Shown: piece by piece, positions 1 to 34,933 of the stretch
How the letters are laid out: every line of letters begins with the position of its first letter
Numbering within the stretch: the first letter of the stretch is position 1
From: Candidatus Saccharimonadota bacterium
GTDB taxonomy: Bacteria > Patescibacteriota > Saccharimonadia > Saccharimonadales > Saccharimonadaceae
Direction: 5' to 3'
Length of the DNA: 34,933 nucleotides
Assembly: GCA_017404725.1 (NCBI GenBank)
Contig: JAFRBS010000012.1
Span: forward strand, 1 to 34,933
Program-made: the position numbers and the translations under genes
Notes under the pieces: generated by a model
Database searches by the model: none
Told to the model about the DNA's origin: nothing
Seen by the model: the letters and a program-made list of their open reading frames with translations, nothing else

Positions 1-1749
1 ACTGTTCGAAATAGAAACCGTGTAAATATTGCTAAAGCTTAATCCTACTGCTCCATTATTGGCAAATAAGTTATTCGTTACTGTGATGACTTGTTTCCCA
101 TTAGCTCCAACCCCCACGGTGTAGCCAGAGCAAGTATAACCCTCCGAACAAGATACTTCTGACAGATAATAACCCGTATTTGGTGTAACCGTGAAAGACA
201 TGGAACCTCCATACGGAATAGATAAACTATTTGTGCTAATCACGGCGTTGGCACTTGGCGTTATCGCTACTTCATACGACTTCAAATCTGCCGCAAAAGA
301 CAAAGTCCCGCCGCCCGCTACCTTATTATTCGTGATTTTAATTACTTGCGTGTCAACAGCATCCGAACCAATATCAACCGGCGCACCATTCACCTTCGTG
401 CAGCTATATCCCTCCGGGCAATCAACTTCAGACAGATAGTGCCCCGTATTCGGCGTAACGCTAATCGCCGCCGAACCATCGTATGGCACCAAAACGCTAG
501 TGTTCCCGTTCGTACTCGTCAAAGAATTTATGATTGTAATCATATAATATTTTGGCACCCATTTCGCTCGTAAAGTCCGTGTGATCGGATTCGTATCTCC
601 ATCCTCCGTCGTCATCGCGTATGTTTCCCCAGGCATATAATCCGTCACTCCGTCTGTATAGCAATCGAAATCATAGCCTACCCGCGTCGGCACATTTTCC
701 GGAATTATAAATCTTACATCATCCGTCGAAACCGCTTCTTGTGTCTCTGGCAAATTTCTTACTTCGTCTTCCGTTCCCGCATCAAATTCTAATGCATAAT
801 TATAATTTTTTTGCCAAACCGCATAAATTGCCTCGGTCACCGTCCGAGTCTCTTGCGTCGAAGAATCATCCGTGGCTAAAGTCACCGTCGAGGTCGGCGC
901 AATTTCTGCCGTAGTTGCGTTTTGATCTTCGCTCCAACCTAGGAAAACGTATTCGCCCGTAGCGTGCGCTGATCGCGTTGGTATCGCGTTCGTTACCCTG
1001 AAAACGTGCGAATCTTCGTTAAAAACCGTCACAGTTTCCTCACTATTTTCTAATGGTGTTCCTCCGTTCGCATCATATTCCAAAGTAAAAACATACGGAA
1101 TCGGATTGGCCACTGCCGTAAATTTTAAAGTGTTTGAGTATTCGCCCGATTTAGTCCCCCGATCGACTTTCACGCCGATCAGAACCGTCATTTCATCCCC
1201 AGCAGTCGCCAAATCTGTAGTCTTAATCTCTGTTCCGCTAATTTTCATCGGCCGAAAAACTTGCGATAAACCCGACGATTCAATTCCTATACCCCACGAA
1301 TTACTCGGAAAATCCGTCATATCCCAGTCTTCGCCGTCTCTCGAAATTACTGTGCTATGCTTCAGAGTTCCAATTCCCAAACTCCCTCGCACCAACATAT
1401 TTGTCACTTCGCCATTCGCATCTTTCTCTGTTGGTTCCGCATAAACCGTGTAGCCTGTTGGGTTCGAAGTTGTGACTAAAAGTCCCGTCCTCAAAATCGC
1501 CGAACCACTATTCGCTTGTCTTGCCTCAATTTTCGCATTCGCTGCATCATCTTTTGTCAACAGAGTAATTGTTGGCTCTTCTGCCGTATCCATAAAAAAT
1601 TCCAGATATGTCGGCTCCGCCCCAGTCTCATTTTCTGTTGCCTGTGCCGATAGTCCAAAGTTCAGCCCAAAAATCATAACAGCAAAAACTACCGCCAAAA
1701 CTCCCAACGTTCTCACCAAAATAAATCTGGTTCCCGTCCTTACTCTCAC
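1..1749 (-). CDS. Large secreted surface protein with InlB-like repeats, C-terminus beyond the window
   Basis: The minus frame from a GTG at 1749 is open to position 1 (583 codons, no stop), so the gene is cut by the window edge. The first residues (VRVRTGTRFILVRTLG then a hydrophobic run ending SAQA) form a signal peptide. Residues about 221-312 and 313-400 look like InlB B-type (Listeria-Bacteroides) repeats, with LEYDANGGTP at the start and AVWQKN or AKWVP at the end. From about residue 401 a second repeat begins with a period of roughly 85-90 residues; both copies carry TPNTG(H/Y)YLSEV followed by a Cys, and a third starts at the edge. The GTG was chosen because TATAAT (1756-1761 on minus) ends six bases before it, the spacing seen at other genes here. 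Such proteins are exported and commonly mediate adhesion. That role is inferred; the anchor is not visible. Confidence 0.8.
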   Translation of the reverse strand, partial: MRVRTGTRFILVRTLGVLAVVFAVMIFGLNFGLSAQATENETGAEPTYLEFFMDTAEEPTITLLTKDDAANAKIEARQANSGSAILRTGLLVTTSNPTGYTVYAEPTEKDANGEVTNMLVRGSLGIGTLKHSTVISRDGEDWDMTDFPSNSWGIGIESSGLSQVFRPMKISGTEIKTTDLATAGDEMTVLIGVKVDRGTKSGEYSNTLKFTAVANPIPYVFTLEYDANGGTPLENSEETVTVFNEDSHVFRVTNAIPTRSAHATGEYVFLGWSEDQNATTAEIAPTSTVTLATDDSSTQETRTVTEAIYAVWQKNYNYALEFDAGTEDEVRNLPETQEAVSTDDVRFIIPENVPTRVGYDFDCYTDGVTDYMPGETYAMTTEDGDTNPITRTLRAKWVPKYYMITIINSLTSTNGNTSVLVPYDGSAAISVTPNTGHYLSEVDCPEGYSCTKVNGAPVDIGSDAVDTQVIKITNNKVAGGGTLSFAADLKSYEVAITPSANAVISTNSLSIPYGGSMSFTVTPNTGYYLSEVSCSEGYTCSGYTVGVGANGKQVITVTNNLFANNGAVGLSFSNIYTVSISNS

Positions 1750-1838
1750 ACTTACATTATACTACGTTTATGCTTATTTTTCCATCTCTAACTGCCCCAC
1801 ATCAAAGATATGTGCTATAATAAATCTAAAGGAGTAAA

Positions 1839-3035
1839 ATGGAAAACAATAATAGACTGATTTTGATTACTAACCCGGGCAGTAGCTCTCGTAAGTATGC
1901 CCTCTATAAAGGCACCGAGGAAATCTGCTCACTACATTTCGAATTCGAAGGCAAAGGTATTATCTGTACCCTGAAAAAAGCCGACGGTTCCAAAAAAGTT
2001 CTAAAGCAACCGTTTAAGGAGTTAACTTCGACCGTTGCAAACATCGAGCGCATCTTGACCGAAGAAGGCTACCTCGGCGGCATGGCAAAACTCGACGCCA
2101 TTCTCGCGCGCGTAGCCTGCCCAGGCGAATACTTTACTGAGGACCATATCGTTGATGAGGAATATCTAAAGGCCCTCGACAAGGCGAAGAAGCGCGCGCC
2201 GCTCCACGTCCCCGTCGTTGCTGGTGAAATCGAACATCTGACAAAATCGTTTAAGGGCACTCCGATCCTCGCGATTTCCGATTCTTCGTTCCATGCCGAC
2301 CGCCCAGACTTAATGAAATATTACGCTTTCGATACCGAACTCGCCGATAGAGCCGACGTAAAGCGCTTCGGCTACCACGGTCTCTCCGTCGGGTCCATCG
2401 TAAATTACATGAAAACCGCCGACATTCTCCCCGAAAAACTGATCGTTTGCCACCTCGGCTCTGGCTCGTCCGTTACCGCCGTTTTCGGCGGCAAATCGCT
2501 CGACACTTCTATGGGCTATACTCCGCTCGAAGGCTTAATGATGGCGACTCGCTGCGGGAACATCGACCCTGCCGCAGCTCTCCGCATTAAGCATTATCTA
2601 AAGTACGAAGCTGATGAATCCATCGAAAAATATCTGAACAAAGAGTGCGGCCTGCTCGGCGTTTCCGGCCAGAGCGACGATATGCGCGAAATCCTAAGAC
2701 TTCGCGACGAGGGCGACAAACGCGGTGTTTTTGCCCATGCTATGTTTGTCTATAAAGTCCAGAGTTTAATTGGCCAAATGGCCGCTTCGCTCGGCGGCGT
2801 CGACGCTATCGTCTATACCGCGACTATCGGCGAACGCTCCGACGAAATCCGAAAAACCGTGACCCAAAAACTAAATTACCTCGGCTTTGCGCTTGACGAC
2901 GCGAAAAACGTCAGCGATATGCCAGAGCGCCATACTAACATCGCCGCCGACGGCTCTAAACCAGTTTGGGTTATTAGAACCGACGAATCCGAAGAAATGA
3001 TCCGCCGCGCCGGCATGCTTCTCGATACTATCTAG
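1839..3035 (+). CDS. ackA: Acetate kinase
   Basis: Acetate kinase interconverts acetyl phosphate plus ADP and acetate plus ATP in the cytoplasm, a substrate-level ATP source in fermenters. The 398-residue length is normal for the family. Visible motifs are the N-terminal TNPGSSSRKY, the FGYHGLS histidine motif, the phosphate-binding CHLGSGSSVTAV, DTSMGYTPLEGLMMATRCG with the catalytic-site Arg, SGQSDDMREI, and TATIGERSDEIR near the C-terminus. The start has a Shine-Dalgarno AAAGGAG, and the -10 TATAAT with TGN extension lies at 1816-1821, so this gene has a normal short leader. Its last eight bases overlap the convergent ABC permease gene. No phosphotransacetylase is seen nearby. Confidence 0.95.
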   Translation: MENNNRLILITNPGSSSRKYALYKGTEEICSLHFEFEGKGIICTLKKADGSKKVLKQPFKELTSTVANIERILTEEGYLGGMAKLDAILARVACPGEYFTEDHIVDEEYLKALDKAKKRAPLHVPVVAGEIEHLTKSFKGTPILAISDSSFHADRPDLMKYYAFDTELADRADVKRFGYHGLSVGSIVNYMKTADILPEKLIVCHLGSGSSVTAVFGGKSLDTSMGYTPLEGLMMATRCGNIDPAAALRIKHYLKYEADESIEKYLNKECGLLGVSGQSDDMREILRLRDEGDKRGVFAHAMFVYKVQSLIGQMAASLGGVDAIVYTATIGERSDEIRKTVTQKLNYLGFALDDAKNVSDMPERHTNIAADGSKPVWVIRTDESEEMIRRAGMLLDTI

Positions 3036-4284
3036 AATGTCGCAAGGATTCGATCGGATTTTTCTTAGCTGCCTTAAGCGCCGGGTAAATACCGAAAACT
3101 AGCCCAATCGTAAACGACGTCGCTAGGGTCATGCCAAGAATACTAAGATCAATATACGGCGCAAACGGCGTGACAATTGAAATGAAGAACGCCAGTGTAT
3201 AACCAAGTACTAGTCCAAACAGCCCGCCCAGCCCCGAAAGAATAAACGACTCAAACAAGAACTGAAGAAGAATATTCCCCGAAGTCGCGCCGACCGATTT
3301 TCTGATCCCGATTTCGTGCGTTCTCTCCGCGACCGAGACTAGCATGATATTCATAATCCCAATCCCCCCAACGACCAAAGAAATCCCCGCGACTAAGGTC
3401 AGCATTCCCGAAACGATCATGAAAAGCCCGTTCGCCGGATGCGAAATGTCATCGCCATAAAGCACGGAAAAATTCGTATCGCCCGCTTTATTCGCAATAA
3501 CTTCCTCACGAATTTTGCCCGCAAGCTCATCCATTTTGTCCGTGTTCTTTGCCTTAACATTAATCTGTTGGACCTGAATATTTTCGCCTTTTTTAACTAA
3601 GAACTCCGCATTCACGAACACTGAATTATCAAAATCAATGTTATTAAAGTTTATCGGATCATCCGCTTCCGGTAAGGCCCCAACCACGATAAATTTCTCG
3701 CCAAAAAGACTAAAAGTTTTCGCGACCGGCTCAGTCGTTCCAAAAAGCGAAAGCGAAAGCGATCGCCCTACGACGGCGATATTATCGTTATAATGCTTCT
3801 CTAAAAACGAACCTGATGAAAGCACTAGATTCTGGACTTTCGCGAAATCCGCACTTGTCGCCACGACCGGCGCCGATTCAACCGTCGAAGTATAATTCTC
3901 TCCATTATCGTTTACCCGATTCGCCGTCAAAGTCGCATTAATTTGCACAATCGGCGCCGCCGCCGCAACCTCCGGAAGTGCCGCGATGCTCGACACGTCC
4001 TTAAGACTTAAATTACTATTCCGATATTGCCCCGAGGAAGTCAGCTGCTCAACCACACTTTCAACCGTATTTTTTATCGAACTCGGCCGAACCACGATCA
4101 AATCCGAACCAGCCGCCTTAACCTGGCCATCGACCAAATTCCGAATGCTCCCCATGAGCGACAAAATCAAAATAATCGACGCCACGCCAATCGCAATCCC
4201 GAGACAAGTCAAAAACGAACGCGTGCGGTTTTTCGAAATCGACTCCCGCGCAAGATTATAATGTGTCCGAAAAAGCAGCGCCAT
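3028..4284 (-). CDS. MacB-type ABC transporter permease
   Basis: This is a 418-residue permease of the MacB/FtsX-like family. It has one N-terminal membrane segment after a short cytoplasmic stretch (SRTRSFLTCLGIAIGVASI), a long extracytoplasmic MacB_PCD-type domain (about residues 45-270), and three C-terminal membrane segments. The hallmark FtsX motif SVAERTHEIGIRKSVGA is around residue 320. The ATG overlaps the stop of the upstream ATPase gene (TAATG), and GGAGA lies just upstream, so the two are translationally coupled. Family members export peptides, antibiotics or lipoproteins, or act mechanically on envelope enzymes. No membrane-fusion protein is encoded beside it, which fits an organism without an outer membrane. 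The substrate cannot be deduced. Confidence 0.9.
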   Translation of the reverse strand: MALLFRTHYNLARESISKNRTRSFLTCLGIAIGVASIILILSLMGSIRNLVDGQVKAAGSDLIVVRPSSIKNTVESVVEQLTSSGQYRNSNLSLKDVSSIAALPEVAAAAPIVQINATLTANRVNDNGENYTSTVESAPVVATSADFAKVQNLVLSSGSFLEKHYNDNIAVVGRSLSLSLFGTTEPVAKTFSLFGEKFIVVGALPEADDPINFNNIDFDNSVFVNAEFLVKKGENIQVQQINVKAKNTDKMDELAGKIREEVIANKAGDTNFSVLYGDDISHPANGLFMIVSGMLTLVAGISLVVGGIGIMNIMLVSVAERTHEIGIRKSVGATSGNILLQFLFESFILSGLGGLFGLVLGYTLAFFISIVTPFAPYIDLSILGMTLATSFTIGLVFGIYPALKAAKKNPIESLRHSR

Positions 4285-5042
4285 TATTCTTTCTCCTTTT
4301 TCTTACCGAAATGTATCGAAACCGGCTCCGGCAAATCCTTGTCCGCCACAGTCTTGATGTCCGTATCGATCTGACCATCCAACATATTAATCACGCGCGT
4401 CGCATAAGTCGTAAGCGAAGGGTTATGCGTAACCATGATAATCGTATTTCCCTCTTCGTGAATCGCCTTCAATTCTTCCATCACGATATGCGCCGAACGC
4501 GAATCGAGATTTCCCGTCGGTTCATCCGCCAAAATAATTTCCGGATCAGAAACTAGCGAACGCGCAATCGCCACACGCTGTTTCTGGCCCCCAGAAAGCT
4601 GCGCCGGCATATAATATTCTTTCGGCTGAAGATGGAACCGCGACAAAACTTCGTCCGCTTGTTTTTCACGCCGCACTTTCGTAAAACCAGCATAAACCAG
4701 CGGCAGCGCCACATTGTCTAAAATATTCATCGTCGGAATTAAGTTGAAATCTTGGAAGATAATGCCAATTTTCTTGCTGCGAAACTTCGCTTTTTTTCGC
4801 GCCGAAATCCGCTCGACCGGATGCCCAGCCAAAGTATACGTCCCATCGCTAGACTTGTCGAGTAAACCAATTACGTTAAGAAGCGTCGTCTTCCCACACC
4901 CCGACGGCCCCATAATCATGATAAATTCGCCTTGTTTAACCTGCAAATCAAAGTCGCGCAAAGCAAAAATAGCAGCGTCTCCGTACCCATATCTTTTACA
5001 GATTTTTTTCAAATCTATGATAACGCTATTATTAGCAACCAT
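4284..5042 (-). CDS. ABC transporter ATP-binding protein (MacB/LolD type)
   Basis: The protein is a complete ABC ATPase that would energise the adjoining permease from the cytoplasmic side. Walker A is [11 protein letters not shown], the Q-loop [11 protein letters not shown], the signature [15 protein letters not shown], Walker [14 protein letters not shown], and the switch histidine lies in MVTHNP. The charged C-terminal tail (GKKKEKE) runs into the permease start. The frame can be extended four codons to a GTG at 5054, but GGAG at 5049-5052 sits correctly for the ATG at 5042, which is preferred. A -10 TATAAT lies about 50 bases upstream, so this operon has a conventional leader. Confidence 0.92.
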
Positions 5043-5121
5043 TTTTTTCTCCACGCTTACGCCACCCGAACTTGTATTACTTAAATATATTATACTCTAA
5101 AATGCAAAATTTTTCAAGGGG

Positions 5122-5150
5122 TTGATTTTTTTACGATTTTCTGGTAAAAT
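5122..5150 (+). promoter_or_regulatory. Promoter of the 640-residue protein gene (leaderless arrangement)
   Basis: TTGATT (5122-5127) is followed after exactly 17 bp by TAAAAT (5145-5150). The ATG is at 5160, so transcription starting 6-8 bases past the -10 box would give a leader of only a few bases. No Shine-Dalgarno sequence precedes the start. Confidence 0.7.
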
Positions 5151-5159
5151 ACAGACACT

Positions 5160-7082
5160 ATGAGTTTCCTGCGAAGAAAACAAGATTATGAAGAATTCGA
5201 TGACAACGAGTGGGCAGATTTAGATAACTTACTACCCAAAGAAGAACGCGCTGTCTTAAACGAGACCGAGGCAAAAAAAGCCAAAGAAGCTGAAGCCGCC
5301 AAAGAAGCTGAAGAACCCGAGGCTATTCCTATGCCCATGCCGCCGAGCGAAGAAGAAATCGCTAAAGAGCGCGAAGCTGCCGAACGTGCTGCCAAAAAAG
5401 CTGAAAAAGAGGCCGAAAAAGAAGCAAAAAAGGCCGCGGAAGAAGCTAAGCGCGCCGAAGAGGCTGCGAAAAAAGCTGAGGAAGAAGCTAAAGAAATCGA
5501 AGAAGAAGTTTCCGCGCTTGAAGAAGAAGTTAAGACCGAAGACGCGCCCGAAATCGAATCGCCAATCGTCGTCCAGAGAAAACTTATCGCCGCATTTTTG
5601 TACGGGACTTCCGTTCTCGAGAAGCGCAACGTCGTTTTAAACGCTAGCGACGAAGCTATGGTACTTTCCGGCATGCGCGACGGTCGTATTACCGATAAAG
5701 ATGCCCATATTATCTTAAAAGCCATTAAAGACCCGATTAAGAAATATGGCGAAGACGGTGTCGACCGTCGCCTCGGCCTTGCCGAACGCGAACGCCGCAT
5801 TCTCGCCTATATGACCGGCCTTGGTTTTAATGATTGGGAACAAACCGACGGCGTAACGATTAAAAATTTCGTTAAACGCTTCCCTCTTCCTGCCGATTTC
5901 GAAGCCGCTTCCGAAGGTTTCTTGAAAGTCATCAAAAACCATAGCGACGAAGCCGGTCTCGCCGAATACATCAAAGCCATGGAGAACTTTAAGCAGCAAG
6001 TCTACGGACTTCGTAAAATTTACTCTGAACAAATCGTCGCCCTCTGGCGCAAAGCCGCGGAACAAATTAAAACCGAAGCCGGTCTAATCGAAGTCAGCCC
6101 CGCCGAAGCGAAACTTTTGATTTATAAAACTGTCATTTTCGGCGACGCTCTCGTCCAGGGCCAAATGGAACGCAAATTAACGACCCAAGCGATCATCCGA
6201 AACGGCCTCGCCGCCAGATGGAAACTAAGCTTCGAAGGACAACGAATCGCCCTCTCTGGCGCCTTTAAAGCCGGCACTCGCGACATCGTCATCGCTTATA
6301 CCGAAGCCGGCGAAAAAATGGTCGCAAGAAGCTACTATCGTGAAACCGACCAAGGCGTCTGGCGCTATCTTCCTGACTACGCCATCAAGACTAACAAAGC
6401 CGGCAAAGAAGAAATCTGGTGCGGCATCGGCTATGCCGAAGAGATGTTTAACCTTCCTGCCGAACTCCAGGCTAAACTTTCCGAAATCGTCAGCAAAGGC
6501 ACGATTAAAACCCTTGATGATCCGGAATTCTTATTCGTCGGCACCGCCAAAAGTTACCCTTCCGTCGAAGAATACCTAAAAGTCCGCCGTGAAGGCAAGC
6601 TCGAAGGCGAAGTCTATACCGAAGTTGCTGCTCGCCCGATGATCACTCTCGCCGAACCTTCTCGCCATCGTTTAAAACCTTCCGAACTAAAAGTCGAAAA
6701 GATGGAACTAAAGCCGAATTTTAAAGAGAAGCTCTTCGATTATTCCATCCAGACCGCGCTTTACGGCAAAGTCAAGGCCGAAGTCTTCCCTTCTATGGAC
6801 GGGACACTTAAGTATACTTTCATCGAAGATAACAACCATCGCGCCTGGATCTCGACCATCGATGCTCTCTCCGAAATTACTCCGATCGGCCTTCGCGCCC
6901 GCTGGGTCTTCGCTGGCGACCTCGCTACTCCAGTTTTCGTCACTCGCCTTTCCGCCGATGGCTTTGGCGATGAGAACGAAACAAAGGGCAACTATATCAG
7001 CATGTGGAAGACCTACATCGAGAAAATCGCCCTCGTAAAAGAATATCTTCGCAGCAAAATGGACCGCAAAAAAGTCCTCTAG
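5160..7082 (+). CDS. Conserved-looking cytoplasmic protein with long charged coiled coil, unknown function
   Basis: I do not recognise this 640-residue protein. It has no signal peptide or membrane segment. Residues about 35-135 are an uninterrupted Glu/Lys/Ala heptad-like stretch (repeats such as AEKEAEKEAKKAAEEAK) broken by a short PMPMPP segment, and predict a single long helix or coiled coil. Residues about 140-330 look helical (for example LAERERRILAYMTGLGFNDW). The rest is mixed, with aromatic beta-like strands in the last 120 residues (SIQTALYGKVKAEVFPSMDG). It is transcribed alone from a strong promoter and is probably leaderless. The last four bases overlap the convergent pyrG end. 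It could be a lineage-specific structural or envelope-associated protein, but nothing in the sequence proves that. Confidence 0.85.
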   Translation: MSFLRRKQDYEEFDDNEWADLDNLLPKEERAVLNETEAKKAKEAEAAKEAEEPEAIPMPMPPSEEEIAKEREAAERAAKKAEKEAEKEAKKAAEEAKRAEEAAKKAEEEAKEIEEEVSALEEEVKTEDAPEIESPIVVQRKLIAAFLYGTSVLEKRNVVLNASDEAMVLSGMRDGRITDKDAHIILKAIKDPIKKYGEDGVDRRLGLAERERRILAYMTGLGFNDWEQTDGVTIKNFVKRFPLPADFEAASEGFLKVIKNHSDEAGLAEYIKAMENFKQQVYGLRKIYSEQIVALWRKAAEQIKTEAGLIEVSPAEAKLLIYKTVIFGDALVQGQMERKLTTQAIIRNGLAARWKLSFEGQRIALSGAFKAGTRDIVIAYTEAGEKMVARSYYRETDQGVWRYLPDYAIKTNKAGKEEIWCGIGYAEEMFNLPAELQAKLSEIVSKGTIKTLDDPEFLFVGTAKSYPSVEEYLKVRREGKLEGEVYTEVAARPMITLAEPSRHRLKPSELKVEKMELKPNFKEKLFDYSIQTALYGKVKAEVFPSMDGTLKYTFIEDNNHRAWISTIDALSEITPIGLRARWVFAGDLATPVFVTRLSADGFGDENETKGNYISMWKTYIEKIALVKEYLRSKMDRKKVL

Positions 7083-8746
7083 ATTAAACTTTTAATAAAT
7101 TCCATGAACAGCGGATGGACTTTAAGCGGCCGCGACTTAAATTCTGGGTGCGCTTGCGTCGCAACGAAGAATTTATGTTTCGGCGCCTCAACAAACTCGA
7201 CCAACTTCCCATTCGGCGAGGTGCCAGAAACCTTAATCCCGCCCTTAGAAATCGCATCCAAATATTTCTGATTAACTTCATAACGATGACGATGACGCTC
7301 AATCACTTTCACGGATCCATCTCCCAAAACTTCCGTCCCCATGATATATACGCCACATTTTTCGACTTCATCTTTATAAATTTGCGCCGTCCTCGTCCCC
7401 TTCTTTAATTTCGCCGGGTAATCGCCAAGCCGCATCGTCCCGCCAGTCTGCTGCTTCCCCTCTTGTCCATCCATAATATATATGACATTTTTAAAGCCCC
7501 TCGGCTTCTTAAAATCTGGGTCGTTCAAAAATTCCTCGCTTCCGGCCCCGGACAAGCCTCCACGCCGCGCCGCCGCGATACACGCCATCTGCATCCCCAG
7601 ACAAAGCCCAAGATACGGCTTATCGTGTTCAAGCGCAAATTCAGCCGCTCGAATTTTTCCTTCGCATCCACGCACGCCAAACCCGCCCGGAACGACCAAC
7701 CCATCAACTTTCTCAAAATCCTCTTCCGTCGCTTCTTCCGCATTGATCCACTTAATCTCAAGATTGACCTTATTATGCGCCGCCGCCGCTTTTAAGGCCT
7801 CGGTTACGCAAATATACGTGTCGTCATTCCCTACATATTTTGCTACCAACCCAACTTTTACCGTTTTGTCCCAATCCGTCGCGCGCCACGCCGAAAAATC
7901 TGCCCATGCACTCATGTCTGGCTCAGAATCGTCATCCATAAAATCGTTCAAAATATTCAAAACGCCCGATTTTAAAACGTTAAACGGCACATCATAAACC
8001 GAATTAATATCTGGTAAATTTACTACTGCATCGCTCGAAATCCCCGCAAAACTCGCAATTTTCTCACAAATCGCCCGCGGCGCCGGATTTTCCGTCCTAA
8101 CGCAAACGATATCCGGAATAATCCCGAATCCCCGAAGGTCAATCAGCGCATTCTGCGCCGGCTTCGTCTTTAGCTCCTTCGAAGTATTGATCCATGGCAC
8201 ATAAACTACCGAAAGATAAAGACAATTTTTCTTCCCGACAGCGTTCGCAAACAGCCGAATCGCCTCAATGAACGCCATCCCCTCGAAATCGCCGACCGTC
8301 CCGCCGATCTCCACGATATGCACGTCCGACCCGGCTGAAGCTTTTGCGATTTTCTCCTGAACAAGATCCGTAAAATGCGGAATTAGCTGGACCGTCTTCC
8401 CCCGAAAACCGCCCGAGCGCTCTTTCTCGATCAGCTCTTTATAAATCCCGCCCGAAAGCGTAATCGAATACTTTGAGGTTTCAAAATCAAGAAATCTCTC
8501 ATAATGTCCAAGGTCAAGGTCCGTCTCTACGCCATCATGCGTAACGTAACATTCGCCATGTTCAACTGGATTCAAAAGCCCCGCATCAACGTTAAGATAC
8601 GGGTCACATTTCTGCATCGTGACCTTATAGCCCTTGGCTTTCAGAATCGCGCCCATCGACGCCGCCGTAATTCCCTTTCCGACGCCAGATAAAACCCCGC
8701 CGGTCACGAAAATATACTTACACTGTTTATTTTTTTCTGCGGACAT
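7079..8746 (-). CDS. pyrG: CTP synthase
   Basis: CTP synthase makes CTP from UTP using ATP and glutamine. The 555 residues include the N-terminal synthetase (FVTGGVLSGVGKGITAAS P-loop, DGVETDLDLGHYERF, EIGGTVGDFEG) and a C-terminal class I glutamine amidotransferase with the nucleophile in YLGLCLGMQ, the GVRGCEGK loop, and the triad in TQAHPEF. Several normally near-invariant stretches deviate: SGVGKG for the usual SSLGKG, QKCDPYLNVDAGLLNP for KxDPYxNxDxGTMxP, and KTKPAQNALIDLR for KTKPTQHSVxxLR. This suggests a fast-evolving lineage. The start follows an AGGAGGTG-like ribosome-binding site. An uracil-to-CTP route is needed because no pyrimidine pathway is visible here. Confidence 0.95.
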   Translation of the reverse strand: MSAEKNKQCKYIFVTGGVLSGVGKGITAASMGAILKAKGYKVTMQKCDPYLNVDAGLLNPVEHGECYVTHDGVETDLDLGHYERFLDFETSKYSITLSGGIYKELIEKERSGGFRGKTVQLIPHFTDLVQEKIAKASAGSDVHIVEIGGTVGDFEGMAFIEAIRLFANAVGKKNCLYLSVVYVPWINTSKELKTKPAQNALIDLRGFGIIPDIVCVRTENPAPRAICEKIASFAGISSDAVVNLPDINSVYDVPFNVLKSGVLNILNDFMDDDSEPDMSAWADFSAWRATDWDKTVKVGLVAKYVGNDDTYICVTEALKAAAAHNKVNLEIKWINAEEATEEDFEKVDGLVVPGGFGVRGCEGKIRAAEFALEHDKPYLGLCLGMQMACIAAARRGGLSGAGSEEFLNDPDFKKPRGFKNVIYIMDGQEGKQQTGGTMRLGDYPAKLKKGTRTAQIYKDEVEKCGVYIMGTEVLGDGSVKVIERHRHRYEVNQKYLDAISKGGIKVSGTSPNGKLVEFVEAPKHKFFVATQAHPEFKSRPLKVHPLFMEFIKSLI

Positions 8747-8805
8747 TAGGACACCTCCTTCCCACCGCTTAACTTAATAAAACCTCTTATCTCTATTTTA
8801 CCACA

Positions 8806-9216
8806 TTAATCCCGCCGCGGCCTTAAAATCTTTTGGAAAAAATACCCAATCATCCCGCCCGCGCAGTTTAAAAGTATGTCATCGACATCAAATACCCGCC
8901 CAATTTGCTTTTGCGCAAATTCAATTCCAACCGGCACCCCCAAAATCAGAAGCATCGCGATAAAAAATCCAAAAAATCCTCGCCCCGAAAAATACCCGAC
9001 GAAAAACCCAAACGGCAAAAACATCAAAACATTTCCTACGACGTTCAGCCAAAAATCGATACTCGAAACCGGATACCGCTGAATCGTCGCAAACAAGGTA
9101 TAATTCACACCACCGTCATAATCGTTCAGATCTCCCTTAAACACAATCATCGCGATCAGAACCACGTATGCCGCAAACGCGACGAGCGCCAAAAACTTCA
9201 AAATAAACTTAAGCAT
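8806..9216 (-). CDS. VanZ-like integral membrane protein
   Basis: This 136-residue protein has about four hydrophobic segments and the VanZ-family signatures: NVVGNVLMFLPFGFFVGY in the middle and EFAQKQIGRVFDVDDILLN followed by GGMIGY. VanZ-like proteins are membrane proteins linked in some bacteria to teicoplanin resistance or envelope functions; their biochemical role is not settled. The promoter has TGG-TATAAT ending seven bases before the ATG with no Shine-Dalgarno, so the mRNA is probably leaderless. It is a single-gene unit. Confidence 0.8.
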   Translation of the reverse strand: MLKFILKFLALVAFAAYVVLIAMIVFKGDLNDYDGGVNYTLFATIQRYPVSSIDFWLNVVGNVLMFLPFGFFVGYFSGRGFFGFFIAMLLILGVPVGIEFAQKQIGRVFDVDDILLNCAGGMIGYFFQKILRPRRD

Positions 9217-9236
9217 TGACTATATTATACCACGCA

Positions 9237-9283
9237 CAAAAATGGCGGAAGCGTCTGGACGAAGTTCGAACTTTAAGACAATG
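9237..9283. repeat. Decayed tRNA-3'-end-like repeat, copy 1
   Basis: On the plus strand this stretch reads CAAAAATGGCGGAA, then CTGGACG, then GTTCGAACTTT. It is the complement of a T-loop, an acceptor 3' strand, CCA and a T-run. A second copy with the same three blocks lies at 26568-26613. The first block plus GCG also matches the 3' end of the tRNA-Ser gene 300 bp away in the same orientation. No intact cloverleaf can be drawn, so it is a remnant or a small repeat derived from a tRNA end. Confidence 0.6.
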
Positions 9284-9286
9284 GAA

Positions 9287-9308
9287 AAGCTCGGGAATCC
9301 CCGAGCTT
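9287..9308 (-). terminator. Terminator of the 59-residue gene
   Basis: A perfect 9-bp stem (AAGCTCGGG / CCCGAGCTT) with a 4-base loop is followed on the minus strand by TTTT. It lies immediately after the stop codon at 9313. Confidence 0.7.
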
Positions 9309-9312
9309 ATGC

Positions 9313-9492
9313 CTATAGGACGATAAAGTTTTTTGCACGTAGGTATGCACGTGCCTCTCTAATGTGCGCTTCTCTAATTCTTTCATTAGCCTCATCAACT
9401 ATTTTGCGATAATATTCAGAACTATAGGGGCCATTAACCTCTATCTTTTTTGCCGCTATGTGGTCATTTTTTGGCACAACTATCCTAGTCAT
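9313..9492 (-). CDS. 59-residue charged protein, unknown function
   Basis: The short frame starts MTRIVVPKNDHIAAKKIEVN and ends LRAKNFIVL. The C-terminal two thirds are helical and rich in Arg, Glu and Ala. I do not recognise it. It is a convincing gene despite its size: a near-perfect Shine-Dalgarno AGGAGGTGAT lies four bases before the ATG, a TGT-TATAAT -10 box lies at about 9539-9547 on the minus strand, and a strong terminator follows the stop. It sits between tRNA-Ser(CGA) and a decayed copy of a tRNA 3' end, the setting expected for a small insertion at a tRNA site. An antitoxin-like or DNA-binding role is possible but unsupported. Confidence 0.65.
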   Translation of the reverse strand: MTRIVVPKNDHIAAKKIEVNGPYSSEYYRKIVDEANERIREAHIREARAYLRAKNFIVL

Positions 9493-9552
9493 TTTATCAC
9501 CTCCTATATAAAGAACCGTAAATTACTACCTGATTAGATTATAACAAAAAAA

Positions 9553-9640
9553 TGGCGGAAGCGAAGGGATTCGAACCCCCGATGGTTTTACCCATACACG
9601 ATTTCGAGTCGTGCGCCTTCAACCACTCGGCCACGCTTCC
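9553..9640 (-). tRNA. tRNA-Ser(CGA)
   Basis: The 88-base minus-strand gene has acceptor GGAAGCG pairing with CGCTTCC, a discriminator G and encoded CCA. It has the long variable arm of serine tRNAs and T-loop TTCGAAT. The anticodon stem ACGACT/AATCGT holds the loop with CGA, reading UCG. A TGG-TAAAAT -10 box lies at 9650-9655, and a T-run directly follows CCA. Confidence 0.93.
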
Positions 9641-9743
9641 GTCCCCTTTATTTTACCATAATTTCCCGCCCTCCGCCAGCGATACTTAATCCGCTGCTCA
9701 AACGCCCCTTGCCACCCCTGTTATTTTGTGCTATAATACGCCC

Positions 9744-11060
9744 ATGAATATCTTGGCAATCGAAAGTTCTTGCGACGAAACCGCGGCGGCGATTCTTTCT
9801 GGTGATCCGAAAAACCCCAAAGCCGTACCCGAGCTTCTTTCCAACGTCGTCGTTTCCCAAATTGACATCTTTAAAGCCTACGGCGGGGTTATCCCCGAAA
9901 TCGCGGCCCGAAATCACCTCGATGCGATTTTGCCGGTCATAAAAAAGGCTTTTAAAGACGCTAATTTTCTAACCGCCGACAAAACCGAGAACTGGGACAA
10001 AATCGACGCTATCGCCGTTACTCATACTCCCGGCCTGCTCGGCTCCCTGCTCGTCGGCACTTTGACCGCTCGCACGCTCGCGATCCTGCACGATAAACCT
10101 CTCTACGCCGTTCATCATCTAAAATCCCATATCTACGCCAACTGGCTCGAAAATAATAACCCTCCAGAATTTCCGCTGCTCGCTCTAGTGATCTCCGGCG
10201 GCCATACTCAGATTATTTACATGAAAGAGCATAATCATTTCGAAATCATCGGAACGACCAGAGACGACGCTGTCGGCGAATGTTTCGATAAGGTCGCAAA
10301 AATTCTCGGCCTTCCCTACCCTGGCGGCCCAGCTATCACAAAAGCCGCTGACGGTAAAATCGAAAACGCCGACGGCACCAATTTTGTAAAAGTCCGCCCC
10401 GGCGACCCCGAAAAATACAAGTTCCCACACCCGAAACTTACTTCCGCCCCACGAAATCCTAGCCCAGCTTCCGCATCGCACGACCCAAAAATGCCGAACA
10501 ACCCGTCTTATGACTTCAGCTTCTCCGGTCTAAAAACCGCAGTTCTCCGGACCGCCCAAGAAATCGCCGGTGTCCCAATTTCTACGCCTAGTTATGAGCT
10601 GAAAAATCTCCTAACCCCTGAACAAAAGGCCGATTTTGCTGCTAGCTTCGAAAAAACCGCCGTAGACATTTTGCTCGAGAAACTAAACCTCGCCCGCGAA
10701 AACTACCCCGACGTGAAATCCATCGTCATCGCCGGCGGCGTCTCCGCGAATACTAGGTTAAGGGAGAAGACTGGACAGCTATTTTCTAGAGTTTACTTAC
10801 CTTCAAATTCCGCCACGTATATTCCTGACGGCGCCGAGAAAGCCGCCCGAAGGGCGGACTTTCCCGGACGCCCAGCGTATGACGTGCCGGAATTTGATGG
10901 AACTCTAGAAAATAGCTGTCCAGCCTTCTTCCCAGAACCCCGTTTTTCCGGCGATAACGCCGCCATGGTCGGCGCCGCCGCTTTCTACGAAATCATGAGC
11001 GGCGTAAAACCGACCGACCCATATTCCCTAGACATCATGCCTCGCTCTGAGATCTACTAA
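9744..11060 (+). CDS. tsaD: tRNA threonylcarbamoyladenosine transferase TsaD
   Basis: TsaD transfers the threonylcarbamoyl group to A37 of ANN-reading tRNAs with TsaB/TsaE partners. Visible are MNILAIESSCDETAAAI, the metal-binding HHLKSHIYA, VISGGHTQI, GTTRDDAVGECFDK, FSFSGLKTAV, AGGVSANTRLRE and the closing FSGDNAAMVGAAA. At 438 residues it is about 100 longer than usual. One extra stretch (about residues 230-252, Pro/Ser-rich) precedes the FSFSGLK motif. A second, about 45 residues between the GGVSANTRLRE and SGDNAAM motifs, coincides with a perfect 23-bp inverted repeat. The ATG at 9744 was chosen over an upstream TTG at 9726 because TATAAT (9732-9737) ends six bases before it: a leaderless start. 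Confidence 0.93.
   Translation: MNILAIESSCDETAAAILSGDPKNPKAVPELLSNVVVSQIDIFKAYGGVIPEIAARNHLDAILPVIKKAFKDANFLTADKTENWDKIDAIAVTHTPGLLGSLLVGTLTARTLAILHDKPLYAVHHLKSHIYANWLENNNPPEFPLLALVISGGHTQIIYMKEHNHFEIIGTTRDDAVGECFDKVAKILGLPYPGGPAITKAADGKIENADGTNFVKVRPGDPEKYKFPHPKLTSAPRNPSPASASHDPKMPNNPSYDFSFSGLKTAVLRTAQEIAGVPISTPSYELKNLLTPEQKADFAASFEKTAVDILLEKLNLARENYPDVKSIVIAGGVSANTRLREKTGQLFSRVYLPSNSATYIPDGAEKAARRADFPGRPAYDVPEFDGTLENSCPAFFPEPRFSGDNAAMVGAAAFYEIMSGVKPTDPYSLDIMPRSEIY
10771..10923. repeat. Palindromic element inside tsaD
   Basis: The arms at 10771-10793 and 10901-10923 are perfect 23-bp inverted repeats; after one mismatch, a few further outer bases also pair. A smaller hairpin (CCGCCC-GAA-GGGCGG, 10843-10857) lies inside. 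The 153 bp stay in frame and code for residues about 342-393, which have no counterpart in ordinary TsaD. It behaves like the protein-coding palindromic elements known from Rickettsia (RPE), although no sequence relation is claimed. Confidence 0.65.
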
Positions 11061-11061
11061 A

Positions 11062-12063
11062 CTACCCCTCAAGCAGCTTACAAATCAAACTCACAATCAG
11101 CTCTTTTTCGCTCGGCTTACTTTCCGCAACGAGCAAAGCAATCGCCGTCAGCGCCCGATCCGAGATTTTCGTTTCCCCCGAAGCGGTCAGATGACAATCA
11201 TTCATCGTCAAAAACACCACGAAAAGTAGCGACCCAATCCGTTTATTCCCGTCATAAAACGGATGGTCCTTAATCACGAAATATAAGAGATTCGCCGCTT
11301 TTTCCGGCACGCTCGGATAGAGTTCCTTCCCTGAAAAACTCTGATAAATCGAGGCTAGGCTCCCCTCGAAGCTCTCGTTTCGTTTCTTCCCGAAAAGCTC
11401 CCCCGCGTCCAAGCTCTCGCGCAGATTTTCGATCATCACCTCGCACATCGCCGGCGTCAAATCCTTCTGCTTCCGCTTCTGCGAATTTAAGCCTCGAAGA
11501 TCAATATACCCGTCGTCATACTCTTTCAGCGCCTGAAAACTCCCGGCGTATTTAGAAATCACCTCGAGTACGCCATTCGCCTCGCCCGCATCTAGGTCGT
11601 ATCGCGCAGTCAGTCTCCTGACCACCCCCATCATCTCCTCGACCTCGCGCAACCGTTTCGTGTCGAGTTGCGCCAGCCGCCGCTCATTCACCGCCACGCC
11701 CGAAACCAGGTATTGCTTCAAAGTCCTCGTCGCCCAAACCCGAAAATCCGTCGCCTTCTTCGAATTCACCCGATACCCGACCGAGATAATCGCGTCGAGA
11801 TTATAAAAACTCACCTCACGCCGAACCTGCCGTTTCCCCTCTGTTCGAACCGCGAAACTTTTTTTCGCAGTTCGTTTTTCCTCCAGCTCGGCATCATCAT
11901 AAATATTCTTCAAATGGATTTCGATGCTACGCCTCGTCACTCCGAAAAGTGCCGCAATCTGGTCAATAGTCGCCCAAATCGTCTCCCCCTCCGTATCAAC
12001 ATCAAAAACCACCTCCCCCTTCGCCCCCTTATAGATCTCAATCTGTTTATTCAAATCTTTCAT
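11062..12063 (-). CDS. RhuM-like / Fic-DOC domain protein
   Basis: This 333-residue protein combines an N-terminal RhuM-type region (about residues 25-130, with TIDQIAALFGVTRRSIEIHL, FYNLDAIISVGYRV and FRVWATRTLKQYL) with a C-terminal Fic/DOC domain. The latter carries HPFYDGNKRIGS at residues 267-278, with the catalytic His and the GNKR of Doc-type proteins present. Fic enzymes transfer AMP or phosphate to proteins; RhuM proteins are often found in genomic islands and near restriction systems. The gene converges on tsaD with a one-base gap and diverges from the femX-like gene. No antitoxin-like partner is adjacent. The substrate is unknown. Confidence 0.85.
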   Translation of the reverse strand: MKDLNKQIEIYKGAKGEVVFDVDTEGETIWATIDQIAALFGVTRRSIEIHLKNIYDDAELEEKRTAKKSFAVRTEGKRQVRREVSFYNLDAIISVGYRVNSKKATDFRVWATRTLKQYLVSGVAVNERRLAQLDTKRLREVEEMMGVVRRLTARYDLDAGEANGVLEVISKYAGSFQALKEYDDGYIDLRGLNSQKRKQKDLTPAMCEVMIENLRESLDAGELFGKKRNESFEGSLASIYQSFSGKELYPSVPEKAANLLYFVIKDHPFYDGNKRIGSLLFVVFLTMNDCHLTASGETKISDRALTAIALLVAESKPSEKELIVSLICKLLEG

Positions 12064-12112
12064 CCTTATTTTTATCTTATCATATTTGCAAAAAAATACC
12101 TCGAACTACCAT

Positions 12113-12145
12113 TGTGGAAAACTTTCGCACCCCCTGTGGAAAACT
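12113..12145. repeat. Two direct copies of TGTGGAAAACT, DnaA-box-like
   Basis: TGTGGAAAACT occurs at 12113-12123 and 12135-12145, 22 bp apart and so on the same face of the helix. Read on the other strand the core TTTTCCACA differs from the DnaA box TTATCCACA at one base. The pair lies between two divergent promoters, so it may be a regulatory site. Confidence 0.35.
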
Positions 12146-12187
12146 CACTCGTTCCCTGTTATTTTCAGGTGTGGTATAATAAAAACC

Positions 12188-13306
12188 ATGAACGAGCATC
12201 TTTTGCAGAGTAAAATTTGGGAAAAATACGAAAATTTAGAAGGCAAAACCACTTTCCGCTTGACCGGTGATGATTTTGATTGCCTAGTAACGAAGGGCGA
12301 AACTCCGTTTGGCAGCTATCTCTATCTTCCCTACGGCCCGACTTTGAAATTTGACAAAAAATCTGAAAAATCAGCAAAAACCGCCGCGTCAACTACTAAA
12401 CCCCAAAACGCTACCACGTCAAATATCAAAACATCCAAAAAATCAGACGCAAAGGCAAAGACCCAGGCCAAAAAAGCCCTTAAAAACGCCCTCAGTGCCC
12501 TCCAGACGCTCGCAAAAGACCAAAATGCTTATTTTATCCGCATTGAACCGACTTTCGCCTTCAGCACCGCGGATATCGCTTCCTGCGCAAAATCCGCTAA
12601 TGCCAACAAATCCGCCAACGAAACTAGCGCCAAAATCGCCAAGACCAGAAAATCCTACGACCTCGACCCTCATTATACCTGGATTTTAGACCTAAAAACC
12701 GCATCCGAAGAAGATTTGCTAAAAAATATGGAATCTAGAAAAGTTCGCTACTGGAAAAATGCCGAGAAAAAAGGCATCACGCTCCGGACGACCAAAAACC
12801 CCGAAGAAATCACAATTTTGACAGATTTTCTCAAAAATTTGGGCGAAAAAGACAAATTTATCCCCCAAACCGAGCAGCACCTCAAAAATCAGCTAAAATC
12901 CGGCGATTTTGCGACCCTATACATCGCGGAATTTAAAGATCCCGCCGACGAAACTGCCAAAAAAATCCCGATCGCCGCAGCTCTCGTTTACGATTTTAAA
13001 GACACTCGTTATTATGCCCACGCCGCAACCGATTTTGAACATCGAAAATTCCAAGCCGGCAGCATCATTTTAATCCAACTCATTTTAGACGCCAAAAAAG
13101 ACGGCAAAAAAATCTTCGATTTCTGGGGTATTACGAAATCCGAAGACAAAAATCACCCTTGGTATCAGTTCACCCAGTACAAAAAATCTTTCGGCGGCCG
13201 CGAAGTTGAATATTCTGGGACTTATGACCTGATTTTGAACCCCGTAAAATACCGCCTCTACCAACTAGCCCGAAAAGCCAACCGCCTAGTCCGAAAAGCC
13301 CGCTAA
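12188..13306 (+). CDS. FemABX-family peptidoglycan interpeptide bridge aminoacyltransferase
   Basis: FemX-like ligases use aminoacyl-tRNA to add amino acids to the peptidoglycan stem peptide on the inner membrane face. The 372 residues show the family pattern: N-terminal LLQSKIWEKYE, an acyltransferase-like core with IEPTFAF, the helical segment KNMESRKVRYWKNAEKKG, the second GNAT-like half with AAALVYDFKDTRYYAHAA and FQAGSIILIQLILDAKKDGK, FDFWGIT, and the C-terminal YKKSFGGREVEYSGTYDLILNP. Residues about 57-90 and 120-150 are low-complexity Lys/Ala/Ser/Thr inserts. The ATG lies seven bases after TATAAT (12175-12180) without a ribosome-binding site, so it is probably leaderless. Together with the MurE-like ligase at 30-31 kb it indicates a cell wall with crosslinked peptides. 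Confidence 0.87.
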   Translation: MNEHLLQSKIWEKYENLEGKTTFRLTGDDFDCLVTKGETPFGSYLYLPYGPTLKFDKKSEKSAKTAASTTKPQNATTSNIKTSKKSDAKAKTQAKKALKNALSALQTLAKDQNAYFIRIEPTFAFSTADIASCAKSANANKSANETSAKIAKTRKSYDLDPHYTWILDLKTASEEDLLKNMESRKVRYWKNAEKKGITLRTTKNPEEITILTDFLKNLGEKDKFIPQTEQHLKNQLKSGDFATLYIAEFKDPADETAKKIPIAAALVYDFKDTRYYAHAATDFEHRKFQAGSIILIQLILDAKKDGKKIFDFWGITKSEDKNHPWYQFTQYKKSFGGREVEYSGTYDLILNPVKYRLYQLARKANRLVRKAR

Positions 13307-13325
13307 AACTGGCAGGCCCATTTCT

Positions 13326-13520
13326 CTAATCCGGCAGATCAAATAGCGGCACTCTTCCCTCATTTTTCACCGCCTCTGCCTTCCGCATCAGTTTTTTGAT
13401 TCCCTCTTCAGAATTCGCCGACCCGATATGTACGGTTTTCACGACTTTCCCGTGTTCCTTATAACAAACCTGAACCCCCGTCGCCCCCGAGCCAGTCTTG
13501 AATTTCCGCACATACGCCAT
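13326..13520 (-). CDS. 64-residue protein resembling a transposase N-terminus
   Basis: The protein MAYVRKFKTGSGATGVQVCY continues with KVVKTVHIGSANSEEGIKKL. This pattern is familiar from the first 50 residues of IS1634-type (IS4 superfamily) transposases, where a VRKVKTxSGATAVQ and HIGSAH motif precede the catalytic domain. No transposase remainder or terminal repeats are found nearby, so this is either a remnant or a domesticated small protein. A TGG-TAAGAT -10 box ends six bases before the ATG, so it could still be expressed as a leaderless gene. It ends close to the convergent FemX gene. Confidence 0.6.
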   Translation of the reverse strand: MAYVRKFKTGSGATGVQVCYKEHGKVVKTVHIGSANSEEGIKKLMRKAEAVKNEGRVPLFDLPD

Positions 13521-13684
13521 ATTTTCATCTTACCATAATTCCCTTTCCCGCGCCACTCTATGCACGCCATATCACAGCCCAATTCCCCACACCTCGCCAT
13601 CGCCATAAACCCCAGTAATTCCCCGCCCTTTTCCACTTTTGTGTAAAAATCCTATCTCCCATTCCCCTTATTCTTAGAAACCTA

Positions 13685-13713
13685 TTGACTTAGCAACCCG
13701 CCTATGCTAAAAT
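13685..13713 (+). promoter_or_regulatory. Promoter of the riboswitch-like RNA
   Basis: TTGACT (13685-13690) and TAAAAT (13708-13713) are separated by exactly 17 bp. The expected transcript start is about 13720. Confidence 0.65.
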
Positions 13714-13719
13714 AGATAT

Positions 13720-13954
13720 AACAATTATCAAGGTCATATACGATAATTGGGAAAACAAGGGTGGAAATCCGCAAAAGAGCAACTGTAATAAACTCTTTAG
13801 CGTATTTTGTCAAGCGCAAGGCAACTACGCACGACAAAAATCAAACTATTTCACAGACCGCTCCACGCAGTATGGATTTTGACACCCAAAAAAAGAACCC
13901 GAACAGGCGATCACTTGTCTAGGAAAAACAGGGAAACGCAACCCCTGTTTTTTC
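13720..13954 (+). ncRNA. Cobalamin-riboswitch-like RNA with no gene downstream
   Basis: The RNA begins with a perfect hairpin (CAATTATC / GATAATTG). It then carries, in the order seen in cobalamin (B12) riboswitches, GGGAA, GGTGGAAATCC and GCAACTGTAA (13749-13788). A weaker match to the late ACC-containing box (CAGACCGCTCC) is near 13855. Complementary blocks GCGTA/TACGC and TTTTGTC/GACAAAA interleave and could form a pseudoknot. It ends at an intrinsic terminator at 13924-13954. No plus-strand ORF follows before the valS 3' end. It may be an orphan riboswitch whose product is the RNA itself, as known for Rli55/EutX. Another structured RNA class is the main alternative. Confidence 0.55.
13924..13954 (+). 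terminator. Terminator of the riboswitch-like RNA
   Basis: The stem AAAAACAGGG / CCCTGTTTTT with a 9-base loop ends in a run of six T. In a riboswitch this would be the expression platform. Confidence 0.8.
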
Positions 13955-13968
13955 TATCTAGCCGTAAG

Positions 13969-14007
13969 TAAAAAATCCCCCGCCGAAAAACCAAACCGGC
14001 GAGGGAT
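13969..14007 (-). terminator. Terminator of the minus-strand small RNA
   Basis: ATCCCTCGCCG pairs with CGGCGGGGGAT, and the minus strand continues into six T. It faces the terminator of the plus-strand RNA across about 15 bp. Confidence 0.75.
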
Positions 14008-14062
14008 CACAGGGAGGGATTCATCGAATCCCCATGGTACTTAGGGCTACCCCCTACAACAC
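13970..14062 (-). ncRNA. Small RNA candidate, about 93 bases
   Basis: TCTGG-TATAAT (TATAAT at 14069-14074 on minus) predicts a start near 14062, and a strong intrinsic terminator ends the unit. Inside is a perfect hairpin GGGATTC-GAT-GAATCCC directly followed by CTCCCTG, which contains CCTCC and could pair with Shine-Dalgarno sequences. The only reading frame is a five-codon ATG frame at the very 5' end. The SRP RNA core tetraloop motif is absent. It is convergent with the riboswitch-like RNA. The remaining bases 14075-14209, up to the valS stop, show nothing I can name. Confidence 0.5.
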
Positions 14063-14209
14063 ATTTTAATTATACCAGAAAATCAGAAAAAGTGCGAGCC
14101 TAGCCCTCAGCCAACAGGGAACAAAAACGCATTAAAAAGTCAAGTCAAAGGCCCAGTTCAGAACCCAAACCAGAAAACTACACCCCTCCCAACCAAGACC
14201 CAGTCAGGC

Positions 14210-16960
14210 CTAAATCGCCTCGCGCTCCAGTTTCAGCCGCTCTATCAGCGCCTCTTTTTCAGCAATCGCACGCCGCGTCTCCTCGACCAACTCCGCCGGC
14301 GCCTTATCTACGTAACGCGGATTCATCATCCTCGCGTTAAGCCCATCAAGCTCGCGTCCAACCGCCAAAATCCGTTCTTCCAAAGACGAGGCATATTCCG
14401 CAACCACCTCAGAAGGTACATCAAGATAAACCTCGCGACCAGAAAGCGCCAACCGAATCCCTCGCGGCTGCCCCTCACAAGACATTACCGACGGAGCCTT
14501 CGTCAAAGACTGAATCAAAAGTTGATTATCGTCCACCAGGGAATCATCGCCAAACAAAACCGGCCACCTTTTTCCGCCCGGGATCGCCACATAAGTCCGC
14601 CGAATCTCCGAAACCACTGTAGTCAGCCCATCGAATTCCGCCGCCGAAATCGGATCGTATTTCAGCCGAGCAGGCCAAGCAGCCTCAATAATCATACCGG
14701 AAGTAAAGCTCAAATTCTGCCAAATCGCCTCTGTTACAAACGGCGCAAACGGATGAAGCATGACTAAGATATCCATCAAAGTCTTTTTAAGCAGCGGCAC
14801 ATTTTTATAAATCTTCTGGCTCTCAATAAACCAGTCCGCATACTTATCCCAAATCAGCGAGTGTAGCGTCTCGACCGCCTCAGCAAACCGATACGTCTTC
14901 ATCTGCTTCTCGACCGCCGACCGAGCAGTATCAATCTCCCGACAGATCCAGTCCTCGCCCATGTTCAAAGTCCGTACCTTATCATCCCCCTCATACTCAT
15001 CAACCATGCTCTGAACTAGTCTTGACAAATTCCACAGTTTATTACATAAATTACGTCCAGAAACTACCGAATTCTCGGAAAATGCCTGGTTCATACCCGC
15101 CGAGCGACCTCTTAAAATCCCCATCCTAAACGCATCAGAACCATACTTGGAAACCAGCTCAACCGGGTTCAAAACATTGCCCTTAGATTTCGACATCTTC
15201 TGGCCGTGCGCATCCAGAACCAGCCCATGCAAATAAACCTCGCGGAAGGGAACTGAACCCGTCACATAAAGCCCCATCATAATCATCCGCGCCACCCAGG
15301 CAAACAGAATATCCGCGCCCGTTTCCATCACGTTCAACGGATAGTACGGGTTAGACAAACCCTCCTCCCAGTCCGTACAGACAATCGGCCAGTGCGAAGA
15401 CGAGAACCACGTATCAAAGGTATCCTCATCACGAACATACTTCGCCCCGCCGTACTCAATCTCGGAAAGCTCCGTCCGCGTGTCGAAAATCCACTCCGGC
15501 AACTCATCTTGGGAAGCTTCAGCAGGGATGCTATTCGAGGAAGAAGGAGCATCGGAGCGAGCGGTACTTTTCGTACCGTGAGCGAGAAGCGCATCTTCTG
15601 ACGAAGAAGAGCGCCCTGATGTAGCTTTCCGGAACATTGGGATAGCAATCCCCCACGGTATCTGCCTTGAAATATTCCAGTCTTTAAGTCCCTTAAGATA
15701 ATTCAACAAAACCTTCTTCTTCGAAGCAGGGAAGAACTTAATCTCGCCCGCCGACACCGCCGAAATCGCCGCCGCCGCCAACTTCTCCACATCAATGAAC
15801 CATTGCTCTTTTAGCGTCGGCTCAATCACCGTGCCACACTTATAACAATGCGCCACTGCGTGAGTAATCTTGTGTTCACCACGAAGCAACCCGGCCTCCT
15901 CAAGATCATGCAGAACCTTCTTCCGGCACTCAGCCGTCGAAAGCCCATCATATTCTGGCCCACAGCCCGTCATCATCCCCGCATCATCAATTACTCGAAT
16001 CCGATCAAGCCCATGTCGCTCACCAACCTCAAAATCGTCGTAATCATGCGCCGGCGTAATCTTCACCGCACCTGTTCCATACTCAGGATCCGCATGCTCA
16101 TCAAACACGATCGGAATCTGCCGCCCGGTCAGCGGTAGCTCTACTAAGGCCCCCTCAAGGCCGGCATACCGCGAATCTGAAGGATTAACCGCCACCGCCA
16201 CATCCCCAAACAATGTTTCGGGCCGAGTTGTAGACACGATTATTTCCGAAACAACGGGTGACGCGGCTGGGGGGACCCCCGCGGATCCGCCTAACGCGGA
16301 CTCCGTGGGGGAACCTGCCGCGGCAGAACCCGTTGTTTCAGAAACAATCGTGTACGCAATATCCCAAAGCTTACCTTTTTCATCGACATGCTCAACCTCA
16401 ATATCCGCAAACGCCGTCTGGTGCTTCGGACAATAATTCACCAGCTTCTCACCCCTGTAAATCATCCCGTCGTTCCACATCTTCTCAAAGGTCTTGTAGA
16501 CCCGACGAACAACTTTCTCATCCAGCGTAAAAGTCTCAGAAGCCCAATCACAGGATGCGCCAAGCTGTCGCACCTGAAACTCCATGTTGCTCTTCTGCTG
16601 ATGTACAAAATCCCAAACCTGCGCATAAAGCTCCTCGCGCGAGAAGTCAAATCGCGAGCGACCCTGCGCTTCCAAAACCCGCTCATAAACCACCCAAGTC
16701 TCGAACCCAGCGTGATCCGCCCCTGGAATATACCAAGTCGACTCACCACGCAGCCGGTGATACCGAGCCAGAGAATCCTCAAGCGCTACCGTCAAACCGT
16801 GTCCAATATGCAAATTCCCATTCGCATTTGGCGGCGGCATCACGATCGAATAAGCCTTCTCAGCCTCTAACGAAGCCGGCGAAAACACCCCAGAAGCCTC
16901 CCACGCCGCATAAATCTCTGCCTCAAACTTGTCCGGTTCATACGCACTCGAAAATTTCAT
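14210..16960 (-). CDS. valS: Valyl-tRNA synthetase with in-frame insertions
   Basis: ValRS charges tRNA-Val and edits threonine. The 916 residues show PPPNANGNLHIGHG (HIGH site), IPGADHAGFETW, the editing-domain STTRPETLFGDVAVAVNP, DWNISRQIPWG, DTFDTWFSS, GQKMSKSKGNVLNP (KMSKS site) and a C-terminal coiled coil. Two segments do not belong to the family. Residues about 202-242 (low-complexity TTGSAAAGSP to PAASPVVS) and about 443-483 (ATSGRSSSSEDALLAHG onward) each coincide with a 119-120 bp palindromic DNA element. The reading frame is preserved through both. The start has GGAG seven bases upstream and TATAAT at 16985-16990 on minus. It is divergent from the gene at 17.1 kb. Confidence 0.95.
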   Translation of the reverse strand: MKFSSAYEPDKFEAEIYAAWEASGVFSPASLEAEKAYSIVMPPPNANGNLHIGHGLTVALEDSLARYHRLRGESTWYIPGADHAGFETWVVYERVLEAQGRSRFDFSREELYAQVWDFVHQQKSNMEFQVRQLGASCDWASETFTLDEKVVRRVYKTFEKMWNDGMIYRGEKLVNYCPKHQTAFADIEVEHVDEKGKLWDIAYTIVSETTGSAAAGSPTESALGGSAGVPPAASPVVSEIIVSTTRPETLFGDVAVAVNPSDSRYAGLEGALVELPLTGRQIPIVFDEHADPEYGTGAVKITPAHDYDDFEVGERHGLDRIRVIDDAGMMTGCGPEYDGLSTAECRKKVLHDLEEAGLLRGEHKITHAVAHCYKCGTVIEPTLKEQWFIDVEKLAAAAISAVSAGEIKFFPASKKKVLLNYLKGLKDWNISRQIPWGIAIPMFRKATSGRSSSSEDALLAHGTKSTARSDAPSSSNSIPAEASQDELPEWIFDTRTELSEIEYGGAKYVRDEDTFDTWFSSSHWPIVCTDWEEGLSNPYYPLNVMETGADILFAWVARMIMMGLYVTGSVPFREVYLHGLVLDAHGQKMSKSKGNVLNPVELVSKYGSDAFRMGILRGRSAGMNQAFSENSVVSGRNLCNKLWNLSRLVQSMVDEYEGDDKVRTLNMGEDWICREIDTARSAVEKQMKTYRFAEAVETLHSLIWDKYADWFIESQKIYKNVPLLKKTLMDILVMLHPFAPFVTEAIWQNLSFTSGMIIEAAWPARLKYDPISAAEFDGLTTVVSEIRRTYVAIPGGKRWPVLFGDDSLVDDNQLLIQSLTKAPSVMSCEGQPRGIRLALSGREVYLDVPSEVVAEYASSLEERILAVGRELDGLNARMMNPRYVDKAPAELVEETRRAIAEKEALIERLKLEREAI
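15512..15630. repeat. Palindromic element C inside valS
   Basis: A 119-bp imperfect palindrome is centred on the hairpin GCGGTAC-TTTTC-GTACCGT (15561-15579). The outer ends GGAAGCT and AGCTTTCC pair, and several blocks between (CAGGG/CCCTG, GAGCGAG/CTCGC-type) also pair with gaps. It codes in frame for a Ser/Ala-rich stretch between the PMFRK and PEWIFDTR parts of ValRS, where the family has no such insert. Confidence 0.55.
16234..16353. repeat. Palindromic element A inside valS
   Basis: The outer 26-bp arms (16234-16259 and 16328-16353) match in 24 positions, starting ACACGATT and ending AACAACGGGT. The core contains the stem CCCCCGCGGA / TCCGTGGGGG. The 68-bp core has the same length as, and is clearly homologous to, element B at 31191-31278. 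It is translated in frame as a Gly/Ala/Ser/Pro-rich insert just before the STTRPETLF motif of the editing domain. Confidence 0.75.
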
Positions 16961-17103
16961 AAAAACTCCAAATTATCTACAAAAATTATATCATATCTTG
17001 AAAAATTTTGCGTTTTGTGCTATAATAGATAAGTTGTCTATAAACTAACGTTTTGGGAGACAAATACTCCCCGGCAAGCACATCACATCGAGGAGGTGTT
17101 TAG

Positions 17104-17745
17104 ATGTCAAAAGCATCAACAAAGCTGAACGGCGTTCGCAGCGTAGAGAGCGTCGAGCACCCGCAGGCCGCCCAATATGCGGAAAACGGCCAGCGAACCG
17201 GCCAGGTCACCAGCTATTTTAACTGGTGGATGGCAGTTGACGAGTCAGAAGGCCAGCAAAACGGTCTACTGATGGGCTTTCCAGAGGTGATAACTTCTGC
17301 CAGAAACGGAGAGAAAATCCGTGTCATCGGCGAAGCTAGCACCCGCATCGTCAACTCGGTTCTAGAAATGAAATCTGCTCCGAACGGAGCAATCCTGGTA
17401 GTTTTAGAGGACCATCACACAGAGGTGGTCCTCTATCCGAACCTACAGATTACGCCCAGAGTGGACGCAATCGAACAATATTGGTTCGAGACCGCTGAGG
17501 GTGAAGATGAGATATTCCCGGACGTCCCTTCGGACGCAGAGGAATCGTTCATCGTTCACGGACAATTGCAGGACCGCCGAGAAACAAACGTTCTCGTAAC
17601 CCGCCTGATAGATTTTACAGGGTCAGGCTACGAAAACGGGATATTTCTGGCCGTCGGAGCCGGACAGAGGTATATTCTCGAAAAACCGACGGGAAAGACC
17701 ACTGTCCAAGCCTGGCGAACCGCCAACAAGGCGGCCTCCGCTTAA
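17104..17745 (+). CDS. 213-residue soluble protein, unknown function
   Basis: I do not recognise this protein. It is acidic, has no cysteines, signal peptide or membrane segment, and appears to consist of beta-rich segments (for example GAILVVLEDHHTEVVLYPN and NGIFLAVGAGQRYILEKP). It has a full set of signals: TTGAAA (16998-17003), 17 bp, TGC-TATAAT (17021-17026); a 70-base leader with a possible TTGTCT/AGACAA hairpin; the Shine-Dalgarno GAGGAGGTG; and an intrinsic terminator. The conventional leader contrasts with the leaderless neighbours and suggests post-transcriptional control or high expression. Confidence 0.8.
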   Translation: MSKASTKLNGVRSVESVEHPQAAQYAENGQRTGQVTSYFNWWMAVDESEGQQNGLLMGFPEVITSARNGEKIRVIGEASTRIVNSVLEMKSAPNGAILVVLEDHHTEVVLYPNLQITPRVDAIEQYWFETAEGEDEIFPDVPSDAEESFIVHGQLQDRRETNVLVTRLIDFTGSGYENGIFLAVGAGQRYILEKPTGKTTVQAWRTANKAASA

Positions 17746-17755
17746 ACAGCACCTC

Positions 17756-17785
17756 AAAGCGCCGAGCCTAACCGCCCGGCGCTTT
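17756..17785 (+). terminator. Terminator after the 213-residue protein gene
   Basis: AAAGCGCCG pairs with CGGCGCTTT across a GC-containing loop and runs into TTTTT. Confidence 0.8.
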
Positions 17786-17865
17786 TTCATGCTATAATAG
17801 AGCTGACACTTTATAGTTCAGGGACTCTAACCCAAAGTAATTGTACTTTAAAGGAGGTAAAAACC

Positions 17866-18465
17866 ATGTATAGTGGAAAGATTTGGATTACTGATTGCCA
17901 CGGCAATCGCCATGAAATGACGCCCGAAGATTTGCTTAAACTCATCAGGGAAGACAACAAGTCAAAACGGCGCTGGTTCGCCCCAGTTTCTGAAATTGTC
18001 GAAGTAATTTCAGACCCTGAGTTTCCAGAGCCAATCGCAAACGAGCTAAAATGCATCATCCTTCGTAATTTCGCCGATTTACTACTCGGACTACATAAAA
18101 GAAGGATCGAGCACATCGACCAGCTCGCAGCTGCCTATTGCTACTATTCTCTACACGGCAAAGCCGGAAAACGCGCCAAACGACTCTACCGTGAAAATCT
18201 GCTAAAATCCGCAATCGAACACCCATCTTGGGACGAGTTTTCTATCCGTCCCCCTAGCGATACAGAGTGGAGAAAATTCTGTAATAACTGGCAGAAAGAA
18301 GCACTCCAAAATTTCACAAAACGCTTCGGAAACGACTTCATGCGTTTTGAAACGATGATCGAAAACGACCTCAGATCATCAGTAAGGCGCGCCGACAAAA
18401 ACGGGGAATTCGAACAGGACAAAGCCTGGTTCGATAAGCGACTGTCCGAAATCTATAACGACTAA
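17866..18465 (+). CDS. 199-residue protein, unknown function
   Basis: This is an unrecognised, mostly helical, charged protein (starting MYSGKIWITDCHGNRHEM). It is rich in Arg, Lys and aromatic residues and has no signal peptide or membrane segment. TGC-TATAAT lies at 17793-17798, and AAAGGAGG precedes the ATG. A terminator follows at 18511-18537. Like the preceding gene it is a monocistronic unit with a leader and strong Shine-Dalgarno. The two genes share no visible sequence similarity. Confidence 0.78.
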   Translation: MYSGKIWITDCHGNRHEMTPEDLLKLIREDNKSKRRWFAPVSEIVEVISDPEFPEPIANELKCIILRNFADLLLGLHKRRIEHIDQLAAAYCYYSLHGKAGKRAKRLYRENLLKSAIEHPSWDEFSIRPPSDTEWRKFCNNWQKEALQNFTKRFGNDFMRFETMIENDLRSSVRRADKNGEFEQDKAWFDKRLSEIYND

Positions 18466-18510
18466 CCCAATATCCGACTCTTAGGCAGGCCCCATGGGCC
18501 TTCAACATCA

Positions 18511-18537
18511 AGGCAGGGAACTACTCCCTGCCTTTTT
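18511..18537 (+). terminator. Terminator after the 199-residue protein gene
   Basis: AGGCAGGGA and TCCCTGCCT form a perfect 9-bp stem with a five-base loop, followed by TTTT. Confidence 0.85.
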
Positions 18538-18657
18538 GTTCTACCCCCCCAAGCGTGCCATCGCTATCAACAAAAAATATAGAGTCATTAAAGCTCTTGC
18601 AAAAAATCTCATTTTGTGCTACCATTATATAAACAATGTAACGCAAGGAACAACACA

Positions 18658-18990
18658 ATGGCAACTACTATCGCTAAAACCGCAAATATAAACGTCCGCG
18701 TCGACAAAGACGTAAAAGAGAGATCTGAAAGCATTTTGAGCGAAATGGGGATGTCCATGTCTACCGCAATTAATTCTTTTTTACGCCAAATCATTACCGA
18801 ACGAAGCTTGCCATACCGACCATCTACTAAACGCGCCAAAATCACTACGATAGATGATTTTGCCTCAGAGAGAGATTTTATCGATTATCTTAACGAGGGA
18901 ATCGTTGAAGCAAACTCTGGCAGGACTACTCCTAAAGACGTCGTTATGAAAGAACTAGAGGAGGATTTTGGTGTCAAAATACTCGATTAA
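18658..18990 (+). CDS. RelB/DinJ-type antitoxin
   Basis: The 110-residue protein begins with a ribbon-helix-helix DNA-binding region (ANINVRVDKDVKERSESIL, then EMGMSMSTAINSFLRQI) typical of RelB/DinJ antitoxins. Its C-terminal half would wrap the toxin and repress the operon. The ATG at 18658 is preferred over an upstream non-ATG start because AAGGAA lies before it. A promoter TTGCAA (18597-18602), 17 bp, TGC-TACCAT (18620-18625) precedes it. The gene overlaps the toxin start by 20 bases. Confidence 0.88.
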   Translation: MATTIAKTANINVRVDKDVKERSESILSEMGMSMSTAINSFLRQIITERSLPYRPSTKRAKITTIDDFASERDFIDYLNEGIVEANSGRTTPKDVVMKELEEDFGVKILD

Positions 18991-19279
18991 TATCACGAAT
19001 ACCGCAAAACACGAACTCCGAGAAATCGTTGACTACTATTTTTCTAATCTCGAAAATCCGCTTCTTGCAGTAAAAGTTCTGCGTAAAATCAACGAGACTT
19101 TTGACGCTATTGCGACTTTTCCTGAAGGCTACCAAATCTATGAAGGCAAAACTACTGAAAAACTTCGCAGTACCCGCGTTATGCATTATCGCATTTTCTA
19201 CAAAATCGATAATATTGAGCACCTTGTTTCCATCATCCATATCATCTATGCTAAACGCAATCTAGATGAGCTTTTATAG
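18971..19279 (+). CDS. ParE/RelE-family toxin
   Basis: The 102-residue basic protein has the RelE/ParE fold pattern: KYSINITNTAKHELREIVDYY at the start, the ENPLLAVKVLRKINETFDAI helices, FPEGYQIYEG, the strand YRIFYKID and HIIYAKRNLDELL at the end. Toxins of this group either cleave mRNA on the ribosome or inhibit gyrase; the sequence alone does not decide which. AGGAGG at 18959-18964 is spaced six bases from the GTG at 18971, which is therefore chosen over the TTG three bases earlier. Overlap with the antitoxin gene indicates coupled translation. Confidence 0.87.
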   Translation: MSKYSINITNTAKHELREIVDYYFSNLENPLLAVKVLRKINETFDAIATFPEGYQIYEGKTTEKLRSTRVMHYRIFYKIDNIEHLVSIIHIIYAKRNLDELL

Positions 19280-19349
19280 TAAATCCATATAAAAAACCAC
19301 AAAAACGCCCTTAAATCCCTTTGAGAGCTTCCAGAACGCATGAAAAGCC

Positions 19350-19730
19350 TTAAGCAGTAACCTTCAGCCTCTCGGCCAATTCAGCCATCTCAGCGTCGCT
19401 CAGCTTGACCGTACGCCCATGCTCCCAAGTCTCATCATACGGCAAAAGGTGAATATGTGCATGCGGCACATCCGTTCCAATGACCTTGAACAGTGTCCTA
19501 GCCCCTAGAACTTTTTCCATATTGACAGCCAATTTTCGCGCCGTCGCCCACATCGCCTGATAATCCTCATCCGAAAGCTCATAAATCTTGTCCACCTCTA
19601 CCTTCGGCACAACCAGCGTATGCCCCGGCGTCTCTGGCGCAATGTCTAAAAACGCAAAAGTCTTATCATCTTCATAAATCTTATAGCAGGGAATCTCCCC
19701 CTTAATAATTTTCGTAAAAACCGTACTCAT
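19350..19730 (-). CDS. HIT-family nucleotide hydrolase/transferase (Hint-like)
   Basis: The 126-residue protein carries the histidine triad in HAHIHLLP and the N-terminal FTKIIKGEIPCYKIYEDD typical of bacterial Hint/HIT proteins, which hydrolyse adenosine phosphoramidates and related adenylates. It lies 15 bases after the flavoprotein gene with AGGAGAG before its ATG, so it is the last gene of a four-gene minus-strand operon. The link between HIT activity and the flavoprotein is not obvious from sequence. Confidence 0.92.
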   Translation of the reverse strand: MSTVFTKIIKGEIPCYKIYEDDKTFAFLDIAPETPGHTLVVPKVEVDKIYELSDEDYQAMWATARKLAVNMEKVLGARTLFKVIGTDVPHAHIHLLPYDETWEHGRTVKLSDAEMAELAERLKVTA

Positions 19731-19745
19731 AAACTCTCCTTTCTA

Positions 19746-21113
19746 TTACAAAAGCTGTTTTGCCGCCAACCGAATCATATCGGACCAAGCCGCCGCAACG
19801 TGAGGCGTATTCACAATCTGTTCCATCGTGAAATTGTTCCGAACCATGACCGCGACCTCTTGGATAATCTCCGCCGCGTTCGGCGCCATAATCGTCGCGC
19901 CGAGAATCTTCCCGTCTTTCGATGAAATCATCTTGATAAAGCCCATTTTGAAATCTTGTGTCTTCGAAGCCGTCGTGACCGAAAGTGGCAAAATAATGCT
20001 GCTATACCTCTTGTCGCGCTTAGTCAAATCATCCTCAGTCATGCCCACGACCGCGATCTGCGGGTCAGTATCAGTAACCCGAGCAAAACCGCTATAGTTC
20101 GCATAATTCGAGCTGTGACCTAACATATTGGAAACCGCCAGCTCTCCCTCATAGACTGCCTTCTCCGTAGAGCTATCTCCGCCAATCACATCGCCCGCGG
20201 CATAGATATGCTTTTGCGTTGTCTGGAGCATCCGATCAACCCGAATCGAGCCATCTTTTTTCAGCTCCACCCCTGCATTTTCCAGTCCAATATCCGTCGC
20301 CGGGCGAGAACCCGTCGCGAGCACAATCGTCTCGACTCGGACCAATTTTTCTTGCCCGTCTCGTAGAAAAATCACCTTCTCGGAAATCGCATCTTTCTCA
20401 ATCGCAATCACGCGCGTATGTTTTAAAACCTTGATGTCGTAGCGCTTCGTGAAGTATTGTTCAAGAACTTGACCAACCTCTTCATCCTCCTGAGGAAGTA
20501 GCCGCTCCGAAAGCTCCGCAATCGCGACCTTACTCCCGAGCTCCGCAAAATACTGCGCGAGTTCCACCCCCGAGGCTCCACCCCCGATCACCATCACCGT
20601 CCTCGGCGGACGCTCAACTTTCAACGCATCATCAGGGGTCAGATACGGCACATTGTCCAGACCCGAAACTCCAAAATCCTTCTGTTCAGAACCTGTCGCA
20701 ATCACAAATTTCTTCGCGACTAAGTTCCCCTCGCGCCCGACCGAAATCTCATGGTCGCTCACAAAATGCGCCCGACCTCTGTAAAATTCAATTCCTAGAT
20801 CTTCAAGCTGTTTCTTTAGCTCCGCCGTCGCGTTTGCCACCACTCGCTCGCGCCAGTGTGCCACCGTCGGATAGTTAAAACGCAAATTCTGCGAAGACAG
20901 CCCAAACCGCGAGCCATAAATCGCCCGCGAATAGAGATGCGAAAAATTCAGGCTCGCCGCATACGGCAAATTCCGCGTCTGAATCTCCGACCCCCCAAGT
21001 TTACCTTTCTCAACAATTGCGACTTTCTGCTTTCTTAGAGCCGCCGCTTTTGCCGCAGCAATCCCAGCCGCCCCACTGCCGATCGCTACTAAATCAAAAT
21101 CGTACTTTACCAT
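19746..21113 (-). CDS. FAD/NAD(P)-dependent oxidoreductase lacking the redox cysteine pair
   Basis: The 455 residues have the architecture of dihydrolipoamide dehydrogenase and mercuric reductase: FAD motif IGSGAAGIAAA (residues 11-20), NAD motif VMVIGGGASGVELAQYFAELG (about residues 175-195), the second FAD motif IYAAGDV, and the C-terminal dimerisation domain. At the place of the active-site GGTCLNxGCIPSK the sequence is GGSEIQTRNLPYAAS, so both cysteines (positions 43 and 48) are Glu and Asn. The C-terminal His-Glu pair is also not clearly kept (PHVAAAWSDM). Classical disulfide chemistry is therefore excluded, and an NAD(P)H oxidase, quinone or other electron-transfer role is possible. The ATG directly abuts the stop of the upstream gene. 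Confidence 0.88.
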   Translation of the reverse strand: MVKYDFDLVAIGSGAAGIAAAKAAALRKQKVAIVEKGKLGGSEIQTRNLPYAASLNFSHLYSRAIYGSRFGLSSQNLRFNYPTVAHWRERVVANATAELKKQLEDLGIEFYRGRAHFVSDHEISVGREGNLVAKKFVIATGSEQKDFGVSGLDNVPYLTPDDALKVERPPRTVMVIGGGASGVELAQYFAELGSKVAIAELSERLLPQEDEEVGQVLEQYFTKRYDIKVLKHTRVIAIEKDAISEKVIFLRDGQEKLVRVETIVLATGSRPATDIGLENAGVELKKDGSIRVDRMLQTTQKHIYAAGDVIGGDSSTEKAVYEGELAVSNMLGHSSNYANYSGFARVTDTDPQIAVVGMTEDDLTKRDKRYSSIILPLSVTTASKTQDFKMGFIKMISSKDGKILGATIMAPNAAEIIQEVAVMVRNNFTMEQIVNTPHVAAAWSDMIRLAAKQLL

Positions 21114-21398
21114 TTATACTATTTTACCACGATTTCGGTAAAGATACGCAACATCGGCGTCATATTTCCGAATTCGCGCCGCTGTTACCCGATCAACATC
21201 TGCCTTCGTGACCTCGCCGCGCTCCAAAACCCACTTCTCGACCTCTTTCGCGACCTTATCCGCAATCAGCTCCATCGCCCCGACGTGCCGATTTAAAACT
21301 CGCCCCTCGCGCATGATATCACGCTTCAAACTCAGAGTAGAAAACCCCTTAACGGTTTTCCCAGCCTGCTTTTTTCGCCTTAAACTTATCTTCTTCAT
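21114..21398 (-). CDS. Small basic protein with ATP-cone-like C-terminus
   Basis: The 94-residue protein starts with a Lys/Arg-rich tail. Its second half, EVEKWVLERGEVTKADVDRV then RIRKYDADVAYLYRNR, resembles the C-terminal half of ATP-cone domains, the nucleotide-sensing module of ribonucleotide reductases. The first half matches less well, so nucleotide binding is only a suggestion. Its ATG follows the stop of the membrane protein gene with no gap, and its stop abuts the flavoprotein ATG. This tight packing implies that the three products are made together. Confidence 0.72.
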   Translation of the reverse strand: MKKISLRRKKQAGKTVKGFSTLSLKRDIMREGRVLNRHVGAMELIADKVAKEVEKWVLERGEVTKADVDRVTAARIRKYDADVAYLYRNRGKIV

Positions 21399-22100
21399 CT
21401 ACGACTTCCCCATAATCTTAAACGCCAAAAGAAACACCGCCAAGGTGATAAACCCGACCCCTGTCATAATCTTAAAGAAATCCTTGTTCCTAACGCGCCA
21501 TTTCTGAACCTCGACCACTGTTTTCCCGCGGTTAATCAGCATCTGCGCAATCCACATCGGCGCCGCCGAAATAATCACATAGACCAGCACCGAGATAATC
21601 TGTAACCCCTGCGGCATATTCACAATCGAGTTCCCCGCCGCGATCATCAAAGCCGCCGCAAACGGCGCTTCCGCACAGGCGATCAGCATCCCCAGAGAAA
21701 ACGCCTCGACATTATCATCCGTCTTCTGCGCTCTGGCCGTAATAAATTTCGCAAAACTCCGCGGAATCCAAAGCTCCGTCCCTTCGCTCTTCTTGCGATA
21801 ATAAACAAACCAGACGAAAAACGCCAAAACCGAAAGCACCATAAATAACACCATCACCCCTGCCGCCGGCATAATTCCGCCAAAAATCACTAGAATGAAG
21901 AAACAAATGCTCGAAATCGCCAGCCCTGTAAACAGGGAAAAACCGAGAATAAAATTCAGCGTCAGCTCCTTAGTCTTTCGCTTTATGTTACTGCCCAGGC
22001 TCGCGTGGTACAGCAAAACCAGCGCCGAAATCCCGAGCTGGAGCATCCCATGAACCAGCCCTGCGAATATCACGATAAATAGGTCAATCAGGTCGTTCAT
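21399..22100 (-). CDS. Six-segment membrane protein, possible LysE/CcdA-like transporter
   Basis: Six hydrophobic segments are seen at residues about 5-31, 47-73, 74-101, 131-156, 166-189 and 208-230. The only cysteines are Cys66 in segment 2 and Cys142 in segment 4 (LIACAEAPFAAAL). An inverted three-plus-three arrangement with a Cys/Pro-containing fourth segment recalls the LysE/CcdA/GAP superfamily, but the match is weak. The promoter has TGG-TACAAT ending seven bases before the ATG, so it is probably leaderless. It is the first gene of the operon that continues to the ATP-cone-like, flavoprotein and HIT genes. This context suggests membrane redox or export of a small molecule. Confidence 0.78.
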   Translation of the reverse strand: MNDLIDLFIVIFAGLVHGMLQLGISALVLLYHASLGSNIKRKTKELTLNFILGFSLFTGLAISSICFFILVIFGGIMPAAGVMVLFMVLSVLAFFVWFVYYRKKSEGTELWIPRSFAKFITARAQKTDDNVEAFSLGMLIACAEAPFAAALMIAAGNSIVNMPQGLQIISVLVYVIISAAPMWIAQMLINRGKTVVEVQKWRVRNKDFFKIMTGVGFITLAVFLLAFKIMGKS

Positions 22101-22122
22101 AGGTCTATTGTACCACTTATGC

Positions 22123-22151
22123 TTGCAAAAAGAAACGGGCTTTGCTAGACT
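22123..22151 (+). promoter_or_regulatory. Promoter of the LTD surface protein, divergent with the membrane operon
   Basis: TTGCAA (22123-22128), 17 bp, TGC-TAGACT (22146-22151); the ATG follows six bases later. The divergent operon starts at 22100, so both starts are packed into 57 bp. Confidence 0.6.
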
Positions 22152-22157
22152 TTTCTT

Positions 22158-23828
22158 ATGAACAAACTGCTCCGCGCTCTTTGCGCCATCAGTTTATTCT
22201 TGGGGAGTTTCCCCACGCACCTTGCTATCGCCGCCCCTACGGCATCCCCTACATCCCTGTCAGACTCGCCTACTTCGTCTGACTCATCGTCTGAATCGCC
22301 TACTTCAGACCCGCCTATTTCAGATTCGTCCGACCCGCCCGCGTCAGATCCGCCTACTTCATCTGACCCGCCACCTGCGACGACGATTACCCCTTATGGA
22401 CTACTGAAAAATCATCTTTTTATCAAATCTGTAAATCCCGGCTTTAAAGTCGACTCCGTCGCCGAAACTGGGGAAATGATCGAGCTAATGAGCGACGCTG
22501 ATGTTTCGCTCCCCTTAGACGGCGTGTTTTTGCGCTACAAAAACAGCTCCGGCACCCCTTATGTAATTTACGAATTTCCGCCTGGAAGTACCATGATCGG
22601 GGAAACAATTTTGTTGCGCTACGACAAATCGCCAGAAATCAAAGTCGCGCTCGAGGCCGCCGATCCCGCCACGCCTGCCGAAACTAACCCCGTCACGCCT
22701 GCCGAAGCCGTGCTTACTGGCATCGCCGACGCGACCTACTCAAAAACCCTCGCCCTGGCCGGCTCGCTTGAACTCGTTTACCAGGACGAGAGTGGCGAAC
22801 AGACGATTGATTCCGTCTGTTGGACCGGAAAATCCGGTTGCTTGGCGAAATTTAGCTCCAGCTCGCCCGCCACTCTCGTCCGCGACGAAAAAACGCGTGA
22901 ATTTTTGAAAGAAACCGACTATTTTCCCGTTTTTTCGGGCGGGCTTTATCTCCCAAAAGAAGAACTTCCCGCCGAGGACGATGAAAATGCCGAAGAAGCC
23001 GCTAAAACAGAGGTCCAATGCCTAGACCTCGAATTCTCGGAAATTTTGAGCTACTACGAAACCGCGAAAGATGAACAGTTTATCGAGCTTTATAACCCAA
23101 CTAGCGAAGAAATTCCCCTGTCCGGCTGCTCTTTAAGATATAAAAACAAACTTTACGATCTCGTAAAAACCAACTCCTCCAGCGAAAATCCCGATCTAGA
23201 CAAAATTTCTGCCGAGGGTTTCTACGTTTACCGGACAGCCGAAACAACCCTGACGAAAAATCCCAATTCCGAAAACACTATAGACCTCGTAGATGTAACT
23301 GGTGATACTGTTGCGACCATGAAATATCCCCACGGCCAGAAAAAGGGAACTGCTTATGCGCTAATTGGCGACATCTGGCAAACTACTTACTTCCCGACCC
23401 CTGGCGCGCCTAATGTCGCCCAGGAATTTAAGACCTGTCCACTCGGAAAAGTCCTGAACGAAGAAACTGGAAACTGCGTGAAACCCACCTCTATCGCCTC
23501 TGTTCAGCCTTGCCCCGCCGGAAAGTACCGCAACCCCGAAACCGGCCGCTGTAAGTCCGCGACCTCATCCACCGACACAAAAGAGCCCTGTAAGGAAGGC
23601 TACGAACGCAACCCTGAGACCGGCCGCTGCCGAAAGGTGAAGACCAACGAGGGCGCCGACTATGCCCTCGTGCCCCTAACCGGCGGCTCCGAAGGTTCCT
23701 CCTTCATCGCCCTCTGGTCCCTCATCGCCCTCGGCGCCCTCGGCCTCGGCTTCGCCCTCTTCCAGTTCCGCCGTGAACTCCGCTACGAACTAAAACACCT
23801 CCTGACCAAACTGAAAGGAGGCAGGTAA
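22158..23828 (+). CDS. Anchored surface protein with lamin-tail-like domains and Cys-rich repeats
   Basis: The 556-residue protein has a signal peptide (to LAIAAP), a Ser/Pro/Thr/Asp-rich stalk (residues about 30-75), then two domains resembling lamin-tail domains. One has ETGEMIELMSDADVSLPLDG, the other DEQFIELYNPTSEEIPLSGC. Near the C-terminus are three repeats of the form C-x-x-G-(K/Y)-x-x-N-x-E-T-G-x-C (CPAGKYRNPETGRC is the clearest). A single membrane segment (FIALWSLIALGALGLGFALF) and a positive cytoplasmic tail end it, so the protein is anchored outward. Lamin-tail-like domains in bacteria occur in exported proteins and may bind DNA or cell surfaces. The next gene starts inside the stop (TAATG). 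Confidence 0.85.
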   Translation: MNKLLRALCAISLFLGSFPTHLAIAAPTASPTSLSDSPTSSDSSSESPTSDPPISDSSDPPASDPPTSSDPPPATTITPYGLLKNHLFIKSVNPGFKVDSVAETGEMIELMSDADVSLPLDGVFLRYKNSSGTPYVIYEFPPGSTMIGETILLRYDKSPEIKVALEAADPATPAETNPVTPAEAVLTGIADATYSKTLALAGSLELVYQDESGEQTIDSVCWTGKSGCLAKFSSSSPATLVRDEKTREFLKETDYFPVFSGGLYLPKEELPAEDDENAEEAAKTEVQCLDLEFSEILSYYETAKDEQFIELYNPTSEEIPLSGCSLRYKNKLYDLVKTNSSSENPDLDKISAEGFYVYRTAETTLTKNPNSENTIDLVDVTGDTVATMKYPHGQKKGTAYALIGDIWQTTYFPTPGAPNVAQEFKTCPLGKVLNEETGNCVKPTSIASVQPCPAGKYRNPETGRCKSATSSTDTKEPCKEGYERNPETGRCRKVKTNEGADYALVPLTGGSEGSSFIALWSLIALGALGLGFALFQFRRELRYELKHLLTKLKGGR

Positions 23829-24361
23829 TGACAGACGACACTAGGAGGCTGTTGAAGTTGATAAACCGTGCCATAGACAGTCTATATATTTCATTGATCA
23901 ATAACGGGGCAGTAGAAAGGCTTACAAAAGCCTTAGAGTCCGTCGGAAATGGCAAAACCATAGATAAAAATGTGACTTTCGCGCGAATCACAAAATCCAT
24001 GCTTAGCGAAATCAATGTCATCCGAGAATTACAGGGAAAAACACTCCTTACCAAACGCAATATAACCGCCTTTTCTGGCGCAATAAACGAGCACCTAGGG
24101 GAGCACATTAAAAATTACGGATCAGCTCGCAACGTAGCGCAAGCAGCATTCGATGTACTGACTAGTAAAGATACATTGATATTGCCAGGAAATATAGAGG
24201 GGAAAGGCACAGTCTTAGCAAATCGCAACACTAACAATCGATTCATTGACTCCGTAGCGCTTAGTAATACGGAAAGTGGCAAGACAAGCCTCAAAAGTAT
24301 TTCTCCACGCTCAAACAAGCAAATCAAAAAACTCTCTACTAAGAAGAGAGAGCTTACTTGA
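23828..24361 (+). CDS. 177-residue protein coupled to the surface protein, unknown function
   Basis: The start overlaps the surface-protein stop (TAATG) and has GAAAGGAGG in front, so it is translated from the same mRNA. The protein is basic and helical in its first 110 residues (MTDDTRRLLKLINRAIDSLY and RITKSMLSEINVIRELQG). Its tail is Ser/Lys/Asn-rich and probably disordered. No signal peptide or membrane segment is seen. I do not recognise a family. Coupling suggests that it acts with the anchored protein's cytoplasmic tail, but that is inference. Confidence 0.72.
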   Translation: MTDDTRRLLKLINRAIDSLYISLINNGAVERLTKALESVGNGKTIDKNVTFARITKSMLSEINVIRELQGKTLLTKRNITAFSGAINEHLGEHIKNYGSARNVAQAAFDVLTSKDTLILPGNIEGKGTVLANRNTNNRFIDSVALSNTESGKTSLKSISPRSNKQIKKLSTKKRELT

Positions 24362-24449
24362 TGGCGACTTGGTAGGGGGGAACGATCCCTACATCGATAC
24401 CGAATAGCTCGGCCGCCGGCTTCCCGAATTCCGCTCGACAAGCCACCAT
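24354..24449 (-). CDS. Possible 31-residue micro-protein
   Basis: A minus-strand frame starts MVACRAEFGKPAAELFGIDV and ends YQVAIK. TGC-TATAAT (24457-24462 on minus) ends seven bases before this ATG, the leaderless arrangement used by many genes here. Its stop overlaps the end of the convergent 177-residue gene. The composition looks protein-like but there is no family match. It could instead be a chance frame under a promoter for another RNA. Confidence 0.4.
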   Translation of the reverse strand: MVACRAEFGKPAAELFGIDVGIVPPYQVAIK

Positions 24450-24491
24450 TACCTTCATTATAGCACAGACCACTGAAAAAAGCAATAGAAA

Positions 24492-24514
24492 GCGGGGCTC
24501 AAAAGCCCCGTTTT
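24492..24514 (-). terminator. Terminator after dnaK
   Basis: CGGGGCT and AGCCCCG form a 7-bp GC stem with a four-base loop, A-rich on one side and TTTT on the other, so it can stop transcription in both directions. Confidence 0.75.
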
Positions 24515-24533
24515 CTAGTCTAAACCAGGCAGA

Positions 24534-26438
24534 TTATTTATCTACGACTTCGCCCTCAACCGGCTCGTCATCCGACTTATCGGAATCCGAAGACTTCTCG
24601 TCAGACTTATCGCCCTTGGAAGAGTCTTCGTTTGCCGCCTGGTACATCTTAGCCCCAATCGGCATAATCTTATCAGATAACTCCTTAGCAGCCTCCTCCA
24701 GCTTTTCTTTGTCGTCCGACGAGTCTTCCAAAACTTTCTTCGCCTCAGAAACAGCGTCTTCGATAGTCTTCTTGTCGTCATCCGAAATCTTATCTTTGTA
24801 TTCAGACGGCATCTTCTCCGCCTGATAAATCGCATTTTCTAGGTGGTTTTTCGCGTCAATCGCTTCGCGCTTCTTCTTGTCTTCCTCGGCATGTTCTTCC
24901 GCCTCACGCGCAGCTTTCTCGATATCTTCTTTGCTCATATTTCCAGAGTTCTGAATCGTAATCGACTGCTCTTTCCCAGTGCCTTTATCTTTTGCAGTTA
25001 CGTTCAAAATGCCGTTTGCATCTAGCGAGAAGGTAACCTCAATCTGTGGCACCCCACGTGGCGCCGGCGCAATTCCGTCCAAGATAAAGCGTCCAAGCGA
25101 TTTGTTATCGGAAGCCATTTCGCGTTCACCCTGAAGCACGTGAATCTCAACCGATGGCTGGTTATCCGAAGCAGTAGAAAACACCTCAGACTTCGAAGTC
25201 GGAATCGTCGTATTGCGATCAATCAACTTCGTGGAAACACCGCCCATCGTCTCAATACCAAGAGATAACGGAGTAACATCGAGCAATAAGACATCCTTAA
25301 CATCGCCCTGCAAGACGCCACCCTGAACCGCCGCACCAACTGCGACCACTTCATCTGGATTAACACCCTGCATTGGGTCCTTACCGAAGATGGATTTAAC
25401 CTTCTCCACGACAGCTGGCATACGAGTCATACCCCCGACCATCACGACCTCGTCGATATCCGAAGCTTTTAGTTTTGCATCTTTCAAAGCCTTCTCAACC
25501 GGCTCCGCCAAGCGATCTAGAAGTGGCTGAACGAGCTCCTCTAGTTTAGCCCGGGTCAGGGTATATTCAAAGTGTTTCGGACCCTCCGCATCAGCGGTCA
25601 GAAACGGCAAGTTAATATCGGTGGACGAAGCGCTAGACAACTCTTTTTTAGCTTTCTCCGCCTCATCTTTGATACGCTGCATCGCCGCCGCATCACCCTT
25701 AATATCAATTCCGGACTCCTTCTCAAACTCATCACAGAGGTAATTTACGATGATATTATCAAAGTCTTCGCCACCCAGGTGAGTGTCACCATTAGTAGAT
25801 TTAACCTCGAAGACGCCGTCCCCAAGTTCAAGGATGGAAACGTCAAAGGTACCACCACCAAGGTCGAAGACCGCGATTTGCTCGTCTTTCTTACTCTCAA
25901 GGCCATAAGCCAGAGCCGCCGCCGTTGGCTCGTTGATGATACGCTTAACCTCAAGTCCAGCAATTTTGCCGGCATCTTTCGTCGCCTGGCGCTGAGAGTC
26001 ATCAAAGTAAGCCGGAACGGTAATAATCGCCTCTGTTACTGGCTCGCCTAAGAAGGCTTCCGCGTCCGCTTTGATTTTAGATAGCACCATCGCCGAAATT
26101 TCCTCTGGCGTGTATTCTTTGCCGTCCATCTCGACCGCGACACCGTTTTTTGCCTTCACGATTTTGTATGGCATGATATCAAGATCCCGCTGGACCTCTT
26201 TATCATCAAACTTACGCCCGATTAAACGTTTAATGCCATAGATTGTATTTTTTGGATTCGTCACACGCTGGCGCTGCGCAACTTTCCCCACAAGCCTCTC
26301 GCCCTTCTTCGTAACCGCTACGACCGAAGGGGTAGTCCGGTCTCCCTCTGCATTAGTAATCACCTCTGGCTTCCCAGCGACCATATAAGCGAACGCCGAG
26401 TTCGTCGTCCCGAGGTCAATTCCGATAATCTTACTCAT
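24534..26438 (-). CDS. dnaK: Hsp70 chaperone DnaK
   Basis: DnaK binds exposed hydrophobic peptides in an ATP-driven cycle with DnaJ and GrpE. The 634 residues include [61 protein letters not shown], the interdomain linker [19 protein letters not shown], the substrate-binding beta domain, a helical lid, and an acidic tail ending EGEVVDK. It has an AAAGGAG site and is expressed from a promoter embedded in two CIRCE operators, so it is repressed by HrcA. grpE, dnaJ and hrcA are not in the window. dnaK is therefore a single-gene heat-shock unit here. Confidence 0.97.
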
Positions 26439-26463
26439 TTATTATTATCTCCTTTCGTAATTT

Positions 26464-26490
26464 TTAGCACTCTTGCTTGAAGACTGCTAA
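26464..26490. promoter_or_regulatory. CIRCE operator, downstream copy, at dnaK
   Basis: TTAGCACTC, nine bases, GACTGCTAA: the HrcA-binding inverted repeat with a single mismatch. It lies between the dnaK transcript start and its ATG. Confidence 0.88.
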
Positions 26491-26502
26491 CTTTCTACCC
26501 CT

Positions 26503-26531
26503 ATAATAGCAAATTAGCACTCACATGTCAA
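26503..26531 (-). promoter_or_regulatory. dnaK promoter
   Basis: On the minus strand TTGACA (26526-26531) and TATTAT (26503-26508) are separated by 17 bp. The -35 lies inside the upstream CIRCE repeat. Confidence 0.75.
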
Positions 26532-26540
26532 GACTGCCAA
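26514..26540. promoter_or_regulatory. CIRCE operator, upstream copy, at dnaK
   Basis: TTAGCACTC, nine bases, GACTGCCAA: two mismatches in one arm. It covers the -35 box and spacer of the dnaK promoter, so HrcA bound here would block RNA polymerase. Confidence 0.75.
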
Positions 26541-26567
26541 AACAGGGGTAGACCAAAAAATCCCCAA

Positions 26568-26613
26568 CAAAAATGGCGGAAATACCTGGACGGGGTTCGA
26601 ACTTTGCCCAATG
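26568..26613. repeat. Decayed tRNA-3'-end-like repeat, copy 2
   Basis: It repeats CAAAAATGGCGGAA, CTGGACG, GTTCGAACTTT and AATG of the copy at 9237-9283, with about ten differences over 46 bases. It lies at the left border of the ATPase/STAS cassette. Confidence 0.6.
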
Positions 26614-26638
26614 CAATAATTAAATAGAGTATGCTGTC

Positions 26639-26676
26639 CCCGCTTTTACATATTTTCTAGGAAATGTAAAAACGGG
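26639..26676. repeat. Inverted pair 1 of GTAAAAACGGG motif
   Basis: CCCGCTTTTACAT (26639-26651) and ATGTAAAAACGGG (26664-26676) match in 12 of 13 positions. They are separated by 12 bases containing TCTAGG. It lies left of the cassette promoter. Confidence 0.7.
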
Positions 26677-26699
26677 AGGGGCGTCATCCAATCACAAGG

Positions 26700-26745
26700 T
26701 TACCCCGTTTTAACAAATATTGACAAAAACGTAAAAACGGGGTAA
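26700..26745. promoter_or_regulatory. Inverted pair 2 of GTAAAAACGGG motif across the cassette promoter
   Basis: TTACCCCGTTTT (26700-26711) and AAAACGGGGTAA (26734-26745) are perfect 12-bp inverted repeats. They flank the -35 TTGACA (26720-26725), and the right arm overlaps the -10 TAAAAT (26743-26748; 17-bp spacer). This is the layout of an operator at which a bound regulator would occlude the promoter. Confidence 0.7.
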
Positions 26746-26754
26746 AATTAGACC

Positions 26755-27720
26755 GTGAGAATTCATTATACAAATCAAGGAACCCTCCAGAACTTTCGCA
26801 ACTTTGCCGAAACGTTAGATTTTTCTAATCCCCAACGATTAATTGTTACAATGGATGAAAAGTGGGTCAACGTCAATCCGGCTCAATTAGCCCTTACTGC
26901 AGCACTTGCGCTTAAGGTAGGTAAAGAAAATGCTATAATTCAATCGCAAAATATACCTCTCTCTGCCAGATATCTCGATCGCATGGGCTTATATAATTTT
27001 TTCAGCACTCCATCACCGTTTAGGCAATACCGAAAAAAAGAACCCGCAGGACGCTTTGTACCGATTTCCATCATCAAGAACGGAGATGATCAATCTAAAT
27101 TCGTTACTGACATTATTCCATTGTATCATCTTAGCGAAAAAAACTCTCGCATCTTAAGCTATATTGTTGGAGAATTAGTGCGCAATGTATTAGAGCACTC
27201 TTTCTCGGAAGACGGCGCTGTCGTCGCAGCGCAATACTACAAAGAATCAAATCGAATCAGTTTTGCAATTTGTGATACTGGTATCGGTTTATGGAAAAGC
27301 CTTCAAATTTGGCATCCAAAAACTGATAAAGAGGCATTGTCACTCGCCTTAACTCCGGGGGTGACCGGAACGACCCTAGAACTAGGCGGAACGTCAGAAA
27401 ATGGTGGTGCCGGCCTTTTTTTCATTAAATCTATAGTAAAGATTTCAAGGAGTTATTTCGTGATAATGAGCGGAGATTCAGAATATACTCTATTGAAAAC
27501 GCGCCCAGATATCAAAAATAGATTATATTCCGACCCATTTAAAGATCATTACGCCTTTAGTAACAGCATATCTAGATTTAACGGCACTTTAGTCGCTGTA
27601 GATTTAAAATTAGATAGCACCCCTGAGTTTCAAAAACTATTAGACGATATTGGCGACATTTATGATTCCGCAGTAAAAGAATCCCGCAGAAAACCAGCTC
27701 GCAAACCAAAATTTATTTAG
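26755..27720 (+). CDS. GHKL-type ATPase (histidine-kinase-like ATP-binding protein)
   Basis: The 321-residue protein has a GHKL ATP-binding core in its middle: N-box GELVRNVLEHS (about residues 142-152), G1 box CDTGIGLWKS, and G2 box ENGGAGLFFIKSIV. The N-terminal 120 residues (with LDFSNPQRLIVTMDEKWVNVNP) do not resemble a sensor or dimerisation helix, and no phospho-acceptor His domain is visible, so it is not a classical sensor kinase. Anti-sigma kinases of the SpoIIAB/RsbW type are the closest functional analogy. The GTG start follows TAAAAT by six bases: leaderless. It ends one base before the STAS-like gene's first possible ATG. Confidence 0.85.
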   Translation: MRIHYTNQGTLQNFRNFAETLDFSNPQRLIVTMDEKWVNVNPAQLALTAALALKVGKENAIIQSQNIPLSARYLDRMGLYNFFSTPSPFRQYRKKEPAGRFVPISIIKNGDDQSKFVTDIIPLYHLSEKNSRILSYIVGELVRNVLEHSFSEDGAVVAAQYYKESNRISFAICDTGIGLWKSLQIWHPKTDKEALSLALTPGVTGTTLELGGTSENGGAGLFFIKSIVKISRSYFVIMSGDSEYTLLKTRPDIKNRLYSDPFKDHYAFSNSISRFNGTLVAVDLKLDSTPEFQKLLDDIGDIYDSAVKESRRKPARKPKFI

Positions 27721-27733
27721 AATGGAGAGACTA

Positions 27734-28021
27734 ATGAAAAAAATTATTATGGAAAAGGAAGCCGGGCGATTTTGCGAAAACAAAGATATTGCGAAAAAGC
27801 TACGCGAAGAAATAATAGAACCCACCATAAGAGAAAAAGAGCCTGTCATTATCGATTTCGGAAATGTATCTGGAGCAACACAGTCTTTTATACACGCACT
27901 GGTTAGCAACGTTATACGAGAATATCGAGACCAAGCATTCGATAATCTTTTATATAAGAACGCATGCCTGGAAATTCAAAAAATAATTTCTATAGTTTAT
28001 AATTATATGCAGTTAGATTAG
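27734..28021 (+). CDS. STAS-like DUF4325 protein
   Basis: The 95-residue protein has the DUF4325 pattern: basic N-terminus, KKLREEIIEPTI, the strand EPVIIDFGNVSGATQSFIHA with the conserved Asp-Phe and Thr-Gln-Ser-Phe, and VIREY. STAS domains bind GHKL kinases and sigma factors in partner-switching systems; DUF4325 is called STAS-like. The ATG at 27734 is chosen because GGAGAG (27724-27729) is correctly spaced; an ATG at 27722 lies inside that site. It is co-transcribed with the ATPase gene and is the last gene before the third inverted motif pair. Confidence 0.82.
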   Translation: MKKIIMEKEAGRFCENKDIAKKLREEIIEPTIREKEPVIIDFGNVSGATQSFIHALVSNVIREYRDQAFDNLLYKNACLEIQKIISIVYNYMQLD

Positions 28022-28025
28022 GGCA

Positions 28026-28064
28026 CCCGTTTTTACACCTTACATAAAAACGCGTAAAAACGGG
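28026..28064. repeat. Inverted pair 3 of GTAAAAACGGG motif
   Basis: CCCGTTTTTAC (28026-28036) and GTAAAAACGGG (28054-28064) are perfect 11-bp inverted repeats just after the STAS-like stop codon. There is no T-run, so it is not an obvious intrinsic terminator. Confidence 0.7.
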
Positions 28065-28145
28065 GGATTCATATTAAACAGTAGCGACATTTTAGTAAAG
28101 CAAGGGCTCTTGCAAAGTTTAGGTTCGAACAAACTCAGAGCAGAG

Positions 28146-28170
28146 AAAAAATAACCAAATTTCGGCTATT
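28146..28170 (-). terminator. Terminator of tRNA-Ser(GGA)
   Basis: On the minus strand AATAGCC pairs with GGTTATT (one G-U) and is followed by six T. Confidence 0.55.
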
Positions 28171-28179
28171 CGTTCCGTT

Positions 28180-28269
28180 TGGCGGTAGAGACAGGATTCG
28201 AACCTGCGATACGGTTTCCCGCATACACGCTTTCCAAGCGTGCGCCTTCAACCACTCGGCCACTCTACC
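28180..28269 (-). tRNA. tRNA-Ser(GGA)
   Basis: The 90-base gene has acceptor GGTAGAG pairing with CTCTACC, discriminator G, encoded CCA, and a long variable arm. The anticodon loop TTGGAAA between CACGC and GCGTG gives GGA, reading UCC and UCU. Its own TGG-TATAAT lies at about 28282-28287 on minus, overlapping the end of the upstream micro-gene. Confidence 0.93.
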
Positions 28270-28291
28270 GCGTACTTCTAATTATACCACA

Positions 28292-28372
28292 CTAATCTAA
28301 GTGTTTCCGCTTCTCGCTGTGCTTATGATTATTATTGCGGTTAAGAAGCGCAACTCGTACTTTTTTCGCCAT
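28292..28372 (-). CDS. 26-residue basic micro-protein
   Basis: The frame reads [20 protein letters not shown] then KRKHLD. It is rich in Lys, Arg, His and Asn and looks like an RNA- or ribosome-associated peptide, but it matches no ribosomal protein I know. The signals are good: TTGATT, 17 bp, TGG-TAGAAT on the minus strand, then AGGAGA seven bases before the ATG. The tRNA-Ser promoter overlaps its stop codon. Confidence 0.55.
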
Positions 28373-28447
28373 AGATTTCTCCTAATCCTAAAAACTAACC
28401 TCTTAATTCTACCACGACGCCCGCTAAAAATCAACCCAGAACACCCC

Positions 28448-28476
28448 TTGAACTACCCCTAAAAATATGTTATAAT
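28448..28476 (+). promoter_or_regulatory. Promoter of the 34-residue gene
   Basis: TTGAAC (28448-28453), 17 bp, TGT-TATAAT (28471-28476). It predicts a leader of about 53 bases containing TTAACAGGGGTAACACTACCC, in which GGGGTA and TACCC could pair. Confidence 0.7.
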
Positions 28477-28535
28477 AAAGATACTTTGTACATTAACAGG
28501 GGTAACACTACCCAGACCCGAAAGGAGGAAATATA

Positions 28536-28640
28536 ATGCGTACTTTGCTAAAAAATGGAACCGTAGTTAACCCAGCCGGAAAGTCCGGCCAGCTCGACAT
28601 CATCATCGAGGACGGCAAAATCGTTTACAAAGGCAAGTAA
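28536..28640 (+). CDS. 34-residue protein resembling a dihydroorotase/amidohydrolase N-terminus
   Basis: The complete frame is [20 protein letters not shown] then [14 protein letters not shown]. This reproduces the first beta strands of cyclic amidohydrolases such as dihydroorotase, where the LLKNGxVxDPAG and DxLIEDGKI motifs open the protein. No catalytic barrel follows: the stop is followed at once by a terminator. With its own promoter, a 53-base leader and a strong GGAGG site it is a self-contained expressed gene rather than a random fragment. Alternatives are a remnant pyrC frozen as a leader peptide, or a designed-by-evolution mini beta protein. Confidence 0.7.
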
Positions 28641-28642
28641 AC

Positions 28643-28672
28643 AAAAAGACTCGGATTATTCCGAGTCTTTTT
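28643..28672. terminator. Bidirectional terminator
   Basis: AAAAAGACTCGGA and TCCGAGTCTTTTT form a perfect 13-bp stem, ending in a T-run on either strand. It serves the 34-residue gene (plus) and the tRNA-Arg unit (minus). Confidence 0.9.
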
Positions 28673-28684
28673 CACGTTCAAATT

Positions 28685-28761
28685 TGGTATGCCCGGTAGG
28701 ATTCGAACCTGCGACCTTTGGCTCCGCAAGCCAACGCTCTATCCAGCTGAGCTACGGGCAC
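28685..28761 (-). tRNA. tRNA-Arg(GCG)
   Basis: The 77-base gene has acceptor GTGCCCG pairing with CGGGCAT (one G-U at the end), discriminator A and encoded CCA, and T-loop TTCGAAT. The anticodon stem TTGGC/GCCAA encloses TTGCGGA, giving anticodon GCG for CGC/CGU. GCG instead of the usual ACG means it would not need adenosine-to-inosine editing by TadA. Confidence 0.92.
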
Positions 28762-28764
28762 GAA

Positions 28765-29037
28765 TGAAGGAGTAAAAAGAAAAGTTTTACTTTTTCTTTT
28801 TCTCCGAATGAGTAGCCCGAAAGCATTTTTGCCGCAGGCAAAAATGATTACGAGCACGAATGTTAAAGTTACGAGTCGCCCGAAGACCAAACCCTTCGGG
28901 CGCCCGTACATAGCTTTACTCCACACACCTCATCTAATCACTTGGTGTGGACATCGCTAAAAGTACCTAAGCAAAGCCTAAGAAAACATTTAGCGACCAT
29001 CCACCTAGAAATTAAATGAGCATCACATCGCTGTGAC
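28765..29037 (-). ncRNA. Highly structured region upstream of tRNA-Arg, candidate RNA
   Basis: No gene fits, but six consecutive inverted repeats do. They are TCACA/TGTGA (29023-29036), TCGCTAAA/TTTAGCGA (28954-28996), CACACC/GGTGTG (28924-28949), CGCCCGAAG/CTTCGGGCG (28877-28902), CATTTTTGCC/GGCAAAAATG (28824-28846) and a long A/G-T/C stem (28769-28805). TGT-TAGAAT at 29044-29049 on minus is a suitable promoter, and the tRNA-Arg and terminator lie downstream, so the whole may be one precursor RNA. I see no RNase P, tmRNA or SRP core motif. Confidence 0.45.
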
Positions 29038-29082
29038 ATCTTTATTCTAACACATTTTTGAAAAATATGCTATACTTAAATT

Positions 29083-29859
29083 ATGGAAAAGAGTAATATT
29101 GAAGAAACCCCGAAAACTGACACTCCGAAAGCCTCTCTTAAAACGTCCAAAAAATCCAACAAAGGTACAAAAATCAAAGCCAAACTCTTAAACACTTATT
29201 ATGGCCACCCGCTAAAAGACATGAAATTAATCTGCATAACCGGTACCGCCGGGAAAGTTGAGGTCGCGCATTATGTTTACGAGATTTTGAAAGCCGCTGG
29301 CCACCCGGTCGAGCTCTTGGCCTCCGAAAATAACATTAAGCTCGGAACCCTACATAAATTCCTGTCCCAATCCTGGAAAGCCGGCGCGAACTACGTCGTC
29401 GTGACTGCCCCGGCGGAATCTCTCGAAAAAGACACTTTCTATGATCTCCCGGTCCATGTTGCCGCCCTGACGAACTACATTCCGTCTTCGCTTGGCGACG
29501 GATCCGCTGAAGATTATACCGCTGGCGAATCTACTCTCTTCGCGATGAGCCCAGATTATGTCGTCTTGAACCGCGACGATGCAAACTATTCCGAATTTGA
29601 GAAATTTGCCGGAACGAAAGGAACCTTGAGCTACGGTCAGGATCGCTTCAGCACTGTCCAGATCTTAACCCACAAGCTCTACAAAAAAGGCGCCGAAGCG
29701 AACCTCGTTATCGGCACCTCTCGCTTTACTGTTGCGACTTTCCTAACCGGCGAGCCGGTCGTCTCTTACATGGCCGCCGCCGCGACTATCGCGAACGCTC
29801 TTCATATTACTCCTGAAAAAATCACCGAAGGCATCGCCAATTATGAGCCTGCAGAATAA
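29083..29859 (+). CDS. Degenerate Mur-ligase-like protein
   Basis: The 258 residues begin with a Lys/Thr-rich tail of about 45 residues and then follow the central ATPase domain of Mur ligases: LICITGTAGKVEVAHYVYEIL, YVVVTAPAES, HVAALTNYIPSSLGD, PDYVVLNRDD. The nucleotide loop of a functional MurE reads GTNGKTTT; here it is GTAGKVEV, so the Thr/Ser that follows Lys is lost and ATP use is doubtful. The C-terminal ligase domain is missing. It converges with the intact MurE-like gene and may be a regulatory or structural paralogue rather than an enzyme. TATACT ends six bases before the ATG (leaderless). Confidence 0.8.
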   Translation: MEKSNIEETPKTDTPKASLKTSKKSNKGTKIKAKLLNTYYGHPLKDMKLICITGTAGKVEVAHYVYEILKAAGHPVELLASENNIKLGTLHKFLSQSWKAGANYVVVTAPAESLEKDTFYDLPVHVAALTNYIPSSLGDGSAEDYTAGESTLFAMSPDYVVLNRDDANYSEFEKFAGTKGTLSYGQDRFSTVQILTHKLYKKGAEANLVIGTSRFTVATFLTGEPVVSYMAAAATIANALHITPEKITEGIANYEPAE

Positions 29860-29864
29860 ATAAA

Positions 29865-31169
29865 TTATCCTAATAGCCTCTTTATCGCCGCCTCTGTAAC
29901 CTTTAGATCCTCAAACTTATGCGGCCCGTCCGCACGAAGAATCGTCTTTTCGTGGCCCTTGCCTAAAATCAAAACCAAATCACCTTCACGAGCCTCAGAA
30001 ATCGCCCTAGATATCGCCTTCGAACGATCCAGCTCAACAATAATCTGCTCGTCCGAAAGCCCCGCCTTTTTAGCGCCTTCGACAAACTCCGAAGCAATCG
30101 CCGCAGGGTTCTCATCCCGCGAATCGTCCTCTGTCACAATAATCAAATCGCTATATTTCCCAGCAATCTCGCCCCGCTCCGCCCGCGTTGATTCATCTCG
30201 TCGCCCCGCGCCGCCAAACAGAGAAATAACTCGCCCGCTCTTATGCGGACAAACGCTAGAAAATACCTTCAAGAACGCATCCGGCGTATGCGCAAAATCC
30301 ACAATCACTTCAAAGTTCTGCCCCAGAGACAACCGATTCATCCGCCCCTCAACTTCGGAAAGCGCCAAAATCCCTTTCTCAATCTGCCCCGGCGTCAGGC
30401 CCAAAATCTGCCCCACCGACACCGCCGCCAGGGAATTATAAACATTAAACTCGCCCGGAATCTGCGTCGAAATCGAAAGCGAACCATCAACCTTTACAAC
30501 CTCCGACCCAACCATATTTATATCATCACACGAATATTTCACGCCGCTCGAAGAAAGCTTAACAGAGGTCGCCCGCTCATCCGCCTTGTTTTTAATACCA
30601 TAGGTCACATAAACCGACGACGACGGCAAAGCCGAAATAAACGCGTCCGCAGACGGATCATCCACATTCACAACCCCAAATCGCGCCTTAGAAAACAGCT
30701 TCGTCTTCGCCTTAACGTACCGAGAAAAAGTCTTGTGATAATCCAAATGCTCATGGGTCACATTTGTCATCACAGCCACCTCGATCGGAATCCCAAGGAT
30801 TCTAAACTGCGCCAAAGCGTGCGAAGTCACCTCTAAAACTAAGAACTCTGCGCCAAGGTCGGCAATCTTCGTAATCCTCCGATTTAGCGTCATCGCATCG
30901 ACCGTTGTCATATGCTCAATCTGTTTCGTCAACTCATCCTCAGAAAATCCACCCCAAGCCACCGTCGTCATCAAACCAGTCTTAAAACCAGCCTCATTCA
31001 ACATCTTCCAAATCATAAACGAAGTCGTCGTCTTGCCGTTCGTCCCTGTTACGCCGATGATCCGAAGTCGCCGACCCGGAAACTTATAGCGAACACCCGC
31101 CGCCGCCGACTGTGCCAAATGATACGGCAAAACCGCCTGATTATAACCTGGAATATCTTTAAAACTCAT
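29865..31169 (-). CDS. MurE-like UDP-MurNAc-peptide ligase
   Basis: MurE adds the third amino acid to the UDP-MurNAc dipeptide. The 434 residues include RIIGVTGTNGKTTTSFM (ATP loop), VLEVTSHALAQFR, MTNVTHEHLDYHKTFSRY, FNVYNSLAAVSVG, DFAHTPDAFLKVF, FGGAGRRDESTRAERGEI and VLILGKGHEKT. The N-terminal substrate domain is shortened by about 60 residues compared with ordinary MurE. At the amino-acid selection site the sequence is EDDSRDENP, not the DNPR of diaminopimelate enzymes, so the residue added is uncertain. TATAAT ends six bases before the ATG, with AGGAGT in between. Element B lies just upstream and would overlap any -35 box. Confidence 0.87.
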   Translation of the reverse strand: MSFKDIPGYNQAVLPYHLAQSAAAGVRYKFPGRRLRIIGVTGTNGKTTTSFMIWKMLNEAGFKTGLMTTVAWGGFSEDELTKQIEHMTTVDAMTLNRRITKIADLGAEFLVLEVTSHALAQFRILGIPIEVAVMTNVTHEHLDYHKTFSRYVKAKTKLFSKARFGVVNVDDPSADAFISALPSSSVYVTYGIKNKADERATSVKLSSSGVKYSCDDINMVGSEVVKVDGSLSISTQIPGEFNVYNSLAAVSVGQILGLTPGQIEKGILALSEVEGRMNRLSLGQNFEVIVDFAHTPDAFLKVFSSVCPHKSGRVISLFGGAGRRDESTRAERGEIAGKYSDLIIVTEDDSRDENPAAIASEFVEGAKKAGLSDEQIIVELDRSKAISRAISEAREGDLVLILGKGHEKTILRADGPHKFEDLKVTEAAIKRLLG

Positions 31170-31190
31170 ACTCCTATTATATCATGCGAT

Positions 31191-31278
31191 AAAAGCGGGT
31201 GACGCGACTTGGGGGACCCCCACGGGTTTGCCAAACGCAAATCCCGTGGGGGAACATGTCGCGGCAGGACCCGCTTTT
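31191..31278. repeat. Palindromic element B between murE-like and groES genes
   Basis: AAAAGCGGGT (31191-31200) and ACCCGCTTTT (31269-31278) are the ends. The 68-bp core contains CCCCCACGGG / CCCGTGGGGG and a central GTTTGC / GCAAAT-type stem. It aligns without gaps to element A in valS, and several differences are paired changes that keep the stem (TTGC/GCAA here, CCGC/GCGG there). The right end abuts the first heat-shock operator half-site. Confidence 0.75.
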
Positions 31279-31317
31279 AGCACTCTTGTTTACCCCTTGG
31301 GACGTTCCAAGAGTGCG

Positions 31318-31344
31318 TTAGCACTCTTGACATACGAGTGCTAG
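31318..31344. promoter_or_regulatory. CIRCE operator at groES-groEL
   Basis: TTAGCACTC, nine bases, GAGTGCTAG: one mismatch to the HrcA consensus. The spacer contains the -35 box. A related, wider-spaced repeat (GCACTCTTG and CAAGAGTGC, 31281-31316) lies just upstream. Confidence 0.9.
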
Positions 31345-31355
31345 TTATATATAAT
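31327..31355 (+). promoter_or_regulatory. groES-groEL promoter
   Basis: TTGACA (31327-31332), 17 bp, TATAAT (31350-31355), both consensus. AAAGGAG follows before the ATG. Confidence 0.85.
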
Positions 31356-31375
31356 AGGGATAAAAGGAGATAATT

Positions 31376-31630
31376 ATGGCAATAAAACCTCTAAAAGACC
31401 GCGTCGTCGCGGTAAAAGAAGAACCAAAACTAAAAACCGCCTCTGGCATTTTACTCGGCGAGGCCAAAGAAACCCCAGCCTACGCCGTCGTTGAAAGCGT
31501 CGGCGAAGAGGTAAAATCCGTCAAAAAAGGCGACAAGATCCTCTATAAAGAATATTCGACCACCAACATCAAGATTGACAACAAAGATTATATTATTGTC
31601 GAAGAAAAAGATATCTTAGCAACAGTTTAA
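31376..31630 (+). CDS. groES: Co-chaperonin GroES
   Basis: GroES caps the GroEL chamber as a heptamer. At 84 residues it is about ten shorter than usual. IKPLKDRVVAVKEE and the mobile loop TASGILLGEAKETPAYA with the hydrophobic ILL contact are present, as is KKGDKILYKEYSTT. The missing residues fall between VVESVGEEV and the KKGD motif, where other GroES proteins form the roof hairpin, so the dome top is probably open or reduced. It is followed by groEL after 18 bases containing AAAGGAG. Confidence 0.95.
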   Translation: MAIKPLKDRVVAVKEEPKLKTASGILLGEAKETPAYAVVESVGEEVKSVKKGDKILYKEYSTTNIKIDNKDYIIVEEKDILATV

Positions 31631-31648
31631 TAAAGAAAGGAGCAGGAA

Positions 31649-33265
31649 ATGGCAAAGAAAATTTTCTATGAACAAGAAGCCCGCGAAAAGATTTTAAGCG
31701 GCGCCAAAAAACTACATGACGCAGTCAAAGTAACTTACGGCCCTAAGGGCCAAAACGTCGTCATTGAGAAAACCTATGGTGCGCCGACGATTACTCATGA
31801 TGGTGTAACCGTCGCCGAAGCCGTCGAGCTTGAAAATGACGATGAAAAACTTGGCGAACAGATTGGCGCGAAGCTAATTAAAACCGCCGCCCAAAAATTA
31901 AACAAAGCCGCTGGCGATGGCACGACTACTGTCACCGTCTTAACTTATAACATCTTAAATGAAGCAAATAAACTTATCGCCGCCGGAATCAACCCAATGG
32001 AGCTCCGAAAGGGAATCGAGAAAGCCGGAAAAGAAGTCATAAAGGCCATCGATAACCAAGCCGAAAAAATTGAGGGCGACGACAAAAAAGTTGCCGAAGT
32101 TGCTACTATCTCTGCTGGCGATGAAAAAATCGGAAAATTAATCGCCGATGTCATCTCTAAAATTGGCAAAGATGGTGTGGTCACTGTTGAAGCTGGCCAA
32201 GGCCTGGAAATGGAGCAAGAAATCGTCGAGGGTTATAGTTATGACAAAGGTTACAGCTCTCCGTTCTTTATCACCGACACAAATCGTCAAGAAGCCATTT
32301 CTGAAAAGCCAACCATTCTTATTACCGACAAAAAGGTTAGCTCCAGTAGCGAGATTCTACCTCTGTTAGAGCAGTGCGCCCAGGCTGGAAAGAAAGACCT
32401 CGTTATTATCGCCGAAGAAGTCAGCGGTGAAGCTTTGAGCCTGCTCGTCTTGAACAAATTAAAGGGCGCCTTCAACGCTATCGTCCTGAAGGCTCCAGCC
32501 TTCGGCGATCGTCGCAAAGAAATCATGGAAGACATCGCGATTTTGACCGATGCAACCGTCGTCTCCGAAGACAAGGGCTTAAAACTCGAAGAAGTCGGGC
32601 TCGAAGTCCTCGGCTCTGCCGCCAAAGTTCTCGCAACCAGGGATGAAACCACGATTATCAAAGGTGCCGGCGACAAAAAAGCCGTCGCCGCCAGAACCGA
32701 GCTAATTAAAACCCAGGCCGGTCTCGCGACTTCAGACTACGAGCGTGGCGAATTCGAAAAACGCGCCGCTGCTTTGGAAGGTAAAGTCGCCGTGATTAAA
32801 GTCGGTGGCGCAACCGAAACTGAAATTGACGAGAAGAAGTTCCGCGTTGATGACGCAGTCGCCGCGACGAAAGCCGCCCTCTCCGAAGGTATCGTTACCG
32901 GTGGCGGCGTAACTCTCCTAAACATCGAGAAAACCATCAAGCCCGACACCGACGGCGCGAAAATCGTTAAGAACGCTCTTAAAGCTCCGTTCATCGCGAT
33001 TATGGAAAATGCCGGCCTGAATGCCCAGGCTCTCCTCGCCGAAGTTGAAAGCGCCAAAGACGGCCAGGGAATTAACGTTATGGAGCCAGAAAAAGGCCTC
33101 CAGGATTTGAAGAAAGCCGGCGTCATTGACCCTGCCAAGGTTACGCGCGAAGCCGTCCAGAACGCGGTTAGTATCGCCGCTACGGCCATCACCATGGGCG
33201 CCCTCATCGTCGACATTCCAGAGAAAACCGACGCTCAGTCTGCTCAAGACATGGGCATGTACTAG
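31649..33265 (+). CDS. groEL: Chaperonin GroEL
   Basis: GroEL encloses unfolded proteins in an ATP-driven double ring. The 538 residues show VKVTYGPKGQNVVIEK, THDGVTVA, the ATPase motif AAGDGTTTVTVL, DRRKEIMEDIAILT, AALEGKVAVIKVGGATE, IVTGGGVTLL and ITMGALIVDIPEK. The C-terminus ends AQDMGMY, so the flexible Gly-Gly-Met tail of many GroELs is absent. Its level is set by the CIRCE/HrcA promoter upstream of groES. No terminator is visible after the stop. Confidence 0.97.
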   Translation: MAKKIFYEQEAREKILSGAKKLHDAVKVTYGPKGQNVVIEKTYGAPTITHDGVTVAEAVELENDDEKLGEQIGAKLIKTAAQKLNKAAGDGTTTVTVLTYNILNEANKLIAAGINPMELRKGIEKAGKEVIKAIDNQAEKIEGDDKKVAEVATISAGDEKIGKLIADVISKIGKDGVVTVEAGQGLEMEQEIVEGYSYDKGYSSPFFITDTNRQEAISEKPTILITDKKVSSSSEILPLLEQCAQAGKKDLVIIAEEVSGEALSLLVLNKLKGAFNAIVLKAPAFGDRRKEIMEDIAILTDATVVSEDKGLKLEEVGLEVLGSAAKVLATRDETTIIKGAGDKKAVAARTELIKTQAGLATSDYERGEFEKRAAALEGKVAVIKVGGATETEIDEKKFRVDDAVAATKAALSEGIVTGGGVTLLNIEKTIKPDTDGAKIVKNALKAPFIAIMENAGLNAQALLAEVESAKDGQGINVMEPEKGLQDLKKAGVIDPAKVTREAVQNAVSIAATAITMGALIVDIPEKTDAQSAQDMGMY

Positions 33266-33281
33266 AGGTCGCCACATAGAA

Positions 33282-33324
33282 ACCTGAAACAAAATCCCCA
33301 AAATCTTGACAAAATGTTTCAGGT
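33282..33324. promoter_or_regulatory. Operator-like inverted repeat at the Fic-like gene
   Basis: ACCTGAAACA (33282-33291) and TGTTTCAGGT (33315-33324) are perfect 10-bp inverted repeats 23 bases apart. The -35 TTGACA (33306-33311) lies between them, and the right arm lies in the 17-bp spacer before TGC-TAGAAT (33329-33334). The ATG follows six bases after the -10 box. Confidence 0.6.
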
Positions 33325-33340
33325 GTGCTAGAATGTACCC

Positions 33341-34267
33341 ATGAATGAGAATATAATCAGTCTACTAAGAAAGCGAGAGGAGATTGGGCAGATCTTAGAT
33401 AATCTCGTTTTTGGTGCAGCTGAAATTCGAACCGAAGGCTCGAAAAAGAATCTCTATGTCCATTTCCGAGTTAGCGGGAAACAGATCACTAAATTCGTAG
33501 GCGAATACTCCGATGAGCTATTAAATACCCTGACAATAAATAATCAGAAAGCCAAAGAGCTGAAAAAATCCCTGAGAGAAGTCAACCATAAAATCCGCGA
33601 ACTAGGCTATATCGAAGCCGGCTTATCAGAAAAGACCAAGCGCAATATCGACTTCGCAAAAAGAAACCTAGCCCTGACGATCCATTCGCAGGCCATCCTA
33701 GAGGGCGTCGCGACTACCTTCGCTAGCACAGAAGAAATCATCGAAGGCGGCAGAGTTTCCGGCATGAGCGCTACGGATGTCCAAAAAATCCTCAACATGA
33801 AACACGCCTGGGAATTCGTCCTAGACAAAGACGTCATCCAGTCTAAAACCGACCTCGGCCTGATGCAACAGATCAACAAACTAATCGAAGACGGTTTTTA
33901 CTATGCCGCCGGCGAAATTCGAGATGTCCCAGTCTCCATCGGCGGTACCGCCTGGAGACCAGAACTCCCAATTCGCACAAAAATCCAGGAAGATTTAGAA
34001 GAAATCCAGGCCAGTAAAAAATCGAGAATCGACAAAGCCATAGACCTAATGCTTTTCATCCAACGCTCCCAGATATTCCTAGACGGCAACAAACGCACGG
34101 CGATCATTTTCGCTAACCATTATCTAATCAAAAACGGCCTCGGCCTAATGTACGTACCAGAGGACAAGACGGACGAATATAAAAAGCTCCTAGTCAATTT
34201 CTACGAAAGCGGCGAGAAAAAAGCCATCACTACCTTTGTGAAAAAATACTGCATCATCAAAATCTAA
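33341..34267 (+). CDS. Fic-like protein without the catalytic histidine
   Basis: The 308 residues carry a Fic fold pattern: an N-terminal helical region, SQAILEGVATT (residues 116-126, similar to the inhibitory helix motif S-x-x-x-E-G but with one residue more), MSATDVQKILNMKHAWEFV, GEIRDVPVSIGGTAWRPELP, and the Fic loop QIFLDGNKRTAIIFANH (residues 244-260). In active Fic enzymes the loop begins with His; here it is Gln244 while Phe, Asp, Gly, Asn and Arg are kept. AMP transfer is therefore unlikely, unless a neighbouring residue substitutes. A regulator or binding role is possible. It is expressed from a leaderless promoter within an inverted repeat and converges with the XRE gene. Confidence 0.85.
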   Translation: MNENIISLLRKREEIGQILDNLVFGAAEIRTEGSKKNLYVHFRVSGKQITKFVGEYSDELLNTLTINNQKAKELKKSLREVNHKIRELGYIEAGLSEKTKRNIDFAKRNLALTIHSQAILEGVATTFASTEEIIEGGRVSGMSATDVQKILNMKHAWEFVLDKDVIQSKTDLGLMQQINKLIEDGFYYAAGEIRDVPVSIGGTAWRPELPIRTKIQEDLEEIQASKKSRIDKAIDLMLFIQRSQIFLDGNKRTAIIFANHYLIKNGLGLMYVPEDKTDEYKKLLVNFYESGEKKAITTFVKKYCIIKI

Positions 34268-34278
34268 CAAAAACCTAA

Positions 34279-34521
34279 CTAACCCTCGAAAAACTTGCCG
34301 ATCGGAGTGCCCAAAGCTTCCGCAATCCTCCCGAGCACCGCAACCGTCACGTGCTTCCTACGGCTCTCATTCTCGATGTCACAAATATATTCCCTCGACA
34401 TATCGGTCATATCGGCCAGATCTTGCTGCGTCAAATTCTGCGCCTTGCGATATTTACGAATATTTTTCCGCAAAATCTGATAATAGTACTCATTGTCATG
34501 TTTATAGGTAGGCTCTCGCAT
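34279..34521 (-). CDS. XRE-family helix-turn-helix regulator
   Basis: The 80-residue protein is a Cro/cI-type DNA-binding protein. Helices are seen in NIRKYRKAQNLTQQDLADMT (helices 1-2) and MSREYICDIENESRR (recognition helix), followed by VTVAVLGRIAEALGTPIGKFF. Small XRE proteins repress their own promoter or neighbours. Here it is divergent from a secreted protein gene, with an inverted repeat TGGCTGA/TCAGCCA between, and convergent with the Fic-like gene. It may regulate either. TATAGT ends five bases before the ATG (leaderless). Confidence 0.92.
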   Translation of the reverse strand: MREPTYKHDNEYYYQILRKNIRKYRKAQNLTQQDLADMTDMSREYICDIENESRRKHVTVAVLGRIAEALGTPIGKFFEG

Positions 34522-34535
34522 ATTTAACTATATTT

Positions 34536-34574
34536 TGGCTGAAAAAGTCGATTTTTTATATAGGCTGTCAGCCA
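34536..34574. promoter_or_regulatory. Inverted repeat between xre and the secreted protein gene
   Basis: TGGCTGA (34536-34542) and TCAGCCA (34568-34574), with a nested GGCTGTCAGCC at 34563-34573. It lies upstream of TGA-TATAAT (34584-34589) of the secreted protein gene and is a candidate operator for the XRE protein. Confidence 0.45.
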
Positions 34575-34624
34575 CATTTATGATATAATGTTAAGTATAA
34601 GCAGTAACAACAGGGAGAAACTTC

Positions 34625-34933
34625 ATGAGTTTTAAAGCCAGAAAATCAAAAAAATTCATATCGCGCATACTATTTGCCGTCCCATTTTTAACTTTTATCA
34701 CAATTTTTCTCACGGCGCACGCCTCCGCGACTACTACCTCCGGCGCCGTAAAATTAAACGCTGAAATCGCCACGGCAATCGCGATGAAGATTGCTTCTCC
34801 TAACGATGCGAATCCAAACTGTACTCCATCAGACCTAAACGGAGATGGCGTTATAGACGAGAACGACACCTATGGCGTAGTAAACCGCTACGCAACTTCT
34901 AATGGCGCCGAAGGCTCGAAGATGGTCGATACT
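34625..34933 (+). CDS. Secreted protein with EF-hand-like motif, cut by window end
   Basis: The frame is open to the end (103 codons). MSFKARKSKKFISRILFAVP followed by a hydrophobic stretch ending HASA is a signal peptide. At about residues 70-83, DLNGDGVIDENDTY matches the calcium-binding loop of EF-hand or dockerin repeats. GGGAGA precedes the ATG, and TGA-TATAAT lies at 34584-34589, so the mRNA has a leader of about 30 bases. The remainder and any anchor lie outside the window, so its role in adhesion or cell-surface assembly is only inferred. Confidence 0.78.
   Translation, partial: MSFKARKSKKFISRILFAVPFLTFITIFLTAHASATTTSGAVKLNAEIATAIAMKIASPNDANPNCTPSDLNGDGVIDENDTYGVVNRYATSNGAEGSKMVDT

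What the first reader, a model, noticed from the sequence alone, without database searches (positions are those of the whole stretch)
16234..16353. Homologous palindromic element present both inside valS and in front of groES
The 68-bp cores at 16260-16327 and 31201-31268 align without gaps. Differences include paired changes that keep the stem (TTGC/GCAA against CCGC/GCGG), so the fold, not just the sequence, appears conserved. One copy is translated in frame within the ValRS editing domain region, and the other is intergenic. Outer arms are locus-specific yet self-complementary at each site (24 of 26 in valS, 10 of 10 at groES). A dispersed palindrome that tolerates insertion into an essential gene resembles Rickettsia RPEs, but I know of no such family described for this lineage.
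Basis: partly seen in the sequence, partly recalled or inferred. Interest (0 to 1): 0.8.

Follow-up and report, generated by a model that had tools for sequence, protein, structure and literature searches.

The report
In-frame palindromic elements in Saccharibacteria
A roughly 80-base hairpin-forming DNA repeat has spread through a tiny gut bacterium and its relatives, mostly by landing inside essential protein genes without breaking them, and each copy is bordered by a mirror-image copy of its own neighbouring sequence, an insertion footprint that ordinary transposons do not leave.

Summary
These are two of about 18 copies in this ruminant-gut Candidatus Saccharibacteria genome. Seventeen are read in frame inside genes, many for translation (ValRS, IleRS, AlaRS, GatA, GatB, TypA, MnmA). 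Relatives have empty, shorter, or differently occupied loops at the same sites. The end motif GGGTGRCG...CGRCAGGACCC recurs as species-specific multicopy palindromes in Saccharibacteria and in scattered members of other phyla. Outside it, the first five bases on each side pair with each other in 95-76% of 131 copies, against 80-31% between loci; arms reach 12-29 bases in some. There is no direct target duplication. Inside the ends, a facing A.G or G.A mismatch swaps in step, which template switching cannot produce and which points to a recognised folded strand. No Y1/RAYT transposase was found in 11 carrier Saccharibacteria genomes, and no copy in phage, plasmid or viral collections. Best reading: a new family of RPE/REP-like palindromic elements, probably moving as a folded single strand, with arms copied from host flank by fold-back synthesis. 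The mobiliser and a clean empty-site proof are missing.

The parts
16256..16331 (+). Core of the element in valS (GGGTGACGCGGC...CTGCCGCGGCAGAACCC), antisense to the gene; read in the gene as TGSAAAGSPTESALGGSAGVPPAASPV
   Evidence: (R1 hit 16254-16332, E 1.6e-21)
16234..16255 (.). Left outer arm (26-nt arm with GGGT: ACACGATTATTTCCGAAACAACGGGT). Complementary to the native codons EIIVST... of ValRS, i.e. the side that relatives conserve
16332..16353 (.). Right outer arm (ACCCGTTGTTTCAGAAACAATCGTGT with ACCC), locus-specific, pairs 24/26 with the left arm; probably the inverted copy
14210..16960 (-). valS (ValRS, 916 aa), host of the element; insert lies at residues about 208-239, just before the conserved STTRPET strand of the editing (CP1) domain
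31197..31272 (+). Core of the second copy, in the divergent spacer before groES
   Evidence: (E 1.8e-21)
31191..31196 (.). Left outer arm AAAAGC of the groES copy
31273..31278 (.). Right outer arm GCTTTT of the groES copy
15509..15622 (-). Second in-frame insert in the same valS (residues about 447-484, SGRSSSSEDALLAHGTKSTARSDAPSSSNSIPAEASQDE), another repeat family also seen in ValRS loops of G021, G024 and G027; z = -4.4 as a fold
10762..10932 (+). 171-bp near-perfect palindrome read in frame inside tsaD (arms 32 nt at 94% and 19 nt at 89%), sequence unrelated to family A

Best explanation
The two palindromes belong to a dispersed, non-autonomous, selfish palindromic element (family A) that is read through when it lands in frame in a surface loop. 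Shown: a conserved two-ended core (GGGTGRCG...CGRCAGGACCC) with a strongly covarying interior; about 18 copies here, 17 in frame inside genes; patchy, genome-specific amplification in the genus and beyond; empty or otherwise occupied sites in relatives; outer arms specific to the site and paired with each other; no direct target-site duplication. Inferred: the element moves (or is copied) as a folded single strand recognised by its ends, because a facing purine-purine mismatch (A.G or G.A) inside the ends changes in step, which only makes sense for one folded strand. Inferred: the arms arise when DNA synthesis at the new hairpin folds back and copies one native flank in inverted form (template switching), giving at least 5 and up to about 29 paired bases. 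Survival of in-frame copies is then purifying selection on the host gene. The enzyme, if any, is unknown.
For: Copies and genic context. Spread: (3-27 copies in each of eight genomes reached outside the genus, reversed-pattern control 0). Covariation on ungapped sets. Covarying A.G/G.A mismatch: 112 A.G and 19 G.A against 1 G.G among 143 distinct cores, Fisher p = 9e-18; 9 A.G and 8 G.A, nothing else, among 17 cores outside Saccharibacteria. Arms: 95/92/90/86/76% paired at positions 1-5 against 80/45/56/33/31% between loci, then a drop to near background at position 6; own-genome arms score 10.1 against 5.9; beyond the first 5 nt inverted 6.58 against 5.10 while direct repeats 5.24 against 5.11. 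Near-identical cores with different, self-paired arms in G033. Empty sites. One arm native, the other an inverted copy: ValRS, IleRS, GatA, LigA, L293 against L252, L303 against L280. Recent activity: identical cores at different sites of one genome.
Against: No mobilising enzyme was identified. No pair of near-identical genomes with a clean empty and filled site was found, so inverted copying is inferred from relatives about 65-78% identical. In TypA both flanks encode conserved residues, which fits a pre-existing inverted repeat or later homogenisation better than a simple copy. The polarity of native and copied arm is mixed. In about half of the copies from other genomes the 5-bp arm sits inside partly conserved ACAY...RGAG borders, so there the arm may be part of the element and not host flank. 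Watson-Crick covariation of hairpins can arise by template switching without function (PMC8794818); only the purine-purine swap escapes this.
Confidence: 0.6

Rival explanations
1. Target choice: the element inserts into the middle of pre-existing short inverted repeats (hairpin tips or cruciforms), so the arms are the target and not a product of insertion.
For: Sharp 5-bp limit of the average arm. TypA arms encode conserved residues on both sides. In other bacteria some REP families sit inside palindromic targets (PMC3733652).
Against: Arms of 12-29 nt (ValRS, IleRS, GatA, L293, L029) are far longer than a 0.74-Mb genome supplies by chance: 0 inverted repeats of score 17 or more in randomised sequence. 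In GatA, L293 and L303 the relatives hold only one of the two arms.
Confidence: 0.2
2. Conventional MITE: terminal inverted repeats cut and joined by a DDE transposase of an insertion sequence, acting in trans.
For: Dispersed, short, palindromic ends, no coding capacity of its own.
Against: No direct target-site duplication in 131 copies at any arm length tested. No copy in phages, plasmids or 2.9 million viral contigs. The two ends are not simple inverted repeats: GGGT-GRCG against GGGTCCTGYCG.
Confidence: 0.06
3. REP/REPIN element mobilised by a RAYT (Y1, HUH tyrosine transposase).
For: A folded single strand with a conserved bulge and mismatch near the ends is what HUH enzymes recognise (established knowledge); four of eight carrier genomes from other phyla do encode Y1 proteins.
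Against: No Y1_Tnp in the own genome or in ten carrier genus-mates. The Y1 loci examined in other phyla carry no element ends nearby. No GTAG/GTGG tag followed by a simple hairpin.
Confidence: 0.08
4. Functional RNA or protein-binding hairpin spread for regulation (for example a transcript stabiliser or attenuator).
For: Covarying fold including the A.G/G.A mismatch; in other genomes many copies lie just upstream of TATAAT-like boxes.
Against: Lies in both orientations to the host gene (11 same, 6 opposite). Sites are not shared by orthologues as a rule. Half of the genus lacks it. No Rfam match.
Confidence: 0.06

Closest known systems
Rickettsia palindromic elements (RPE) and Wolbachia palindromic elements
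   Same: About 100-bp palindromes in frame inside protein genes, in solvent-exposed places, several families, no known transposase (PMC10969869; PMC3767692). Loops reused by different families.
   Different: Different lineage and sequence. Ends GGGTGRCG...CGRCAGGACCC with a covarying purine mismatch. Site-specific inverted arms and the absence of a direct duplication were measured here; I found no such report for RPEs in the papers I could read.
GTAG- and CGTC-tagged REPs
   Same: Short palindromes, many phyla, sometimes inside genes for translation and DNA repair; CGTC repeats also lack a dedicated transposase and include RPE-4 and RPE-6 (PMC3733652). TGACG at one end here is the complement of CGTCA.
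   Different: CGTC REPs have 8-9-bp stems starting with A-T pairs, 4-5-nt loops and CCA tails; none fits. Copies in the window genome are nearly all intragenic.
MITEs
   Same: Non-autonomous, dispersed, inverted-repeat structure.
   Different: No direct target-site duplication and no parent insertion sequence found.
Coding palindromes of Nematomorpha mitochondria and template-switch homogenised inverted repeats
   Same: Long inverted repeats inside coding genes, arms kept complementary, probably by template switching (PMC6649704; PMC8604942).
   Different: There the whole repeat is native sequence; here a foreign core sits between native arms.

Membership tests
Rickettsia palindromic elements (RPE) | Dispersed palindrome of about 100-150 bp | tested here: met
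   About 18 copies, core 66-85 nt plus arms
Rickettsia palindromic elements (RPE) | Inserted in frame in unrelated protein genes without destroying them | tested here: met
   17 of 18 own copies; 18 of 28 fetched copies of relatives lie wholly inside an open frame taken as a gene
Rickettsia palindromic elements (RPE) | Encoded peptide in a solvent-exposed place | tested here: inconclusive
   ValRS residues 209-235 pLDDT < 50 between two strands; overall model only pLDDT 67.9
Rickettsia palindromic elements (RPE) | Sequence relatedness to RPE families | not tested
REP/RAYT (GTAG) elements | Y1 (HUH) transposase in carrier genomes | tested here: not met
   0 hits in the own genome and in ten carrier genus-mates
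REP/RAYT (GTAG) elements | Short hairpin tagged GTAG at one end, mainly extragenic | tested here: not met
   Ends GGGTGRCG/CGRCAGGACCC; 17 of 18 intragenic
CGTC-tagged REPs | CGTC tag, 8-9-bp stem beginning with A-T pairs, 4-5-nt loop, CCA tail | tested here: not met
   Only TGACG (complement of CGTCA) is shared; stem and loop differ
MITE | Direct target-site duplication | tested here: not met
   131 copies, 5.24 against 5.11 expected between loci
MITE | Parent IS with the same ends | tested here: inconclusive
   None in phages, plasmids or viral contigs by core or end-motif search; an end-to-end search for long versions in genomes was not done
Known structured RNA (Rfam 15) | Match to a curated family | tested here: not met
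   No match at E <= 1 over 16150-16450; only tRNAs in the window

The most novel reading that the evidence does not exclude
A class of mobile element, present in several bacterial phyla, that moves as a folded single strand recognised through a conserved bulge plus a covarying G.A mismatch, and that inserts with an inverted rather than direct duplication of the target flank, without any transposase of a known family in the carrier genome.
Probability: 0.35. Interest if true: 0.88.

Novelty: new variant of a known kind. Interest (0 to 1): 0.74.

Why it matters
In-frame palindromes inside protein genes are best known from Rickettsia and Wolbachia, with intragenic REPs in some other bacteria, and how they move has stayed open for 25 years. 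This family gives many copies, relatives to compare, an end signature that can be searched, and an insertion footprint (inverted arms, no direct duplication) that separates mechanisms. It also shows that minimal, host-dependent bacteria use and reuse the same loops of essential enzymes as landing sites: ValRS ranges from 857 to 994 residues within one genus.

Tried and rejected
RAYT/Y1 search in carriers: negative for Saccharibacteria. Phage, plasmid and viral carriage: none. Rfam: none. Direct target-site duplication: none. A high-identity empty site in CAMVCW/CAMKRV against CAMVDR: at two sites relatives hold a different palindrome in the same junction, at others the copy is shared or the flank is too diverged, so it did not give the clean empty site. 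A 26-member repeat cluster of the own genome was mostly merged tRNA genes. AlphaFold of ValRS is only fair overall. A k-turn reading of the bulge and G.A mismatch was considered and dropped because the tandem G.A pair is not in the right place. Integron attC was considered (palindrome with bulges) and set aside because sites lie inside conserved essential genes; integrases were not searched.

Full report
OBSERVATION. The valS segment folds at -49.4 kcal/mol as single-stranded DNA, z -9.25.

WHERE WE ARE. The window is contig C1 of a 738,871-base, 32-contig, 97.9% complete genome. Contigs of its genus-mates have the same lengths as named Candidatus Saccharibacteria records from ruminant guts (for example 82,735 bases, JAFRJZ010000026.1), so the host is a ruminant-type Saccharibacterium (inference).

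THE FAMILY IN THIS GENOME. blastn finds 7 clear copies. A covariance model from these finds 18 copies at E < 1, besides antisense self-hits of the best ones. Seventeen are read in frame in genes: ValRS, IleRS, AlaRS, TypA, LigA, MnmA, a cysteine desulfurase, GatA, GatB, Obg, TatD, a PilT/PilB-like ATPase and others (gene names from the sequence and homologues, mostly without a profile search). The exception is the groES copy. The element lies in both orientations to the gene, and different frames are open. Two core types exist. An extra module (CCGCCCCTTGGGACGCGGAAGG...ACAGGACCC) replaces the right end in L013, L016, L022 and L024 and sits on the left in L029.

EMPTY SITES. G034, a genus-mate read as a whole, has no copy. 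Its orthologues lack the inserts cleanly at LigA, MnmA, AlaRS, GatB, GatA and Obg; copies of relatives are likewise absent from G000 and G034. The loops are hot spots. ValRS has 2-5 residues in several species and unrelated inserts in others. The IleRS and cysteine desulfurase loops carry a different insert in almost every species. Family A was found at the same site in two genomes for GatA, TypA, MnmA and Obg. In 91-95% identical genomes two intergenic sites hold different palindromes between the same flanks.

SPREAD. 17 of 35 genus-mates carry it and 22 of 199 genomes of the family sample including the own one; by the strict end pattern 11 of 287 in a phylum-wide sample. The end motif with GGGGGNCCCC between gives at least 119 stretches among 84,980 species genomes: mostly Saccharibacteria, but also Myxococcota, Deltaproteobacteria, Omnitrophota, Solirubrobacterales, Uhrbacteria, Doudnabacteria, Latescibacterota and a Legionellaceae MAG. 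Eight such genomes hold 3-27 copies each with a reversed-pattern control of 0. Cores within one genome are more alike (0.77) than between genomes (0.70), and some are identical at different sites: recent, separate amplifications. These genomes are mostly MAGs, so binning error may affect single cases, but hardly 14-27 copies spread over many contigs.

STRUCTURE. Ungapped sets avoid alignment bias. In the 72-nt set, 21 sequences and 26 pairs give 95.6% paired cells, shuffled 76.9% (maximum 80.4%), 15 pairs with compensatory change; the 70-, 79- and 67-nt sets agree. A template switch can also make such changes (PMC8794818), so this alone does not prove function. But the two purines facing each other inside the ends are A.G in 112 distinct cores and G.A in 19, with G.G in 1 (Fisher p 9e-18), and outside Saccharibacteria 9 and 8 with nothing else. 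A mismatch that is kept by swapping cannot come from template copying and points to recognition of the folded strand.

ARMS. Over 131 copies the five bases outside GGGT/ACCC pair at 95, 92, 90, 86 and 76%, between loci at 80, 45, 56, 33 and 31%; from the sixth base pairing falls to near background. Longer arms exist in a minority: 15 of 131 exceed the 99th percentile beyond the first five bases, and in the own genome IleRS, ValRS, L029, TypA, GatA and others reach 12-34 aligned columns. In G033 five cores differing by 0-4 bases have arms GGCGGC, GTGAC, GGC, AGCGGC and GTGGC, each paired with its own partner. Direct repeats are absent. In many copies of other genomes the 5-bp arm is bordered by a partly conserved ACAY and RGAG, so there its innermost positions may belong to the element. 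Where relatives tell, one arm is native and the other is its inverted copy: right arm native in GatA, L293 and L303, left arm native in ValRS, IleRS, LigA and GatB, taken in element orientation (judged by eye on relatives at about 65-78% identity). The polarity is therefore mixed. TypA encodes conserved residues on both sides and fits target choice or later homogenisation.

MECHANISM. Shown: dispersal, in-frame tolerance, site-specific inverted arms, no direct duplication, covarying mismatch. Inferred: a folded single strand is the recognised or copied form; the arms are made by fold-back synthesis on one flank, a process documented for quasipalindromes elsewhere (PMC8604942; PMC6649704); the in-frame bias is survival under selection. 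Unknown: the enzyme. A Y1 transposase is absent from the own genome and ten carrier mates, and Y1 genes in other carriers lack the ends nearby.

PROTEIN. AlphaFold with 22 genus-mates gives the insert pLDDT < 50 between two strands at the base of the editing domain, as expected of a flexible loop; the model is only fair overall.

KNOWN RELATIVES. It works like RPEs. It is not shown to be one; it fails the tested definitions of RAYT-type REPs, CGTC REPs and direct-duplication MITEs. I found no description for Saccharibacteria, within an open-access library only.

Noticed in passing
window 15509-15622: Second in-frame insert in valS (SSSSEDALLAHGTKSTARSDAPSSSNS), a repeat family that occupies the first ValRS loop in G021, G024 and G027.
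   Followed up: partly
window 10762-10932: 171-bp near-perfect palindrome in frame in tsaD, unrelated in sequence to family A, with arms that include conserved TsaD codons.
   Followed up: partly
G000 C9:13790-13951, C19:38945-39089, C19:49734-49835, C23:16926-17036: Another palindromic repeat (core NAATGAGATTTAG-CCAGATTTGAGCGCG...CGCTCAAGTC), not inside any gene-size frame checked, also with site-specific self-complementary arms (up to about 19 bp), so the arm phenomenon is not confined to family A.
   Followed up: partly
L215 1449-1640 and 940-1130 against L314 and L315: Two intergenic sites where close relatives hold entirely different palindromes between the same flanks, as if palindromes replace one another.
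   Followed up: partly
L215 7711-7959: A 200-250-base repeat present dozens of times in CAMVCW and CAMKRV Saccharibacteria genomes.
   Followed up: no
L047 1501-1631 (G027): Enlarged version of the element (131 nt) with an extra long inner hairpin; G027 has four copies of about 131 nt.
   Followed up: no
L191, L199, L206, L223, L265 (Deltaproteobacteria RIFOXYA12_FULL_61_11): The core is nested in a longer conserved repeat with CAGTCTTGG...CAAGACTGA ends; 27 copies of the core in that genome.
   Followed up: no
G000 C11 LeuRS, C26:22724-22888, C19:12947-13037: Solo copies of the CCGCCCCTTGGGACGCGGAAGG module, in frame, without the full family A core.
   Followed up: no
Copies in other Saccharibacteria genomes, right flank: Many intergenic copies end 10-20 bases before a TATAAT-like box.
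   Followed up: no
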